Of a DNA stretch of 64,000 nucleotides, positions 1 through 64,000 are shown piece after piece. Each line of letters begins with the position of its first letter. Position 1 is the first letter of the stretch. A program made the position numbers and the translations under genes. This stretch comes from Fulvivirgaceae bacterium JP3-4 (lineage in GTDB: Bacteria > Bacteroidota > Bacteroidia > Cytophagales > Cyclobacteriaceae), in contig JARKND010000001.1 of the NCBI GenBank assembly GCA_029309925.1, forward strand, positions 992,001-1,056,000. Direction: 5' to 3'. The notes beneath the pieces were generated by a model. It was not told where the DNA came from and did not search any database. It was given only the letters and a program-made list of their open reading frames with translations.

Positions 1-1137
1 TGGATCGAGGTCCGGATCGTCAGTGAAGTGATTGATGGTAGGCGGTACGATCGACTCTCTCAGCGCAAGGATACACGCAATTGTTTCAACGGCTCCGGCT
101 GCTCCGAGCAGGTGTCCTGTCATCGACTTGGTAGAGCTGATGTTCATTTTGTAAGCGTGCTCACCAAATACCTTCTGGATGGCTTTGATCTCACCGATAT
201 CACCGAGCGGTGTAGAGGTGCCGTGTGTGTTGATGTAATCGATATCTTCCGGTTTGATACCGGCATCTTCGAGGGCATTGTACATCACCTGAATGATACC
301 AGCGCCTTCCGGGTGCGGGGCAGTGATGTGGTACGCATCGGACGACATTCCGCCACCGATGACCTCTGCATAAATTTTAGCACCGCGCTTTTTCGCGTGC
401 TCGTATTCTTCGAGAATGATAGCACCTGCTCCTTCACCGAGCACGAAGCCATCGCGGTCTTTGTCATAAGGTCTTGAAGCAGTTTCCGGAGAGTCGTTGC
501 GTTCAGACAATGCCTTCAAAGCATTGAATCCACCGACACCTGCTTCACACACTGCTGCTTCTGACCCACCGGACACGATGATGTCAGCTTTGCCAAGTCG
601 CAGGAATGTAAATGCATCATACAAAGCGTTCGTTGATGATGCGCATGCTGAAACCGTAACGTAGTTAGGACCGCGGAAGCCATATTTAATAGAAATATGA
701 CCTGCGCTCAAGTCCGGAATCATTTTAGGAATGAAGAAAGGGTTGAAGCGAGGAGTGCCGTCACCTTTAGTATATGATTTTACTTCTTCCTGAAAGGTTA
801 ACAACCCCCCGATACCTGAACCCCAAATCACACCGATGCGGTTGGGATTAAGTTCGGTCAGGGGGAGGTTTGAATCTTTGATGGCCTCATCCACGGCAAC
901 CATGGCGTACTGCGCGAAAGGGTCCATCTTGCGGGCCTCTTTGCGGTCCATGAAATTACCGATATCAAAGTTTTTTACTTCGCAGGCAAACTTCGTTTTG
1001 AATTTTGACGAGTCGAAGCGCGTAATAGGCGCTGCACCGCTTTTACCGTTCTTCAGTCCATCCCAATACTCGTTCAAAGTATTGCCGATGGGTGTGAGTG
1101 CACCAAGCCCCGTAACGACTACTCGCTTCAACTGCAT
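1..1137 (-). CDS. fabF: 3-oxoacyl-ACP synthase II (FabF), 3' end beyond window
   Basis: Condensing enzyme of type II fatty acid synthesis; it elongates acyl-ACP with malonyl-ACP in the cytoplasm. About 379 codons are visible and the frame stays open to the left edge, so the C-terminus (roughly 35-40 residues) is missing. The thiolase fold is clear: start MQLKRVVVTGLGALTPIGN, nucleophile Cys in VSACASS near residue 165, catalytic His in NTHGTSTPLGD near 305, and the GHLLGAAGAVE loop near 342. The ATG lies 37 bp after the acpP stop on the same strand, the usual acpP-fabF operon. A close paralogue starts at 63590. Confidence 0.96.
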   Translation of the reverse strand, partial: MQLKRVVVTGLGALTPIGNTLNEYWDGLKNGKSGAAPITRFDSSKFKTKFACEVKNFDIGNFMDRKEARKMDPFAQYAMVAVDEAIKDSNLPLTELNPNRIGVIWGSGIGGLLTFQEEVKSYTKGDGTPRFNPFFIPKMIPDLSAGHISIKYGFRGPNYVTVSACASSTNALYDAFTFLRLGKADIIVSGGSEAAVCEAGVGGFNALKALSERNDSPETASRPYDKDRDGFVLGEGAGAIILEEYEHAKKRGAKIYAEVIGGGMSSDAYHITAPHPEGAGIIQVMYNALEDAGIKPEDIDYINTHGTSTPLGDIGEIKAIQKVFGEHAYKMNISSTKSMTGHLLGAAGAVETIACILALRESIVPPTINHFTDDPDLDP

Positions 1138-1174
1138 GTTCAAATGGATGTGGTTGATTAATGATAATCAAATA

Positions 1175-1414
1175 TTATTTCTTAACGTTTTGCTCAAGAT
1201 AGGAGATCGCCTGGCCTACAGTGGAGATGTTTTCGGCCTGATCATCTGGGATAGAGATATTGAATTCCTTTTCGAATTCCATGATCAACTCAACGGTATC
1301 TAATGAATCTGCTCCAAGATCGTTAGTAAAGCTAGCCTCAGGAGTAACTTCAGATTCTTCAACACCAAGTTTCTCGATGATGATCTGTTTTACTTTTTGT
1401 GCAATTTCAGACAT
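1175..1414 (-). CDS. acpP: Acyl carrier protein
   Basis: 79 residues, acidic, full length for the family. The 4'-phosphopantetheine attachment serine is Ser37 in the motif [10 protein letters not shown]. The protein carries growing acyl chains between the fatty acid synthase enzymes. It is the first gene of the acpP-fabF operon read leftwards. The start ATG gives the typical MSEIAQKVK beginning. Confidence 0.97.
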
Positions 1415-1446
1415 GTTTTTACGGTTTAATGATTTAAAAATCTCTG

Positions 1447-1478
1447 CAAAGAAAGAGATTTAGCGCAATATTGTCAAA
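1447..1478 (-). promoter_or_regulatory. Possible promoter of acpP-fabF
   Basis: On the minus strand a TTTG is followed about 20 nt later by TTTCTTTG, which differs from the Bacteroidota -7 consensus TAnnTTTG at one fixed base. It lies 33-64 bp upstream of the acpP ATG. Position and spacing fit; the match is imperfect. Confidence 0.35.
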
Positions 1479-1529
1479 CTTTTTTGATCTTGGTCAAATT
1501 GGGCTAAAACGTGTGTTTTCGGTTAAAAA

Positions 1530-1949
1530 ATGAAGAAAAGCAGGTTAGTAATCGACTATGAATACAACTTCGAACTCATCGGAATCACTACGGCCGTTCG
1601 CGGTTACAGGCTGGCGTGGGAACTGAACCAGCGCCTCGGGATTACACTGGTGAAACAACCCGACCTGGTGGTCGGTTTTAAGAATCAGGAGGAGAAATCG
1701 TTCTCCTTTTATGCATTTGAAACGCCTCTCAATCGTTTGAAAGTCTTTAAAAACCGTCCAACCGATCAGGAAACGGGAAAGTATTTCCTGATCCCTGAGT
1801 TTCCTCACTTTGATTTCATAATTTTGGCGGCCATGGAAGAGCATAAGCATCAGCAATTGATTGATTTACTGAAATCTGTTCCGTCCATTCAACTGGTGAG
1901 TCCGATTGCCCTGGAAGGACTCAAATCAAAATCCAATTTCATTTTCTGA
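1530..1949 (+). CDS. IPExxxVDY family protein
   Basis: 139 residues, function unknown. The name-giving motif is present in variant form as LIPEFPHFDFII around residue 90. The family is known from Bacteroidota, where it lies near acpP, fabF and pyk, as here: divergent from acpP and 58 bp upstream of the likely pyk start, probably co-transcribed with it. No signal peptide or membrane segment is visible, so it is probably cytoplasmic. Confidence 0.8.
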   Translation: MKKSRLVIDYEYNFELIGITTAVRGYRLAWELNQRLGITLVKQPDLVVGFKNQEEKSFSFYAFETPLNRLKVFKNRPTDQETGKYFLIPEFPHFDFIILAAMEEHKHQQLIDLLKSVPSIQLVSPIALEGLKSKSNFIF

Positions 1950-2007
1950 TCATGTTCCAACTTACACCAAAGAGCATCTCTACTTTATTGTTTATATCCT
2001 GAACCTT

Positions 2008-3438
2008 ATGTTTGAAAAAATTTCTTACAACAAAACGAAGATTGTTGCCACAGTAGGTCCTGCTTCCAACAACAAGGACATGCTTCGTGCGCTTATTAAA
2101 GAAGGTGTTGATGTTTTTCGTCTTAATTTTTCTCACGGCAGTCACGAAGATCACCTCAAGGTGATAAACGCAGTTCGTGAACTCAACCAGGAGCTCGGCA
2201 CAACCGTTTCGCTTTTGCAAGATCTCCAGGGACCAAAAATCCGCGTGCAGGAAATGCAACCTGACACCACGATTGTGCGCGGACAGGAACTTATCATCAC
2301 TACACGTCAGTTGCTCGGCAATAATGAGATCTGCAGCACTTCCTATACGAACCTTCCACGGGATGTCAAGTTCGGGGACATGATCCTCATCGATGACGGA
2401 AAGATTGAATTAAAAGTAAAAGAAGTTCGCGATACAGATGTGGTGACGGAAGTGGTGTATGGCGGGCCGTTGAAATCACGCAAGGGTATAAATCTTCCGT
2501 TCACAAAAGTGTCAGCGCCATCATTGACTGAAAAGGATTTAAAAGATCTTGAATTTGGGATCAAGCATGATGTGGACTGGATTGCATTGTCATTCGTGCG
2601 TAAAGCATCGGATATCTATGCACTCCGTGAGATCATCGATCAGAATAAGTCCACCTGCCGGATTGTTGCAAAAATTGAAAAACCGGAGGCATTGAGCAAC
2701 ATCGATGAGATCATTGCAGCTACCGATGCGTGTATGGTTGCCCGTGGTGACCTGGGTGTTGAGATCTGGCTGGAAGAAGTTCCGATGGTTCAGAAAATGC
2801 TCGTGGAGAAATGTAATAAGGCGGGTAAACCTGTTATTGTCGCAACTCAGATGATGGAGAGTATGATTGAGAATCCTCGTCCTACGCGCGCTGAGACAAA
2901 TGACGTGGCAAACTCGGTGATGGATGGTGCAGATGCGGTTATGCTGTCTGCAGAAACAGCTGCCGGAAAGTATCCGATCGAAGTAATCCGCTCGATGGTC
3001 CGCACCATCGCTTCTGTTGAAAAGAATCCGAATATTTATTTCCGTTTCCGTGAGCCCGATCCTACATCGTCAATTTACGTGAACGATGCGCTGGTTCTTG
3101 CAGCCTGTAAACTTGCTAAAGACGTTGGCGCAAAAGCGATTGTGGGCATGACTGCCTCCGGTTACACGGCATTCAAGTCGTCATCACACCGGCCAAATGC
3201 TAATATTTTTGTGTTCACGGGCAATCGCTCGCTGATCAACAAAATGAATCTGGTGTGGGGTTCGCGCGCATATGTGTACGACAAAAATGATTCAACCGAT
3301 GAAACGATCTCAGACGTTGAAGCAATTCTTAAACGTGAGGGGCATGTGAGAAGCGGAGACATCTTCATATTTCTCGCAAGCATGCCGATCAGTGAGAGAG
3401 CCAGGACGAATACGTTGAAAATTAATATTGTGAAATAA
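2008..3438 (+). CDS. pyk: Pyruvate kinase
   Basis: Last step of glycolysis: phosphoenolpyruvate + ADP to pyruvate + ATP. I choose the ATG giving MFEKISYNKTKIVATVGPAS (476 residues); an in-frame ATG at 1906 would add 34 unrelated residues and overlap the upstream gene. Visible motifs are RLNFSHG (substrate site), the VAKIEKPEAL active-site segment, ARGDLGVE (metal binding) and the signature VATQMMESMIENPRPTRAE. The C-terminal domain is complete. Confidence 0.97.
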   Translation: MFEKISYNKTKIVATVGPASNNKDMLRALIKEGVDVFRLNFSHGSHEDHLKVINAVRELNQELGTTVSLLQDLQGPKIRVQEMQPDTTIVRGQELIITTRQLLGNNEICSTSYTNLPRDVKFGDMILIDDGKIELKVKEVRDTDVVTEVVYGGPLKSRKGINLPFTKVSAPSLTEKDLKDLEFGIKHDVDWIALSFVRKASDIYALREIIDQNKSTCRIVAKIEKPEALSNIDEIIAATDACMVARGDLGVEIWLEEVPMVQKMLVEKCNKAGKPVIVATQMMESMIENPRPTRAETNDVANSVMDGADAVMLSAETAAGKYPIEVIRSMVRTIASVEKNPNIYFRFREPDPTSSIYVNDALVLAACKLAKDVGAKAIVGMTASGYTAFKSSSHRPNANIFVFTGNRSLINKMNLVWGSRAYVYDKNDSTDETISDVEAILKREGHVRSGDIFIFLASMPISERARTNTLKINIVK

Positions 3439-3466
3439 GCTGAAAGCTTAAGGCGAAGAGCTGAAA

Positions 3467-3496
3467 GTCGATGTCATGTGACATCGGCTTTTTTTG
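3467..3496 (+). terminator. Intrinsic terminator after pyk
   Basis: Stem GTCGATGTCA/TGACATCGGC (one G-T pair) with a tiny loop, directly followed by a run of seven T, 28 bp after the pyk stop codon. Confidence 0.8.
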
Positions 3497-3513
3497 TTTC
3501 CCCGGCTTCGGGA

Positions 3514-3633
3514 GATAGCCACCAAGGCACCAAGGCACAAAGGCGCACTAAGAGTTCTGTGCTTTGATGAACACCATCATGTACTATCAAGCTCTTGGTG
3601 TTACCTGGTGTTCTTAGTGTCTTGGTGGGTATC
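3514..3633. repeat. Imperfect inverted repeat built of CACCAAGG-type words
   Basis: The left arm begins GATAGCCACCAAGGCAC and the right arm is close to its reverse complement, ending GTGTCTTGGTGGGTATC. Inside, CACCAAGG/CAAGGCAC words repeat on the left and their complements on the right, so the ~120-bp segment can fold into one long imperfect hairpin. Its right end includes part of the stop codon of the NFACT gene (3632-3634, minus strand), so the hairpin forms the start of that gene's 3' untranslated region. It looks like a MITE-like or word-expansion repeat; no transposase is near. Confidence 0.7.
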
Positions 3634-5182
3634 AGTTCAGCTTAGGCACGGCCATGATAATTTCTTCCCGTTCCACCACTACCATCCCTGCCGGATCGCC
3701 TTTTCTTTTTCTTACAAATTTTTTTGGCGTGACGATAACGGGGCAGAGTGAATCGTTTTTCCTTTTGGAATTATAGGCAGCTAATTCGGCTGCGCGTTCA
3801 ATTACATCTTTTGGAAAGTTCTTACCAGCCTGGTACTTGATTATTACATGCGATCCTGCCACGTCTTTCGCATGGAGCCACAGATCTTCCTTATAGGACA
3901 GTTTCAGCGTAAGCACATCGTTGCTCCCGGCATTCCTGCCCACCCAGATCTTATAGCCCTTGAAAATAAACTCATGATAGGGTAACGACTCGTCATCCTT
4001 CTTTTCTTTCAACGACTGGGCTTTTGTAAAACGTTCAAGCTCTTTTGCCGATGTGGCTTCGCGAATCGAAATCAGTTCATCTTCCATTCGCGAAATTTCC
4101 TTGAGTTTTGACTCAAGTGTCTCATTCAGTTTGTCAATCTCGATCTGCTGATTTTTCGCTTTACGGTAAAACGTTTCGGCATTCTTCTGAGGCGACTGAT
4201 CTTTCCGGAGCCTGATTTCCACCCGCTTATTATCATTGTAAAAGTTTTCAACGGTGATTTTTTCTGCACCCGGACCGATCGCATGCATATTCGCCATCAC
4301 GAGGTCGGCCCACACCTTGTAATTATTGTTATCACGAACCTGGTTCAGCTTACCAAGCGTTTTTGTATAATAGTTCTTTGATGATTGGATTTTGGATGTA
4401 AGCTGACTGATTAGCCGCTGCTGTTGCGCTTCGAAACCGGAGGCTTGTGATGATGCGTAAAAGAATTCATTCAATGCCTCCAGCGGATCACCAAATTTTC
4501 GTTTTACGATCCCTGCCCCGAATAATGTCAGGGTTGGTTTTGCGTCTATTTCACAGATAAAAAAATCAGTTGCACGCTCAAGCCTGTCACGTGTGTTGAC
4601 AATCATCTTCCACTGGTCTTCACTGTCAAAGTTTCCAAAGCCCTCGTGGTGCAGGTGTTGCCAGACAGTTTTTCCAAAAGTGAAATAGAGCGCAGAAGGA
4701 CTTTTTCGATGGGTCTCAAATGCTTCGAAGCTCCAGTCAATCTCGCGGTCAAGCGAGTCCAGTCTTATCTTACTGTCAGCAACGAGGGAATTTTTAAATA
4801 ATAAAGGCTCATCTTGTTTTTCAAATACGAGTATGTTCGCCTTGTTGCCGTGCAGCTTGAAGAGAAGTTGGATATCATCTGAAAGAGCAATTGCAAAACT
4901 TCGCTCATTATTAAACTGACGGATCGTTTGTACCCTTCGGCCAATGATGGTTTCGAAGAGATCGATGCTGTTCTTTCTGGCACGATGAAACTCCCTGGGA
5001 AATGATAGCGTGCTCAGCTGCGGTGTCAGGGACGCCTTGATGAAAAAGGGGAGGGTCGCAGTTTCAAATCGAATAACAAGTTCGTCTTTGTTCTGACTGA
5101 AACATTCTGAAATGACAGTGCCGCTCAGCACTTGTTCCAGTGCCGGGGAAAGTTTTCTCAGGAAGTAGTAGTTGTTGTGCAA
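3632..5182 (-). CDS. NFACT-family RNA-binding protein (RqcH/Rqc2-like)
   Basis: 516 residues. Proteins of the NFACT family (FbpA/RqcH in Firmicutes, Rqc2 in eukaryotes) bind peptidyl-tRNA-blocked large ribosomal subunits, and some add C-terminal Ala tails. The layout fits: divergent NFACT-N region to about residue 250, coiled coils at ~260-400, then the NFACT-R domain from ~405 with FKGYKIWVGRNAGSND and DLWLHAKDVAGSHVII. RqcH-type tailing activity in Bacteroidota is inference; the family call rests mainly on the strong C-terminal domain. The gene is monocistronic, convergent with pyk. Confidence 0.85.
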   Translation of the reverse strand: MHNNYYFLRKLSPALEQVLSGTVISECFSQNKDELVIRFETATLPFFIKASLTPQLSTLSFPREFHRARKNSIDLFETIIGRRVQTIRQFNNERSFAIALSDDIQLLFKLHGNKANILVFEKQDEPLLFKNSLVADSKIRLDSLDREIDWSFEAFETHRKSPSALYFTFGKTVWQHLHHEGFGNFDSEDQWKMIVNTRDRLERATDFFICEIDAKPTLTLFGAGIVKRKFGDPLEALNEFFYASSQASGFEAQQQRLISQLTSKIQSSKNYYTKTLGKLNQVRDNNNYKVWADLVMANMHAIGPGAEKITVENFYNDNKRVEIRLRKDQSPQKNAETFYRKAKNQQIEIDKLNETLESKLKEISRMEDELISIREATSAKELERFTKAQSLKEKKDDESLPYHEFIFKGYKIWVGRNAGSNDVLTLKLSYKEDLWLHAKDVAGSHVIIKYQAGKNFPKDVIERAAELAAYNSKRKNDSLCPVIVTPKKFVRKRKGDPAGMVVVEREEIIMAVPKLN

Positions 5183-5219
5183 GCTTTCAGTTGAGAAAGC
5201 CTAAAGATAAGAAACAAGA

Positions 5220-5981
5220 TCAAAGCGTAAGCTGCAGTCCGTCATAGGCCAGGGAAATGTTCTCCGGCAATTCATCCGTCACTTTTGCATGTCTTCCGAG
5301 CTTATGACTCATATGGGTAAAATATGCTTTGTCAGGTTTGATGCGATTCACCATCTCGATCGCTTCTTCAAGATTAAAATGCGAGATATGCTGTTCGCGC
5401 TGAAGGGCGTTCAGCACGAGGATCTTTGTGCCTTTCAGTCGTTGCATGGTTTCTTCAGGGATGAATTTGGCATCCGTGATATAACTGAAGTCGCCAACGC
5501 GAAATCCCATGACCGGAAGCCGCAGGTGCAGAACATGCAGCGGAAGTATATCCACTCCGTTGATGTTGAAAGCGTCATTGTCGACCAGACGGAGTGTAAT
5601 GCGCGGGATCCCCGGATAATATTTTTCTGCGAAGGCGTAGGCGAACTCTGTGCGGATCTGGTCCAGTACCTGCTGTGTTCCATAGACGGGCATATCCATC
5701 TGGTGGAGGAAATTGTAAGCCCGTACATCGTCCAGGCCGGCAGTGTGATCGCGATGTGCGTGTGTCAGCAGCACTGCATCGATGCGGGCAACTCTTTCGC
5801 GCAGCATCTGCTGCCTGAAGTCAGGGCCGGTGTCAACGACAAATGTCTGGTCTGAAATCTGAATGGAAATGGAAGTCCGGAGTCGCTTGTCGCGATAGTC
5901 CAGGGAAGTGCACACATCGCACGTGCAGCCGATCACAGGCACACCTTGAGAAGTACCGGTGCCCAGGAACGTTACCTTCAA
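5220..5981 (-). CDS. MBL-fold metallohydrolase, PhnP-like
   Basis: 253 residues with a metallo-beta-lactamase fold. The metal site THAHRDH is at residues 73-79 and an extra CTCDVC zinc-type cluster at 19-24 matches phosphoribosyl 1,2-cyclic phosphate phosphodiesterase (PhnP)-like proteins; a further conserved THMSHKLGRH lies near the C-terminus. Substrate is probably a cyclic phosphate or phosphodiester; no phn genes are nearby, so the PhnP role is not supported by context. Its ATG overlaps the stop of the upstream 90-residue gene by 4 bp. Confidence 0.85.
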   Translation of the reverse strand: MKVTFLGTGTSQGVPVIGCTCDVCTSLDYRDKRLRTSISIQISDQTFVVDTGPDFRQQMLRERVARIDAVLLTHAHRDHTAGLDDVRAYNFLHQMDMPVYGTQQVLDQIRTEFAYAFAEKYYPGIPRITLRLVDNDAFNINGVDILPLHVLHLRLPVMGFRVGDFSYITDAKFIPEETMQRLKGTKILVLNALQREQHISHFNLEEAIEMVNRIKPDKAYFTHMSHKLGRHAKVTDELPENISLAYDGLQLTL

Positions 5982-6250
5982 GCCGCTTGTGATTGTTGGA
6001 AGAGTTCTTCGTGAAGTTTAAGACTCTTTTCAGAAAAACGCGTTGTGTCCAGCGAGATGCTCTTGAGAAGATCCAGCAGCGTGTTGATCTTTCCTTCAGT
6101 AGGGTAGAATTTATTCACGATGATGATCTTCTGATCCTTCAATACACAATACCCTGACTTGAAATTCCCTTTTTCGTACCGAAGGGTGTAGTCCGATTCG
6201 GCAATAAGATCTTCAAGTTTGGTCAAAAATTGCGTGGTGTATTTAATCAT
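5978..6250 (-). CDS. Conserved hypothetical protein (90 aa)
   Basis: A small soluble protein, rich in Lys and Leu, with a central beta segment (YCVLKDQKIIIVNKFYP) and a helical C-terminal half. I recognise no domain. ATGA-type overlap with the downstream MBL-fold gene shows translational coupling. Confidence 0.7.
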   Translation of the reverse strand: MIKYTTQFLTKLEDLIAESDYTLRYEKGNFKSGYCVLKDQKIIIVNKFYPTEGKINTLLDLLKSISLDTTRFSEKSLKLHEELFQQSQAA

Positions 6251-6275
6251 AGTGGTTAAAAAGTCGTCTCCAATA

Positions 6276-6283
6276 CAAAGATA
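6276..6283 (-). promoter_or_regulatory. -7 promoter element for the 6250-5220 operon
   Basis: TATCTTTG on the minus strand matches TAnnTTTG exactly and lies 26 bp upstream of the ATG at 6250. A TTTTTG lies 15 nt further upstream, closer than the usual 17-23, so only the -7 box is claimed. Confidence 0.45.
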
Positions 6284-6312
6284 AGTCTATTTTTCGTTCA
6301 AAAACGCGGTTT

Positions 6313-6352
6313 TGTGGAAAATCTTGTGGATAGAATTAATTCGTGTGGATAA
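6313..6352 (+). promoter_or_regulatory. Three direct DnaA-box-like 9-mers
   Basis: TGTGGAAAA (6313), TGTGGATAG (6325) and TGTGGATAA (6344) lie in the same orientation in 40 bp. The last is the exact reverse complement of the consensus DnaA box TTATCCACA; the other two differ by one base. They sit in a 216-bp AT-rich gap between divergent genes (5978-6250 and miaA). This could be an origin, a DnaA-regulated promoter, or chance. Confidence 0.45.
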
Positions 6353-6466
6353 CTCTTAGATTCCTAGCCAGTTCTCGCAATTATTTGATCTATTTGTAGA
6401 ATGCTTCGATAAATATCGGAATGGTGGCTTTGGGATTTTTGAGCTTAAACACTCACTTTTGCCCGA

Positions 6467-7390
6467 TTGGAAACGTGGAATAAAACACTGATCGTAATCG
6501 CTGGGCCCACGGCAGTTGGTAAGACCGACCTCGCTGTTCTGGTCGCAAAAAAACTCAAAACGGAGATCATTTCAGCTGACTCACGCCAATTTTTTCGCGA
6601 GCTCGAAGTAGGAACTGCAAAACCCTCAGCCTCAGCGTTGCACCAAGTGCCTCATCATTTCATCAATTCCCATTCGATCACCGAGCAATATGATGCAGCG
6701 CAGTTTGCCGAAGACGCCCTGAAAGTGATCAACCAGCTGTTTCAGGAGCGCGACACCTGTGTGATGTGCGGTGGATCCGGCTTGTACATCAAAGCTGTGA
6801 CTGAAGGTTTCGATGATATTCCTGAGATAGATGAAAGCATTCGCGAAAATCTGGTGCGCGAGTATCAGACAAACGGGATCGCCTGGCTTCAGCAAAGGAT
6901 GGAGATCGAGGACCCTTCTTATCTGGAAAAAATCGATCGCCAAAATCCGCACCGGTTGATCCGGGCCCTGGAAGTCAAATTAGGAACGGGAAAATCGCTG
7001 TCGGATTTTTTCACATCGCGCAAGACAGCTGCGCGTGACTTTGATGTCTTAAAGATAGGGCTCGAGTTGCCGCGTGAACTGTTGTACGACAGGATCGACA
7101 CGAGAATGGAACAGATGATCGCTGACGGATTGTTTGAAGAAGCTCAGCGCGTGTATCAATTTCGCTCGCATCAGGCACTGCAAACAGTTGGATACAAAGA
7201 GATTTTTGATTTCTTCGATGGACTTTACGATCGCGAAGAAGCAATACGATTGCTGAAGCGAAATTCAAGACGCTACGCCAAACGACAACTCACCTGGTTT
7301 AAGAAGGACAGCGAGTTTACGTGGTTTGACGCGCGGAAGCAAGATGAGATATTGAACTATATTGATAAACGATTACTAAATGACGAATAA
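6467..7390 (+). CDS. miaA: tRNA dimethylallyltransferase
   Basis: Transfers dimethylallyl to N6 of A37 in tRNAs reading U-starting codons. 307 residues, full length. The P-loop GPTAVGKT is at residues 13-20, followed by SADSRQFF and CGGSGLYIKAV; the C-terminal tRNA-binding part has RRYAKRQLTWFKK. No in-frame ATG lies at a suitable place, and translation most likely starts at TTG 6467, which gives the normal family N-terminus. The stop codon lies inside an inverted repeat. Confidence 0.95.
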   Translation: METWNKTLIVIAGPTAVGKTDLAVLVAKKLKTEIISADSRQFFRELEVGTAKPSASALHQVPHHFINSHSITEQYDAAQFAEDALKVINQLFQERDTCVMCGGSGLYIKAVTEGFDDIPEIDESIRENLVREYQTNGIAWLQQRMEIEDPSYLEKIDRQNPHRLIRALEVKLGTGKSLSDFFTSRKTAARDFDVLKIGLELPRELLYDRIDTRMEQMIADGLFEEAQRVYQFRSHQALQTVGYKEIFDFFDGLYDREEAIRLLKRNSRRYAKRQLTWFKKDSEFTWFDARKQDEILNYIDKRLLNDE

Positions 7391-7451
7391 CGAGTGACGA
7401 CTGACGAATAAATACAAACAGTATTTCAAAATCGTCATTCGTTATTCGTCA
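7381..7451. repeat. Inverted repeat overlapping the miaA stop
   Basis: Arms 7381-7400 (TGACGAATAACGAGTGACGA) and 7432-7451 are reverse complements with one mismatch, separated by 31 bp. The words TGACGAATAACGA are typical of intergenic simple-word repeats. The left arm contains the miaA stop codon, so the hairpin begins within the coding end and could act as an RNA 3' end or stabiliser. Confidence 0.75.
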
Positions 7452-7464
7452 TTCGTAATTCAAA

Positions 7465-8784
7465 ATGGCAGACACGACCAACAAAGTACTCATCATTACT
7501 TATTACTGGCCTCCGTCAGGCGGAAGCGGAGTTCAGCGTTGGCTGAAGTTTGTCAAATACTTGCCGCAACTCGGGTGGCAGCCGTATGTATTTACTCCCG
7601 AGAATCCCGCGTTCGACCTCAAAGATCCGTCTCTGCTGAAGCATGTGCCTGACGATGCAGAGATAATTCATTTTCCCATCTGGGAGCCGTATGAGATTTT
7701 TTTAAAACTTTCGAAACTCTTTGGCGGTGCGACATCAATTAAACCGACCGCAGTTGTCGGATCGAAAAAGCGTTCAGTCTTTCAGCGTTTCACTACCTGG
7801 ATACGAGGTAATTTTTTCATTCCTGATCCAAGAAAATTCTGGGTGAAGCCATCAGTGGAATTCCTTGAAGATTTTCTAGAAGCGAACAGGATCACAAAAA
7901 TTATCACAACCGGTCCTCCGCATAGCATGCATCTCATTGGTCTGAGGCTGAAGGAAAAAAATCCAAAGCTGATGTGGATCGCTGATTTCCGCGATCCATG
8001 GAGTGAATGGGGTTTTCTGGATACATTATCATTGAGCTCGCTTGCGCGAAAGCAGCATCGGAAACTTGAATCGAAGGTTTTGAAGCGTGCTGACCGCGTG
8101 GTGACGATAACCCCTTTTTACGTTCGCCATTTTGAGAGATTGGGCGGGAGAACAGTCGACTTACTTACCAATGGTTTTGACGAAGACGACTTCAGCCAAC
8201 TCAGCTATTCGAAGTCAGATCGTTTTACTATTCGCCATGTTGGTATTATCAACGAGAAGTGTGATCCGCGTCCATTCATGAATGCCCTGGCGGAATGGGC
8301 TATTGAAAATCCCGAAGCGGGAGCAAATACTTCGATCGAATTTATTGGTGAGGTGCACCCGGAATTTAAGAAGTTTGTCACTGACTCATCCACTCTCAAT
8401 CGCATGGCAACTTTCACGGGCAACATTCCTCACCAGGAGTTGATGAAGCAATATGGGGCTTCATCGCTCTTGCTCATCGTACTCACGGGTTACAAAGATG
8501 CCGAAGGATACATGCCTGGAAAATTGTTCGAATATATCGCTACCGGCCTGCCTATCCTTGGCATCGGACCAGAGGGTGGTGATGCAGCTGCATTACTTCG
8601 CGAAAGCGGGGGAGGCGTGATGATCGATGGTTCACGAAAAGACGAAATCAAGAAAGAGCTCTCGCTTCGCTTCAATGAATGGCAGCAAAACCAATCGCCC
8701 GTTGTGAAGAAATCTTCAGCTGCCGCATATTCACGAAAGGCAATTACGCAGCAGCTGATCAACCTGCTTCAGGTAAGACCGTAG
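7465..8784 (+). CDS. Glycosyltransferase, GT4-like (GT-B fold)
   Basis: 439 residues. The N-terminal donor loop TYYWPPSGGSGVQRW at ~12-26 and the C-terminal GT-B motif EYIATGLPILGIGPEGGDAA near 355-375 support a nucleotide-sugar-dependent transferase of the GT4/glycogen synthase superfamily, probably acting on a surface glycan. Substrate unknown. Its 3' end overlaps the convergent response-regulator gene by 16 bp. Confidence 0.85.
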   Translation: MADTTNKVLIITYYWPPSGGSGVQRWLKFVKYLPQLGWQPYVFTPENPAFDLKDPSLLKHVPDDAEIIHFPIWEPYEIFLKLSKLFGGATSIKPTAVVGSKKRSVFQRFTTWIRGNFFIPDPRKFWVKPSVEFLEDFLEANRITKIITTGPPHSMHLIGLRLKEKNPKLMWIADFRDPWSEWGFLDTLSLSSLARKQHRKLESKVLKRADRVVTITPFYVRHFERLGGRTVDLLTNGFDEDDFSQLSYSKSDRFTIRHVGIINEKCDPRPFMNALAEWAIENPEAGANTSIEFIGEVHPEFKKFVTDSSTLNRMATFTGNIPHQELMKQYGASSLLLIVLTGYKDAEGYMPGKLFEYIATGLPILGIGPEGGDAAALLRESGGGVMIDGSRKDEIKKELSLRFNEWQQNQSPVVKKSSAAAYSRKAITQQLINLLQVRP

Positions 8785-9377
8785 AGAAAACCCATCTCCA
8801 ACGCCTTCGTGATCAGTTCGGCAGCGTTGTTGACATTCAATTTCCGCATCATGTTTCTACGGTGTGCTTTCACTGTGAGGTGAGAGATTTTCAATCGCTC
8901 TGCGATTTGCTCGCTTGTTTTTCCTGATGCGATGAGGCGAAGTATCTCGTGCTCGCGATCTGAAAAAGGCGATTCGATCTTTGTCGTTGTTGCTGCTTGA
9001 GGGAAAAGTTTCTGACCCTGCACAGTCTTCAGCAACGATTCGATCAGCTGCATGCTTTCCATCGATTTGTTGAGGTATGCATCTGCGCCAAGCATAAACG
9101 CTTCCTGTGAGAACACGTTTTCCTCGTGCATGCTGAGCACAACGATTTTGGATGAGCTGTTGTTCAGCCGTATGCGCTTGATGGCATCGAAGCCATTGAT
9201 GTTGGGCATCTCAACATCGATGATCAGCAGATCGGGGTTGTGAACATTAATTTTTTCGAGCAGTGTTTGCCCGTTGTAAAATTTCTGGATCACCTGGAAG
9301 TGACCAGAGTCGTTGAGCACACGCTCAAGTCCATCGCAAAAAAGTTTGTGATCGTCAGCTAGTATTGTTTTAATCAA
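8769..9377 (-). CDS. NarL/LuxR-family response regulator
   Basis: 202 residues: receiver domain (phospho-acceptor Asp54 in LLIIDVEMPNING) followed by a LuxR-type helix-turn-helix from about 140 (FSDREHEILRLIASGKTSEQ, then LTVKAHRRNMMRKL). It is the output partner of the sensor kinase directly upstream, whose stop overlaps its start by 4 bp. Binding sites are not visible. Confidence 0.95.
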   Translation of the reverse strand: MIKTILADDHKLFCDGLERVLNDSGHFQVIQKFYNGQTLLEKINVHNPDLLIIDVEMPNINGFDAIKRIRLNNSSSKIVVLSMHEENVFSQEAFMLGADAYLNKSMESMQLIESLLKTVQGQKLFPQAATTTKIESPFSDREHEILRLIASGKTSEQIAERLKISHLTVKAHRRNMMRKLNVNNAAELITKALEMGFLYGLT

Positions 9378-12229
9378 GCAACCTCCTTATTTATAGTTAT
9401 GGGGATATCGATAGTGTATGAAATGCCAAATTTCCCTGACTCAAATTTGAGCGTTCCGTGGACTGAGTGAATGCGCGACTCGATATTATCAAGTCCAAGT
9501 CCGCTCTGGAGCGGATCATAAGAAAAGCCGATCCCATCATCCTCATACATCACGTTCAGTACATCGTCAAAAGAGTTGATGTGAATCGTAATGTTCTTTG
9601 CAAAAGAATGCTTGATCGAATTGTTAAGAAGCTCCTGCAATACCCGGAACAAAATGATGTTGAGGTCGGTGCCACCCACATCTTTTCCAAACGTCTTGAG
9701 CGAGATATTGATCGGAATATTTTTATTTAGTTTTCCGATGTAGTTTCTCAGGCTTGTAAACAGTCCGTAGCGCTCGAGGCTTGGTGGCGTTAAGGCGTAA
9801 ATGATCTCCTTGATCTCGCGCAGCGCGATCTGAAACTGCTCTTCTACATCTGCGGCATGCTGATCTTTGTGATGCTGAAGAATCTGATTGACGGTCATCT
9901 TAATTGCCGTAAGATTCGTGCCGACACGATCGTGGAGTTCTTTAGCGATCCGGTTGCGTTCGCGTTCAAGGGTCACAATCTCAGACTGTATCAGTTTCTG
10001 TTGATGTTCATTGATGATCTTGAGGTAATGGTTTTTTTGTTTGTAAATCGAACTTTGATAACGGAAATACCCGGCACCCAGGCAAAGAATAACTACTAAC
10101 GCAATCACCTGATTGTACCAGCGCCCATACCAGGGTTCTTCTATATTGAAAGCCAGGTCAGGGAACGCGCTAACCCAGTCCTGGTTGTTGCTCGAATACT
10201 GCAGGTCAAAGTCGTAGTGCCCTGGGGCAAGTGATGTAAAAAGAATTTTGTTGTTCGTTGTGTAATTCCAGTTCTCCGCATGGTTTGTCCTGTATCGCAG
10301 CAGGATGTTCGGGTTGTTGAAAGAGATGTACCGGTACGACACTTCGATGTTGTTGTTATCGTGGGGTAGCGAGTACGTTGTAGCTTTAGGGACAATTTTA
10401 TCGTTCACGCGTATTTGTTCAATATAGAAAAGGGGCTGTGATTTTGCGAATTGTGTGAAAGTGGCCGGTATAACGGAAAACATATTGTCGGAGAATGCCC
10501 AAACGGATGTACCGACTTTTGTCAGGAAGTCAATCTTGTCGCTGATCAATCCGCTTTTCTTAGTCAGATACTCGATTCGGAACTTCTTTCCTTTCAGTTC
10601 CGACTTGCGTAATTTGATCAGTCCTTTCTCGGTTCCAAGCCAGATCAGTGAATCGTCCATAAGGCTTGAGTAGATATGATCGGCAAGGAAATCATTTTGG
10701 GTGTTGTAGATCCGATGGTGCCCGGTGTACTGGTTCATCAGAATGAAACCTTTGCCGATGGTTGTGATCAAAACAACCGAATCGCTGAAGGGAAGGATGT
10801 TTGAAATCTTCATCGTTGAAAATTCCTGGTAGGTTTTTATCAGCTTCATTTTCTGTGTGCGAAGCTGTAAACCCAGGCGATCAGCTGCCATTACAATAGT
10901 ATCGACCGCATGAATCGATCGGAAAGGGACATCGATCTCCATCATAAAGGCCTGATTATTTTTTTGATCGAACCTTCTGAACCGATATCCACCGAATGCG
11001 TATGTCTCACCGGTTTTGGTTCGCGCATAATCATTGACAACACCGATGAACTCCTGCTTTAATTTGAATTGCTTATCGAAGAGCCTGAGCATCGCGCTTG
11101 TGGAGACCCAGAAATTCTGATCATCTGAATGGAGGGAAATGACCGGGCCCTCAAGCGACAGCAGTGTGCTGCTTTTCTTTGAATCTGCATCGATTCTATA
11201 AACCCTTCCCGTCTGGTCTCCAACCAGCGCATGGTCATCGAAACCAAGCACACCTTTAAGCCTTGAATTTGATGCCGATGGAAAGTGCTGAATGAGGAGA
11301 TTCGGAACGTGGTAGACTCCATTCTCAAGCGTAGAGAACCATAATCCACCTTCAACGTCATTAAAAACTTTTGTGACGGATCTCGCCTTTAAAAATTCAG
11401 GCTTCCATGGGTTTTTGAATGAGAAGTCCGAATACCGCTCGACACCCCCATTCATATAGCCTACCCACAGGTGACCGCTGTTGTCTGTCGCAATGCTGAT
11501 CACCGGTTTATCAGACTGAAGAACCTTTCTGACGTTGCTGCCATCGTATTCAAAAACTTCCTTGTTCATTGACAGGTACAGGCGTCCGTTCCAATATGTT
11601 GCTCGAAAAACGCGATTCTGATACGTAGCATCGGATATCGTAATTGGAAATATTTTTCCTTTGATGATCAGCTGGTCGAGCGGGAATAAATGATCTGAGA
11701 TGCCGATGAGGTGATCATTGTCGTATTCTTCATAGAAGACACCTTCATCTGTTATTTCTTCTACGAAGAGCTCGCCCTTCGGGGTCAAGGTGCCGCGGAA
11801 TTCCCTTGATGTAAAGATCAGGTGATCAGTCTTCGTTACAATAAAGTTTAAGAGACCGCGATTGGTATAAAGACTGATCCGGTCGTTGTAGGGATAAAGT
11901 TTGATGCTGTCATTTTCAAGGTAAGAGATCTTACCTGAAAATGTCCTGAACCACAAACGATGTTTTGAGTCTTCAAAAAAACTGAATACGACAGGGTCAG
12001 AGAGCCCGTCTTTAACGTGATAGTTCTGAAAGTTGCGGCCATCAAATTTTGTCACGCCATTGTCAGTGGCAAACCATAAAAATCCGCGGCTGTCCTGGAA
12101 CACTTCATAAACTTCTGAGCTTGGCAGCCCTTCCGGAACCGAGTAGTTGTAGATAGTGAAAGATTGCGATGCACCGTGCCACGCTACAGCAGTGAAAAAA
12201 AACGTGAGTATGGTGGAGAAGATTCGCAT
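9374..12229 (-). CDS. Propeller-type sensor histidine kinase
   Basis: 951 residues. Signal peptide at 1-22 (ends HGASQ), then a periplasmic two-component propeller starting PEGLPSSEVYEVFQDSRGFL, a Y_Y_Y-type beta domain at ~630-725, one membrane helix at ~733-755, and a cytoplasmic HisKA_3 kinase with the H-box ELHDRVGTNLTAIKM, N-box ELLNNSIKHS and G-box DDGIGF/GLGLDNI. This is a classical NarX/DesK-like kinase fused to a large ligand sensor, paired with the NarL-type regulator downstream. The ligand is unknown; many such sensors in Bacteroidota respond to glycans, but no Sus genes are adjacent. Confidence 0.95.
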   Translation of the reverse strand: MRIFSTILTFFFTAVAWHGASQSFTIYNYSVPEGLPSSEVYEVFQDSRGFLWFATDNGVTKFDGRNFQNYHVKDGLSDPVVFSFFEDSKHRLWFRTFSGKISYLENDSIKLYPYNDRISLYTNRGLLNFIVTKTDHLIFTSREFRGTLTPKGELFVEEITDEGVFYEEYDNDHLIGISDHLFPLDQLIIKGKIFPITISDATYQNRVFRATYWNGRLYLSMNKEVFEYDGSNVRKVLQSDKPVISIATDNSGHLWVGYMNGGVERYSDFSFKNPWKPEFLKARSVTKVFNDVEGGLWFSTLENGVYHVPNLLIQHFPSASNSRLKGVLGFDDHALVGDQTGRVYRIDADSKKSSTLLSLEGPVISLHSDDQNFWVSTSAMLRLFDKQFKLKQEFIGVVNDYARTKTGETYAFGGYRFRRFDQKNNQAFMMEIDVPFRSIHAVDTIVMAADRLGLQLRTQKMKLIKTYQEFSTMKISNILPFSDSVVLITTIGKGFILMNQYTGHHRIYNTQNDFLADHIYSSLMDDSLIWLGTEKGLIKLRKSELKGKKFRIEYLTKKSGLISDKIDFLTKVGTSVWAFSDNMFSVIPATFTQFAKSQPLFYIEQIRVNDKIVPKATTYSLPHDNNNIEVSYRYISFNNPNILLRYRTNHAENWNYTTNNKILFTSLAPGHYDFDLQYSSNNQDWVSAFPDLAFNIEEPWYGRWYNQVIALVVILCLGAGYFRYQSSIYKQKNHYLKIINEHQQKLIQSEIVTLERERNRIAKELHDRVGTNLTAIKMTVNQILQHHKDQHAADVEEQFQIALREIKEIIYALTPPSLERYGLFTSLRNYIGKLNKNIPINISLKTFGKDVGGTDLNIILFRVLQELLNNSIKHSFAKNITIHINSFDDVLNVMYEDDGIGFSYDPLQSGLGLDNIESRIHSVHGTLKFESGKFGISYTIDIPITINKEVA

Positions 12230-12560
12230 AGGCCAGTGGCGAATACAAATCTACACATAAGTAGTGAGCGTTTTTTTATCGCAAAGCAGGCAGCGGCTAT
12301 ACAGGGGGTTGTAAGGTGTGCGCATTTTTAAACAGGTGTCTTTGATTAAGTGATTGATTTCCAGTAGACAAAAAGAACCGTTAGTTACAAAGGACTAGCT
12401 GTTCGGAAGCATGGAAATCAGCTTTCTGAGTTTTTTTCGCTGCAAACGGAGTGCGACCTTCGAGACATCAAACGTAATAACACTTCTAAACATTTACAAT
12501 ATTTTTAGAAGACCTTCTCTCTGGCTTTGACCATTAAAATAATGACCCAGCGTCATCGTT
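12230..12560. other. Intergenic region with -7 box of the kinase operon
   Basis: 331 bp without a convincing ORF. TAGATTTG on the minus strand (12246-12253) matches TAnnTTTG and lies 17-24 bp upstream of the kinase ATG; no -33 partner is obvious. The remainder is AT-rich and lies between the 5' end of the kinase gene and the 3' end of the flippase gene. I see no strong terminator or RNA in it. Confidence 0.4.
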
Positions 12561-14066
12561 TTAGTGGTCTTGCCTTTTTATGCGGCTTGTAATAAATCTC
12601 AAGACCGACCGGAATCCCTTATTGATCTCGTCTGAACTTCTGGTTGTAAGAATCAGTACACTGAAGACAATTGTGATTATCACGGAACGATAGCCGATGT
12701 TGATAAAAACATTCTCTACCTGCGGCAGAAGCTTATTAATCAATGCCACAAAAGCTGTGATGGCGCCAACCTTCAGCGTGGCGATCGTAAACGGCTGGAG
12801 GCGGAGCTTCACAAGGATGAAAACAAATTTAACCAGATTGTATAGCACCAATGCTGCTACCGAGCCGTATGCCGCCCCGCTGATGCCATAGCGCGGGATG
12901 AAAAAATAATTTGCTATCACGACAATGATCGCCAGACTTGTGACACATACCAGGTTGAACCAGTAATATTTCGACAGCCCGATGATCTCGCTGCTTGGTC
13001 CGAAAGCCATGTCTATAAGTTTTCCGATGCCGATCAAGATCACAACGACAGCACCGGCACGATACTCATCACCATTCGGCATCAGCTTGAAGATGTTGTC
13101 GAGATTAGCCCAGATGCCGAGCAGCAGCAGGGCACCAATGATCAGCTGATTAATAGCGGTTTTCCGATACAGGCTTTGCACTTCTGCCAGGTCATTGCGT
13201 TCAAATGCCCTGGCGATCAGTGTGGTCGTTGTTTGAGTAATAGCCCGCTTCGGAATTTCGATTACCGTTGCCATATAGTAAGCGGTGCTGTACACGGCCA
13301 CAGACGAAAGGCCAAGGAAGCCTGTCACCATCAGGCTGTCCATTTTCCCGATGAAGATCATCGCGCTGACGCTGACAAAGCTAAGCGAACTGAATGCCAT
13401 TAGCTCACGGATCTTAGACCACGAAAATGTTCTCACAGCAGCGAAGTCGAAACCAATGGTCAGTCGCAGGAGAAAAAACAACAAAGCGGCAAGTGACACA
13501 AAGTAGATCAGCACCGACCCCACAATGAATTCCTGAAATGTGAGCAGTGAATAAAAGAAAGCAATTACGAGCAAGGCCTGCAGGAATCGAATGCCTACTT
13601 CTCGCAGGAAATTTGGCAGCGCTATTTGCATAATCGATTTTGCGAACTGCTCGAAAATGGTAATGAACACCAGTGCGAGTGTGAGGGCAAGCGCTACATT
13701 TTTGTATCGCACCAGGATGCGCGCGTTTTCTTCGAAGAACCCAAGCAGCTGCCTTTCAAAGACGTTGAACACGATCAGAAACAACGTGAACGAGAAAACA
13801 CCGAGCAACACAATCAGGCTTACGAATTTCCGGCTCTCTTTTTCACTGTGGATGTACTGCGGAAAAAAACGCAGGATTCCCTGCGCAAGTCCGAGTGTTG
13901 CAAATGGCGCCATCAGCATCGCTGAATCTTGAATGGCACGCAGTAACCCCAGTTGCTCCTTCTCAAGGAATTTGGGGTAGAGATAAAGGAGGTTTATATA
14001 GCCGATGATGATTCCCGCATATGAGACAATAGAAGTAAGAATGCTTTGACGGACTACTATTCCCAT
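12561..14066 (-). CDS. Wzx-like polysaccharide flippase
   Basis: 501 residues, almost entirely hydrophobic with about 12-14 membrane helices: a polysaccharide transporter (PST/MOP superfamily) that moves lipid-linked glycans across the inner membrane. The N-terminus (RQSILTSIVSYAGIIIGYIN) and the spacing of Pro/Arg loops are typical. It sits beside FkbM and glycosyltransferase genes, supporting a surface polysaccharide role. Confidence 0.88.
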   Translation of the reverse strand: MGIVVRQSILTSIVSYAGIIIGYINLLYLYPKFLEKEQLGLLRAIQDSAMLMAPFATLGLAQGILRFFPQYIHSEKESRKFVSLIVLLGVFSFTLFLIVFNVFERQLLGFFEENARILVRYKNVALALTLALVFITIFEQFAKSIMQIALPNFLREVGIRFLQALLVIAFFYSLLTFQEFIVGSVLIYFVSLAALLFFLLRLTIGFDFAAVRTFSWSKIRELMAFSSLSFVSVSAMIFIGKMDSLMVTGFLGLSSVAVYSTAYYMATVIEIPKRAITQTTTTLIARAFERNDLAEVQSLYRKTAINQLIIGALLLLGIWANLDNIFKLMPNGDEYRAGAVVVILIGIGKLIDMAFGPSSEIIGLSKYYWFNLVCVTSLAIIVVIANYFFIPRYGISGAAYGSVAALVLYNLVKFVFILVKLRLQPFTIATLKVGAITAFVALINKLLPQVENVFINIGYRSVIITIVFSVLILTTRSSDEINKGFRSVLRFITSRIKRQDH

Positions 14067-14150
14067 AGTGGATTCTGCGCGCGAACTCTGGCTTTATTGA
14101 AGTTTCAGTTTACCTTTGGCTCGAAAAGTATAAAATATTCTCCGCATTTC

Positions 14151-15044
14151 ATGTTCCGCGATCGACTTGCAACTTTATTTCGCAACCTTAATGCAAACCT
14201 CCTGTATGTCAATTCAACGCTAGCCGAAAAGGCGTTGAAAATTCCATTTTACCTGTCGGCCAGGGTATACCAGCGATGGAGACAAGGGAATATTAAAACT
14301 GAACGGAAGATTATTCTCATCGATAAGACAATTGCCATGAATGTAGACATCTCCAAATCGATAGGAGGTGCCTTATACTGGATCGGATTTCACGAACTGA
14401 ATGAGACACGCTTTCTTCAGCGCTATTTGAAACCGAATATGGTTTTGCTTGATGTGGGTGCAAATCAGGGTGAAGTAACTGTGTTTGCAGCAAAGCGACT
14501 TACGGAGGGAAAAGTTTACAGTTTCGAGCCGATGAATGAATTGTTTTCAGTTCTTCAATCGAATATCGCTTTGAACAGATTTGGAAATGTTACTGCATTT
14601 CACTTTGGTCTTTCTGATAAGGCGGGTACTGTTCCCTTCTATCTCGGAGAACAGGGGCGAGGAGAAAATGAAGGTCTTGGAACGATGTTTCAGTCTCAGC
14701 AGAGAAATCGCTTTGTGCAGGATATAACGCTTAAAACTCTTGATGATGTAGCCGAAGCCAATCATATTACCAAAATCGATTTTATAAAAATTGACGTTGA
14801 GGGAGCCGAGCTTTTTGTCTTACAAGGTGGCCGCAAAACCATAGCGAAGTCTCAGCCGGTTGTGATGATCGAGTACAGTGAAGACACATACGGGTCTGCC
14901 GGATATTCTGGGAGTGATATCCTGAATTTTTTTAACCAGCTCGGGTATTCGATGAATCGGATCAGGAAGGGTGGATATCTCGAAAAAATTTCGAGACCAC
15001 CAAAGTTTTGTAACCTCGTCTTTACGCCTGCCGGCAAATTATGA
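14151..15044 (+). CDS. FkbM-family methyltransferase
   Basis: 297 residues from the ATG giving MFRDRLATLFRNLN; an in-frame ATG at 14046 would overlap the divergent flippase gene and adds an unlikely stretch. The SAM-binding motif is LLDVGANQGEVTVFAAKRL and the family motif FIKIDVEGAE follows. FkbM enzymes O-methylate sugars or polyketides; here glycan methylation is likely. The stop overlaps the next glycosyltransferase start by 4 bp (ATGA). Confidence 0.88.
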   Translation: MFRDRLATLFRNLNANLLYVNSTLAEKALKIPFYLSARVYQRWRQGNIKTERKIILIDKTIAMNVDISKSIGGALYWIGFHELNETRFLQRYLKPNMVLLDVGANQGEVTVFAAKRLTEGKVYSFEPMNELFSVLQSNIALNRFGNVTAFHFGLSDKAGTVPFYLGEQGRGENEGLGTMFQSQQRNRFVQDITLKTLDDVAEANHITKIDFIKIDVEGAELFVLQGGRKTIAKSQPVVMIEYSEDTYGSAGYSGSDILNFFNQLGYSMNRIRKGGYLEKISRPPKFCNLVFTPAGKL

Positions 15045-16162
15045 AAATCCTTTTTGTCACCCCGTGGTATCCCGATGAGGAACGGCCCAACTCCGGCATA
15101 TTTATCCGCGGGCAGGCGGTGGCCCTGGCAACGGAACATGAAGTCGTGGTGATTGCATTAAAGGTCGATTATACGCATTTCGGATTTTCAGCGTTTACAT
15201 CCACCCAATCTTTTAACAATGGTGTTGCCGAACATAGATTGGTCATTGCGCGATCGCTGCCTTTCTACAATCAGTTTAATTATTTGCGGCTCGCTTTGAA
15301 GTTTGCAACCGATGTCGGCACGCGACTAAAGCCAGACATTATTCATACATCGATCGGGTATCCGGGCGCAGTGTTGGGATGGCGGCTAAGCAAAGCGCTC
15401 GGTGTGCCTTTTGTTTTTACAGAACACACAAGACCGCGAAACAACTTCAGAAGTTTTTGGCACAAATTCGCGACTGTTGCGGGGATGAAGCGCGCATCTG
15501 AGATCATGGCTGTGAGTAGTGCGCTTGCAAATGAGATTGCTCCTTTGGTTGGCAGGCAACCCGTTATCGTCCCGAATATTGTTGACGATAAAAAGTATCG
15601 GGGTGTTCGCACAGTGATTGCTACCCCCTGGCAAATTGGATTCATTGGCGGGATGAACACAAACGTAAAGGGGCTGGATATCCTTCTTCGCGCTGTTGCT
15701 AAAATTGAACAGCCATTTTTCCTGCACATTTGTGGGGATGGAACACTAATGCCTGAATATAAAAATCTCGCTGTGGAACTCGGTGTGGATTCGCGATGCA
15801 AATTCTACGGATTTATCGACCCTGTCCAGATCCCTGGATTTTTTGAACGAATTCATTTTTTAGTTTGCTCAAGTCGGTATGAAACCTTTAACGTTTCGCT
15901 GATCGAGGCAATGGCGTGTGGCCTTCCCGTTGTCTCAACAAAATGCGGAGGTCCTGAAGACTTCGTTTCACGCGAAAGCGGGATACTGTGCGAGAAGGAG
16001 AATGCTGCAGCCCTTGCCGAAGCGGTAACCACAATGATGCAGGAATATTCGCGATTTTCTCCACAAACCTTGCGCGAAGTCGCTTCCACGTTCCGGCCAG
16101 AAGCTATCGTAAAAAAACTGGAAGCCGTTTATACCAGCGCGATCAGGGAACTCAGGCAATAA
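15041..16162 (+). CDS. GT4 glycosyltransferase
   Basis: 373 residues. Donor-side start TPWYPDEERPNSGIFIRGQA, and the C-terminal signature SSRYETFNVSLIEAMACGLP followed by STKCGGPEDFV, are classical for retaining GT4 enzymes. It is translationally coupled to the FkbM gene and probably acts on the same glycan. The 3' end overlaps the convergent gene 16152-17294 by 11 bp. Confidence 0.93.
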   Translation: MKILFVTPWYPDEERPNSGIFIRGQAVALATEHEVVVIALKVDYTHFGFSAFTSTQSFNNGVAEHRLVIARSLPFYNQFNYLRLALKFATDVGTRLKPDIIHTSIGYPGAVLGWRLSKALGVPFVFTEHTRPRNNFRSFWHKFATVAGMKRASEIMAVSSALANEIAPLVGRQPVIVPNIVDDKKYRGVRTVIATPWQIGFIGGMNTNVKGLDILLRAVAKIEQPFFLHICGDGTLMPEYKNLAVELGVDSRCKFYGFIDPVQIPGFFERIHFLVCSSRYETFNVSLIEAMACGLPVVSTKCGGPEDFVSRESGILCEKENAAALAEAVTTMMQEYSRFSPQTLREVASTFRPEAIVKKLEAVYTSAIRELRQ

Positions 16163-17294
16163 CACCACGAACGATCTTCCTGATTTCTTCCGCGTTTTTT
16201 TCTGCATTAAGATTCTCAGCAGCTCTTCCACTGTTCTTTTTCATCCGGTCGATTTTTTCCGCGGTAAGTGCATTCAACGCTCTCGCCAGAGAATCTGCTG
16301 TAAAATCTTCTGCCACCACTCCGTTATGGTATTCGTTCACAATCTCGGCCATCTCCGGGCTTGGACCAATAGCGATTGCCAGCCGCGCCTGGATAAAATC
16401 AAATAGTTTATTCGGCAACGTATTGGCATAATTGAAATTGATAGGGGGGAGCAGGAACATTCCAACATCGTAACCGCGGATCTTTTCTACCACTTCGCTG
16501 CTTTTCACGGGCTCGACAAAATGTATGCGCGGATTGTGTTTTGCCTTGCCGCGAAGCTCGTCAATGTATCCGCGAGTGCTTGCAGACGCAAACCCGGGGG
16601 TGAGCAACATCAGGTCGAGTGTGAATCGGTCGTCCAGCAAGTCCATCACTGCTATCATCAGTTCGAGATTGCGGGAGCGGGTGGCGATGCCATGATGAAT
16701 AATGCGAACGGTGCTCCCCGTTGGCCGCGGAGCAACATTTACATAGTTGTTGGCATTGGTAATCACGTGAGGAAGCTTGCCAAAGTTTTTCTCATATTCT
16801 CGTGCGAGTCCCTTGCCGACTGTCATCATCGCGGCTACCCGCGGAATGAACGTCCTGCACATCCAGATGTTGAACCGCTGAAAAAAGATTCGCCACATGA
16901 GCTTATCTTCAAAGTGTCGCGGAGCATATTCATGGGCGTCAAAAAGAACCTTGCCCTCCGGTTGAATAGCAAAAGCCAGGGGTAATGCCTCGATATCGTT
17001 TGCAATAATCAAGTCGATCCTGCTCTGTGAAAAATGTTCAACTACTTGACGATAGCCGTGAAGCAGGCTCCAGGCTGTTCGAAAGAATCCGAAAAAAAGG
17101 AAGAACGAAGTGACTACCTTCCGCATCAGCGTCAGCGGTGTCGGTTTGATGATGAATAGTTTATGTTTTGGATCCGGATCAGCATTAAAGCAGACAACTG
17201 TGACATCGAATTCATTATGCAGTGCCTGAATCTGCCTGCGCACACGAGCATCACTCCGGAGATCGCTGAAGACAATGATCAGAATTTTTTTCAT
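16152..17294 (-). CDS. Glycosyltransferase (GT4-like)
   Basis: 380 residues, GT-B fold. The N-terminal ILIIVFSDLRSDARVRRQIQ and the C-terminal LFDFIQARLAIAIGPSPEMA match GT4-like proteins of polysaccharide clusters. Acceptor unknown. It ends 1 bp before... its upstream neighbour ruvC starts a separate frame: the ruvC stop lies 1 bp upstream of this ATG, so the two form an operon read leftwards. Confidence 0.85.
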   Translation of the reverse strand: MKKILIIVFSDLRSDARVRRQIQALHNEFDVTVVCFNADPDPKHKLFIIKPTPLTLMRKVVTSFFLFFGFFRTAWSLLHGYRQVVEHFSQSRIDLIIANDIEALPLAFAIQPEGKVLFDAHEYAPRHFEDKLMWRIFFQRFNIWMCRTFIPRVAAMMTVGKGLAREYEKNFGKLPHVITNANNYVNVAPRPTGSTVRIIHHGIATRSRNLELMIAVMDLLDDRFTLDLMLLTPGFASASTRGYIDELRGKAKHNPRIHFVEPVKSSEVVEKIRGYDVGMFLLPPINFNYANTLPNKLFDFIQARLAIAIGPSPEMAEIVNEYHNGVVAEDFTADSLARALNALTAEKIDRMKKNSGRAAENLNAEKNAEEIRKIVRGVIA

Positions 17295-17295
17295 A

Positions 17296-17850
17296 CTACC
17301 TCAGCCGGTCCGGGTGTTGTTTCAAAAATGATTCCCATGATTTGGCCGTTTCCTTCGCCATACCTTTCTGAAAATGATGGCACAACGCAACAGCCAGCGC
17401 ATCCGTTGCGTCAAGCAACTTGGGAAGTTCACGAATCTTCAACAAAGTCATCAGCATCTTTGCAACCTGTTCTTTCGATGCGTTACCATTACCTGTTACC
17501 GCCTGCTTTACTTTCTTTGGCGCGTATTCAACGATTGGGATTTCTCTGGACAGGGCTGCAGCCATCGCAACACCCTGTGCACGACCCAGCTTCAGCATCG
17601 ACTGCACGTTCTTGCCAAAGAATGGCGCCTCCAGCGCAACTTCATCCGGTTTATATTCGTCCAGCAAACTGATGACACGTTCGAATATTTTTTTCAGCTT
17701 CAGCTCATGCCCCTCGTATTTCGACAGGTGGATAACGCCAAACTGCATGAGCTCCATAGCCTGCCCGCGAATGATCACGATTCCGTAACCCATCACTGTT
17801 GTTCCGGGATCCAACCCTAAAATGACCTTCTCTTTAATAACTTTTCCCAC
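17296..17850 (-). CDS. ruvC: Holliday junction resolvase RuvC
   Basis: Cleaves Holliday junctions with RuvAB. I choose GTG 17850, which gives 184 residues and the normal family start; the longer frame up to 17991 adds 47 unrelated residues and overlaps the divergent gene. The acidic catalytic residues are in [13 protein letters not shown] (Asp14), VALEAPFF, and [13 protein letters not shown] near the C-terminus. It lies oddly between glycosyltransferase genes. Confidence 0.93.
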
Positions 17851-17892
17851 GCAACAAGATAGGCAGCGTTTATAAATTATTGAAATTGGGAC

Positions 17893-18990
17893 GTGATCCT
17901 GACTATAATCATCGTTCTGACAGCCTACTGCGTGCTCTTGCTGGTCATCCACGCTGGCTGGCTCCGGGCAGTGCATGAACGTCCCCTGCAAAAGTCGGCA
18001 TTCTATCCGCTGATCTCGGTTATCATTCCGGTCAGAAATGAAGAGGAAAGTATTGGAAGACTTTTGGCTTCATTGAAGAAGCAATCATACGCGAATTATG
18101 AAGTAATTATCGTGAACGATCACTCTTCAGATCAGACGGCCGAAATCGTCTCACAAAACCGTTTCTCAAACGTGACCGTCATTCAAAACAAGGATCAGGG
18201 CAAAAAAGCAGCGATCGAAACCGGAGTAGCACATGCGAAAGGCGAAATTATCGCGACCACGGATGCCGACTGTATTTGCGGAAGTCATTGGCTTGAGTGT
18301 GTACAGAAAACATTTTCCGATCAGCGTGTAGCCATGGCGTTTGGAGCGGTGGGAATGACAGATGATGCGCACTTCTTTTCAGCGTTGCAGCGGGTCGAAT
18401 TTGCAAGTCTGATCGGCACCGGTGCTGCAACTGCTGCGCTCGGATTTCCAACCATGTGCAATGGCGCGAACCTCGCATACCGAAAGGAGTGTTTTGCAGA
18501 AGTAGCAGGTTATGACGGAAATCGTCAGGTGGCGTCAGGGGATGACGAGTTTCTAATGCGTAAGTTCCGGAAGCGGTATCCCAACGGCATCTCATTCATC
18601 CCTTATCGGGCCGCATCTGTGCTGACCGCTCCGCAGCAAAGGGTAGCCAGCTTTTTCAGCCAGCGCATCCGTTGGGCGGGGAAGTGGAAACATAATGACT
18701 CAGCGGGTACGGTTGCGCTGGCAATTTTCATCGTCCTCGCGCAGATCAGTGTTTTGGGAGCGTGGATTTCATTATTCTTCGTTTTCAACTACGGGATCAT
18801 CCTCCTGCTTTTCATCAAGCTTGTTGTCGAAGGATCATTGCTGAGCCGGGTCTGTCGTTTTTCAGGAAGCCGATTCTCACCAGGCGCTTTCCTGGTACTT
18901 CAGCTATTGTATCCGCTCTACGCGATAGCAACCGGAGTGATCGCCAACGTTTGGTCCGCCTCGTGGAAGGGAAGGCGCGTCACGGCTTAA
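17893..18990 (+). CDS. Membrane GT2 glycosyltransferase
   Basis: 365 residues from a GTG start. One N-terminal membrane helix, a GT-A catalytic domain ([20 protein letters not shown]; metal-binding TTDADC), a QRIRWAGKW motif at ~255 corresponding to the QxxRW of processive family 2 enzymes, and about three C-terminal membrane helices. Probably makes or extends a polysaccharide or glycolipid at the inner membrane. Divergent from ruvC with a 42-bp gap. Confidence 0.9.
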
Positions 18991-19084
18991 CTACCACTCG
19001 TTGGTTTACCCGGCCCGCTTTGACAAATCTGTTTTTGTTCTTTAAGCTTTCAGCTTTTTCTTAAATTAGCACCATAACCTCATT

Positions 19085-20311
19085 ATGACGCAGCTGGACA
19101 TCAAGAAACAATTTGAGATCAAAGAACTGGAACTCAATGCGTTGCTGGAAATTACCCAGGCGATCAACAGTAATCTACCAGAAGAATCTCTTTATAAGAT
19201 CTATAACTTCACCCTGCGGTCTAATCTCAACATCAAGAAGCTCGCACTTTTTGTTTTGGATGACGAATGGAACTGCAAGGCAAGCTTCGGAACCGACAAG
19301 CAATTTTTTCGCGCCAAGCTTCTGCCGGAATTCAAGACCATCCAGGACATCACGCACCTGAAGGACTTTGATCAATGCGACTTTACAGAATTCGATATCA
19401 TCATTCCGGTTGCGCATAAGTCACACACGCTTGCGCTGGTGTTCGTAGGAGGGCTCGACAAAAACGACCCACGCTACGAGAACGAAGACGGCATTCGCTT
19501 CATTCAGGCGTTGAGTAATATCATTATCGTTGCGATCGAAAACAAGAAGCTCGCACGGAAACAACTCGAGCAGGAAGCCTTCCGCAAAGAACTTGAAATT
19601 GCCAGCGATGTACAGCAATTTTTGTTTCCTGAAACATTGCCAAACACCGAAGTTCTGAAGGTGGAAGCAAGTTACCTGCCGCATGACAGGGTGGGCGGAG
19701 ATTACTACGACTACATTCCGATCAATAAAAACCAGTTTCTGATTTGTGTTGCCGATGTGAGCGGGAAAGGAATTCCGGCAGCACTCATGATGTCGAACTT
19801 CCAGGCCGTGTTGCGCACACTGCTGCGACAAACACCAAATCTCACCGACATCATTGAAGCGCTGAACTACCAGGTACTTGAAAATACGAAGGGAGAAAAG
19901 TTCATTACGTTTTTTGCCGCGATCTATGACGTTCGCCTGAAGACAATGGTGTATGTGAACTCGGGGCACAATCCACCGATCCTCTATGATCGCAAGAATG
20001 GTTTGCGCCTGCTGGAAGAGGGTTCGACTGTATTGGGAGCGATGCACCCGCTGCCGTTTCTCAACGAGGGTTTTGTCACCGGTCTCGATGACTTCCTGCT
20101 GTTCTGTTACACCGATGGCTTAACCGAAACGGTGAACGAGCAGGGACAGGAGTTCGGTGTGGAATCACTCCTGCGCTACTTTGAACAGAAAGACACCTTC
20201 ACAAAAGATTTGAAAGTAATTCATCAGGATATTATTGTTGCACTTGACAGGTTCAAAGGCAAGAATGGCTATCACGATGACATTACTATCCTTTCGTGTC
20301 GTGTAGGATGA
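19085..20311 (+). CDS. GAF-SpoIIE (PP2C) serine phosphatase
   Basis: 408 residues. A GAF-like sensor region at ~20-155, a short helical linker at ~155-180, and an RsbU/SpoIIE phosphatase domain: DVQQFLFPETLP, DRVGGDYYDYI, CVADVSGKGIPAALMM, NSGHNPPILY, YTDGLTETVN. Such enzymes dephosphorylate anti-sigma-factor antagonists. No RsbV/RsbW partners are adjacent. Its stop overlaps the next gene by 4 bp, which couples it to a polysaccharide deacetylase. Confidence 0.93.
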   Translation: MTQLDIKKQFEIKELELNALLEITQAINSNLPEESLYKIYNFTLRSNLNIKKLALFVLDDEWNCKASFGTDKQFFRAKLLPEFKTIQDITHLKDFDQCDFTEFDIIIPVAHKSHTLALVFVGGLDKNDPRYENEDGIRFIQALSNIIIVAIENKKLARKQLEQEAFRKELEIASDVQQFLFPETLPNTEVLKVEASYLPHDRVGGDYYDYIPINKNQFLICVADVSGKGIPAALMMSNFQAVLRTLLRQTPNLTDIIEALNYQVLENTKGEKFITFFAAIYDVRLKTMVYVNSGHNPPILYDRKNGLRLLEEGSTVLGAMHPLPFLNEGFVTGLDDFLLFCYTDGLTETVNEQGQEFGVESLLRYFEQKDTFTKDLKVIHQDIIVALDRFKGKNGYHDDITILSCRVG

Positions 20312-20931
20312 TACCGCATCGCGTACCGTTTTTTATTCCCCTGCTTTATCCTTCGCTGGTATGGCGCATGCCTGCCGAAAACAAAAATCTCTATCTCACG
20401 TTTGATGATGGCCCGATCCCCGGTCCGACCGAGTTCGTACTGGACGTGCTCGCAAAGAACAAAATCAAAGGCACTTTTTTCTGTATTGGCGATAATGTAC
20501 GAAAGCATCCCGGCATCTTTGACCGTATCCTGACTAACGGACACGCTATTGGCAACCACACATTTAATCACCTGAAGGGCTGGACAACTGACAACGCAAT
20601 TTATCTCGAGAACATCCAGCAATTTGAACGGATAATCCTTGAGAAGCAGAGATCTTCGTCACTCTTGTTTCGCCCACCTTATGGACGAATCAAGCGATCG
20701 CAGATTGCTGCACTGAAAGATTTCAGAATTGTGATGTGGGATGTGCTGTCGTTCGATTTTAACAAAAATCTTTCGCCTGAAAAATGTTTGAGTAAAACGA
20801 TCAGCGCCACACGCGAAGGTTCAATCATTGTTTTCCACGACAGCCTGAAAGCTGAGCGTAACATGCAATACGCCCTGCCGCGCTTCATCGATCATTTTTT
20901 GTCGAAAGGTTTCAACTTCAAAACGTTGTAG
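20308..20931 (+). CDS. Polysaccharide deacetylase (NodB-type)
   Basis: 207 residues from the ATG that overlaps the upstream stop (ATGA). NodB motifs are visible: LTFDDGPIPGPT (catalytic Asp and metal Asp), HAIGNHTFNH (metal His pair), FRPPYG and MWDVLSFDF. It removes N-acetyl groups from a GlcNAc-type polymer or peptidoglycan. No clear signal peptide; the N-terminal hydrophobic stretch FFIPLLYPSLVW could be a weak anchor. Confidence 0.92.
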   Translation: MIPHRVPFFIPLLYPSLVWRMPAENKNLYLTFDDGPIPGPTEFVLDVLAKNKIKGTFFCIGDNVRKHPGIFDRILTNGHAIGNHTFNHLKGWTTDNAIYLENIQQFERIILEKQRSSSLLFRPPYGRIKRSQIAALKDFRIVMWDVLSFDFNKNLSPEKCLSKTISATREGSIIVFHDSLKAERNMQYALPRFIDHFLSKGFNFKTL

Positions 20932-20932
20932 C

Positions 20933-22036
20933 ATGAAAAATGTCCTGGTGGCACCACTCGACTGGGGACTGGGACATGCGACCCGGTGCATCCCGATCGT
21001 GCGTGAGCTCCTGAAGAAAGGCTGCAACGTTTCCATTGCAGGCAGTGGTTCTTCCTTGTTGTTGCTCAAGGACGAGTTCCCAAAACTCCAGCACTTCGAA
21101 CTTCAACCGTACAATCCTGTCTATCCCGAAAGGCGAGGAGGCATGGTGTGGAAGATGGCATCACAACTGCCGAAATTTTATCAGGCGATCAAGAAAGAGC
21201 ACGATCAGATCGAGCAGCTCGTGAAGGAAAATAAATTCGATCTGGTGATCTCCGATAACCGATATGGATGTTGGTCCCAACGGGTGCCCTGTGTGTTCAT
21301 CACCCATCAGAGCAACATACTGATGCCAAAAAGATTCGGATGGCTTTCCCCCCTTGTCAGCCTCATCAACAAAAGACTGATGAAGAAGTTCGACTATTGC
21401 TGGATCCCGGATTTCCCGGATGGCAACAACCTTTCGGGAAACCTGAACAGGTTCAGCAAGCATGAAAAAGACAGGTTCAGATTTATTGGTACGTTGTCGC
21501 GATTCAAGGCTTCGGGCAGGAAGCGCGAGGTGTTGTACGATGCAACCATCATCATTTCCGGCCCCGAGCCGCAGCGATCGATTTTCGAAAAGATCGTGAG
21601 ACTGCAACTGGGCGCTTCCGATATTCGATATTGCCTTGTGCGCGGTGCTTTCAATCCGGCTGAGCGGTCCATGGTACCAAATATCCACGATTACCTCGGC
21701 ACCGAAAAACTTCAGGATGTCATTGAAGTATCAAGGATTGTGGTGGCGCGAAGTGGTTACAGCACGGTGATGGACATGGCCGCGCTTGGAAAGAAAGTCA
21801 TCTTTGTTCCAACGCCCGGGCAGACCGAACAGGAATATCTGGCAAGACGTCTCCACGCAGCGGGCATTGCTTTTTCATGTCCGCAACATCAGTTCGATTT
21901 GCAGTATGCACTGGTTGAATCACGGAACTTCACCGGCTTCAGAGACTTTCCAGCAGAATCAGGTTTACTGTCTGATGCGATAGATTCAGTGTTGAACGTG
22001 AGACGCGTAGTCAAAATCTCCTCGCAAAAAATTTAG
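20933..22036 (+). CDS. MurG-like glycosyltransferase (GT28-like)
   Basis: 367 residues, starting 1 bp after the deacetylase stop. The N-terminal VAPLDWGLGHATRCIPIVREL is the G-rich loop typical of MurG/GT28 proteins and the C-terminal half has SRIVVARSGYSTVMDMAALG and VPTPGQTEQEYLARRL, the donor-binding signature. Probably transfers a sugar to a lipid or wall acceptor. Forms an operon with the phosphatase and deacetylase. Its 3' end overlaps the convergent gene by 4 bp. Confidence 0.85.
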   Translation: MKNVLVAPLDWGLGHATRCIPIVRELLKKGCNVSIAGSGSSLLLLKDEFPKLQHFELQPYNPVYPERRGGMVWKMASQLPKFYQAIKKEHDQIEQLVKENKFDLVISDNRYGCWSQRVPCVFITHQSNILMPKRFGWLSPLVSLINKRLMKKFDYCWIPDFPDGNNLSGNLNRFSKHEKDRFRFIGTLSRFKASGRKREVLYDATIIISGPEPQRSIFEKIVRLQLGASDIRYCLVRGAFNPAERSMVPNIHDYLGTEKLQDVIEVSRIVVARSGYSTVMDMAALGKKVIFVPTPGQTEQEYLARRLHAAGIAFSCPQHQFDLQYALVESRNFTGFRDFPAESGLLSDAIDSVLNVRRVVKISSQKI

Positions 22037-23349
22037 ACTACCGGGAATTTCCATGGTGAACGGTAGTTTGGCTTCAACAACGCATTTGCTTTCTCATCGT
22101 TTTTGAATTTTCCTTTCTCCGCATCCCAGAAAATCTTGTTGCCGGTGCGGTAAGCAATGTTGCCCATATGGGCCACAAGCGCAGAATTGTGTCCGTACTC
22201 GATATCACAGATTGGTTGCTGACGCGATTTCACACACTCAATAAAATTCCTCACATGTTTTTCATGATCTTTCGGATCGGAAGGCTGCAATGGAATCAGT
22301 TCGGTCTTCGCTGCGTTTTTGTTGTCAGTCTCTGCAATCACTTCCCAGCCTTCGCGGTTCACAACAAGCGTCCCATTGTTTCCGACAAATGCCACACCGT
22401 AGTTCCTTCCGTAGATTCCTTTCTGAATTCCACCGGCATGATCCCATTCCAAGGTAAATTTTCCGAAATCATACAGCACATTCAGGGTGTCCGGAGTTTC
22501 AATGCAATTCTCAGGATAGGCATAAATGCCACCGGACGCCATAACGCTTAGGGGTGTCGTTACATTCATCGCCCATAACGGTATGTCAAGCAGATGCACG
22601 CCCCAGTCAGTCATGAGTCCTCCGCCCTGGTTCCAGAAGTGGCGCCAGCTTCCGTGAAAACGGTTGGCATTGAACGGAGTCTTCGGGGCCGGGCCCAGCC
22701 ATGTATCATAGTCAACACCGGCCGGAGGAGCCGTGTCGGCTACTTTTGGATTTCCCTTTCCGTATTCAAAATATCCCCAAGTTCTAATCTTGCGAATGGT
22801 TCCAAGTTTACCTGACTGCACCAGGGCAACCACATCCTGCCAGTGCTGCCCGCTGCGTTGCTGCTGACCGACCTGTACAACGCGTTTATACTTGCGCGCT
22901 GCTGCGAGCATCACCTGGCATTCTGCAATACTGTTCGCGAGCGGTTTCTCCACATAAACATCTTTCCCCGCCTGGCAAGCCTCAACCGTTGGAAGACAAT
23001 GCCAGTGATCGGGCGTACCAATGATCACCACGTCAATGTCTTTATCGTCCAGCACCTTCCTGTAATCTTTATACAATTTTGGCGATTTCCCTGTGAGTTC
23101 CAGCACTTTTGCGGCACGCTCATTCAACACCTTGTCATCGACATCGCATAAGGCAACGCACTCAACCTCCGACATTTTCAGATGGTCTTCGAGATTATAA
23201 AACCCCATCCCGCGACAGCCGATCAGCGCAACCTGAATCTTGTCGTTCTGCGAAACACCAGCATGCAGCTTCGAATAAAGCAAGGGAGTCAGTGCGGAAG
23301 CTGCGAGCACTGAGCCGGAGAGGTGGAGAAAATTACGTCTTGAACTCAT
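22033..23349 (-). CDS. Gfo/Idh/MocA oxidoreductase with Tat signal
   Basis: 438 residues from MSSRRNFLHLSGS; an ATG 24 bp upstream is possible. The N-terminus is a twin-arginine signal (SRRNFLHLSGSVLAASALTP), so the folded NAD(P)-binding protein is exported. Rossmann motif LIGCRGMGFYNLEDHL, then GTPDHWH and the catalytic-lysine motif VEKPLANSIAECQ. Substrate is likely a sugar or inositol derivative; exported members of this family are common in Bacteroidota and use tightly bound cofactor. No pathway partner is adjacent. Confidence 0.9.
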   Translation of the reverse strand: MSSRRNFLHLSGSVLAASALTPLLYSKLHAGVSQNDKIQVALIGCRGMGFYNLEDHLKMSEVECVALCDVDDKVLNERAAKVLELTGKSPKLYKDYRKVLDDKDIDVVIIGTPDHWHCLPTVEACQAGKDVYVEKPLANSIAECQVMLAAARKYKRVVQVGQQQRSGQHWQDVVALVQSGKLGTIRKIRTWGYFEYGKGNPKVADTAPPAGVDYDTWLGPAPKTPFNANRFHGSWRHFWNQGGGLMTDWGVHLLDIPLWAMNVTTPLSVMASGGIYAYPENCIETPDTLNVLYDFGKFTLEWDHAGGIQKGIYGRNYGVAFVGNNGTLVVNREGWEVIAETDNKNAAKTELIPLQPSDPKDHEKHVRNFIECVKSRQQPICDIEYGHNSALVAHMGNIAYRTGNKIFWDAEKGKFKNDEKANALLKPNYRSPWKFPVV

Positions 23350-23547
23350 ATGTGTCTGGTTGGTGTGTACCAATATACAATTCTGGCATGGAAAAATAAT
23401 AGAGAGAATAGTATGGAACTGTCGCGCCCGAAGTGGACGTCTATTTTCTAAGTATGTTTAATTTTGCGTACGCGTGGATCTCCTTTTGATTTTTGATATT
23501 TGGAGCATGGTATTTTAATTCACCATCTTTGCCCGAAATTTGATCCC

Positions 23548-24348
23548 ATGCCAGACGCTTCTATAGACGGAAATTTTTTTTTCACAGACTCTCATGCGCA
23601 CATTTATTCCGATGAATTCAAGTCTGATCTGGTCGATACGCTTGAGCGGACGAGGTCTGCGAACGTGCTCAAACTTGTTATGCCCAATGTAGATCACACG
23701 TCCATTGACGCGATGATGGAGATCGAAGCCAAATGGAAAGGAATGTGTTATGCCACGATGGGCTTGCACCCCTGCTCGGTCAAAAAAGATTTTCAGCGCG
23801 AGCTGTACATCGTTGAAGACTGGCTCTCGAAGAGAAAATTCTCGGCAGTAGGAGAGATGGGCACCGATATGTACTGGGACAAAACGTTGTGGAACGAACA
23901 GGTCGAAGCTTTTAACATCCAGGTGGCGCTCGCGAAAAAACACAAGCTCCCGATCATCATCCACTGCCGTGAGACCCTTGACGAAACAATCAGGCTCGTG
24001 GAGGATGTTCAGGACGGAACGCTCACAGGCGTGTTTCACTGCTTCGGGGGAAGTGCTGCGCAGGCGGAACAAATTTCCAAACTCAAATTTTATGTTGGCA
24101 TTGGAGGGGTGGCGACCTTCAAGAAGGCAGGTCTTGATCTTGTACTTCCCGAGGTGCCGCTGGAACAAATCGTACTTGAAACGGATAGTCCATACCTTGC
24201 CCCGGTTCCCCATCGTGGAAAGCGCAATGAGCCGTCATATATTCCAATCATTGCTCAGAAAATTGCAGAAGTTAAGCGGATCAGCGTGGAGGAGGTGATG
24301 AAACAAACAACGGCCAATTCATTCACACTATTTCCATCAATCGCTTAA
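23548..24348 (+). CDS. TatD-family hydrolase
   Basis: Metal-dependent deoxyribonuclease family. I start at the ATG giving MPDASIDGNFFFTDSHAHIYSDE (266 residues); the longer frame from 23500 adds residues without family likeness. Metal ligands: DSHAHIY, a Glu in VGEMGTD, HCRE, FHCFGGS and the terminal LETDSPYLAPVPHRGKRNEP. CATCTTTGC just upstream resembles a -7 box with a very short leader. Confidence 0.92.
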   Translation: MPDASIDGNFFFTDSHAHIYSDEFKSDLVDTLERTRSANVLKLVMPNVDHTSIDAMMEIEAKWKGMCYATMGLHPCSVKKDFQRELYIVEDWLSKRKFSAVGEMGTDMYWDKTLWNEQVEAFNIQVALAKKHKLPIIIHCRETLDETIRLVEDVQDGTLTGVFHCFGGSAAQAEQISKLKFYVGIGGVATFKKAGLDLVLPEVPLEQIVLETDSPYLAPVPHRGKRNEPSYIPIIAQKIAEVKRISVEEVMKQTTANSFTLFPSIA

Positions 24349-24370
24349 CTTGTAGCCACAACCAGCACCC

Positions 24371-25435
24371 ATGCAGTTCAAACAAGTTGTCATTAACACC
24401 GCCCTTCCGCAATCGCCAAAGGGAAGAGTGCTCATTATATATACAGGAGGTACCTTCGGAATGACATACGACCAGGATGGCGTGCTCATTCCCTTCGACT
24501 TCGCGCTGATCCTCGAACACCTGCCGACCCTGAGAAATCTAGCGCTTGAACTGACGGTGATCTCATTCGAAAACCCGATCGACTCTTCGAACATCGAGCC
24601 GGCACACTGGCAGGCGCTCGCAACGATCATTTCGAAGAATCACGAAACACATGACGGGTTTGTTGTTCTTCACGGAACAGATACGATGGCGTATACAGCC
24701 TCTGCGCTGAGCTTCATGCTTGAGGGTCTGGCAAAGCCAGTGATCTTTACAGGAGCGCAGCTTCCCATTGCTGAGCCGCGTTCCGATGCCCGTGAAAATC
24801 TCATCACAGCACTTGAAATTGCTTCCGCGAAAAAAGATGGAAAAGCACTCGTGCCGGAGGTATGCATTTATTTCGATTACGAATTGCTCCGTGGTAATCG
24901 AAGCAAGAAGGTCGAGAGCATGCAGTTTGATGCGTTTGACTCTGGCAATTATCCGCCCCTTGCCAAGGCAGGCGTCAAGATCGATTACAACTTTGCGTAT
25001 ATCCGGGAGGTTAAATCCAACGGAGCACTGAAGCTGCGTACAAAGATCGATGCGAATATTTCTATCCTGAAATTGTTCCCGGGCATTTCCACATCCACGA
25101 TCGAAGCAATTCTCGCCACGAAGAATTTGAAAGCGGTCATCCTTGAGACATACGGATCCGGCAATGCCCCAACTTTTCCAGCGTTGATCAGCGCGCTGGA
25201 GGCTGCCATTGACAGAGGCATTATTGTTGTGAATATTTCACAGTGCTCCGGGGGCATGGTCACCCAGGGCAGATACGAAACGAGCCGTGAGCTGCTACGC
25301 ATTGGTGTGATCGGTGGTGCCGACATGACGACCGAAGCTGCCGTCACAAAACTTATGGTTCTGCTTGGAGAAAATGGAGAATCAAGTGCGCGGGAGTTGA
25401 TTGCCAGGTCGCTGGCGGGCGAGCTCACGGTATAG
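24371..25435 (+). CDS. ansA: Type I L-asparaginase
   Basis: Hydrolyses asparagine to aspartate and ammonia in the cytoplasm (no signal peptide). 354 residues; catalytic Thr motifs IYTGGTFGMTYDQDG at ~26-40 and VLHGTDTMAYTASALSFML at ~97-115, then FTGAQLPIAEPRSDARENL. It follows tatD by 22 bp, probably the same transcript. Confidence 0.94.
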   Translation: MQFKQVVINTALPQSPKGRVLIIYTGGTFGMTYDQDGVLIPFDFALILEHLPTLRNLALELTVISFENPIDSSNIEPAHWQALATIISKNHETHDGFVVLHGTDTMAYTASALSFMLEGLAKPVIFTGAQLPIAEPRSDARENLITALEIASAKKDGKALVPEVCIYFDYELLRGNRSKKVESMQFDAFDSGNYPPLAKAGVKIDYNFAYIREVKSNGALKLRTKIDANISILKLFPGISTSTIEAILATKNLKAVILETYGSGNAPTFPALISALEAAIDRGIIVVNISQCSGGMVTQGRYETSRELLRIGVIGGADMTTEAAVTKLMVLLGENGESSARELIARSLAGELTV

Positions 25436-25507
25436 TTTTCCGTTTTCTTGCAAACCGCTGATTTTCTTGCTTTTTTTGCCGTCCCAATGTCTTAATTGGA
25501 ATCAACT

Positions 25508-25594
25508 GGAGAGGTGTCCGAGTGGTTGAAGGAGCACGCCTGGAAAGTGTGTATACGGGAAACCGTATCGCGGGTTCGAATCCCGCCCTCTCCG
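25508..25594 (+). tRNA. tRNA-Ser (GGA)
   Basis: 87 nt. Acceptor GGAGAGG pairs with CCTCTCC; the anticodon loop CTGGAAA carries anticodon GGA (25542-25544); a long variable arm (TATACGGGAAACCGTAT) marks class II; T arm GCGGG-TTCGAAT-CCCGC. Discriminator G at 25594, followed by CA, so a full CCA is not encoded. The 3' end is the first unit of the tandem array that follows. Confidence 0.97.
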
Positions 25595-26570
25595 CAGAAG
25601 AGCTGCAAGCTACAAGCTACAAGCTTCAAGCCTTGTAAGTCTTGGATGAGACAGGCACCTACCATCGTCATTTCGAGCCTGCAAAATCGATCAGGCGATA
25701 CGATCACCGCGAGAAACCGCCCTCTCCGCAGAAGAGCTGCAAGCTACAAGCTTCAAGCCTTGTAAGTCTTGGATGAGACAGGCACCTACCATCGTCATTT
25801 CGAGCCTGCGAAATTGATCAGGCGATACGATCACCGCGAGAAACCGCGCTCTCCGCAGAAGGGCTGCAAGCTACAAGCTTCAAGCTTCAAGCCTTGTAAG
25901 TCTTGGATGAGACAGGCACCTACCATCGTCATTTCGAGCCTGCAAAATCGATCAGGCGATACGATCACCGCGAGAAACCGCCCTCTCCGCAGAAGAACTG
26001 CAAGCTGCAAGCTTCAAGCCTTGTAAGTCTTCGATGAGACAGGCACCTACCATCGTCATTTCGAGCCTGCAAAATCGATCAGGCGATACGATCACCGCGA
26101 GAAACCGCGCTCTCCGCAGAAGGGCTGCAAGCTACAAGCTTCAAGCTTCAAGCCTTGTAAGTCTTGGATGAGACAGGCACCTACCATCGTCATTTCGAGC
26201 CTGCGAAATTGATCAGGCGATACGATCACCGCGAGAAACCGCGCTCTCCGCAGAAGGGCTGCAAGCTACAAGCTTCAAGCTTCAAGCCTTGTAAGTCTTG
26301 GATGAGACAGGCACCTACCATCGTCATTTCGAGCCTGCAAAATCGATCAGGCGATACGATCACCGCGAGAAAAGGCGATACGATCAGTGCGAGAAACCTC
26401 TCCGCAGAAGAGCTGCTAGCTACAAGCTACAAGCTACAAGCTTCAAGCCTTGTAAGTCTTGGATGACCCAAGCACCTACCATCGTCATTTCGAGCCTGCA
26501 AAATCGATCAGGGCGATACAATCACCGCGAGAAAAGGCGATACGATCAGTGCGAGAAACCTGCCCGGCAT
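25588..26570 (+). repeat. tRNA-linked tandem repeat array (7 units)
   Basis: The tRNA 3' segment CTCTCCGCAGAAG recurs at 25588, 25722, 25849, 25983, 26110, 26244 and 26398, so the period is 127 or 134 bp (154 for the sixth). Each unit then has CAAGCTACAAGCTTC words, CCTTGTAAGTCTTGGATGAG, CATCGTCATTTCGAGCCTGC and GGCGATACGATCACCGCGAG. Units fall into two subtypes (GCAAAATCGATC or GCGAAATTGATC). The 7-bp length differences come from extra CAAGCTT words; the last two units carry an extra GGCGATACGATCAGTGCGAG copy. Open frames running through it are repeat artefacts. Confidence 0.95.
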
Positions 26571-26629
26571 CTTTTATGAACCACTGCTGAAAAAATTTTC
26601 TTTAAATTTCGGCTACTCCACCCTTCACT

Positions 26630-27019
26630 ATGCTAATTCTATTGGTCGATGACGACCCCGAAGATCGTTTAATTTTTGAGGAATCAGTCCATGCAGTTTC
26701 GCCTGATTACAAGTGCATCGGGGTGCGTGATGGAGAAGAGGCATTACAGTATTTGCAACATGATGCTGTGGTACTACCAGACCTTATCTTTCTCGACATC
26801 AATATGCCGAAGCTGGATGGCCGACAAACACTCTCGCTTTTAAAGTCGTCTGACACTTTTAGAAATATTCCAGTGTGCGTCTATACGACTGAAAGTCGCC
26901 CCGTGGAGCGGGACGCGATCATCGAACTCGGTGCACGATGGTTCGTTACCAAACCGGCATCCATTCTTGAGGTTCGGAATTGTATCGCAACCGTTATCAA
27001 AGAAGTAAGTAGCCGATAA
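26630..27019 (+). CDS. Stand-alone receiver protein 1
   Basis: 129 residues, receiver domain only: acidic pocket VDDDPED at 6-12, phospho-acceptor Asp56 in FLDINMPKLDG, Thr in YTTES and Lys in TKPAS. It resembles Rcp1-type single-domain regulators, which act by protein-protein contacts. No kinase is adjacent. It is the first of three such proteins in 5 kb. Confidence 0.9.
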   Translation: MLILLVDDDPEDRLIFEESVHAVSPDYKCIGVRDGEEALQYLQHDAVVLPDLIFLDINMPKLDGRQTLSLLKSSDTFRNIPVCVYTTESRPVERDAIIELGARWFVTKPASILEVRNCIATVIKEVSSR

Positions 27020-27232
27020 GAACCTTGGTCTGCAAGCACCGATTCCAGTAGGTATTCAGCGAGAACTGTTTTTTGAATTTGTGGTTATCCACAGCGTGAA
27101 TTTCATATCATATGGGCATTCGAACCCACCGTGGCTTAGGTTCTGTCTTGTTTTCTCAGTGAATAACTCTCCCAATTGGTGCTGACCTTTGCTCGTCTCA
27201 GCCTGGATGTCTAGCTTTACGCTATCAAACTT

Positions 27233-27637
27233 ATGTCAGAACAGCCCAAAGCCTACATACTTTATGTTGACGATGACCGCGATGATCAGCACATCTTCAG
27301 GGAAGCAATGCAGGCCGTCAGACCCGACCTGCTCTGTAAAATCGCGAGTGATGGCTACGAAGCTTTGAAGTTGCTTGAAACTACCGATCTTCCGATTTGC
27401 ATCTACCTTGACATCAATATGCCGATGATGGACGGGCTTGAAGTATTGGGGAGGATCAAGGAAAATGCACTTCTTTCTGCAATACCGGTCTTCATTTTAT
27501 CTACTTCACGATCTCCAATGAGTGAGAAGCGTGCGATGGATCTGGGTGCAACTGACTACCTCGTTAAACCGAATACATACGGAGCGTACGTTGATTTGCT
27601 CGGTGCATGTTTCGTAGCACATTTTCCGAAAAATTAA
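27233..27637 (+). CDS. Stand-alone receiver protein 2
   Basis: 134 residues, receiver only: YVDDDRDD at 11-18, Asp60 in YLDINMPMMDG, STS and VKPNT. It is similar in style to the neighbours at 26630 and 30962 but not identical to either. A small helical protein gene lies 159 bp downstream. The 213 bp upstream hold no gene; they contain a single perfect DnaA-type 9-mer at 27085-27093. Confidence 0.9.
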   Translation: MSEQPKAYILYVDDDRDDQHIFREAMQAVRPDLLCKIASDGYEALKLLETTDLPICIYLDINMPMMDGLEVLGRIKENALLSAIPVFILSTSRSPMSEKRAMDLGATDYLVKPNTYGAYVDLLGACFVAHFPKN

Positions 27638-27661
27638 TTCTCTTTGGAAGTCATTCTTACA

Positions 27662-27690
27662 ATTCCGCGTGCGTTGCAACACGGAATGGC
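27662..27690 (+). terminator. Possible terminator after receiver 2
   Basis: ATTCCGCGTG pairs with ACACGGAAT with one mismatch, loop ~8 nt, followed by GGCTTTTG. The T tract is short, so this is tentative. If real it would separate receiver 2 from the small gene at 27797. Confidence 0.3.
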
Positions 27691-27796
27691 TTTTGTCATA
27701 AAAATAAAAAACACTCTTCGCTAAGACGTAGTAAATATTTGCACACTGAGACCCATCGTCATATCGGCCTCCCTGCGCCCGGTATAACGAAGCACG

Positions 27797-27985
27797 ATGG
27801 AAAATCACGAACAGCAGACGCTCGTTGCGATCAATGAAAGCAACCAGGTACTGTTAAAAGTACAGCAGTCGAAAAGATCAAATGATGAACTCATCAAACA
27901 ATCAAATCTGGAAATTCAAGACGCTAAAAGGATAATATCAAGGGCTAACCAAATTATCGTTTCAATTACGACACCAGAGCCCTGA
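27797..27985 (+). CDS. Small helical protein A, paralogue of 31627
   Basis: 62 residues, predicted almost fully alpha-helical and rich in Gln, Asn, Ser, Lys. Residues from TLVAINESNQ to ANQIIVSI align without gaps to the protein at 31627, with about 19 of 47 identical positions (my count by eye). Both follow a stand-alone receiver gene. No known domain is recognised; a coiled-coil partner or adaptor is possible. The conserved pairing makes it a real gene rather than a chance frame. Confidence 0.7.
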   Translation: MENHEQQTLVAINESNQVLLKVQQSKRSNDELIKQSNLEIQDAKRIISRANQIIVSITTPEP

Positions 27986-28128
27986 ACTGTTTGAAAAAAA
28001 CTAAGGCTGGAGCTTTACATGGACGATCAGCAATCCCAATTCCTGGGATAAGTTCCGGTTTTGGCAAGGATAAAAAAGCCGCAGGCACTGCGACTTCAGT
28101 TGTTTTGAAAACGGCATCGCGCGAAAGG

Positions 28129-28377
28129 CTACTTTTTATATGCTATAAAGAATGATTTTGTCTTTGCTACAGCATCCTGCAGTGAATCAAAAACTCTGTT
28201 CTGCCCTTTAGCATCCAACAGATAGGTGCTCCATAGGAGGGAATGGTTCGTGTCAAACGCCTTACAGAAAACGGTAAAACCTCGCGATTTTTCATCAGGC
28301 TTCACAAAAAATTTGACGGTAAGTCCGCTTAACGTGAGTTCCTCTGTGTGAACTTCGGTCGTCTTAATATTCATCAT
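28129..28377 (-). CDS. Hypothetical protein (82 aa)
   Basis: Small soluble protein with alternating beta-like segments (LTLSGLTVKFFVKPDEKSRG, then FTVFCKAFD and LWSTYLLDA) and a C-terminal helix. No family recognised. It starts at ATGATG overlapping the stop of the upstream gene 28374-28694, so the two are coupled. The 143 bp between it and the 27797 gene hold no ORF. Confidence 0.55.
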   Translation of the reverse strand: MMNIKTTEVHTEELTLSGLTVKFFVKPDEKSRGFTVFCKAFDTNHSLLWSTYLLDAKGQNRVFDSLQDAVAKTKSFFIAYKK

Positions 28378-28694
28378 AGGAAAGCGGATGTTTCTGCGTC
28401 TAGTATCACATCGTAGTGGTTGTGCGGCTCTATCCCTTTAAAACGATGGTCAATTTCGAATTGCATTATTTTTGATAGCTCGATTGAAACGAGTCTGTGG
28501 CGTACTTCATCGTTCACCAGTACACGGTTGTCTGTTACGTTAACAACTCTTACGAAATGCGGTTGCCATAATTCCCCGACCAAACGCAAATGGACACAAA
28601 CGTTTTGTCCGTTTTCGAGTATATCAATGAGGGTAGACTTCAGTTTTGTTACTGAGTATGCTGATTTTTTCACTTTCTCTTCTTCCCACCGCAT
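28374..28694 (-). CDS. Hypothetical protein (106 aa)
   Basis: From the ATG giving MRWEEEKVKKSAYSVTKLKS; the frame extends upstream to 28838 but that part looks non-coding and an AT-rich TATATTTTG promoter-like word lies ~15-25 bp upstream of 28694. The protein has a helical start and then a beta-rich segment (VCVHLRLVGELWQPHFVRVV, VTDNRVLVNDE). It could be a small barrel domain; no function assigned. Coupled to 28129-28377. Confidence 0.5.
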   Translation of the reverse strand: MRWEEEKVKKSAYSVTKLKSTLIDILENGQNVCVHLRLVGELWQPHFVRVVNVTDNRVLVNDEVRHRLVSIELSKIMQFEIDHRFKGIEPHNHYDVILDAETSAFL

Positions 28695-28908
28695 AGATAC
28701 AAATAGTTCAAAATATAAAAATCTCGTGCCAACCCTTCTCTTATAAGATAATCGGCAGATTGCCGAGACATTTCTGAAGTTATCGTATATGATAAGGCAT
28801 TTATAGTTGGCCATGTAAGGTTCAGCACGGAATAACACCGGGGTAAACAGCCAGGTAACGTATTATTGCTTCAGAATGGGGGTTAATTAGGGATTATTAC
28901 CATTCTCG

Positions 28909-28950
28909 GAGACATTCGCTGCTGGACGGGCAGTTGAATGTCTCTTTTTT
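28909..28950 (+). terminator. Intrinsic terminator without an upstream gene
   Basis: Stem GAGACATTC/GAATGTCTC enclosing an inner CTGC/GCAG stem, followed by six T. No plus-strand gene ends in the preceding 900 bp; the nearest downstream gene starts at 29025. It may end a small RNA or act as an attenuator in the leader of 29025. Confidence 0.7.
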
Positions 28951-29024
28951 ATGTTGAAACTTCGATTATCTTAAAAGATAGTCCTGGCATAAAAATTTTA
29001 CTGCTGGTTATGACATAAATTTCT

Positions 29025-29336
29025 ATGACTTCGCCAGCTACGACCACCGGGACTGCAAACGTCTCATTATCATATATCAAGCGAAATCAGCTACCTTCTT
29101 TACTTCAGAAATTGTCAAGAGTTGACGCTATATCGATAAAAATTAAACGGACAGATCGGCTGAACGAGGGAAATTTTACCACAGTCGCACGCGCTAGTTT
29201 TGCTGTTATTATTCTTCGTGATGTGGTTACGGGAGCCACCGAAATTTTACCGGATATTTCGGTTATCAGTGAATTTCAGCTGAGCGATAACTTCGATCAG
29301 TGCAAAGGCAACGTAGCCTATATCGTCATCCCATAA
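29025..29336 (+). CDS. Hypothetical protein (103 aa)
   Basis: Ser/Thr-rich start (MTSPATTTGTANVSLS), then a Lys/Arg-rich middle and hydrophobic segments (ASFAVIILRDVV). No signal peptide or recognised domain. Codon use looks normal. It is preceded by the orphan terminator at 28909-28950. Confidence 0.45.
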   Translation: MTSPATTTGTANVSLSYIKRNQLPSLLQKLSRVDAISIKIKRTDRLNEGNFTTVARASFAVIILRDVVTGATEILPDISVISEFQLSDNFDQCKGNVAYIVIP

Positions 29337-29580
29337 TACAAGAAATGCATGGTCATGGTTTAAATATTGGCTAACTACACACACCTCCCTGACCGTCTTA
29401 TAAGTCGCTCTAGCAATAGGCGGCTTATTTTTTTTGGTTTGCTGCCCATTGCGGGTTGGTGTTGGCGCTCTGATCGAAATCTGAATTGATACGTGTATTT
29501 CTGAATCCCCAAAAGACCAGCCCGTGAATCCTAAAAAAAATTGCGGGAATATTTTTATATTTAGTCTGATTCCGCGCTGG

Positions 29581-30684
29581 ATGCGATATACAATCCAATT
29601 CATCTTTTTATTTGTACTCGCTGGTGGATGCATCGAACGCTTTGAACTACCTGTCCTCAGCCTCAACCCAATCCTCGTGGTTGATGGCGCTATCACCAGC
29701 GATCCCGGACCATACAAGGTAACACTCTATCGACCTCATGTCACGAACAGGATTATTAAAATACCTGAATACGTAACACAGGCTACCGTTCAGATTTTTG
29801 ACGACCAGGGCAATAGTGAGATGCTCACAGAAACATTGAGCGGTGGCGAATATTACACGTCAGCTAATGGCATGCGTGGTACAATTGGCCGCAAGTATCA
29901 CATAAAAATTGTTACGGCAGATGGGAAAGAATATGCAACACAACCGCAGCTCATGACTGCACCCGGGAGGATTGAAAATCTCCGGTATGAACTTTGGTTG
30001 AACGCACTCAATCGTGACGATGTCTTCAAGCCCCAGCATGCTGTAAAGTTTTTGATTGACTCGAAAGGGGGCGCTGAGCAAAGTAATTTCCTGCGCTGGC
30101 GCTGGACAACTACTTACGAAATCAGGGATGCTCCCCATGAGAAAACGAGAGTGATTAACCGTTCGGGATTGACGGTACCTGATCCGCCTCCCTGCAGCGG
30201 GATGCGACCCGGGTCTAACGGCCTGGAAAGTTTCGGACCTTGCACATGTTGTACATGCTGGGTCGTGAATAACAGCTATGGCGTCCTGCTTTCAAACAAC
30301 AGGTTTTATACATCACGCGAATTTAATGATTTGCTGATGGCAACAGTTCCACTGGAGCCCCGCACCTTCGATCTGCGTTTTCACATTCGTGTCGATCAGT
30401 TGAGTCTCACGGAAGAAACTTACCAGTATTGGAAACTCGCTCATGCACAGGAGATCGGAAACGGAAGCTTGTTTGTGCCTAACGCGATTCGCATGCAGGG
30501 GAACGTGTTCAGCCTAACCAATCCGGATGAGCACGTACTCGGTGTCTTTTCGGTCGAGGGTATAACTTCCGCATCAATGTTTATTAATTCGCGCGAGCTC
30601 CCATACGAAGCGTTGATGGAAGAGCGAAAGGAATCATGTCTTACATTCCCGCGCTCCACCAATGTGAAACCGCCTTTCTGGTAG
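29581..30684 (+). CDS. DUF4249 lipoprotein
   Basis: 367 residues from MRYTIQFIFLFVLAGGCIER; the lipobox LAGGC directs lipidation and outer-membrane export. The beginning of the mature part (LPVLSLNPILVVDGAITSDP) and the body match DUF4249, a Bacteroidota family usually encoded beside a TonB-dependent receptor. No receptor is present here. An unusual Cys cluster GPCTCCTCW lies near residue 220. The frame upstream of 29581 is unlikely to be translated. Confidence 0.85.
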   Translation: MRYTIQFIFLFVLAGGCIERFELPVLSLNPILVVDGAITSDPGPYKVTLYRPHVTNRIIKIPEYVTQATVQIFDDQGNSEMLTETLSGGEYYTSANGMRGTIGRKYHIKIVTADGKEYATQPQLMTAPGRIENLRYELWLNALNRDDVFKPQHAVKFLIDSKGGAEQSNFLRWRWTTTYEIRDAPHEKTRVINRSGLTVPDPPPCSGMRPGSNGLESFGPCTCCTCWVVNNSYGVLLSNNRFYTSREFNDLLMATVPLEPRTFDLRFHIRVDQLSLTEETYQYWKLAHAQEIGNGSLFVPNAIRMQGNVFSLTNPDEHVLGVFSVEGITSASMFINSRELPYEALMEERKESCLTFPRSTNVKPPFW

Positions 30685-30961
30685 CCGAAGGCTGTTATCA
30701 TTCATGATAATATTGCTTTAGTTAAGCACGGTTGAACATGCTGTTCCTTATGTCAATCGTGAGTATTTACATTGATTTCATCGGTTTTGAAAATTGAAAA
30801 TAAAAGCGGGCAGGAGGCGTAGGTAATGCCTGCATATTTCAGTACCTTCATTTAAGCAAACCATTTACCTCTACTTCCCAACAACACTCACTGAAGTTCT
30901 TCTAGGTGGTACGTCCCGCTGAATGGCCTTGAGGCCAATGTCGAATTTAAGCCACCTGGAT

Positions 30962-31636
30962 ATGAATGGGCGCACCAGACCTGCCTTATTTTTAATCATT
31001 GATGACGACTCTGACGATCGCGAGATTTTTGTGTCAGCAATCAGGGACGTGGCCCCGGATACCGTGTGCAATCAATGTGCTGACCCCGAACAATTTCTTC
31101 TGCATTCATCGAAGGAACCCGCGCCAGATGTGATCTTCGTTGACATCAATATGCCAAAGATGGATGGCTTCCAGTTCATCGCGGAGGCAAGCAAGAACGG
31201 AATATTAAACCATAGCAAGGTTGTGATGTATTCCACGTCACGCAGTTCTGCCGACTTGAACAAAGCAAAAGCATTAGGCGCGCATAGCTTCATTACAAAA
31301 ACCAACACGTATCCTGAACTCTGTGAGCAACTTAAAAAATGTCTGTCATCGATTACCGTTGGCGGTGAACACAAGGTACAACATATCTCGGACGCAATCG
31401 CGCAAGTGTTAGTGGCGCGCGGGGAATACAAAACTATCAACGAAGCAAAGTCTGCGCTGTATGATACGTTTTGTAAATCTTTTCCCAAATGGAGCTATGA
31501 TGAATGGGACGAAGGCCTCTCCGATCAGGCCTTTGCTATTCTTACGAGAACGTTGTCAAAAATTCCACTCACCGAACTGAAGATATTAATTCTTGATTTG
31601 ATCCCTGTAGTGCGGAAATTGAGGTCGTGGCGATGA
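30962..31636 (+). CDS. Receiver protein 3 with C-terminal extension
   Basis: 224 residues from MNGRTRPALFLIIDDDSDD; in-frame ATGs at 30923 and 30938 are possible. Receiver domain at ~8-128: Asp61 in FVDINMPKMDG, STS, and TKTNT (Thr instead of the usual Pro after Lys). The remaining ~95 residues (from about 135, VQHISDAIAQVLVARGEYK) form a helical domain that I do not recognise and that is not a known DNA-binding domain. The stop overlaps the start of the small helical protein gene at 31627. Confidence 0.88.
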   Translation: MNGRTRPALFLIIDDDSDDREIFVSAIRDVAPDTVCNQCADPEQFLLHSSKEPAPDVIFVDINMPKMDGFQFIAEASKNGILNHSKVVMYSTSRSSADLNKAKALGAHSFITKTNTYPELCEQLKKCLSSITVGGEHKVQHISDAIAQVLVARGEYKTINEAKSALYDTFCKSFPKWSYDEWDEGLSDQAFAILTRTLSKIPLTELKILILDLIPVVRKLRSWR

Positions 31637-31878
31637 CGCGGTTACCCATGCAATCACCGGAAGAAAAAACAATCATTGCGCTCAAACAAAGCAACGAGGT
31701 GATTATGCAGGTGAAGCAGTCGAGGAATTCGCAGGATGCGCTGATCCATCGGTCCCTCGAAGAGATAGCCGACTCGCGAGATGCAATAATGAAGGCAAAC
31801 GCTGCACTGGATCGCTCGCGTTCATTTCAGAAGTTATGGACCGCCTTGTCATTCCTGGTTGCCGGTATCACAGTATAA
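31627..31878 (+). CDS. Small helical protein B, paralogue of 27797
   Basis: 83 residues; overlaps the end of receiver 3 by 10 bp, so the two are translationally coupled. The centre (IALKQSNEVIMQVKQSRNSQ onwards) is ~40% identical to the 27797 protein over 47 residues. The C-terminus (LWTALSFLVAGITV) is hydrophobic and might be a short membrane tail, absent from the paralogue. Starts at the second or third Met (MTRLP, MQSPEE) are also possible. Confidence 0.7.
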   Translation: MAMTRLPMQSPEEKTIIALKQSNEVIMQVKQSRNSQDALIHRSLEEIADSRDAIMKANAALDRSRSFQKLWTALSFLVAGITV

Positions 31879-32090
31879 CTTTTCGTTATTTTGTGATCTG
31901 ATTGAAAGCTGCGTCACTATTTCTATTGCAGGAAACACGTGTCATTCAGGAACAAATTTGCTGGCCTTTAATAGTATGCTGTCTGGCTGCCCGTAGCTTT
32001 CACCTCACACCACCGACAATCGTAATTCTTAAATTGCAGCACTCTGACCGATCGGTTACTTTTTACGCCCGTAATCGAATCAAGTCCGCA

Positions 32091-32585
32091 ATGAAGCAAA
32101 AGCAACTCATTATTTCATGCCTCGGCTGGCTCGTGGTGCAATTCGTTTCCAGCCGGTTTATTCTTGACTATAGCTTCAACCAGAGTCTCTTCAACTCACT
32201 TTTTTCTACGGGCTTCTTCGCGTTTGTTGCGTTCTACCTGATACCGAAATTGGCGAAACGTGAAGAAAAGAAACTTGAGAGATCGCTACCGTCTCTGCAG
32301 CTTATACCAGGCGAAATTGTACTGCTGGCCGCTCCCGCCAACAGCTGGAACGGAGTTGAAAGCATTGCGGGGAAACTTACACTCACCGACAAGCGCCTTA
32401 TTTTTCGATCCCTAAAGTCGGATAAGGTTCAGGATTTCGACCACGCATCAATCGCTTCTGTTAATCCGCATCCAAAACTGGAAAGAGGGATTGAACTCAC
32501 ATCAGCCGAGAATACCCGTTATATTTTCCTTGTCCATCCGCGCAGGCACTGGATCAAACTGCTTAATGACAGGGTTATTGCATAA
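32091..32585 (+). CDS. Membrane protein with GRAM/PH-like domain
   Basis: 165 residues from MKQKQLIISCLGWLVVQFVS; the longer frame from 31902 looks non-coding before this Met. Two membrane helices at ~5-60, then a PH-like region: LIPGEIVLLAAPANSWNGVE, IAGKLTLTDKRLIFRSLKSD, which resembles GRAM/PH-like bacterial domains of membrane proteins. Function unknown. An ACCGATCGGT palindrome lies 35 bp upstream of the ATG. The 212-bp stretch 31879-32090 is otherwise featureless. Confidence 0.65.
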   Translation: MKQKQLIISCLGWLVVQFVSSRFILDYSFNQSLFNSLFSTGFFAFVAFYLIPKLAKREEKKLERSLPSLQLIPGEIVLLAAPANSWNGVESIAGKLTLTDKRLIFRSLKSDKVQDFDHASIASVNPHPKLERGIELTSAENTRYIFLVHPRRHWIKLLNDRVIA

Positions 32586-32722
32586 CCATAAGCTAGTTGT
32601 TGCATGTAGTGTTCACTAACGCACCTCACATTAGCCTTGCGCTGAGAAATTTTTTGTCCTTCCGGCATCCGCTCAATCTCTGTCGAAAAGTTTCTATCTT
32701 GCTATGAATCTCACTGGCCAAA

Positions 32723-34075
32723 ATGATGACGACAGCAACAAAGCTCAACGATCCTAAAACTGTTCGCGCCTGGACCATGTACGACTGGGCTAACTCCGTG
32801 TACTCACTGGTCATCATCACGGCAATTTTTCCAATATATTACAAAGCAGTCGCAGTTGACAACGGAAGTGATGTCATCAATTTCCTGGGCTATCAAATCC
32901 AGAATTCAAATTTGTATTCATACGCCTTGTCGCTGTCGTTTCTGATTGTGGCTGCAATCCTGCCGTTGCTATCTGGTGCGGCCGACTATACCGGCAACAA
33001 AAAAGTTTTCATGAAAGCCTTTGCCTGGACGGGCAGCATTGCATGTATGGGTTTGTTTTTCTTCACTGACCTTGAAACCGTTCCGCTTGCAATCTTCCTC
33101 TCGATCATCGCCAGTATCGGTTATTCAGGAAGCCTTGTCTTTTACGATGCGTTTCTTCCCGAGATCGTAACTTCAGACCGATATGATGCGACCAGCGCGA
33201 AGGGATATTCAATGGGCTACTATGGCAGCGTTCTGCTGATGGTGATATGCCTTGTTCTGATTCTTGGTCACGAAACCTTCGGCATTACCAGTGGTCTTGC
33301 TTCGCGCATTTCATTCGTGCTGGTGGGCTTGTGGTGGATGGGATTTTCGCTGATTCCCCTTCGGAGACTTCCCGACAATCCTTATAACCGAAAACCTTCC
33401 AACGACATCTGGGCAAAGGGCTATCAGGAAATTGCGAAAGTGTGGAGAAGCCTGAAGGAGCAACGCGATCTGAAAAAATTCCTGCTTGCCTTTTTCTTCT
33501 GGAACATGGGCGTGCAGACTGTGATGTATCTCGCAACCTTGTTCGGAACTGATGTTCTGCAATTGAAAGATGACACGCTCATTCCCACGGTTGTTGCCAT
33601 TCAGCTGCTAGGTGCAGTGGGAGCCTGGGCCTTTTCGCGGCTCTCCATGCGCAGCGGAAATCGTTTCGCACTCATGACAATGATCACCATCTGGATCGGC
33701 ATTTGTGTCACCGCTTACTTCATTACGACCGCCCTACATTTTTATATTATTGCTGCCGTTGTGGGGCTTGTGATGGGTGGCATCCAGTCGTTGTCCCGGG
33801 CAACCTATTCGAAGCTCATCCCTGAGAATACGATCGATCACGCCTCGTACTTCAGCTTTTACGATGTGACGTACAACCTCTCGATCGTGTTCGGAACGTT
33901 TTCATACGGCTTTATCAATCAGCTTACAGGAAGCATGCGCAACAGCGCGCTGGCGCTGGGTGTATATTTTGTAATCGGAATGATCGTGTTACTTACTGTA
34001 AAGTCTTCCAACCTGCTCGGAAAAAAAAACGAAGTTGAAGAAGAAGTGCTCAGTACCGAAGATGTTTTACAGTAA
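32723..34075 (+). CDS. UMF1-family MFS transporter
   Basis: 450 residues, about 12 membrane helices. The N-terminal motif VRAWTMYDWANSVYSLVIIT and the later MGGIQSLSRATYSKLIPE are typical of the UMF1 (Atg22-like) family of MFS permeases. Substrate unknown; yeast Atg22 exports amino acids. The Glu-rich tail is cytoplasmic. The 3' end overlaps the AMP nucleosidase gene by 26 bp in convergent orientation. Confidence 0.9.
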   Translation: MMTTATKLNDPKTVRAWTMYDWANSVYSLVIITAIFPIYYKAVAVDNGSDVINFLGYQIQNSNLYSYALSLSFLIVAAILPLLSGAADYTGNKKVFMKAFAWTGSIACMGLFFFTDLETVPLAIFLSIIASIGYSGSLVFYDAFLPEIVTSDRYDATSAKGYSMGYYGSVLLMVICLVLILGHETFGITSGLASRISFVLVGLWWMGFSLIPLRRLPDNPYNRKPSNDIWAKGYQEIAKVWRSLKEQRDLKKFLLAFFFWNMGVQTVMYLATLFGTDVLQLKDDTLIPTVVAIQLLGAVGAWAFSRLSMRSGNRFALMTMITIWIGICVTAYFITTALHFYIIAAVVGLVMGGIQSLSRATYSKLIPENTIDHASYFSFYDVTYNLSIVFGTFSYGFINQLTGSMRNSALALGVYFVIGMIVLLTVKSSNLLGKKNEVEEEVLSTEDVLQ

Positions 34076-34820
34076 GCCCCTGGTTGATCAATTGCTTCAG
34101 TGAGTCGATACCGATCTTGAGGTGGCGCTCAACAAATTTCGCTGTCACCGACATGTCGCTCTTCTCAGTTTTCACGCCTTCAGGTACCATCGGCTGATCC
34201 GAGACGAGCAGCAATGCACCTGTTGGAATTTTATTATGGAAAGCAGTAGAGAAGATTGTAGCTGTTTCCATATCAATGGCCTGTGCGCGGATCTTGCGCA
34301 GATATTCTTTGAAGTTTTCGTCCCATTCCCATACGCGCCTGTTAGTCGTGTACACCGTTCCTGTCCAATAGTCGTGACCGAGGTCGCGAATGGTTGTTGA
34401 AATTGCTTTCTGTAGTGCGAAGGCAGGAAGGGCAGGCACCTCAGGTGGGAAATAATCATTCGATGTTCCTTCTCCGCGGATCGCAGCGATCGGAAGGATC
34501 AGATCGCCAAGTCCGTTTTTCTTTTTAAGTCCTCCGCATTTTCCCAGGAACAAAGCAGCTTTCGGATTGATCGCGCTCAGGCAGTCCATCACCATGGCTG
34601 CGTTGGGACTTCCCATTCCAAAGTTGATGATCGTGATACCGCCTGCGGTTGCGTTGCGCATGGGTTTGTCGAGTCCGATCACCGGAACGTTATGGATTTC
34701 TGCGAACATCTTCACATAGTTGTCGAAGTTGGTGAGCAGGATGTATTGTCCGAATTGGTCAAGGGGTTGGCCGGTGTAGCGGGGGAGCCAATTCTCAACG
34801 ATTTCCTTTTTGGTTTTCAT
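34050..34820 (-). CDS. amn: AMP nucleosidase
   Basis: 256 residues of the nucleoside phosphorylase superfamily. ATAGGITIINFGMGSPNAAM (phosphate/ribose-binding), FLGKCGGLKKKNGLGDLILP and the catalytic AIDMETATIFSTA match the shorter Bacteroidota AMP nucleosidases, which cleave AMP to adenine and ribose 5-phosphate. It lacks the N-terminal domain of the E. coli enzyme, as is usual in this phylum. Divergent from the gene at 34849. Confidence 0.88.
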   Translation of the reverse strand: MKTKKEIVENWLPRYTGQPLDQFGQYILLTNFDNYVKMFAEIHNVPVIGLDKPMRNATAGGITIINFGMGSPNAAMVMDCLSAINPKAALFLGKCGGLKKKNGLGDLILPIAAIRGEGTSNDYFPPEVPALPAFALQKAISTTIRDLGHDYWTGTVYTTNRRVWEWDENFKEYLRKIRAQAIDMETATIFSTAFHNKIPTGALLLVSDQPMVPEGVKTEKSDMSVTAKFVERHLKIGIDSLKQLINQGLTVKHLRY

Positions 34821-34848
34821 TGTCTAAAACATTGTAATTTGTCGGCTT

Positions 34849-35292
34849 ATGGTTAAGCTCAACCTGCCGGAATACGACTGCAAGCTTAAGAAAGCAGAGG
34901 GAAAAGTATGGATTTTTGACGTGATCCGGAAAAAATATATTGTTCTGACGCCAGAAGAATGGGTGCGGCAACATTTTATTAACTACCTGGTCATCGAAAA
35001 AAAATATCCGAAGGCGCTCATCCGGGTGGAAGGTGGATTGAACTACAACCAGCTTCAGAAACGCAGCGACATTGTGGTGTTCGGACGTGACGGCAATCCC
35101 TGGATGATTGTTGAGTGCAAATCGCCTATGCTGGCATTATCCGCTACAACCCTACAACAGGTTTCTGCATATAATGCTTCGTTGAAAGCAAAATTCATTT
35201 CTGTTACGAATGGAATGGTGCATTATTGTGCGTTAACAGACTGGAGTTCGGGAAAAACTACCGTCCTGGCAGACTTGCCCGAATTTGCCTGA
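34849..35292 (+). CDS. HsdR-N-like PD-(D/E)XK nuclease-fold protein
   Basis: 147 residues corresponding to the type I restriction enzyme R subunit N-terminal-like domain (HSDR_N_2). The nuclease core residues are visible as RSDIVVFGRDGNPWMIVECK, i.e. D-x(n)-ExK. No helicase, HsdM or HsdS is present, and this free-standing form is widespread in Bacteroidota, so a restriction role should not be assumed. Confidence 0.85.
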   Translation: MVKLNLPEYDCKLKKAEGKVWIFDVIRKKYIVLTPEEWVRQHFINYLVIEKKYPKALIRVEGGLNYNQLQKRSDIVVFGRDGNPWMIVECKSPMLALSATTLQQVSAYNASLKAKFISVTNGMVHYCALTDWSSGKTTVLADLPEFA

Positions 35293-35312
35293 CACGGCAA
35301 CCTTAGTACCGA

Positions 35313-36749
35313 TTACCGTAAACGTCTGACAACCCTGAATAAACGCCCGGGCAGTTCATTTACAACAATGTAATACATTCCAGGACTTAATTCCCTGAGG
35401 TCAAATTCATATTTGCCGGAATTCATTTCCCGGATTGTGACGTTGCTGCATTTCCGCCCTGAAACATCGACAATTGAAAAAGTTCTTTCATCGGCCGTTT
35501 CTAGTTGTAATGTCACGAATGCATCGGTTGGATTCGGATATAGCGTTGTGCGTGTCTCTCTTTCAATCACGGATGATACCAGTTGGACAACTTGTTCTCG
35601 TAAGACGGGTTCCGCTCGAAGGTAATTCTGGTTTCCTTCCTGAACAGCCCTTATTGTTACTGTTCCTGGTCCTTTGATCGTGGCAGTAGTACCGGAAATC
35701 GAAATAATATTCGAATTATCACTTTCGAAAGTGACACCCAGGCCAGACGTTGCATGCGCCTCGAGCACAAATTCCCGATCCATTGTATTTTTCGATTCGA
35801 GCGCATTAAACGTAATTGTTTGCGATGCCTTCCTGATGACAATTTGTTGCGATGATTGCGCTTCAGAATAGTTTTCGTTACCATCTTGTTGGGCAATAAG
35901 TGTCAAATCCCCGGCTCCAAGAATGGTTATTTGGTTGTCGCTAACAGTCGCAATCGATACATCGTTGCTGATGAATGAAACGGGAAGTCCTGATGAAGCG
36001 GCCGCGTGGATTTTTAAAGGTGCGTCCCCATAGGTGAGCGTTTGAATGCTTGAGAATGAAATTTCCTGCGTTGCTTTATTGATGATAAAATCCTGAGTTG
36101 CTATAGCAGGATTGTAATTCGCGTTCCCAGCCTGCGTTGCGGTGATCGTTACCGATCCCGCCTTTAATATTTCGACTTCATTACCTGTAACCTTGGCCAC
36201 GGCCGGGTTGGCGGTGCTGTAATCAATGTGAAGACCGGAAGTTGCAATTGCATTGAGTTTGAACTGAGCATCGCCAAATGATTTCGACCCGATCTTTTCG
36301 AATTGTATCTGCTGTTCTGCTTTTTTAACAGTGAGCGTTCGTTGAACTGAGGCAGATTTATAATTGCTATTGCCTGGCTGTGCAGCGGTAAAGGTGGTGA
36401 CACCAGCCCCGACAATCGTCACTTGATTGCCGCTCACAGTTGCGACAGCAGGGTTACTGCTCTCGAGCGCGAGGGGCAACCCGGAGTCGCTTGCAGCGTT
36501 GAGCAGAAAGTCACTTTCTCCAAACGTCTTTTCTGAAATAGCATCAAACAGAATTTGCTGATTGGCTTTCTCTACAGTCAGCAATCGTTGCACCGGGCTT
36601 GCTGGATTGAAATTAACATCGCCAGCCTGTGAAGCTGTGATAATAGTGGTGCCTGCCCCGACAATCTCAATCACATTTCCACTAACAGTGGCTACCGTTA
36701 AATCACTGGATTCAAAAGTCACAGGAAGGTTTGCACTTGTTGAGGCCAC
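35313..36749 (-). CDS. T9SS cargo protein, C-terminal part after frameshift
   Basis: 478 residues from the first Met; the open frame actually continues upstream to ~36932, where it meets the end of 36884-41638 in another frame. It holds the end of repeat 5, repeats 6-9 of the ~80-residue beta-sandwich repeats (QxITF...KTFGD...SSGLPVxFES), then a type A T9SS sorting tail (~75 residues: YPNPTDAFVTLQLET, LSPGMYYIVV, ending RLFRVVRRLR). No own signal peptide: this is not an independent gene but the distal part of the protein starting at 41638. Confidence 0.85.
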   Translation of the reverse strand: MASTSANLPVTFESSDLTVATVSGNVIEIVGAGTTIITASQAGDVNFNPASPVQRLLTVEKANQQILFDAISEKTFGESDFLLNAASDSGLPLALESSNPAVATVSGNQVTIVGAGVTTFTAAQPGNSNYKSASVQRTLTVKKAEQQIQFEKIGSKSFGDAQFKLNAIATSGLHIDYSTANPAVAKVTGNEVEILKAGSVTITATQAGNANYNPAIATQDFIINKATQEISFSSIQTLTYGDAPLKIHAAASSGLPVSFISNDVSIATVSDNQITILGAGDLTLIAQQDGNENYSEAQSSQQIVIRKASQTITFNALESKNTMDREFVLEAHATSGLGVTFESDNSNIISISGTTATIKGPGTVTIRAVQEGNQNYLRAEPVLREQVVQLVSSVIERETRTTLYPNPTDAFVTLQLETADERTFSIVDVSGRKCSNVTIREMNSGKYEFDLRELSPGMYYIVVNELPGRLFRVVRRLR

Positions 36750-37805
36750 GAGAGCGAAGTCGGGAGCGCTAAACGTTTTTGTTCCTATTGGATCAAATAT
36801 GATGGTCTGCTCGGCTTTTGCAACAGTGAGTTGTAGTTCACTTTGGGCTGCGTTGTAATTTGCATTGCCTCCCTGATTTGCAATCAGAATGACGGTACCA
36901 GCACCAAGGATCGTTGCTGCATTACCATCGCAGCAACGATATTTTCATTACTGGATTCAAAGATTATTGGCAGTCCGCTGTTGGCTGAGGCACTCAAGGT
37001 AAAGGCTTGGTCACCGAAGATTTTTGTTCCCACCGGATTAAAAGTGATGATCTGCTCGGCCTTTGCAACAGTGAGTTCTAGTTCACTTTGGGCTGCGTTG
37101 TAATTTGCATTGCCTTCCTGATTTGCAATCAGAATGACGGTACCAGCACCAAGGATCGTTGCTGCATCACCATCGATAGCAACGATATTTTCATTACTGG
37201 ATTCAAAAATTATTGGCAGTCCGCTGCTGGCTGAAGCACTCAAGGTAAAGGGTTCATCACCAAAGTTCTTTACAGATACCGGATCGAAAGTAATTTGTTG
37301 ATCTGCCTTAGCTACCGTCAGTTCGCGATGAACCATGGGTGCCGCGTCATACAGTAGATTTCCATTTTGTGAAGCAGTGATTGTAACATTGCCTGCTGCC
37401 AGAATCGTCACTTGGTTCCCAACTATTGTTGCAACATTTTCGTCACTGCTTTGAAAGGTCACTGGCAGTTGTGAACTCGCCTGTGCCGTTAAAGTAAAAT
37501 TTAGATCACCGAAAGTTTTTGCAGATAATTCGCTGAATGTGATTGTCTGGACACCCTTATTTACTGTGAAGGTTTGCTCCACAATGTCGGCTGGTGTGAA
37601 ATCAGCATTGCCAGGCTGGGAGGCTGTAATCGTAACTTCACCAACACCTACAATCGTCACAACATCGCCAGTTATCGTTGCCACACTTGGGTTGTTTGCC
37701 TCAAAGACTACTGGCAAACCTGAACTCGCAAAAGCTGAGAGGACGAAGGGGCCATCACCAAAAGTTTTGTTTGGAATGGGTTCAAAGGTAATTGCCTGGT
37801 CAACC
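35580..37805 (-). repeat. Nine tandem ~240-bp coding repeats
   Basis: Nine units of about 78-82 residues, each beginning QxITFxxIxxKTFGD and containing SSGLPVxFES, VATVxGN and TITAxQxGNxNY. They resemble the bacterial Ig-like/MBG-type repeats of secreted adhesins. Units at 36806-37020 and 37051-37266 are nearly identical in DNA, which points to a recent duplication; the frameshift is in the former. Confidence 0.85.
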
Positions 37806-40800
37806 TGATTTGCCGTGATCGTTATTGTCGCGAAGGCCTCTGCTGCGTGGAAGTTGGCAGTCGGTTGTTGAAATGCACGGATATGCACGGTGCCGGTGCC
37901 TAATGGTGTGAACTGATCACCGTCAATTTGGCCTGATCCATTTCCGCCAGAGACGATGTTATAAGTGATCGCTCCGTCAGAATTTGATGACGCTGACAGT
38001 GTTATAGGCTCGTCATCAACAAAACAATTTTGTGACTGAAGTTCAATGAGCGGAGTTTGCTTTGGCGGTTGCTGGCCACTCCGAAATTCATAAAAGCCGT
38101 AACCGCGGCTCGTTGTAATCAACGAATTTCCATTCGGTGCCAACACAACCGCATGTCCTTTTTGAGATCCATTTCCCTGTGGAACGACCTTATTCCCATC
38201 CTGTACCCACGCTGCGCCATCCCAGTTAAAAAAATAAATCGCACCTGCGAAATTATCCGAGGGTGCGCCCACTGCTACTCTTTCTCCGCTGGCAGAAACG
38301 CTGATAGCAGTGGCGAAATAAACTGAACCAGCCCCGAAGCCCTGTGGTTTTGCTTTCGGTGCCTCTTGAATCCAGTTGTTCCCATTGAGAGCAAAGGACC
38401 AGAACGCGCCCAGGCAGCCATTAGATGATTCGAGTGGGGTGCCGGCAACAATGCGGCTTCCGTCTGCGGTCACTCCTAAAGTGGAACCGAATTGGACATT
38501 CGCTCCGTTCATGTCGTTAGGCACGAGCTTCGTTCCATCATTCATCCAGTTGTGGTTTACATCATCATACTCGTAAATCCATAAAGCACCTTTTCTGTTA
38601 TTGTCTTCAGGACTGCTGATGGCCAGTGTGTTTCCGTCAAGTGAGAATGCGAGCTTCGGAAACCTGCTTAGCCCTACGATTTCACCCGGTGGTGAGATTT
38701 GCTGACTCTGCTGCCAGCTTCCGTCAACAAAATGAAACACCTTAACAATGATCGGGTTGTTGGAAGTTGACAATCGGCCGAAAGCCAGACGTGTACCATC
38801 ACCAGATATTGCGATCGAATATGATCCCGATGTAGGACTGGGCAGCACATGGGTTAGTTCCCAAACACCATCGTCATTGCGCTCATAGAGATATGGCGTG
38901 GTTGTAACCTTGCCCGCGATGACAAGCGTTTTGCCTGTTGCAGACAAAGCCAGTGCGTAACCAGCTTGTTGACTCTGTTGGAGAGGAAGCTGAATGAATT
39001 GCACCTGCACCAATTCTCCCAAATGGTTTCGCTCGAACATTCTCACGCTCCCGCATTGCGTGCAACCTGTGTCATCTAAAGACGCGCCAATTGCTACAAC
39101 AGATCCGTCAGCAGAAACTGCCAGGGTTTCGCCAAAGTTTGTGTTTGCAACAGGGCTCGTTCCAGTCATAATGTTTCCAACTTGCTGTTCAGGTCGACTG
39201 GAAGGAGTAACGGTAAAATGCTGCTGGCTTGATGCAGTGTGTTGTCCAACTTCGACATCAACAGATCCCGTAGTACTGTTAGGCATTGCAAGAGCTCTTA
39301 TGCGCCCAGCATTTTTTTCCAGAACGTAGGTTTCAGTGGCGTTGACTTTAACTTTCGTTGTTGCCTGGAAATTTTCGCCAAATATTGAAATCACAGTTCC
39401 TACCGAACCCTCTGATGGATCGATTGCATAAATAACCGGAGCAGGTTCAACGAATGTAAATCCTCCGATCGTTGTAATGCCACCTTCTGACGAAACTGAG
39501 ATTTCTCCTGACATCGCCTCTATGCTGACGGCAGCCTCAATGTTACCCTCCTCATTGATGGAAAAACTTGCAGCCGGAGAACCACCAATGTTGACTTCAT
39601 CGACCCACCACAGATTAGTTCCTGTAATCGTCACGATCGCCATTGGTGATGCAGACGCTGGAAAAAAATTAACGATTTGTGGCGCAGGCGTCACAAAGTG
39701 AAAATCCTCTAATGAAACGGTTGAACCTCCGGGTGTTTGCAGAGAAACTGGCCCGTTAGATCCTTTGCCAACAGTTAGCTCGATCTGTGTGTCGCTGCTG
39801 ACTTCAATAGTTGCAGTAGCGCCTCCAATAGTTGCGCTGCTGATATGTTGCAGGTTCTGACCAACGACTGTGACAATCGTTCCCGGACCTCCGCTCAGCG
39901 GATTTACCGAGCTTATAACGGGAGGTTCAACAAGTTCAAAATTGCCAATACTCACCTGCCCATTCTTTGCAGTTAAGAGGATGTTACCGATGCTGTTTGT
40001 GCCGCCAGTGATCGTGGTTTGCACCTGTGCTGTGCTGGCGATGAACAAATTTGTGGGGTTCCCATTTACGCTTACCTCCTGTGTCCGGTCGAGATTCGAT
40101 CCGTTAATTGTCAGCACGGTATTGATGCCGCCAACATGCGGAGAAAAAGATGTAATCTCCGGTGGATGTCCAGACTCCCACAGGTAGATACCATAGTTTG
40201 CGTCAGGGCTGCCCATGGCCAGCACGGTGCCGTCTGGTGAAATTGTTACTGAATATCCCTGTCCATCATTGGGGTCGTATTCAGTAAGTTCATTCAAAGA
40301 AAAGTAATAGCGGACTTTTCCCGCCTGCTCAACCCAGTTGGTCCCGACCTTTAAATAAATTCTGACACCGCTCGCATCAAGGTGAGCAGGGTGATATTCG
40401 CCCACCGCCAATACAGAACCGTTGTCGCTAATTGACACGTCACCACCTTGGTATTTTAACACAGAATAGTGCGTAGACTGTAGTTTTTGTTTGAAAGTGA
40501 AACTCTCTCCGGGTTCTCTTTCGAACACGATAGTGGCGCCAGGGGTGTCGCTTTGAGGACCATTTTCATACGGAGTAACCGGGGCTCCAACCGCGAGTGT
40601 CAACCCGTCCCCACTCAAATCAACGGAGTATCTCATCTCTCGCACGAAATTATCAGGCGGCACCAATTTTTGAAATTCGGTCCACTGGTTTCCATCGTCT
40701 GTAAAAACCCACACTGCGCCTTTTGAACCATTGTCAACACCTGAAATTGCTAACGTTTTACCATCATTGGAAAGCGAGAGCGGCCACTGGTGGGAATTAC

Positions 40801-41638
40801 CTAATCCAATCACACCACTCCCTGTGAGCCGAGGCCCATCTTGTTCATAGACTCCGTTAATCCTTTTAAAAATCCAGGCGCCACCGTCCGAACTGGTACC
40901 GCCATGGGGAGAACCGGCAGCAACGACATTTCCGTCAGCAGAAATTGCTACCGATGAGCCCATCCCATATCCGAAACCAGCTACAGCGCCAGTCCCCACA
41001 TGTTCACCTACTTCGGTCCACTGGCCATTTATTCTTTCATATATTCTAATAAGTCCAACGCTTTCATTCGGGCCGGGTGCGCCAACCACAAGTGTATTGC
41101 CTGCAGCGGAAAGAGCAATCGCAAAACCAGCCTTACCCGATTCCGTGATAACTGCCTCCTCAACAAACGCATTTCCCTCACGCCTTAAGATCCTGACCTT
41201 TCCAACCTCGGGTGCTCCAATGGCAATCGTATTGTTGTCCGCGGAGATCGACATTGACGTTCCTTCAGAATTATATCCATCAAGCATCTTGTTCACCATG
41301 AGACTTGGTGCTTTAAAGATGTTGAAGGGCAGTACTGTGAAAGCACCTTGTGAAAATCCATCGCCCGACACATTCGTTAACCTTAATATCCCTGTCGAAG
41401 CGGTTTCGGAAATTAAAAGCCTAACGGAATTTTCATTTTTGTTTAGAATTATTGCGCTCGTGTTCCCGATCGCTGCATCAGTGACGTTATTGAAATTCGT
41501 TCCCGTAATTTCAATGACCTGACCCGCCCATCCTTCTGACGGATCAAAGGATGTGATGACAGGGGCCTGGGCGAAACTTGCAAACGATACTGCAATGGAA
41601 AGCGCGATCGTCAAAAATTGAAAGTAGAGCTTTTTCAT
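36884..41638 (-). CDS. Giant T9SS-secreted multidomain protein, N-terminal part
   Basis: 1584 residues. Signal peptide at 1-23 (ends FASFAQA). Then an IPT/TIG domain (~27-105), a first FG-GAP-like beta-propeller (~115-490; repeated AISADGNVVAAGSP, SLSNDGKTLAISG), four to five IPT/TIG domains (~490-860), a second propeller (~870-1190; AVSADGSVVAIGASLDD), an Ig-like segment and the first four and a half QxITF repeats. The last ~15 residues (from MVMQQRSL) are out of frame relative to the repeat pattern; restoring one base near 36931 joins it to 35313-36749, giving about 2100 residues with a T9SS tail. Likely a cell-surface adhesin or scaffold. Confidence 0.9.
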   Translation of the reverse strand: MKKLYFQFLTIALSIAVSFASFAQAPVITSFDPSEGWAGQVIEITGTNFNNVTDAAIGNTSAIILNKNENSVRLLISETASTGILRLTNVSGDGFSQGAFTVLPFNIFKAPSLMVNKMLDGYNSEGTSMSISADNNTIAIGAPEVGKVRILRREGNAFVEEAVITESGKAGFAIALSAAGNTLVVGAPGPNESVGLIRIYERINGQWTEVGEHVGTGAVAGFGYGMGSSVAISADGNVVAAGSPHGGTSSDGGAWIFKRINGVYEQDGPRLTGSGVIGLGNSHQWPLSLSNDGKTLAISGVDNGSKGAVWVFTDDGNQWTEFQKLVPPDNFVREMRYSVDLSGDGLTLAVGAPVTPYENGPQSDTPGATIVFEREPGESFTFKQKLQSTHYSVLKYQGGDVSISDNGSVLAVGEYHPAHLDASGVRIYLKVGTNWVEQAGKVRYYFSLNELTEYDPNDGQGYSVTISPDGTVLAMGSPDANYGIYLWESGHPPEITSFSPHVGGINTVLTINGSNLDRTQEVSVNGNPTNLFIASTAQVQTTITGGTNSIGNILLTAKNGQVSIGNFELVEPPVISSVNPLSGGPGTIVTVVGQNLQHISSATIGGATATIEVSSDTQIELTVGKGSNGPVSLQTPGGSTVSLEDFHFVTPAPQIVNFFPASASPMAIVTITGTNLWWVDEVNIGGSPAASFSINEEGNIEAAVSIEAMSGEISVSSEGGITTIGGFTFVEPAPVIYAIDPSEGSVGTVISIFGENFQATTKVKVNATETYVLEKNAGRIRALAMPNSTTGSVDVEVGQHTASSQQHFTVTPSSRPEQQVGNIMTGTSPVANTNFGETLAVSADGSVVAIGASLDDTGCTQCGSVRMFERNHLGELVQVQFIQLPLQQSQQAGYALALSATGKTLVIAGKVTTTPYLYERNDDGVWELTHVLPSPTSGSYSIAISGDGTRLAFGRLSTSNNPIIVKVFHFVDGSWQQSQQISPPGEIVGLSRFPKLAFSLDGNTLAISSPEDNNRKGALWIYEYDDVNHNWMNDGTKLVPNDMNGANVQFGSTLGVTADGSRIVAGTPLESSNGCLGAFWSFALNGNNWIQEAPKAKPQGFGAGSVYFATAISVSASGERVAVGAPSDNFAGAIYFFNWDGAAWVQDGNKVVPQGNGSQKGHAVVLAPNGNSLITTSRGYGFYEFRSGQQPPKQTPLIELQSQNCFVDDEPITLSASSNSDGAITYNIVSGGNGSGQIDGDQFTPLGTGTVHIRAFQQPTANFHAAEAFATITITANQVDQAITFEPIPNKTFGDGPFVLSAFASSGLPVVFEANNPSVATITGDVVTIVGVGEVTITASQPGNADFTPADIVEQTFTVNKGVQTITFSELSAKTFGDLNFTLTAQASSQLPVTFQSSDENVATIVGNQVTILAAGNVTITASQNGNLLYDAAPMVHRELTVAKADQQITFDPVSVKNFGDEPFTLSASASSGLPIIFESSNENIVAIDGDAATILGAGTVILIANQEGNANYNAAQSELELTVAKAEQIITFNPVGTKIFGDQAFTLSASANSGLPIIFESSNENIVAAMVMQQRSLVLVPSF

Positions 41639-41803
41639 TCAGATATAGATTTCATTATTGATAATGAAAAGCTCCGAAAAGAGAACGGCTACTTAATGGA
41701 ATGGACTTTGTACGACAAAGATTGGACAGAAGGCAATAACAAATAGACTAGGAGTTACTAATCGATCCAATCCGAAAAACAGGGCTTCCTTGTTGCTGGT
41801 CAA

Positions 41804-41839
41804 CAAAAAAAAGGCAGAACACGTGCCCCTGCCTTTTTT
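41804..41839 (-). terminator. Bidirectional terminator after ald
   Basis: AAAAAAAAGGCAG...CTGCCTTTTTT: a stem of about ten pairs with U tracts on both strands, 19 bp after the ald stop on the minus strand. The 219 bp from 41639 to 41857 hold no gene. Confidence 0.75.
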
Positions 41840-41857
41840 ATCCAGTTAAGTTCCTGA

Positions 41858-42970
41858 TTACAAAAACTTCTTCACATCCGTATACGGCATGTTGAACGCA
41901 TCGGCAACGCCTTTGTAAACCACTTCACCCTGCACAACATTCAAGCCCAATCGTAAATCTGAATTTTCTGCGCACGCTTTCTTCCAGCCCATACCCGCGA
42001 GGCGGATCGCATAAGGAAGTGTTGCGTTGGTAAGCGCAAGTGTAGATGTATAAGGTACTGCGCCTGGCATGTTTGCCACGCAGTAGTGAACCACATCGTC
42101 AATAATGAATGTAGGATTTTCGTGCGTAGTTGGTGTACAGGTTTCAATACAACCTCCCTGATCAACGGCTACGTCAACGAGAACTGTTCCAGGACGCATT
42201 GTCTTCAGCATATCGCGGGTAATGAGCTTCGGGGCTTTTGCACCAGGCACAAGTACACCACCGATAATGAGATCATGATCCTTTACAAGTTCGCGAATGC
42301 TGTATTCGTTCGACACCATGGTGTGAACGTTCTTCGGCATCACGTCATCGAGGTAGCGCAGGCGCGTGATGTTCAGATCCATGATGGTGACATCGGCACC
42401 CATGCCGGCAGCAATCTTTGCAGCGTTCGTGCCCACAACACCGCCACCGAGGATGAGCACTTTCGCAGGCTTCACGCCCGGAACACCGCCCAGCAGAATA
42501 CCACGGCCCTTCAATGGTTTCTCAAGATATTTCGCACCTTCCTGGATCGCCATTCTTCCAGCTACCTCAGACATTGGAATAAGAAGCGGGAGACTTCTGT
42601 CTTCGCGCTCAACAGTTTCATATGCGAGACACACTGCACCACTTTGGATCATTGCCTTTGTCAACGGCTCGTACGAAGCGAAGTGGAAGTAAGTGAAGAC
42701 AAGCTGGTCTTTTTTAATCAGTTTATATTCCTGTTCAATCGGTTCCTTTACCTTGATGATCATCTCTGCGAGGCCGAAAATTTCAGCGGCATTCTGAATC
42801 ATTTTTGCTCCGGCTTTCGCGTATTCTTCATCGCTGAACCCGCTGCCAAGGCCTGCAGAATTCTGCACGTATACGGTATGTCCGCGCTTCACCAGTTCCT
42901 GTGTACCGGCAGGAGTAAGGGCGACACGGTTCTCATTGTTTTTGATTTCTTTAGGAACACCGATTATCAT
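41858..42970 (-). CDS. ald: Alanine dehydrogenase
   Basis: 370 residues; converts L-alanine to pyruvate and ammonia with NAD. The start GVPKEIKNNENRVALTPAG and later SGFSDEEYAKAGA are family signatures; substrate-binding Lys in IIKVKEPIEQEY and His in FTYFHFASYEPLT; NAD-binding loop LILGGGVVGTNAAKIAAGMG. Full length, monocistronic. Confidence 0.96.
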   Translation of the reverse strand: MIIGVPKEIKNNENRVALTPAGTQELVKRGHTVYVQNSAGLGSGFSDEEYAKAGAKMIQNAAEIFGLAEMIIKVKEPIEQEYKLIKKDQLVFTYFHFASYEPLTKAMIQSGAVCLAYETVEREDRSLPLLIPMSEVAGRMAIQEGAKYLEKPLKGRGILLGGVPGVKPAKVLILGGGVVGTNAAKIAAGMGADVTIMDLNITRLRYLDDVMPKNVHTMVSNEYSIRELVKDHDLIIGGVLVPGAKAPKLITRDMLKTMRPGTVLVDVAVDQGGCIETCTPTTHENPTFIIDDVVHYCVANMPGAVPYTSTLALTNATLPYAIRLAGMGWKKACAENSDLRLGLNVVQGEVVYKGVADAFNMPYTDVKKFL

Positions 42971-42992
42971 ATTTCAAACGATTTAGCGGGTG

Positions 42993-43000
42993 CAAATATA
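42993..43000 (-). promoter_or_regulatory. -7 promoter element of ald
   Basis: TATATTTG on the minus strand, an exact TAnnTTTG match, 23-30 bp upstream of the ald ATG. No clear TTG is seen at the -33 distance. The 273-bp gap to the divergent E1 gene holds nothing else I can identify. Confidence 0.55.
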
Positions 43001-43243
43001 GCAAGTCACTTTATATTGAGAGGATTTGCTTAAGTTTTACTCAGGATCAGGCAAACCGAATAAAACGCGCATTGTTCTCGGCAACACGGTGATAAATTCT
43101 GACCTGCGGGTGAAATGTTTAGAAAAATTCCGCGACCAGAAATCAATTCATTGGCATTCGATTATTATTCGTTTTTGAAAGAATTATAAAAACTGTTTCG
43201 AAGGTAGCCAGGGTTTTTGAAAGGTAAGGGGTAATGGCTATTT

Positions 43244-45697
43244 TTGAACCTAACAGTTGTTCAACTATCTAAATCCACGGACTTGAGCATAACGAAGGAA
43301 GCCAAAGTGAAGTACTCGCAGGCGAGGGTTAAAGAGATCCTGGCCGACTACAGACTCGCTGTTGAAAGTCGTGAGGCCAGCATCATCGGCCGCAAGGAAG
43401 TATTCATGGGCAAGGCGAAATTCGGAATCTTTGGTGACGGTAAAGAAGTTGCGCAGATCGCCATGGCGAAAGTTTTCCGTAATGGTGATTTCAGATCAGG
43501 CTACTACCGCGATCAGACCTTCATGTTTGCCATCGGTGAGCTCACTGTTCAGCAATATTTTGCCCAGCTCTATGCACACACAAGTGTTGAGGCAGATCCT
43601 GCATCTGCGGGCCGCCTGATGAATGGCCATTACGCAACACGTATGCTTGATGAACTCGGCAAGCTTAAGAACATCGCGCAAAGCAAAAACAGCAGTGCTG
43701 ATATTTCTCCAACTGCCGGACAAATGCCGCGCCTGCTCGGACTTGCCTATGCTTCGAAACTCTTCAGAAACAATAAGGCACTGCATGCTTATCCTGAACT
43801 ATCCGACAACGGAAATGAGATTGCTTTCGGGACGATAGGAAATGCATCGACTTCTGAGGGTATGTTCTTCGAATCCATCAATGCAGCTGGTGTGCTTCAG
43901 GTGCCTATGCTGATCTCCGTGTGGGATGATGGTTATGGAATTTCTGTTCCTCAGGAATATCACACAACGAAAGCCAGCATTTCCAAAGCACTTGCCGGCT
44001 TGCAGCGCACGAAAACCGAAAAAGGTTATGAGATCATCGTTGCGAAGGGATGGGATTACGTTGGCCTGATCGAAGCTTATCAGCGTGCCGAAAAAGTCTG
44101 TCGTGAAGAACATGTGCCCGTGTTGTTCCATGTGGAGGAGATGACGCAGCCACAGGGACATAGTACTTCGGGCTCGCATGAACGCTATAAATCAAAAGAG
44201 CGGCTGCAGTGGGAGGCTGACTTTGACTGTATCAAAAAAATGCGCGAGTGGATCATTGATGATGTGATGATCCTCCCGGAAGAAATTGACGAGATAGAGA
44301 AGGAAGCCAGGCAGTCTGCCAAGCAGGCACGTGACCGCGCGTGGAAGGCGTTCACAGACGACATTAAAAAAGATCAGAACTACATCGCTAAAGTGCTTGC
44401 GGCCGCTGAAAAGGAAAGCACAAAAGCAGCAGACGTGGAAGAGATTCGCATCGAGCTGATCAAGACGATCAATGCAACGCGGCTGGACACGATGCGTGCT
44501 GCGCGAAAAGCAATTGTACTTTTGCGCCATGAGCCAAATCTTGAATCGCGTAAAAATCTGATACAATGGGTTCAGGCGGCAGAAGCAGATAATCACAACC
44601 GTTACAGCTCTCATCTATATAGCGAGTCGAATGAGTCTGCGCTCAAGGTTACCGCAGTTCCACCGCAGTACTCGGAAAGCTCTTCAATTATTGATGGCAG
44701 AGAAATATTGCAGCACTGCTTTGACGCAGCGCTGACACGCGATCCCCGTGTGCTTGCGTTCGGAGAAGACGTGGGCAGGATCGGAGACGTGAATCAGGGT
44801 TTTGCAGGCCTTCAACAGAAACACGGAGAGCTTCGCGTGACTGATACAGGCATCCGTGAGTGTACTATTGTAGGACAGGGCATCGGCCTTGCGTTGCGGG
44901 GTCTTCGCCCGATTGCGGAGATCCAGTATCTCGATTATTTCATCTATGCTTTGCAGACTTTGTCTGACGACCTCGCGTGTCTGCATTATCGCACGAAGGG
45001 TGGACAGAAGGCGCCTCTGATCGTGCGCACGCGCGGGCACCGCCTCGAGGGTGTGTGGCATGCCGGATCACCCATAGGCATGATCCTTCACAGTCTGCGC
45101 GGAATTTACATTCTGGTTCCGCGCAACATGACACAGGCGGCCGGGTTTTACAACACGATGCTCCAGTCAGACGATCCTGCTGTGATCATTGAACCGCTCA
45201 ATGGTTATCGCCTCAAGGAAAAACTTCCAGATAATGTCAGCGAGTTTACCGTTCCCCTCGGAAGTCCTTATGTACTTCGCGAAGGCACTGACATTACCAT
45301 CGTAACATACGGATCGATGTGCCGTATCGTGATGGAAGCAGCTGAACAACTTTCCAAAGCCAATATCTCAGTGGAAGTCATCGATGTTCAGACCTTACTT
45401 CCGTTTGATATACATCACACTATTGTTGCTTCGCTCCGGAAAACAAATCGCGTAATCTTTGCAGACGAGGATGTGCCGGGTGGTGCTACTTCCTATATGA
45501 TGCAGCAGGTGCTTGAAGTACAGGGTGGTTACCAGTATCTCGATACCGCGCCAGTAACGATTTCCGGCAAAGAGCACAGACCTGCGTATGCGTCTGACGG
45601 AGATTACTTCACCAAACCAAGCGTGGAAGACATTTTCGAAAAGGTGTATGGGATCATGCGTGAAGCAGATCCTGCAAACTTCCCTTCATTGTTCTAG
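43244..45697 (+). CDS. Fused 2-oxoacid dehydrogenase E1 alpha/beta
   Basis: 817 residues joining E1 alpha (about 1-460) and E1 beta (about 480-817). Alpha: RDQTFMFAIGELTVQQYFAQ, SAGRLMNGHY, and the TPP region GNASTSEGMFFESINAAGVL with SVWDDGYGIS. Beta: VLAFGEDVGRIGDVNQGFAG, RECTIVGQGIGLALRGLRPI, and a transketolase C-terminal domain (DITIVTYGSMCRIVMEAAE). It decarboxylates pyruvate or branched 2-oxoacids; no E2/E3 genes are adjacent. The frame starts at TTG 43244; TTG 43283 and GTG 43307 are alternatives. Confidence 0.9.
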   Translation: MNLTVVQLSKSTDLSITKEAKVKYSQARVKEILADYRLAVESREASIIGRKEVFMGKAKFGIFGDGKEVAQIAMAKVFRNGDFRSGYYRDQTFMFAIGELTVQQYFAQLYAHTSVEADPASAGRLMNGHYATRMLDELGKLKNIAQSKNSSADISPTAGQMPRLLGLAYASKLFRNNKALHAYPELSDNGNEIAFGTIGNASTSEGMFFESINAAGVLQVPMLISVWDDGYGISVPQEYHTTKASISKALAGLQRTKTEKGYEIIVAKGWDYVGLIEAYQRAEKVCREEHVPVLFHVEEMTQPQGHSTSGSHERYKSKERLQWEADFDCIKKMREWIIDDVMILPEEIDEIEKEARQSAKQARDRAWKAFTDDIKKDQNYIAKVLAAAEKESTKAADVEEIRIELIKTINATRLDTMRAARKAIVLLRHEPNLESRKNLIQWVQAAEADNHNRYSSHLYSESNESALKVTAVPPQYSESSSIIDGREILQHCFDAALTRDPRVLAFGEDVGRIGDVNQGFAGLQQKHGELRVTDTGIRECTIVGQGIGLALRGLRPIAEIQYLDYFIYALQTLSDDLACLHYRTKGGQKAPLIVRTRGHRLEGVWHAGSPIGMILHSLRGIYILVPRNMTQAAGFYNTMLQSDDPAVIIEPLNGYRLKEKLPDNVSEFTVPLGSPYVLREGTDITIVTYGSMCRIVMEAAEQLSKANISVEVIDVQTLLPFDIHHTIVASLRKTNRVIFADEDVPGGATSYMMQQVLEVQGGYQYLDTAPVTISGKEHRPAYASDGDYFTKPSVEDIFEKVYGIMREADPANFPSLF

Positions 45698-46623
45698 GGA
45701 ATTCTGATCTGATCGAGCGTAAACGGAGGTGTGACGATCGTGTTGCTTTCGTTGAAATTCCGGTCACGGATCTTGATACGCAATTTGAGCGTCTTGATCG
45801 TGAAAATGAATTTGAAGCCAACCGTTGTCATTGCATAACGTATTGTTCCTTCCAGCGGAGAACCTTCATTATCGGTAAGGAAAGGGAAACGTCCATCGAG
45901 GTTCTGCTGACAAAACTCCTTTCTCCAATTGTATTCGACAAAACCATCCTGATCAGCACCAGGCTTTGAAGGATCCTGCACCAGAAAATCTACTTCTATG
46001 TTGTAGTGATCTGGATTTATCTGGAAGTAAAGCGTATCGCGAACGATGTAGTGTGTTACGGTCTTGGTTGTTCCCTGGCGTAGAAACAACGTATCCACGA
46101 CAGCTGACTGATCGAGTACTGCTTTATTTTTTTCTTCAACTGCGTAGTTGGCAGCGCGGAAATATTCATAATACTCGCAGTGGTATGCTGGCAGATATCC
46201 GTAACCGGCTTGCTTTCGCGTGCGTGGGAAGACAAGTTTGCCACGCGTAGGATCTTCAATCTTGAGAACGTGCACGGGAATCGTTACCCGTTGATTCTGC
46301 TTGTTCGTGTGCTCAACGTTCTCCAGTGCGGTATTCACGGGAATCAGATTCGCCTTGTCAGCTTCGTTGGTCTGGAAAAGCCTAAGGTTGTTGAATGGTG
46401 CACTGTTGAACCTTGGATCGGATGGATCCAACCCCAGATCGCCATCGCCATCCTTGAAGTCAATCCAAACCATGAGAGAATCTGTGCGGTTTGTTGCATT
46501 TCCCTCTTTGAAACCAACTTTTACGAAATCAATTTGCGGTGTAGCGGGAAATTCAGGAGGATCGAAGCACGAACCCAGCGTAAGTGTAGTCACCAGAACC
46601 GCTAAACCCTTAAATATCTTCAT
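45694..46623 (-). CDS. Putative lipoprotein, unknown function
   Basis: 309 residues from MKIFKGLAVLVTTLTLGSCFDPP; lipobox LGSC marks an exported lipoprotein. The body is beta-rich, starting with FPATPQIDFVKVGFKEG and containing an Asp-rich FKDGDGDLGLDPSDPRF that could bind calcium. Family not recognised with certainty. 3' end overlaps the E1 gene by 4 bp; divergent from 46658. Confidence 0.8.
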   Translation of the reverse strand: MKIFKGLAVLVTTLTLGSCFDPPEFPATPQIDFVKVGFKEGNATNRTDSLMVWIDFKDGDGDLGLDPSDPRFNSAPFNNLRLFQTNEADKANLIPVNTALENVEHTNKQNQRVTIPVHVLKIEDPTRGKLVFPRTRKQAGYGYLPAYHCEYYEYFRAANYAVEEKNKAVLDQSAVVDTLFLRQGTTKTVTHYIVRDTLYFQINPDHYNIEVDFLVQDPSKPGADQDGFVEYNWRKEFCQQNLDGRFPFLTDNEGSPLEGTIRYAMTTVGFKFIFTIKTLKLRIKIRDRNFNESNTIVTPPFTLDQIRIP

Positions 46624-46657
46624 CTTGATTTTGGAATTGAGGTAAATTAGCAAACGC

Positions 46658-47647
46658 TTGAATACTTTTAAAAGTTTTGAAACACAATTATATAAAGTAA
46701 ACGATAAGTCGTTTGAGGATATTGCGTTATCGGTTTTTCGGTTCCAGGCCGCAAATAACCCAGTCTACGGTAGTTACATTTCGAACCTTCGCCTAAATGT
46801 CGATAAAATTCATACCGTCAGTGATATTCCTTTTTTGCCGATCTCATTTTTTAAAACAAAGGCAATAAAGACGGGGGAATGGGCATCGGAAACCATTTTC
46901 GGCAGCAGTGGCACGACCGGTTCCGCGACAAGCGCGCATCATGTGGCAGACCTGCAGTTCTATTTAAGGCATGCAGTCAGGTGCTTTGAATACTTTTTTG
47001 GAAGCATCCGCGATTACCATTTTCTCGCATTGCTCCCGTCATATCTGGAGCGCACAAATTCTTCGCTTGTAGCCATGATCGATCATTTTATAAAGCAATC
47101 GGAGTCTGCTCATTCTGGATTTTATCTCCACGACACGGAAAAACTGCTCTGGGACCTTCAGCAATTGAAAACAGGGAAAAAAAAGGTGATTCTTTGGGGC
47201 GTTTCATTTGCCTTGCTGGATCTGGCCGAAAAACAGCGTCCTGACCTGGGCCACTGCATTGTTTTTGAGACCGGAGGGATGAAAGGGAGAAGGAGGGAAA
47301 TTACACGTGATGAATTACACGAAAGTCTGCGTGATGGACTGAATGCGAGGCATATTTATTCCGAGTATGGAATGACAGAAATGCTGTCACAGTGCTATTC
47401 AAAAGGCGAGGCTCAGTTTTATTGTCCACCTTGGGTGCGGGTAATAGGCCGCGACACCTCGGATCCGTTTCAGAAAGGGTTACAAAATCAAACCTGCGGG
47501 ATTAACGTTGTCGACCTCGCAAACTGGCATTCTATTTCCTTCATCGAAACGGAGGATATTGGAAAATCCTTTGAAAATGGCACTTTTGAGGTTCTTGGCA
47601 GGCTGGATAACTCCGAAATTCGGGGTTGCAACCTGATGGTCGAATAG
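46658..47647 (+). CDS. LuxE-like acyl-protein synthetase
   Basis: 329 residues from a TTG start. It matches the LuxE/acyl-protein synthetase family of the adenylating superfamily: P-loop-like FGSSGTTGSATSAHHV at ~80, LPSYLERTNSSLVAMIDHFI, FETGGMKGRRREIT, and the YSEYGMTEMLSQCY motif. LuxE activates fatty acids as acyl-AMP for bioluminescence, but no lux genes are here; in Bacteroidota such proteins probably load acyl or aryl groups in unknown pathways. Missing LuxC/LuxD, so the substrate is open. Confidence 0.85.
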   Translation: MNTFKSFETQLYKVNDKSFEDIALSVFRFQAANNPVYGSYISNLRLNVDKIHTVSDIPFLPISFFKTKAIKTGEWASETIFGSSGTTGSATSAHHVADLQFYLRHAVRCFEYFFGSIRDYHFLALLPSYLERTNSSLVAMIDHFIKQSESAHSGFYLHDTEKLLWDLQQLKTGKKKVILWGVSFALLDLAEKQRPDLGHCIVFETGGMKGRRREITRDELHESLRDGLNARHIYSEYGMTEMLSQCYSKGEAQFYCPPWVRVIGRDTSDPFQKGLQNQTCGINVVDLANWHSISFIETEDIGKSFENGTFEVLGRLDNSEIRGCNLMVE

Positions 47648-47684
47648 ACAATCCGGAAGACAGGAGGGTGATATTGCCGGTTAA

Positions 47685-47715
47685 TTTGTTTTCTTCTTAA
47701 AGAATTTTATTTTTG
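47685..47715 (+). promoter_or_regulatory. Promoter of the 40-residue lipoprotein gene
   Basis: TTTG (47685-47688), 19-nt spacer, TATTTTTG (47708-47715): a full match to the Bacteroidota -33/-7 pattern TTG-N19-TAnnTTTG. The -7 box ends 32 bp upstream of the ATG at 47748. Confidence 0.65.
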
Positions 47716-47747
47716 TTAATAGACAAGCCAACTCTAAAGCTAAAAAA

Positions 47748-47870
47748 ATGAAAAAAATCGTCCTGTTAGTAGCTTTCGCAGCGTTTTTGAGCGCATGCAG
47801 CCAGTACACTTGCCCTACTTACGCCAAGAAGGAAGCTCCTAAAAAGTCTGAGTCAGAAAAAAGGATCTGA
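47748..47870 (+). CDS. Small lipoprotein (40 aa)
   Basis: Reads MKKIVLLVAFAAFLSACSQY to start, then a short Cys/Pro segment and a Lys/Glu-rich tail, stop TGA at 47868-47870. The lipobox LSAC at 14-17 predicts a mature lipopeptide of about 24 residues. A near-perfect promoter precedes it. Similar tiny lipoproteins with CPTYAK-like segments occur in Bacteroidota; function unknown. Its stop directly abuts the end of the convergent regulator gene. Confidence 0.8.
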   Translation: MKKIVLLVAFAAFLSACSQYTCPTYAKKEAPKKSESEKRI

Positions 47871-49022
47871 TTACAGGTACTTCTCGACATCCTGTGGTGA
47901 TATCTCCTCACCACTCATAATTACCAGACGTTCAACAACGTTTCTAAGTTCGCGGATATTCCCTGTCCAGTTGTGTGCTTTTAGTGCGGTCAATGCTTTT
48001 TCATTGATCTCTTTCTTTTTTGCTCCGTATTCTTCCGCGATGTCTTCCAGGAATTTATTGGTCAGCAAACCGATATCGTCTTTGCGCTCGTTCAGCGATG
48101 GAACTTTGATCACAATCACGCTGAGGCGATGATATAGATCTTCGCGAAAGCGGTTCTCCTGAATTTCCTTCCTGAGATCTTTATTAGTCGCAGCGACAAC
48201 GCGTACATTCACCGTGATCTCTTTGTCACCACCCACCCGCGTGATCTTATTTTCCTGTAACGCACGCAGTACCTTTGCCTGTGCTGACAAACTCATATCT
48301 CCGATCTCGTCAAGGAATAAAGTGCCACCCTCAGCAAGCTCAAACTTTCCGATGCGTTGTTTGATCGCGGACGTGAACGAACCTTTTTCATGACCAAACA
48401 ATTCGCTCTCGATGAGCTCGGACGGGATTGCTGCACAGTTCACTTCCACCATCGGTCCATTCGCCCTTTTGCTGTTCTCATGCAGCGACTTTGCGACCAA
48501 TTCTTTTCCCGAACCGTTAGGTCCTGTGATGAGCACGCGCGCATCGGTCGGGGCAACCTTGTCGATCATCTCCCGCATTTGCTTTACAGGCTCGGACTCA
48601 CCGATCATCTCGTATTTTTTCGAGATTTTTTTCTTGAGATTTTTCGTCTCCCTGATCAGTGAAGTTTTGTCGAGCGCGTTTCGCAGCGTAATCTCCAGGC
48701 GCCCGAGGTCAAAAGGTTTTTGCAGGAAGTCAAATGCTCCTTTCTTCACTGCTTCCACAGCAATGTCGATGTTGCCGTGCGCTGATATGATTACGAAGTT
48801 GGTCGGAATGCCAGCCTCCTTGGATTTGTCAAGAACTTCCAGACCGTCCATCTTCGGCATTTTGATGTCGCAGATGCAGAGGTCGTAAATTCCCTGCTCC
48901 AGTTTTTGAAATCCTTCTACACCATCCTTCGCTTCGTCTACTTCGTGATTTTTATCGAGCAGTATTTCCTTCAGAATAGCACGGATTTTTGAATCGTCCT
49001 CAACAACCAGGATTTTAGACAT
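47871..49022 (-). CDS. NtrC-like regulator without DNA-binding domain
   Basis: 383 residues from MSKILVVEDDSKIRAILKEI. Receiver (Asp in LCICDIKMPKMDG), then an AAA+ sigma-54 interaction domain: Walker A GPNGSGKE, ELFGHEKGSFTSAIKQR, Walker B GGTLFLDEIGDM, and the arginine-finger region RVVAATNKDLRKE. The protein ends at ISPQDVEKYL with no Fis-type HTH. The sigma-54 contact loop reads GSFTSA instead of GAFTGA. From memory this GSFTSA form is usual in Cytophagia NtrX-like proteins. It may act without binding DNA or without sigma-54. Confidence 0.93.
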   Translation of the reverse strand: MSKILVVEDDSKIRAILKEILLDKNHEVDEAKDGVEGFQKLEQGIYDLCICDIKMPKMDGLEVLDKSKEAGIPTNFVIISAHGNIDIAVEAVKKGAFDFLQKPFDLGRLEITLRNALDKTSLIRETKNLKKKISKKYEMIGESEPVKQMREMIDKVAPTDARVLITGPNGSGKELVAKSLHENSKRANGPMVEVNCAAIPSELIESELFGHEKGSFTSAIKQRIGKFELAEGGTLFLDEIGDMSLSAQAKVLRALQENKITRVGGDKEITVNVRVVAATNKDLRKEIQENRFREDLYHRLSVIVIKVPSLNERKDDIGLLTNKFLEDIAEEYGAKKKEINEKALTALKAHNWTGNIRELRNVVERLVIMSGEEISPQDVEKYL

Positions 49023-49122
49023 AGTAATCGTTTCAAATTTGGTCTCAAAGTAAGTGTTTAAAGCACCAATAACCAATAATCAAATTCCAAATAGAGTCAT
49101 GAAGTCGATTGAGATGCGCACA

Positions 49123-49440
49123 TGAAAAAAACCAGGCACCAATAACCAAAGGGAGACCGACTATTGGAACATCGGTACTCACTGTTTGGAATTTGATATT
49201 GATTATTGGAATTTCTTTTTGACCTCCAAAAAAGATCAGGCACCAATGACCAAAACTCAAATGGGACCGACTATTGGAACATCGGTACTCACCATTTGGA
49301 ATTTGATTATTAATTATTGGAATTTCTTTTTGGCTTCCAAAAAGAGGACCAGGCATCAATAGCCAAAACCCAAAGCGAGACCACGTTTTGAAACATGGTC
49401 CTTACCATTTGAAATTTGGTTATTGATTATTGGTTATTAC
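49123..49440. repeat. Three tandem hairpin-forming repeats (~110 bp)
   Basis: Three imperfect copies starting near 49130, 49238 and 49347, each with CAGGCACCAATAACCAAA, ACTATTGGAACATCGGTACT and TTTGGAATTTGATTATTGG. CCAATAACCAAA words pair with the TTTGG...TTATTGG words of the same unit. Occupies most of the 438-bp gap between the regulator start and the rnpB 3' end. Confidence 0.8.
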
Positions 49441-49460
49441 TTTTTTGTTTCAAAAAAAGT
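49439..49460 (-). terminator. AT-rich hairpin at the rnpB 3' end
   Basis: ACTTTTTTG/CAAAAAAAGT arms with a 3-4 nt loop lie directly after the RNase P RNA on its strand. It is AT-rich and less stable than a classical terminator but carries its own T tract. Confidence 0.45.
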
Positions 49461-49851
49461 AGCAAGTCTGTAAGCCGGGTTCTGTTCCTCCCGACTTTTA
49501 CATCGGGATACCTTACCATTTATCTAGCCCGGATGTCACCATCAGGGTCAAGCGATCTACCCATCACGCTGAAATTCCTGCGAGCAGCAGAATCCCTTTC
49601 AGGAGCGTGACCTATTTGATTTTACAACTCGTAAGGTTTACCATGCGCCCTGCATCGCTGCAGAACCGGTGAGCTCTTACCTCACCTTTTCACCTTTTCC
49701 CCGACAAGTCAGGGTAGTTTGTTTTCTGTGGCACTTTCTGTACTGCTGACTGTTACATCAGCAGCCCTTCCCGTTAGGAAGTACGATGCTCTGTGTTGCC
49801 CGGACTTTCCTCCCTGCACTTGCATGCCGGGCGATAAGGCAACTTGCTGCT
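49461..49851 (-). ncRNA. rnpB: RNase P RNA
   Basis: Catalytic RNA that removes tRNA 5' leaders. On the minus strand the universal segments appear in order: GGGAGGAAAGTCCGGGCAAC, ACAGAAAACAAACTACC, GGTGAAAAGGTGAGGTAAGA with GAGCTCACCGG, and the 3' end AACCCGGCTTACAGACTTGC. The 5' GCAAGT pairs with ACTTGC at the 3' end (P1). About 390 nt, class A. Ends are set by P1 and may be off by a few bases. Confidence 0.95.
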
Positions 49852-49874
49852 GCAAAGATACAAGGCGCAAGGCG

Positions 49875-49995
49875 CAAATACCAAAAATCCAAGATCCAAG
49901 ATCCAAATACCAAAAAACAAAACCCAAGGGTTTCAACTTCTCCTTGGGCTTTGACATTTGGATTTTGGCTTTTGGATCTTGGAATCTGGTATTTG
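49875..49995. repeat. Long hairpin of CCAAGATCCAAAT words
   Basis: Left arm 49875-49929 (CAAATACC...CCCAAGG) and right arm 49942-49995 (CCTTGGG...GGTATTTG) are imperfect reverse complements about 54 bp long with a 12-bp loop. It fills the gap between the rnpB 5' end and the stop codon of the 50004-50402 gene. Confidence 0.85.
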
Positions 49996-50003
49996 TTGTT
50001 TCG

Positions 50004-50402
50004 CTAATGTATGTCTTGTCCCGTCAGCCTGTACTCATAGTGGTCTGCCAGCTGCGCTACTTCTTGTATCATCTCCTTCACCTGCGCTTCAGATGCTGTT
50101 GAAGGAAGGCATGATGCTTCTACTTTAAGATAGCCATCTTCCACAACAAACTTGCTGTAGTCGAAGCTTGCGTTTTGTTCCATGAGCATTTTAAGGTCGA
50201 TGCTCGAATTGTATTCGCAAACCTTCGATGTAAATACTGCCTGATCGCGGCCCGACACAGGACTCTTCTGCGTGACGGCAAGCACCGTTTGAAACCTACT
50301 CTTATCCAAGGGCACCACGATGACCGACTTAGTGTGGTCATAGTCTGTAAACTGGCCACCGATCTGGTCAGCGTATTGTTTTACGGTATTGATCACATTC
50401 AT
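50004..50402 (-). CDS. Conserved hypothetical protein (132 aa)
   Basis: Soluble alpha/beta protein without signal peptide; begins MNVINTVKQYADQIGG, contains a basic strand segment VIVVPLDKSRFQTVLAV, and ends in a helix. No domain recognised; the fold might be a small type III chaperone-like or YbjN-like domain, but this is a guess. Monocistronic, upstream of the long hairpin. Confidence 0.65.
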   Translation of the reverse strand: MNVINTVKQYADQIGGQFTDYDHTKSVIVVPLDKSRFQTVLAVTQKSPVSGRDQAVFTSKVCEYNSSIDLKMLMEQNASFDYSKFVVEDGYLKVEASCLPSTASEAQVKEMIQEVAQLADHYEYRLTGQDIH

Positions 50403-50479
50403 AAGGGGATGGTTTAGTATTACGAAATGAAGTTACTAAAACGCTGGGGAAGGCGGTTTGCCCGATCGAATTATATTTT

Positions 50480-51367
50480 TCAGAAGTAAAAGGCTCTGAA
50501 TTCAGCCTTATTTCTTGAAAACAGGAGGGTGGGGCCGGGGATTTTGATGATGTTAGCCGCAAACAGCAGCGTCTTTACGAGCTTCGACCGTGTGGGAATG
50601 GCGGTGACGTCAAAGTCAATCGACAGGTAAAACTCCCGATAAGGAGAATAGCCGCCCGCTTCGTTTTCAGAATCGCGTGAGTACACCATGCCGTTGGCGC
50701 CATATCCCACTGCGATGTTAAGCCACTTCGGGAAACGTGTGAATTTGTCGATGTCGAAGCTGAGCCAGTACGTCTGACCATTGTAGTCCTTAAAAATCTG
50801 GCTTGTGAAATTTTCTCCGAGGAGCTGAGGTCGCAAAGGCGCGTAGCCGGTTTGATGAAAAGAGAATTTTGGATGGATGCGGATCTCATTCCATAATTTT
50901 TTTTGTCCCAGGAAAAATACCGGCCCTGCTGCGTCAGCAATTAAATCGCCAGGCGAAGCACCATAGTCTGCTGCATAGCCATCAAATAATTCGATTGGTG
51001 CGGTGATCAGGAAACCAGCAACAGCACCCGCCAGATCTGCGCGTGTCGGCTTCACGCCAGACCATTGCAAAACCTGCGAGCTTCCGTAGCTAAAGTAAAA
51101 GCTGGAAAAGAAATGTCCCACTTTATCGACCTGTTTCCATTCTGCATTGTCATTAAAAAAAGTAAACGGTTGACTCGGTGAATCCTTGTACCAAAGTTGA
51201 TACAAACCTGCATACGTTGCGGGAAGAACCACTGCTGAAGAAATGATCACGGTGTTGAGGCGCCTTCGGTTGAGCGTGTCGCTTTGCGCGCAGCCCGCGT
51301 GAACGAAGCACGCATGGAGAAGAACGCAAAGCGCGAATTTTTTACTCTCCGCCACCATCTTCTTCAT
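50480..51367 (-). CDS. DUF2279 (YfiM-like) protein
   Basis: 295 residues from MKKMVAESKKFALCVLLHAC; an ATG at 51385 is possible. Signal peptide ends near CAQS. The body has the DUF2279 pattern (KVGHFFSSFYFSYGSSQVLQ, SPGDLIADAAGPVFF), seen in membrane-associated Bacteroidota proteins. Function unknown. Its start overlaps the end of tamB by ~26 bp, so it belongs to that operon. Confidence 0.82.
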   Translation of the reverse strand: MKKMVAESKKFALCVLLHACFVHAGCAQSDTLNRRRLNTVIISSAVVLPATYAGLYQLWYKDSPSQPFTFFNDNAEWKQVDKVGHFFSSFYFSYGSSQVLQWSGVKPTRADLAGAVAGFLITAPIELFDGYAADYGASPGDLIADAAGPVFFLGQKKLWNEIRIHPKFSFHQTGYAPLRPQLLGENFTSQIFKDYNGQTYWLSFDIDKFTRFPKWLNIAVGYGANGMVYSRDSENEAGGYSPYREFYLSIDFDVTAIPTRSKLVKTLLFAANIIKIPGPTLLFSRNKAEFRAFYF

Positions 51368-54300
51368 TTTTGGTAGCTTCTTCATTTACATCTTCATCCA
51401 CTGGCTGCTCTTCTCTTCTCTTGCGCGCAGATTTCCAGATATCCTTAATGGCGTTGAAACTCTGTGTGTGGCTTAAACTTACCCCTGCCGTAACCGTTGT
51501 ACCGGTGCCCAGCGAGTTGAGGATCGGGTTGAAGTTTGTACGGTTGTACATTTTTATTTTGAGCTTCCCGTCAGGGGTGAGCAGGTAATCAACGGTCCAG
51601 TCTCCGGCAATTGCGCTGACCTGGTTGCCTGTATTGTTCGGAGCTGTTGTTGTGTTCTGCCCGTAGAAGGTGCCATCTCGTGTGACGCGCAATCGTCCAT
51701 TGAGGAATGTGTAAGAAAGTCTCAACTGAAAAGTGTTGTATGCTTCATTGTCGAAGGTGGCAAGGTCAACATCTATTTCAAGATTTTCATCCACCTGGCT
51801 CACAAAGTTGCTGAGCTGATTCGACAGCAATTCGCTCACACTATTCACGATCGATCCGCTCGTGTTGAATGCATCAGGTGGCGAAAATCTGCGGAGTATG
51901 ATCAGACTGAAAACCTGGCGATTGAGTTCCTGCTCGTCAATACGATTTTTGAATGCCTGAAACTCGAAGTCCAGACGAATTGCTCTCGTGCCGATGGAGA
52001 CGCTTTGTGGCAGATCGCGCGCAACGATATCGAACCTGATGTCGGGCTTGAGCATGAGGCCGTCAACTTCAAGCAATACCTGCACCGGGTATTTTCGCCT
52101 GAGCTGTGGGGCATTGCGTTCATCGTCATTGAGTGTTTGTGTGATGATAGGTGCGAACGATGCATTCTGATTGTATGAAGCGTCAAGATCAAGCGTTGCT
52201 TTGTAAGGATCGCCAAACCAGGTTATCCTGCTGCCGGGTTTGATTTCGAAATCCTTATTGACGATGTCGTAGAGCGTGAAGTTGTATTTTCCCTCTGTGA
52301 ACACGAATGGCCCGAACATGTTGAATTCACCTTTGGTATCCAGCTGAAGTTGGATTTCGCCTTTCCCGCGTCCGCGGATAATATCTCCTGCTTTACGGTC
52401 AAGAATGATCTCGCAATACGCGTCAGGCGTTACATCAAGATTGAAGTCTATGGTGATTCCCGTGAGGTCAAGTTTGTTTCGCTCTTTTTCCTGTAAGGAT
52501 TTCTGGAACGTAGAGTCCTTGAAACTGACAAATTTTAGATACGTGCTTTGCGTGACTTCAGACTCCTGATCAAACGGTATGGATATACGCGTGTTTTTGT
52601 CAGTGCGCGCGTTGGCGGTAAAGCGAAGGTTGTTCACCGGACCGAAGATGTTGAGATCGCCTGTGGCATATCCCTGGCCAAAGAACAAACTGTTGTCTTT
52701 TTCTGAGGTGTTGAGTACCTGCAGGTTTCGGTAAGTGGCGTCAATGTTGATACGCGTTTCGCGGAAGTCGCGGTGTGAAATTGTTCCACTTAGTGTTCCC
52801 TTGTTGTTCAGGTTATCGGTAAGCTGAATGTTTTTAAAATAGATTGAGTTTGGTGACAACCCTACAATCCCGGTAAAATTGTAATGTACTCTCGTATAGT
52901 TGATCGTGATCTGCCCGTCAGCAACCTGTCCTTCGCCCGTGATGGCGGGAGAGGCAAGCTTTCCCGAAATCCTGTAGTCACCCGAAATTGAACCATTGAT
53001 GTTTGAGAACATGTAGTCGAAAAAAGGCTCGATGATTTTGAGATTTGCCTTGTCAAGGTGCGCGTTTACATCAAGGGGATTACCGGTGCGTGAGGGATTG
53101 TAGTCTCCGGTGACATTGACAATGCGTTTGCTTCCGCGATCCACAAAAAAGTCGATGACGAATTTATTCTCAAGCGTATCCCACCTGTTTTTTCCTTCGA
53201 TGTTTCCAACCAGGAAATTGTCAACAGTAAGACTATCGATGCGAAGGTCATTCTGTACGAAGGGATCGTAGTAGAAATTGCTCAGATCAAAATCGGCATC
53301 GAGTGTGCCTGTAAGCTTTCGGCCGGTCAATGGATTAAGAATTGACAGATCAAGATCACTTACCTGCAGGGACATGATCCTCGATGGATCTGTCGAAAGC
53401 ATTCCATCAAACAATACGAACTCATTCTTATGCTCGAATTTCAGATCATGCACGATGACATCGCGCTTTTTTATCGTAACGACATTTTGCTCATCTATCA
53501 CCCACGACTTGTCAAGCAGGTTTATTGTTGACGGCAGCATTCTCACTTGCGTGCTGTCTTTCAGAAAATCAACAGCGCCTTTTAAGCGCACATAGTTGGT
53601 TTGATTTTCCTGTTCCGCATCGATCCCGAAGTCGATGTGGTTTTTATTCCAGATACCTTCAACGATCAGGTTTTTGGTTGAAAGTTTATCTGTGATCACC
53701 TGTCGTTGCGAGTTAACAAACGCCATCGCCAGTACGCTTGTACTGTCTGCAATTTTCGATGCTGTAATTTCCGCTTCCGTCTTGAGGAACAAGGTATTGT
53801 TTAAACCCAATGAATCCATGCTGGCAAATGCCTGCAGGATTGTTGTATAACCGCTGGTGAATTTTCCTTCCACTTTCGTGTTATTTGAAAGCAGGAGATT
53901 GATCTGCAGAAGGTCGGAGAGCGGATCGATGTCTTTCAGGTTTACATTGAAATTGGCCTGATAAGTTTTCGGGCGATAGTTTTCGGTAGCGTAGTACTGC
54001 TGAATTTCCTGCTGATCATTCCGAACGTTAAGCAAAACTTCCCTGACAAGCTTTTCAATGTCTTTTGAAATATCAGTCAACAGGAAATCCCCTTTCACCT
54101 CGCCATCGACCAGCGTGGAATTTACAAATACTGCGCGCTGGTTGTGAGACCGCTCTGCTTTCAGGTTTACACTTGGCAATGCAAGCTTCTCACCATCATA
54201 GTGAATAACAAAATCTTTCAGGTCTGCGGTGCCGCTCAGGCTGTCAAGGTGCAGACCGCGTGTATTAACGTTGAGCGCAGAATGGAGAAAGATGCTCTTT

Positions 54301-55928
54301 GATGTAAGGTTCAGGTTATGGAGGTACGCAGTATCCAGTTGTGCCTGTACCTTGATCAGGTCCTGTCCTTCGCGCAAGTCTACCGAACCCTCTGCCGTAA
54401 ATTGAAGATTGGCATCATCGATCTTGAAGAACCCACTGAAAAGTTGGGACGCAAACCTGGCGTTCGTTTCAATGTTGGTGTAATTGTATTTACGGATGCC
54501 GATAGAGCTTACCCGTCCATTGAGTGTAAAATCAGCTTTATCTTTAGTAAGACCTTTTCCTTTTACTTTCCCGCTGAGCGAAACGCGTTGAAAGTTAACC
54601 GTGTCTTTAAGATACGATCCCATGTCGAAATCCTGGAGTGTCAGTTGGCCGCTGTAGACTGAACGATCAAAATCCTGTTCATTTACCTTGAAGTTAATAT
54701 CTGACCGAATGCTTCCCAGGCGACTGTCGACACTTCCTTTGGCAACAAAATCGTGCGGGTAGCCGAGAAACTGGCCGTCAAGCCCTACGCGACCGATAGG
54801 CGTTAGCCTGTTCACCACTTCATCATTGATAACAAAGGCGAGATCGTTAAAATCAAGCTGTGAGTTTTTTAGATCGAGGATGATGAAGGTTTCTGCGATG
54901 TCAGGCAGTCCATCCATGTCAAGCGAGCCGCGAAGGACGGTGTTGCCCGTTGCCACTTCCATTTGCGTGAACCGGAAGTTGTTCACACGCCCGTTAAACC
55001 TGCCGTTCAGCAGAATCGGCTTCGTCATATTTTTGACGTCCGGGGCGAACAGGGCGAGGTCGCGCGGTTGAAGCAAAGTTTTCTTCAACGTTGCTTTTAC
55101 ATTTACTTTCTCAATGAAATCGCTGAGCTCGCGCTGGCCGTTGAATGTGAACTGGATGCTGTCGGAGATGAAGCTGTCGTTCACTTTCAGATTTATTCCA
55201 AAAAATTCCATGCTGGCCTGCGATAGCCGGAAGAAGGTAGAAAGCTCTTTAATATTCAGGTCTGCATGCCTGTCTGTTGCGATCAGCGTTGTAATGTTGA
55301 ATTCGGTTGTATCACCTAGTACCAGAAAATTCTGAAGTTGTGCTTCATCAATGTCAAATCCGAAGTGGTTGTAGTTGAATCCGGTTTTTACTGAATCCCT
55401 GTCCTGGTCAACGTAAGTAAAATTGCTGCCGGCTACTACTGCCTCGCCTATGTTAATGCGCTGTGTCCGGCCTGAACCGCGCGCGGCACCGTAGTTTTCA
55501 TTGATGCGGTCGACAAAGACGTTGATATTAAGGTTGCGGGCAGTGTCTGACTCATTGATCTTTGTGACGAACACACGGGCATTTTCGACCGACACGCCAT
55601 CGATGTTAATATCATTTTGTTTCGTGACGAGTGTGCTCAGCTTGAAATTAACCAGGATCGTCTCCGCATTGATCATCTCGTTGTTCTCAGGATCGATCAC
55701 ACGCACGCCCGCTAACTCCAACCGGTCAAACCAGAGGAGGCGAAATGTTTCGATTGAGGAGTTGAAACCAACAACTTTGGAGAAGCTGCCCAGGTAGCGG
55801 TCAATCAGGTAATCCTGTACCGCGGGGATCTGAAGCGTCAAAAACGCAGAAATAAACACAAAGACTATACTCGTTATGGTATAGGCCAATATTTTCCGAA
55901 TGCGTTTTTTAATAACTTGCCGGTTCAT
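51342..55928 (-). CDS. TamB-like translocation/assembly protein
   Basis: 1528 residues from MNRQVIKKRIRKILAYTITS: one N-terminal membrane anchor (~15-35), a very long beta-helical AsmA/TamB-type body, and the conserved C-terminal TamB domain (about 1100-1480; GEIQLQLDTKGEFNMFGPF, LIILRRFSP). In proteobacteria TamB spans the periplasm with TamA and is implicated in phospholipid transport and outer-membrane protein assembly. The acidic tail ends NEEDGGGE. Divergent from tsaD with only 3 bp between start codons. Confidence 0.92.
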   Translation of the reverse strand: MNRQVIKKRIRKILAYTITSIVFVFISAFLTLQIPAVQDYLIDRYLGSFSKVVGFNSSIETFRLLWFDRLELAGVRVIDPENNEMINAETILVNFKLSTLVTKQNDINIDGVSVENARVFVTKINESDTARNLNINVFVDRINENYGAARGSGRTQRINIGEAVVAGSNFTYVDQDRDSVKTGFNYNHFGFDIDEAQLQNFLVLGDTTEFNITTLIATDRHADLNIKELSTFFRLSQASMEFFGINLKVNDSFISDSIQFTFNGQRELSDFIEKVNVKATLKKTLLQPRDLALFAPDVKNMTKPILLNGRFNGRVNNFRFTQMEVATGNTVLRGSLDMDGLPDIAETFIILDLKNSQLDFNDLAFVINDEVVNRLTPIGRVGLDGQFLGYPHDFVAKGSVDSRLGSIRSDINFKVNEQDFDRSVYSGQLTLQDFDMGSYLKDTVNFQRVSLSGKVKGKGLTKDKADFTLNGRVSSIGIRKYNYTNIETNARFASQLFSGFFKIDDANLQFTAEGSVDLREGQDLIKVQAQLDTAYLHNLNLTSKSIFLHSALNVNTRGLHLDSLSGTADLKDFVIHYDGEKLALPSVNLKAERSHNQRAVFVNSTLVDGEVKGDFLLTDISKDIEKLVREVLLNVRNDQQEIQQYYATENYRPKTYQANFNVNLKDIDPLSDLLQINLLLSNNTKVEGKFTSGYTTILQAFASMDSLGLNNTLFLKTEAEITASKIADSTSVLAMAFVNSQRQVITDKLSTKNLIVEGIWNKNHIDFGIDAEQENQTNYVRLKGAVDFLKDSTQVRMLPSTINLLDKSWVIDEQNVVTIKKRDVIVHDLKFEHKNEFVLFDGMLSTDPSRIMSLQVSDLDLSILNPLTGRKLTGTLDADFDLSNFYYDPFVQNDLRIDSLTVDNFLVGNIEGKNRWDTLENKFVIDFFVDRGSKRIVNVTGDYNPSRTGNPLDVNAHLDKANLKIIEPFFDYMFSNINGSISGDYRISGKLASPAITGEGQVADGQITINYTRVHYNFTGIVGLSPNSIYFKNIQLTDNLNNKGTLSGTISHRDFRETRINIDATYRNLQVLNTSEKDNSLFFGQGYATGDLNIFGPVNNLRFTANARTDKNTRISIPFDQESEVTQSTYLKFVSFKDSTFQKSLQEKERNKLDLTGITIDFNLDVTPDAYCEIILDRKAGDIIRGRGKGEIQLQLDTKGEFNMFGPFVFTEGKYNFTLYDIVNKDFEIKPGSRITWFGDPYKATLDLDASYNQNASFAPIITQTLNDDERNAPQLRRKYPVQVLLEVDGLMLKPDIRFDIVARDLPQSVSIGTRAIRLDFEFQAFKNRIDEQELNRQVFSLIILRRFSPPDAFNTSGSIVNSVSELLSNQLSNFVSQVDENLEIDVDLATFDNEAYNTFQLRLSYTFLNGRLRVTRDGTFYGQNTTTAPNNTGNQVSAIAGDWTVDYLLTPDGKLKIKMYNRTNFNPILNSLGTGTTVTAGVSLSHTQSFNAIKDIWKSARKRREEQPVDEDVNEEATKNEEDGGGE

Positions 55929-55931
55929 TTT

Positions 55932-56948
55932 ATGAACATGCATCCAATCATCCTTGCGATTGAATCTTCGTGCGATGAAACTTCTGCTTCTGTTGTATCA
56001 AACGGCAAGGTACTTAATAATATTATCGCCTCACAGGCCGTCCACCGAAAATACGGTGGTGTCGTTCCTGAGTTGGCATCGCGCGCCCATCAACAGAATA
56101 TCGTGATGGTTGTGCAAGAAGCGCTCCAAAGTGCTGGTGTAAAAACAGCCGAATTGGATGCCATTGCTTTCACGCGGGGTCCTGGTCTTATCGGCTCACT
56201 CCTCGTTGGCGTATCGTTTGCGAAGGGTCTGGCGCTTGCGCATCAGCTTCCACTCATCGAAGTGAACCACATGGAAGCACACGTTCTCGCGCATTTTATC
56301 GAAGATCCGGTACCATCTTTTCCTTTTCTTTGTCTGACCGTATCAGGCGGTCACACACAGATTGTTCTTGTAAAGGATTATTTCACCATGGAGGTTGTTG
56401 GCGAAACCCAGGACGATGCAGTGGGAGAAGCTTTCGACAAGGCAGCCAAAATCATGGACCTTCCTTACCCGGGCGGACCACTCATCGACAAGTACGCACA
56501 ATCCGGAAACCCAAAGGCGTTTAAGTTCCCGCTGACATCAATGCCGGGGCTGGATTTTTCTTTCAGCGGCATCAAGACGGCATTCCTTTACTTTCTTCGC
56601 GATGAAATGAAGAAGAATCCGGATTTCATTAAAGAGAATCTGAATGACATTTGTGCCAGTCTTCAGCACAGCCTCATCACGATGCTGATGACGCGCTTTG
56701 AGCAGGCCCGTGAGCAATTTGGAATCAAAGACCTGGCAATCGCGGGTGGTGTTTCAGCGAACTCCGGACTGAGAAATGCAGTTACCGAATACGGTAAAAG
56801 AACAGGTGCGAACGTGTTCATTCCAAAGTTTGAATATTGTACCGATAATGCTGCCATGATCGCCATTGCTGCCCACTATAAATTCCTGAAGAAAGATTTT
56901 ACTACATTAGAGGTTGTTCCGCTGGCGCGCATGCCCATCGGAGGCTGA
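55932..56948 (+). CDS. tsaD: tRNA N6-adenosine threonylcarbamoyltransferase
   Basis: Makes t6A37 in tRNAs reading ANN codons with TsaB/TsaE. 338 residues from MNMHPIILAIESSCDETSAS (ATG 55938 also possible). Kae1 features: metal-binding HMEAHVLAH, VSGGHTQIVLVKDY, PYPGGPLIDKYA, and IAGGVSANSGLRNA. Full length. Confidence 0.96.
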   Translation: MNMHPIILAIESSCDETSASVVSNGKVLNNIIASQAVHRKYGGVVPELASRAHQQNIVMVVQEALQSAGVKTAELDAIAFTRGPGLIGSLLVGVSFAKGLALAHQLPLIEVNHMEAHVLAHFIEDPVPSFPFLCLTVSGGHTQIVLVKDYFTMEVVGETQDDAVGEAFDKAAKIMDLPYPGGPLIDKYAQSGNPKAFKFPLTSMPGLDFSFSGIKTAFLYFLRDEMKKNPDFIKENLNDICASLQHSLITMLMTRFEQAREQFGIKDLAIAGGVSANSGLRNAVTEYGKRTGANVFIPKFEYCTDNAAMIAIAAHYKFLKKDFTTLEVVPLARMPIGG

Positions 56949-56972
56949 CAAGCATTCAATGATGCAACTGAA

Positions 56973-57374
56973 ATGAACCATTGTTTTAATCCAGGTGATA
57001 CAAAGCAGTATCGAATGGTGGTTACCGCTAAAGACGTGGCATCGTTTCACGGAAAAACGGTTCACGCGGTTTGTTCTACTTTTACGCTTGCGCGTGATGC
57101 GGAATGGACCACACGGCAGTTTGTACTTGAAATGACCGCGGAGGATGAAGAGGGAATTGGTACCTTTATTTCAATCAATCATAAAGGGCCGGCATTTGTC
57201 GGTGAGGAGATTGTTTTTACCGGAAGAGTTGAAACACTCCAGGGCAATGAGCTGATATGCTCGTTCGAAGCGCGTGTCGGCAGTCGCCTCGTGGCAGACG
57301 GAAAGACAGGGCAAAAGATTTTTAAAAAAGAAAAACTTGCAGAACGCTTTGCGCGCGTGAAGCATCAGGCATAG
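56973..57374 (+). CDS. Hotdog-fold thioesterase-like protein
   Basis: 133 residues with the hotdog pattern (MVVTAKDVASFHGKTVHAVC, then a helix and FISINHKGPAFVGEEIVFTG), similar to fluoroacetyl-CoA thioesterase-like and 4-hydroxybenzoyl-CoA thioesterase-like families. Substrate unknown. Between tsaD (24 bp upstream) and smpB (1 bp downstream), apparently one transcript. Confidence 0.75.
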   Translation: MNHCFNPGDTKQYRMVVTAKDVASFHGKTVHAVCSTFTLARDAEWTTRQFVLEMTAEDEEGIGTFISINHKGPAFVGEEIVFTGRVETLQGNELICSFEARVGSRLVADGKTGQKIFKKEKLAERFARVKHQA

Positions 57375-57375
57375 T

Positions 57376-57837
57376 ATGGCAAAGGAAAGATTTTCAAAAA
57401 CAGTAAACATCCAGAACCGGCAGGCTCGTTTCGAGTACGAGATTCTGGACAAGTATACTGCGGGAATAGTGCTCACGGGGACTGAGATCAAATCCATTCG
57501 TGAAGGAAAAGTAAACCTGCAGGATGGCTATTGTTATTTCAAGCAGGGCGAAGTGTTCGTGAAAGGTGTTAATATCAGTCCGTATGCACAGGGGACACAC
57601 TACAATCATGAGGCGACACGTGAGCGTAAGCTGCTGCTGAAAAAGACCGAAATCAGAAAAATGGAAGGAAAGATCGAAGAGAAAGGGTTGACACTCGTCC
57701 CTTTGCGATTATTTATCAACGATCGTGGGTTTGCCAAGATGGAGATTGCCGTGGCTCGCGGAAAAAAACTGCACGACAAACGCGACAGCATGCGCGAACG
57801 CGATGCCAAACGCGAACTCGATCGAATGAAAATATAA
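57376..57837 (+). CDS. smpB: SsrA-binding protein
   Basis: Binds tmRNA and delivers it to stalled ribosomes. 153 residues, normal length. TGTEIKSIREGKVNLQDGY, INDRGFAKMEIAVARGKKLH and the basic tail DKRDSMRERDAKRELDRM are diagnostic. It functions in the same rescue network as the NFACT protein at 3632 if that is RqcH-like. Confidence 0.97.
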   Translation: MAKERFSKTVNIQNRQARFEYEILDKYTAGIVLTGTEIKSIREGKVNLQDGYCYFKQGEVFVKGVNISPYAQGTHYNHEATRERKLLLKKTEIRKMEGKIEEKGLTLVPLRLFINDRGFAKMEIAVARGKKLHDKRDSMRERDAKRELDRMKI

Positions 57838-57852
57838 AACCACACAAGCTTA

Positions 57853-58644
57853 ATGGATATTTTGGACTATGGTGTTTGCCGTTTGAGTATCATTAGCGTG
57901 CGCAAAGACCCCCAGGACGTTAGTGAACAGGTAACACAGCTTTTGTTTGGCGATCACTACGAAGTGATCGAACGAACCAACGATTTTAAATGGGTCAAGA
58001 TCCGTATCTACTTCGATCAGTACACCGGCTGGATCGATGCAAAACAACACCAATCGATCTCCAGGGAGTATTTCAACTATATCAACGATTCGGAATACAA
58101 GATCACGACAGACATTACCTCAACGTTATTATTTAATAAGAGTCAGCTCACCGTTCTGCTGGGCAGCATCATCCCGATCTCAACGGCCGAATTGTTTAAG
58201 ATGGAAGAACAGTTCGCATTCAACGGTGAGACAAAAAGCCTCGGACAAAAAAGGGAATTCGAATTCCTGAAGACCATAGCTTTCAAGTACCTGAATGCTC
58301 CGTATCTGTGGGGAGGCAAATCTCCTTTCGGGATTGATTGTTCAGGTTTTACGCAGGTCGTGTACAAAATTGCCGGCTATCGGCTTTTGCGAGATGCATG
58401 GCAACAGTCAACCCAAGGCAAGCCTATCGGAAAGTTTTCCGAGGCACGGGCGGGCGACCTGGCGTTTTTCCTGAATAAAGATGGTAAAATCATCCATACC
58501 GGAATTTTCCTCGGTGGCGACAAAATCATCCACGCCTCAGGCAAAGTCCGGGTCGACACACTGACGTATGAAGGCATACTGAATGGTGAAACCAAAACGT
58601 TTACCCACAACCTGTCTCATTTTCGCAGGGTACTTCCTGAGTGA
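57853..58644 (+). CDS. NlpC/P60 (C40) peptidase
   Basis: 263 residues. An SH3-like segment (~1-120), then the NlpC/P60 domain with catalytic Cys in PFGIDCSGFTQVVYK (~165) and His in GDKIIHASGKV (~225) after GDLAFFLNKDGKIIHTGIFL. Cleaves peptidoglycan stem peptides. No signal peptide is seen, so it is cytoplasmic or exported by another route. 15 bp after smpB. Confidence 0.92.
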   Translation: MDILDYGVCRLSIISVRKDPQDVSEQVTQLLFGDHYEVIERTNDFKWVKIRIYFDQYTGWIDAKQHQSISREYFNYINDSEYKITTDITSTLLFNKSQLTVLLGSIIPISTAELFKMEEQFAFNGETKSLGQKREFEFLKTIAFKYLNAPYLWGGKSPFGIDCSGFTQVVYKIAGYRLLRDAWQQSTQGKPIGKFSEARAGDLAFFLNKDGKIIHTGIFLGGDKIIHASGKVRVDTLTYEGILNGETKTFTHNLSHFRRVLPE

Positions 58645-58659
58645 CCCCGCAAATTGCGA

Positions 58660-58701
58660 ATGGCTATAGCCAATAGCCATAGCCGATAGCCATAGCTAAT
58701 C
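58660..58701. repeat. ATAGCCATAGCC simple-word repeat
   Basis: About 42 bp of TAGCCATAGCC-type words in the 148-bp gap after the NlpC/P60 gene, including a short ATGGCTATAGCCAATAGCCAT inverted arrangement. Another short-word intergenic repeat of this window. Confidence 0.6.
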
Positions 58702-58792
58702 GGCAGAAGACTCAGCCACATAACCGTTTTTATTCGCCAGCGAGGCAGCAATCCCCGTTGCTACTTTCAAACTTTGGACTTATCTTACAATC

Positions 58793-59299
58793 ATGAATAG
58801 TAGGGTTTTGGTGCTGAATCAGGATTTTAGTCCACTGATGGTCTGTTCAGTGGAGCGCGCCTTTATTCTAGTTTATCTGAAAAAAAGTGAGTTGGTCAGA
58901 CCTGCGAACGGGCACAAGTTGCATTCGGTCACGGCTACCTTTCCTATGCCATCTGTTATTCGCCTGAACCGATATGTTAACGCCCCTTACAAGGGCGTTA
59001 ATCTTACCAGGCAAAATATATTCAAACGCGACAACAACGAATGCCAGTACTGCGGCACCAGGAAGGAACTCACGATCGATCATGTGACACCTCGTGCCCG
59101 CGGTGGTAAAGACACCTGGACCAACCTGGTGACTGCATGCAAAAAATGTAACGCGAAAAAGGGCGACTATTCGCCAGAGGAAGCAAACATGCCCTTGCGA
59201 AGAAAACCTTTCAAGCCTTCGTACTCGATCTTCCTCCGCGACCACCTTCATGGCCAGGCGAATGAATGGGATGCCTTCCTGGTCGATCCTATCAATTGA
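58793..59299 (+). CDS. HNH endonuclease
   Basis: 168 residues. The HNH core is CQYCGTRKELTIDHVTPRA, then GGKDTWTNLVTACKKCNAKK with two CxxC zinc ligand pairs. The N-terminal ~75 residues begin NSRVLVLNQDFSPLMVC, typical of the widespread stand-alone HNH proteins of Bacteroidota; cellular role uncertain. Confidence 0.9.
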   Translation: MNSRVLVLNQDFSPLMVCSVERAFILVYLKKSELVRPANGHKLHSVTATFPMPSVIRLNRYVNAPYKGVNLTRQNIFKRDNNECQYCGTRKELTIDHVTPRARGGKDTWTNLVTACKKCNAKKGDYSPEEANMPLRRKPFKPSYSIFLRDHLHGQANEWDAFLVDPIN

Positions 59300-59357
59300 T
59301 TTTTCCTGAAAAAATTCCGGTCTACGAAATCGTTGTTTACCTTGAGCTAATACAACG

Positions 59358-60182
59358 ATGATCATTGATTCACACCAGCACTATTGGAAGTATTCGCCTG
59401 AGACACACGGATGGATCTCAGACGACATGAAAGTTTTGAAACGAGATTTTATGCCCGACAACTTTCTGTCCGTAATTGACGAGCACAAGATAGAAGGAAC
59501 GGTTGTCGTGCAGGCCGACCAGAGTGAGGAGGAGACAGAATTTCTTTTGTCGCTGGCAAAACAATTCCCGTTCATCAAGGGTGTTGTCGGATGGGTGGAC
59601 CTGAAGCACCCTGAACTCTCAAACAAGTTGAAGGGGTTCTCACAGAACAAGATACTGAAGGGATTTCGCCACATTGTGCAGGCTGAGGCCCCTGGCTTCC
59701 TCAAAGATCCGAAGTTTGTCGCAGGAGTAAAAGCGCTGGGAGAGGCCGGCTTCACATATGATTTGCTCATCTACCATCACCAGCTAGCCGAAGCGTTGGA
59801 TTTCGCAGGAAAAACAACGAACGTAAAAATTGTGGTCGATCATATCGCAAAGCCATCGATCCGCACGGGTGAGAAAACTCATTGGGAACTGAACATGGCC
59901 GCGCTTGCAACATTCCCTAACATATATTGTAAGCTGTCGGGCATGGTGACAGAGGCGAAATGGAATGACTGGACATACGAAGACATAGAACCTTTTATCG
60001 ATGAGGTGTTTGAAAGCTTTGGAGCCGACCGCGTCATGTATGGCTCCGATTGGCCTGTGTGCCTGCTCGCAGGTAGCTATAACGATCAGTTCTCGGTTGT
60101 GAAAAAATACATTTCACGACTCAGCGAAGATGAAAAGCGCAAGGTCCTTGGTGAAAATGCAAAAAGATTTTATAATCTTTAA
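59358..60182 (+). CDS. Amidohydrolase, L-fuconolactonase-like
   Basis: 274 residues of the amidohydrolase-2 family. IIDSHQHYWKYSPETHGWI carries the HxH-type metal motif, a late YGSDWPVCLLAGSY gives the catalytic Asp. Closest in pattern to L-fucono-1,5-lactonases. With the SDR, FucP-like symporter and mutarotase downstream (2-24 bp gaps) it forms an L-fucose/related sugar oxidation module. Confidence 0.85.
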   Translation: MIIDSHQHYWKYSPETHGWISDDMKVLKRDFMPDNFLSVIDEHKIEGTVVVQADQSEEETEFLLSLAKQFPFIKGVVGWVDLKHPELSNKLKGFSQNKILKGFRHIVQAEAPGFLKDPKFVAGVKALGEAGFTYDLLIYHHQLAEALDFAGKTTNVKIVVDHIAKPSIRTGEKTHWELNMAALATFPNIYCKLSGMVTEAKWNDWTYEDIEPFIDEVFESFGADRVMYGSDWPVCLLAGSYNDQFSVVKKYISRLSEDEKRKVLGENAKRFYNL

Positions 60183-60184
60183 TT

Positions 60185-60964
60185 ATGGATCTTCAGCTAA
60201 AGGACAAAGTGATTCTTGTGACTGGTGGCGCCAAAGGTATTGGTGAAGCCATCAGTGCCGGGCTTGTGGAGGAAGGTGCTATCCCAGTGATCGTTGACAA
60301 GGATGAGGTGGCAGGAGAGGCACTCAGGGAAAAACTTCATGGCCGCGCATACTTCATCAAATCGAATATCATCTCAGCCGATGCGTGCAATGACGTGATC
60401 ACGCGAACAATCGCCTTAGCGGGAAGCATTCATGGAATTGTCAACAACGCGGGTGTGAATGACGGAGTTGGATTGAAGAACGGCTCACCCGTAAAGTTCA
60501 TCACCTCGCTGAACAACAACGTGGGTCACTATTACTACCTGACACACCATGCGCTCCCGCACCTCACGAAATCAAAAGGAGCTATCGTCAACATCAGTTC
60601 GAAGACTGCGCTGACCGGCCAGGGAGGAACTTCCGGATATGTTGCTGCGAAGGGCGCAATACTTTCGCTGACGCGGGAATGGGCTGTCGAGCTGCTCGAG
60701 CAGGGCATTCGCGTAAATGCAGTCGTACCCGCAGAAGTATGGACACCGATGTATGAAAGCTGGGTGAAGGCTCAGAAAAATCCTGAACAAAAACTTCAGA
60801 CGATCACCAGCCGCATTCCGCTTCACAACCGTATGACTACCGCGCGGGAGATTGCTGACACGGTCTTGTTCTTATTATCGTCAAGGGCAAGTCACATCAC
60901 CGGTCAATGGATCCATGTTGATGGTGGATATGTACACCTCGATCGCGCCATTCAAAAAGATTAA
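60185..60964 (+). CDS. SDR dehydrogenase (L-fucose-type sugar)
   Basis: 259 residues, classical short-chain dehydrogenase: VTGGAKGIGEAISAG at ~10-24, NNAGVNDGVG, Ser in NISSKTAL, catalytic SGYVAAKGA, C-terminal GQWIHVDGGYVHLDRA. By context it oxidises the sugar to its lactone, which the upstream lactonase opens. Starts 2 bp after that gene. Confidence 0.87.
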   Translation: MDLQLKDKVILVTGGAKGIGEAISAGLVEEGAIPVIVDKDEVAGEALREKLHGRAYFIKSNIISADACNDVITRTIALAGSIHGIVNNAGVNDGVGLKNGSPVKFITSLNNNVGHYYYLTHHALPHLTKSKGAIVNISSKTALTGQGGTSGYVAAKGAILSLTREWAVELLEQGIRVNAVVPAEVWTPMYESWVKAQKNPEQKLQTITSRIPLHNRMTTAREIADTVLFLLSSRASHITGQWIHVDGGYVHLDRAIQKD

Positions 60965-60975
60965 ATACTACCATA

Positions 60976-62298
60976 ATGCCAATAGGAGGAACAACCGAGA
61001 CGTTTATCCCGAACACCACCGGAAGACGTTCATATTTCGTACCCTTGATGCTGGTGACAAGCTTGTTTTTCCTTTGGGGGATCGCCAACAGTCTGAACGG
61101 AACACTGATCAAGCATTTTCAAACTGCCTTGAATCTGAATCGTGGGCAGGCAGGAATTGTTGACTCAGCTTTTTACATCGGATATTTTGTGATGGCGTTA
61201 CCGGCAGCATTCCTGATGAATCGTATCGGGTACAAGAAAGGCATTCTCATTGGGTTATTTCTTTATGTAGCGGGCGCTCTCATCTTCTACCCGGCAGCGG
61301 AAGTTCGCGTTTATGGACTTTTCCTTTTTGCGCTTTTTGTGATTGCCTGTGGACTTGCGTTTCTGGAAACCGCTGCGAATCCTTACGTGACGGTGCTCGG
61401 CTCTTCCTCGTCAGCGGAAAGCAGGATTAATTTCGCTCAATCATTCAATGGCCTCAGCCTGATCCTCGGTCCCGTTATTGGAAGCCTGTTCATTTTTTCT
61501 GACGTAGAATATACAAACGAACAACTTGCAGCGATGCCTGCAGCACAATCCGAAGCCATCAGGATTGCGGAGGCGCAGTCGGTGCAGATGCCCTATCTGG
61601 TCATTGCCGGAGTTGTACTGCTGGTAGCAATTTTATTTGCGATTACCAGAATGCCGGAGATTTCATCGCCTGATGAACGAGGTGCCACGTTGAAGGGAAT
61701 CACCCGCCATCGCCACCTGATGTTCGGTGTGCTTGCCCAGTTCTTCTATGTAGGTGCGCAAGCTTCCCTCTGGGGTTACTTTATCGATCTCAAACTGCAT
61801 TACGCGAAAACGGAACATGTTGGTCTGGTGAAGGTGATCTATCAGTTTACCGATGACATGACGCCAACGGTCATTGCAAGCTATCACGCATCCTTTGCTC
61901 TTGTCCTGTTCATGGTTGGAAGATTTGTGGGGACATGGCTTCTCACGAAATTTCCTGCCCATAGGCTCCTGGCTTCATATGCTGCCGCCTGCGTTATTCT
62001 TATTGCTTACGCGATCATGGCATCTGGCATTTCGGCAATTGTTGCAATCAGCCTGACATATTTCTTCATGTCAATTATGTTCCCGACAATTTTTGCGTTG
62101 TCGATCAAGAATCTTGGCGACCAGGTGAAACTCGGTTCAGGTCTTGTGATCATGGCAATAGTCGGAGGTGCAGTGCTGCCGCCACTCACTGGCTATTTGT
62201 CACTGGCGGGACTCGAAAACGCCCTTATCATTCCGCTCATCTCGTTTCTCGTTATTTTGTTTTTTGGAATGACGGGCTATAAAGTAAAGCGCGCGTAG
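60976..62298 (+). CDS. fucP: L-fucose:H+ symporter-like MFS permease
   Basis: 440 residues, 12 membrane helices. FFLWGIANSLNGTLIKHFQT, GIVDSAFYIGYFVMALPAAF and LETAANPYVTVLGSSSSAES are signatures of the FucP family, which co-transports L-fucose or related sugars with protons. It is placed between the dehydrogenase and the mutarotase. Confidence 0.9.
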   Translation: MPIGGTTETFIPNTTGRRSYFVPLMLVTSLFFLWGIANSLNGTLIKHFQTALNLNRGQAGIVDSAFYIGYFVMALPAAFLMNRIGYKKGILIGLFLYVAGALIFYPAAEVRVYGLFLFALFVIACGLAFLETAANPYVTVLGSSSSAESRINFAQSFNGLSLILGPVIGSLFIFSDVEYTNEQLAAMPAAQSEAIRIAEAQSVQMPYLVIAGVVLLVAILFAITRMPEISSPDERGATLKGITRHRHLMFGVLAQFFYVGAQASLWGYFIDLKLHYAKTEHVGLVKVIYQFTDDMTPTVIASYHASFALVLFMVGRFVGTWLLTKFPAHRLLASYAAACVILIAYAIMASGISAIVAISLTYFFMSIMFPTIFALSIKNLGDQVKLGSGLVIMAIVGGAVLPPLTGYLSLAGLENALIIPLISFLVILFFGMTGYKVKRA

Positions 62299-62321
62299 CA
62301 CATCATTTAAATCGTAATACG

Positions 62322-62657
62322 ATGAAACGATATTGCCTCACCCTCGACCTGAAGAACGATGCAAAAGCCATCGAAGCCTATGATGAATATCACAGGAACG
62401 TCTGGCCTGAGATCCAGAAGAGCCTGGGCGATTCCGGAATCGCAAGCATGCAGATCTATCGCGCTGCCAATCGTCTGTTTATGATTATCGAAGTAAGTGA
62501 CGACTTTTCATTTGAAAGAAAAGCAAAAATGGACAATGCTAACCCGAAGGTGCAGGAATGGGAAACGCTGATGTCTAACTACCAGCAACGGCTGCCGTTT
62601 GCAAAACCCGGTGAAAAATGGGTAGTGATGGAGAAGGTCTTCCAGTACAACAAATAA
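62322..62657 (+). CDS. L-rhamnose/L-fucose mutarotase (RhaM/DUF718 type)
   Basis: 111 residues. The active-site His in AYDEYHRNVWPEIQKSL and the ferredoxin-like fold with ANRLFMIIEVSDDF match the rhamnose mutarotase family, which interconverts sugar anomers. Here it probably feeds the dehydrogenase upstream. The last gene of the module. Confidence 0.87.
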   Translation: MKRYCLTLDLKNDAKAIEAYDEYHRNVWPEIQKSLGDSGIASMQIYRAANRLFMIIEVSDDFSFERKAKMDNANPKVQEWETLMSNYQQRLPFAKPGEKWVVMEKVFQYNK

Positions 62658-62667
62658 TTGTCCAAAT

Positions 62668-62689
62668 AAATATACCGATCGGTATATTT
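62668..62689. promoter_or_regulatory. TetR operator palindrome
   Basis: A perfect 22-bp palindrome with core TATACCGATCGGTATA, 28 bp upstream of the tetR ATG and just upstream of its -7 box. It has the form of operators for TetR-type dimers and probably mediates autorepression. Confidence 0.75.
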
Positions 62690-62702
62690 TGATATTTTTC
62701 CC

Positions 62703-62710
62703 TATATTTG
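62703..62710 (+). promoter_or_regulatory. -7 promoter element of the TetR gene
   Basis: TATATTTG matches TAnnTTTG exactly. It ends 6 bp before the ATG at 62717, so the transcript would be leaderless or nearly so. The operator palindrome overlaps the expected -33 position. Confidence 0.6.
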
Positions 62711-62716
62711 TGCCCG

Positions 62717-63307
62717 ATGACCAAATCGGAGCGCACACGCCAGTTCATTGTTGAGAAAACAGCGCCTCTTTTCAATACGAAAGGATTCGATGGAACGAGT
62801 TTGTCCGATCTGACCGAAGCAACGGGACTCACAAAAGGTGCGCTGTACGGGAATTTTTCCGATAAGGATGAAATTGCCGTTGAAGCTTTCCGGCACTCGG
62901 CAAAAAAAGTGAAGGAAATGGTCAGGGATCATCTGCAAGGAGCCGACACGTATAAGAAGCGGTTGTTGCTGCTGCTGGATTTTTTTGCCCAGTATGTTTT
63001 TCACCCGCCCGTCCCTGGTGGCTGTCCGTTGCTCAACAGCGCCATCGAGGTGGACGATCATCGCACGTCCATGCGCAGGATGGTAAGTTCTGAATTGCTC
63101 GAAACCATTGACTTTATTGCCGGCTTGCTGAGAAAAGGCGTTCGTGCAAAAGAATTCAGGTCAGATATCAAGCCGCGGCAACTTGCGTATACCTTTTTTT
63201 GTTCTATCGAAGGCGCGCTGATGTTCTCAAGGGTTGAAAAATCGAAGGAGCCGATGGACATTATTGTGAAACATTGCAGAGGAATTTTGGATGAAATTTC
63301 GATTTAA
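62717..63307 (+). CDS. TetR/AcrR-family regulator
   Basis: 196 residues from MTKSERTRQFIVEKTAP. HTH at ~28-50: TSLSDLTEATGLTKGALYG. The C-terminal part (VPGGCPLLNSAIEVDDHRTS) is of a common TetR subgroup. Likely represses itself through the palindrome at 62668; it may also control the sugar module or distant genes. The stop codon TAA is inside the first unit of the 7-bp microsatellite. Confidence 0.93.
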   Translation: MTKSERTRQFIVEKTAPLFNTKGFDGTSLSDLTEATGLTKGALYGNFSDKDEIAVEAFRHSAKKVKEMVRDHLQGADTYKKRLLLLLDFFAQYVFHPPVPGGCPLLNSAIEVDDHRTSMRRMVSSELLETIDFIAGLLRKGVRAKEFRSDIKPRQLAYTFFCSIEGALMFSRVEKSKEPMDIIVKHCRGILDEISI

Positions 63308-63480
63308 GATTTAAGATTTAAGATTTAAGATTTAAGATTTAGGATTTAAGATTTAAGATTTAAGATTTAAGATTTAAGATTTAAGATTTAAGATTTAAGA
63401 TTTAAGATTTAAGATTTAAGATTTAAGATTTAAGATTTAAGATTTAAGATTTAAGATTTAAGATTTAAGATTTAAGATTT
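63301..63480. repeat. (GATTTAA)n microsatellite, ~25.7 copies
   Basis: 180 bp of the 7-mer GATTTAA with a single variant unit (GATTTAG). It starts at the last codons of tetR and includes its stop codon. Confidence 0.97.
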
Positions 63481-63510
63481 TTGTCTCAGCGGCTGATCCG
63501 TACTTTCGAA

Positions 63511-63588
63511 TCAACGTATCAACGTATTAACGTATCAACGTATTAACGAATCAACGTATTAACGAATCAACCTATCAACTAATCACTA
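63511..63588. repeat. (CAACGTAT)n octamer repeat, ~10 imperfect copies
   Basis: Units such as CAACGTAT, TAACGTAT, TAACGAAT, CAACCTAT in an 8-bp rhythm, ending 1 bp before the fabF2 ATG, so the repeat occupies the probable promoter or 5' leader of that gene. Confidence 0.85.
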
Positions 63589-63589
63589 A

Positions 63590-64000
63590 ATGCAACAACC
63601 ACGGAGAGTAGTAGTAACAGGTCTGGGAGCGCTGACGCCACTGGGCAACAACGTGAACGATTTCTGGAACAACCTCATTGAAGGAAAAAGCGGAGCAGCT
63701 CCGATCACGAAATTCGATACGACAAAGTTCAAGACGAAATTTGCATGCGAAGTGAAAGGTTTCGACCCGCTCAATTATTTTGAAAAGGCAGAGGTGCGGA
63801 AGATGGATCCGTTCACGCATTATGCCATGGTATCAAGCGAGGAGGCCCTGAAGGACTCGGGACTTGATCTCAGCAAAATCGATAAAACCCGTGTAGGCGT
63901 GATCTGGGGTTCCGGCAACGGAGGTTTCTCAACGTTCCAGCAGGAGATCATGGAATTTGCCAAAGGCGATGGCACGCCACGGATCAACCCGTACTTCATT
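63590..64000 (+). CDS. FabF paralogue (3-oxoacyl-ACP synthase), 5' part
   Basis: 137 codons visible, open to the right edge. MQQPRRVVVTGLGALTPLGN, KSGAAPITKFDTTKFKTKFA and GVIWGSGNGGFSTFQQEIME are nearly the same as the FabF at 1-1137, so this is a second copy or paralogue; the catalytic Cys lies beyond the window. Could be a housekeeping second FabF or part of another pathway. Confidence 0.93.
   Translation, partial: MQQPRRVVVTGLGALTPLGNNVNDFWNNLIEGKSGAAPITKFDTTKFKTKFACEVKGFDPLNYFEKAEVRKMDPFTHYAMVSSEEALKDSGLDLSKIDKTRVGVIWGSGNGGFSTFQQEIMEFAKGDGTPRINPYFI

Follow-up and report, generated by a model that had tools for sequence, protein, structure and literature searches.

A tandem repeat array behind tRNA-Ser(GGA) of a Bacteroidota bacterium, each repeat opening with the 3' end of the tRNA

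Introduction

In E. coli K-12, copies of the tRNA-Tyr 3' end follow tyrV at +163, +341, and +519, i.e., every 178 bp, and are annotated as rttR. tRNA-adjacent RtT RNAs yield Northern signals in Actinobacillus (PMC4986893). SegB, a GIY-YIG protein of phages T4/T6, cuts within tRNA genes, with the motif RAWTSGAAC at 23/83 sites, and causes the tRNA to be amplified in tandem together with segB (PMC13096335). By our own comparison, this motif is the reverse complement of GTTCSAWTY, i.e., the tRNA T loop GTTCGAATC. Our literature search, with most subscription journals outside its scope, found no paper on RtT in Bacteroidota and none on tRNA-linked GIY-YIG units of bacterial chromosomes.

Here, we report a tandem repeat array that follows a serine tRNA gene in a bacterium of the Bacteroidota, each repeat opening with the last dozen or so bases of the tRNA. 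The window is the whole stretch of DNA that was analysed (C1:992001-1056000, 64 kb), and the positions below count from its first base. The array is known from one genome; the comparison covers two congeners and relatives in the family.

Results

The array and its parts

Seven tandem units run from 25583 to 26558, behind and overlapping tRNA-Ser(GGA) (Table 1). The T loop of this tRNA, GTTCGAATC, occupies 25574-25582 by pattern, and its CCA is not encoded, as read from the sequence. The original prediction placed CTCTCCGCAGAAG at 25588, 25722, 25849, 25983, 26110, 26244, and 26398, and all seven places were borne out. The count of seven units also stands, but there are six extra copies, not seven, because the first CTCTCCGCAGAAG is part of the tRNA. 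Beyond these places, neither strand of the whole 64-kb window holds a copy of the 10-mer CTCTCCGCAG. TRF gave a period of 134 across 25583-26372 (93% matches) and a period of 261 across 25583-26534 (91%). The bodies of units 1 to 7 (129, 122, 129, 122, 129, 129, and 137 nt) change in 7-nt steps, each of which is one CAAGCTT or CAAGCTA word, in agreement with the predicted growth by such words; the predicted alternation of two subtypes is thus borne out in part. The bodies of units 3 and 6 are identical.

Table 1. Positions of the tRNA gene, the array units, and named parts in the window
Feature	Position	Strand	Description
tRNA-Ser(GGA)	25508..25594	+	ARAGORN (25508-25595); Rfam RF00005, 56 bits (25508-25594)
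Unit 1	25583..25716	+	134 bp; opens with the last 12 bases of the tRNA itself
Unit 2	25717..25843	+	127 bp; tRNA-end copy CCGCCCTCTCCGC
Unit 3	25844..25977	+	134 bp; tRNA-end copy CCGCGCTCTCCGC; body exactly that of unit 6
Unit 4	25978..26104	+	127 bp; tRNA-end copy CCGCCCTCTCCGC
Unit 5	26105..26238	+	134 bp; tRNA-end copy CCGCGCTCTCCGC
Unit 6	26239..26396	+	tRNA-end copy CCGCGCTCTCCGC; extra 24-bp copy (AGGCGATACGATCA..GCGAGAAA) at its end
Unit 7	26397..26558	+	diverged; tRNA-end copy only CCTCTCCGC; 24-bp doubling as in unit 6
Right flank CCTGCCC	26559..26565	+	after the last GAGAAA; near-copy of tRNA CCGCCC; read from the sequence
Heptamer block (GCTGCAAGCTACAAGCTACAAGCTTCAAG) in unit 1	25602..25630	+	genome repeat search
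Right half of dispersed palindrome (GTCATTTCGAGCC..GATCACCGCGAGAAA) in unit 1	25664..25716	+	genome repeat search

Units 1, 2, and 4 have CCGCCC in their tRNA-end copy, units 3, 5, and 6 have CCGCGC, and the copy of unit 7 is shorter (GAGAAACCTCTCC); five of the six extra copies retain 12-13 of the 13 bases of the tRNA end. At the inner junctions of units 2-6, GCGAGAAA is followed by CCGC(C/G)CTCTCC, whereas at the junction of unit 7, GCGAGAAACC is followed by TCTCC (tRNA-end copy CCTCTCC). The right end of the array reads GCGAGAAACCTGCCC, near the CCGCCC of the tRNA.

Composition and distribution of the unit

The array unit is the tRNA 3' end joined to halves of two dispersed repeats. With 40 of 69 candidates scored, at least 56 matches were found in the 5.8-Mb genome: seven are the array units, 47 cover the heptamer part only, and two cover the second half only. 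The heptamer part is dispersed, several of its copies forming inverted pairs; the second half corresponds to a single arm of a palindrome that is also dispersed and has both arms at two other places (L105, L106). Among the scored candidates from the 5.8 Mb, the whole unit was found only in this array. Absence from close relatives, together with no transcript past the tRNA, had been named as a sign of an inert slippage product, and in part this is what we see: neither of two congeners, probably Chryseosolibacter histidini and C. indicus (draft assemblies), has a match to the whole unit, and one congener carries a single RtT-like copy at tRNA-Ser(GGA).

The array sits between an asparaginase gene and a response-regulator gene. 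Thirteen ORFs (22036-34072) were compared with Pfam and gave an oxidoreductase, a TatD DNase, the asparaginase, three response regulators, a DUF4249, and an MFS protein; no integrase or GIY-YIG family was found among the 13, five of which match nothing. PF01541 (GIY-YIG) occurs at nine places in the genome, none of them in the window. The three response-regulator receiver-domain genes (26630, 27233, and 30923) lie close 3' of the array, within 26630-31636. Elsewhere in the window, TRF listed GATTTAA repeated 25.7 times and then an 8/16-bp repeat (63301-63585), a tandem duplication of 245 bp (36776-37265, 91% matches), and a 113-bp repeat in 2.9 copies (49138-49459, 80% matches).

The asparaginase beside tRNA-Ser(GGA) is conserved: the protein is present in 51/59 genomes, its own included, and tRNA-Ser(GGA) in 27 of the 30 asparaginase loci fetched, the window's included. 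A downstream copy of the last nine bases of tRNA-Ser(GGA) was found in 4 of the 26 other loci, two of which (C. indicus, L033, and L051) hold an RtT-like element and two of which (L037, L040) hold a GIY-YIG ORF in between (PF01541 at 53.7 and 56.4 bits). At L057, which is the same place as L196, a GIY-YIG ORF lies 14 nt 3' of tRNA-Ser(GGA) without a 3'-end copy. In some relatives (L034, L035, and L042), a hairpin and T run were read immediately 3' of the tRNA.

Copies of tRNA ends in the genus

Within 600 nt downstream, a 14-nt 3'-end copy (at most one mismatch) was found behind 9/132 tRNAs of three genomes of the genus (4/34, 2/42, and 3/56 per genome); at least 132 tRNAs were taken from stretches of these genomes, and for two of them the DNA ended 8 and 66 nt downstream. 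The window array, with a copy of 12-13 nt, is not counted among the nine. No such copy was found upstream of the 132 tRNAs or in the downstream flanks after single-base shuffling. Copies of the 5' end stand upstream of two, two, and one tRNAs in the three genomes, and downstream of none. In the window's genome, 3'-end copies lie behind Val(TAC), Thr(GGT), Trp(CCA), and Arg(ACG), the last twice in tandem, and 5'-half copies lie in front of Leu(TAA) (five) and Ala(GGC) (two), with GIY-YIG ORFs behind both. A hairpin, TGCTGATCRAAAGCATCAGCA, stands directly 5' of the T loop in the 3'-end copies at Thr(GGT) (L073) and Trp(CCA) (L079); common to two different tRNAs of this genome, it is another type of insert.

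The array could also be an ordinary satellite that merely happened to have its breakpoint within the tRNA end, unlinked to tRNA biology. The rest of the unit consists of dispersed repeats, and the window holds other tandem repeats away from tRNAs, both of which suit such an origin. The 3'-end copies, however, recur downstream only behind several tRNAs, and behind this very tRNA in several genera, and the junctions of units 2-6 and of unit 7 differ while both lie within the tRNA end. We consider a chance satellite very unlikely.

The copy starts inside the 7-nt T loop in 32 of 48 distinct downstream copies, 28 of them at one same base; 15 of the 48 come from loci picked by a pattern that favours a T-loop junction, and when these 15 and three E. 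coli rows are left out, 17/30 copies begin there. In the 48-copy count, the T loop of L073 was misplaced by the regex; by eye its offset is 0. Counted from the T loop's first T, the window copy starts at +8, i.e., just outside the loop. GTTCSAWTY is present in 15/34 tRNAs of the window's genome and, within 25508-26570, in the tRNA only.

RtT-like elements in Cyclobacteriaceae

A landmark pattern made from the genus copies matched 13/196 genomes of the family, and a reversed control pattern gave 0 rows. Among the 26 matching stretches in named genomes, 22 belong to Bacteroidota; in the DNA retrieved, the four outside show no tRNA within 2.5 kb and are likely chance matches, and three Bacteroidota stretches (L149, L155, and L156) likewise show no tRNA. 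Across the phylum, the exact pattern matched 0/395 genomes, only nine of which are of this family; therefore, the class looks restricted, or has diverged elsewhere.

The RtT-like units run in the order of tRNA 3' end from the T loop, tRNA terminator, GGATGAGA..., GGTTCGA...insert...GAGT, and AATCC plus tRNA 3' end, which is also the order of the E. coli rtT repeat (GGAAGGATGAGAAG...GGTTCGA...GAGTAATCCTTCC). The GGATGAGA... segment repeats the T arm imperfectly and in inverted orientation. A MAG has four 3'-end copies in tandem behind Thr(TGT), Cecembia rubra has two in tandem behind Ser(GGA), and C. histidini has three behind Val(TAC); in the Ser and Thr arrays that were read, the units are spaced by 147-173 bp. 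The Rfam RtT model, aligned along its full length, scored three C. rubra units at 32.0, 32.0, and 23.8 bits (E 0.003, 0.003, and 0.32; cut-off 45) and two Thr units at 20.9 and 18.7 bits (E 1.8 and 6), and at the gathering threshold it matched none in ten loci. Conversely, a covariance model was built from 13 elements, all from Bacteroidota; with it, the four E. coli repeats all score 27.6-30.5 bits (E 4e-7 to 2e-6 across 3 kb, with rough calibration). With covariance models pointing in both directions, the Bacteroidota units at tRNAs are predicted relatives of RtT.

At E up to 1e-4, the Bacteroidota model matched 46/196 genomes of the family and 27/84 genera; nine of the 46 genomes supplied training elements. 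A tRNA lies within 700 nt upstream in 24 of 30 model-matched loci, with an exact 12-nt 3'-end copy in 22 of these 24; three of the other six have no upstream tRNA and three were not re-found by regex. When run over the window's whole genome (150 of 976 candidates scored, E up to 10), the model gave at least six matches. Four (E up to 0.02) lie directly behind Val(TAC), Arg(ACG) twice, and Cys(GCA); the other two are on a displaced Ser(TGA) end (E 0.06) and overlapping a tRNA-Leu (E 1.0). The window array is not among them. The tRNA-Ser(TGA) 3' end, terminator, and RtT-like element at C5:869351-876996 (L136) are displaced about 7.5 kb downstream; this stretch is possibly an island, with no obvious integrase in its ORF list by reading. 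Two further RtT-like elements, L110 (G165) and L120 (G119), carry a tRNA-Ser 3' end with no tRNA in the 3-kb locus, and have either moved or been parted from their tRNA.

RNAalifold gave almost no covariation term for 17 elements. A hand-set three-helix fold has 83.7% of cells paired versus 75.4% in shuffles and a covariation of 0.194 versus 0.097 (reached by 0/500 shuffles; versions slid along the alignment, 0.08-0.12). Pairs changed on both sides are not clearly above shuffles (9 versus 7.1, 46/500), nor are further pair types above them (19 versus 17.8, 185/500). Please note that covariation in the closing stem need not mean RNA function, because this stem is made of two tRNA-derived copies. 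Fold z values versus shuffles are -0.06 for a Thr unit and -1.3 for a Cecembia unit, both no better than shuffles, and -2.6 for E. coli.

Comparison of the window unit with RtT and output of the array

Rfam RF00391 gave no RtT row in 25300-26800 at E up to 10 (curated cut-off 45 bits), the Bacteroidota model gave none on the window units at E up to 10, and a model with E. coli included reached at best 7.1 bits in the window, on the tRNA itself. For the landmarks GGATGAGA..TTCGA..GAGTAATCC, the best score of the array units is 22/31, and 31 starts on the two strands of the whole window are at or above it (references 21-31). The local score with the C. indicus element was reached by 175/500 shuffles. 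A decayed RtT-like element was considered for the window unit, in which GGATGAGA, TTTCGAG, and GCGAGAAACC stand in the right order, yet it scores nowhere above background; this reading was rejected by the pairwise score with the C. indicus element, the landmark scan, and the covariance models.

Neither terminator-like sites (0; shuffles, mean 1.7) nor promoter-like sites (0; shuffles, mean 1.1) were found in 25300-26800. Four array units fold as shuffles do (z -0.9, -0.3, 0.0, and -1.4), as do three stretches with the downstream tRNA-end copy or the right flank (z -0.1, -0.1, and 0.7). In two stretches of identical sequence, the minimum-energy fold has a short stem, GGA.GAG/CUCUCC, that is missing from the centroid (z -0.08); it pairs GGATGAGA with the tRNA-end copy in a register that differs from the GGAU/AUCC of RtT. 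Such a stem is missing from the last unit (z 0.65). As regards protein coding, a Pfam search with four ORFs that span the array gave no family at E up to 1; neither of the unit lengths 134 and 127 is divisible by three, although their sum of 261 is.

These results bear on whether the locus is rtT-like, i.e., whether a transcript of the tRNA runs through the array and tRNA-processing enzymes free unit-sized RNAs that act in the cell. The layout is that of E. coli tyrV/rttR, relatives carry RtT-like arrays at tRNA-Ser(GGA), and the Actinobacillus signals are of tRNA-adjacent RtT RNAs; read-through is possible because no terminator-like site lies between the tRNA and 26800, and two stretches form the GGA.GAG/CUCUCC stem in the minimum-energy fold. 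Against these points, the window units are missed by the Rfam and Bacteroidota models at E up to 10, their landmarks stay at background, their folds equal shuffles with the stem out of the centroid, and the array was not found in the congeners. We regard such a locus as unlikely. The family of small RNAs that the original prediction proposed is not supported, given no RtT match, folds like those of shuffles, and absence from two congeners, and we do not think that a functional one is likely. A transcript of the array, should there be one, would be a tRNA trailer that maturation trims away.

GIY-YIG units behind tRNAs

In the window's genome, GIY-YIG ORFs stand behind tRNA-Leu(TAA), twice in tandem, and behind tRNA-Ala(GGC). 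The Leu-linked ORF scores 65.6 bits with PF01541, and a relative of it is present in 47/60 genomes of the family, often accompanied by another copy some hundreds of bases away. Among 30 GIY-YIG loci (one per genome, the own one included), 17 have a same-strand tRNA at most 150 nt upstream, and 10 of these 17 have a 3'-end copy behind the ORF; in some other loci, as read, the ORF comes first and then the tRNA. At C5:565786-566543 (L103:450-2200), tRNA-Leu(TAA) has five tandem 5'-half copies in front, the anticodon stem being recoded (TCCCGA..TCGGGA), and the two GIY-YIG ORFs behind it, equal in score, each have an altered tRNA-Leu copy and a terminator copy. No GIY-YIG ORF was found between the window tRNA and its 3'-end copies, by PF01541 or by Pfam search of the array ORFs, and the window copy, starting at +8, does not begin in the T loop, where the start of copy identity was looked for as a mark of a tRNA-linked GIY-YIG unit.

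Another conceivable origin of the copies is that a small mobile element, either a GIY-YIG unit or a non-autonomous derivative, inserted several times in succession; it would carry its own tRNA 3' end and displace the one already there. An attachment-site duplication had been linked to a single copy with integrase remnants in relatives, and part of this is seen, in that L037 and L040 have a GIY-YIG ORF between tRNA-Ser(GGA) and one 3'-end copy; the GIY-YIG ORFs behind Leu(TAA) and Ala(GGC) and the frequent start of copies in the T loop favour the same origin. The 13 flanking ORFs, however, hold no integrase or GIY-YIG match and the four array ORFs no Pfam match, and the units are 91-93% alike with two identical, therefore more like tandem duplication than separate insertions. 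We hold separate insertions to be quite improbable.

Discussion

We propose, with a probability of about 0.6, that tandem duplication at a tRNA hot spot gave rise to this array, with the 3' end of tRNA-Ser(GGA) as its anchor. The alternative of slippage or duplication seeded at the tRNA end, which the original prediction had also offered, is favoured by the near-repeat CCTGCCC/CCGCCC at the right end and by the distinct junction of unit 7. The hot spot is supported by the 3'-end copies found downstream of 9/132 tRNAs and upstream of none, by those at tRNA-Ser(GGA) in relatives, and by tandem RtT-like arrays there in Cecembia. The tRNA genes of the family, tRNA-Ser(GGA) included, are recurrent sites of 3'-end-bounded units, whether RtT-like, GIY-YIG, or repeat fragments.

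The composition, the junctions, and the identity of units 3 and 6 are read directly from the array, and the events behind them may be pictured as follows. Fragments of two dispersed repeats would have landed directly 3' of the tRNA, and the stretch from inside the tRNA 3' end through the palindrome half would then have been duplicated repeatedly, by slippage or unequal recombination. The first duplication may have used a short similarity, a proposed microhomology between the C-rich end of the tRNA and its near-copy on the right; a second event with another junction would give unit 7, and whole units would later be exchanged. We infer at least two duplication events, because CCTGCCC nearly repeats CCGCCC and because the junction of unit 7 differs. 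The starting break was possibly a T-loop cut, the work of GIY-YIG nucleases linked to tRNAs. The intact tRNA gene stays first in line because every unit opens with the tRNA's own end. Some points count against tandem duplication of this kind. The microhomology (CCTGCCC versus CCGCCC) is short, the window has no GIY-YIG gene, and the copy starts outside the T loop; the 12-13 of 13 tRNA-end bases kept in five extra copies could also be explained by selection.

We infer that RtT-like, GIY-YIG, and window units may share a mechanism. A broader picture, which we put forward tentatively and with low confidence, is that tRNA genes of Bacteroidota host a class of selfish 3'-end-bounded units, in which a resident GIY-YIG family would cut the T loop and repair would make tandem units that leave the intact tRNA first; the RtT RNA of E. 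coli and Pasteurellaceae would be a shared ORF-less derivative, and the window array a young, independent product made from dispersed repeats. With RtT-like elements and GIY-YIG genes with copied tRNA ends now described, it becomes possible to test how RtT and tRNA-end repeats originate, i.e., is a T-loop-cutting nuclease the maker? In the loci tested, the Bacteroidota RtT-like elements (46/196 genomes, one family) fall under the curated Rfam threshold. The array itself suggests that the tyrT/rtT layout can arise afresh from unrelated DNA at a tRNA end.

Comparison with known systems

The phage SegB system (PMC13096335) is comparable in that it cuts tRNA genes, its motif being that of the T loop, and drives tandem amplification; it differs in that the window array has no nuclease gene, and SegB is a phage gene, likened here by its GIY-YIG domain alone. 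The RtT-like arrays of Cyclobacteriaceae sit at the same tRNA-Ser(GGA) in several genera and are likewise tandem units with tRNA 3' ends, but their units include the terminator hairpin of the tRNA and the GGATGAGA..GAGTAATCC element, and the window units are without both. Most likely, the RtT-like and GIY-YIG units are the array's neighbours in kind, and the array itself is no member of RtT. With E. coli tyrT/tyrV, the array shares tandem units behind a tRNA, each with the tRNA 3' end; the tyrT analogy of the original prediction holds for this layout, and relatives in the family carry RtT-related units at this same tRNA. The window units differ from RtT (RF00391) in giving no model match, in landmarks at background, and in folds like those of shuffles, and from the E. 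coli rtT repeats in being built from two other dispersed repeats. The unit of the window array is new, and its layout is a known one.
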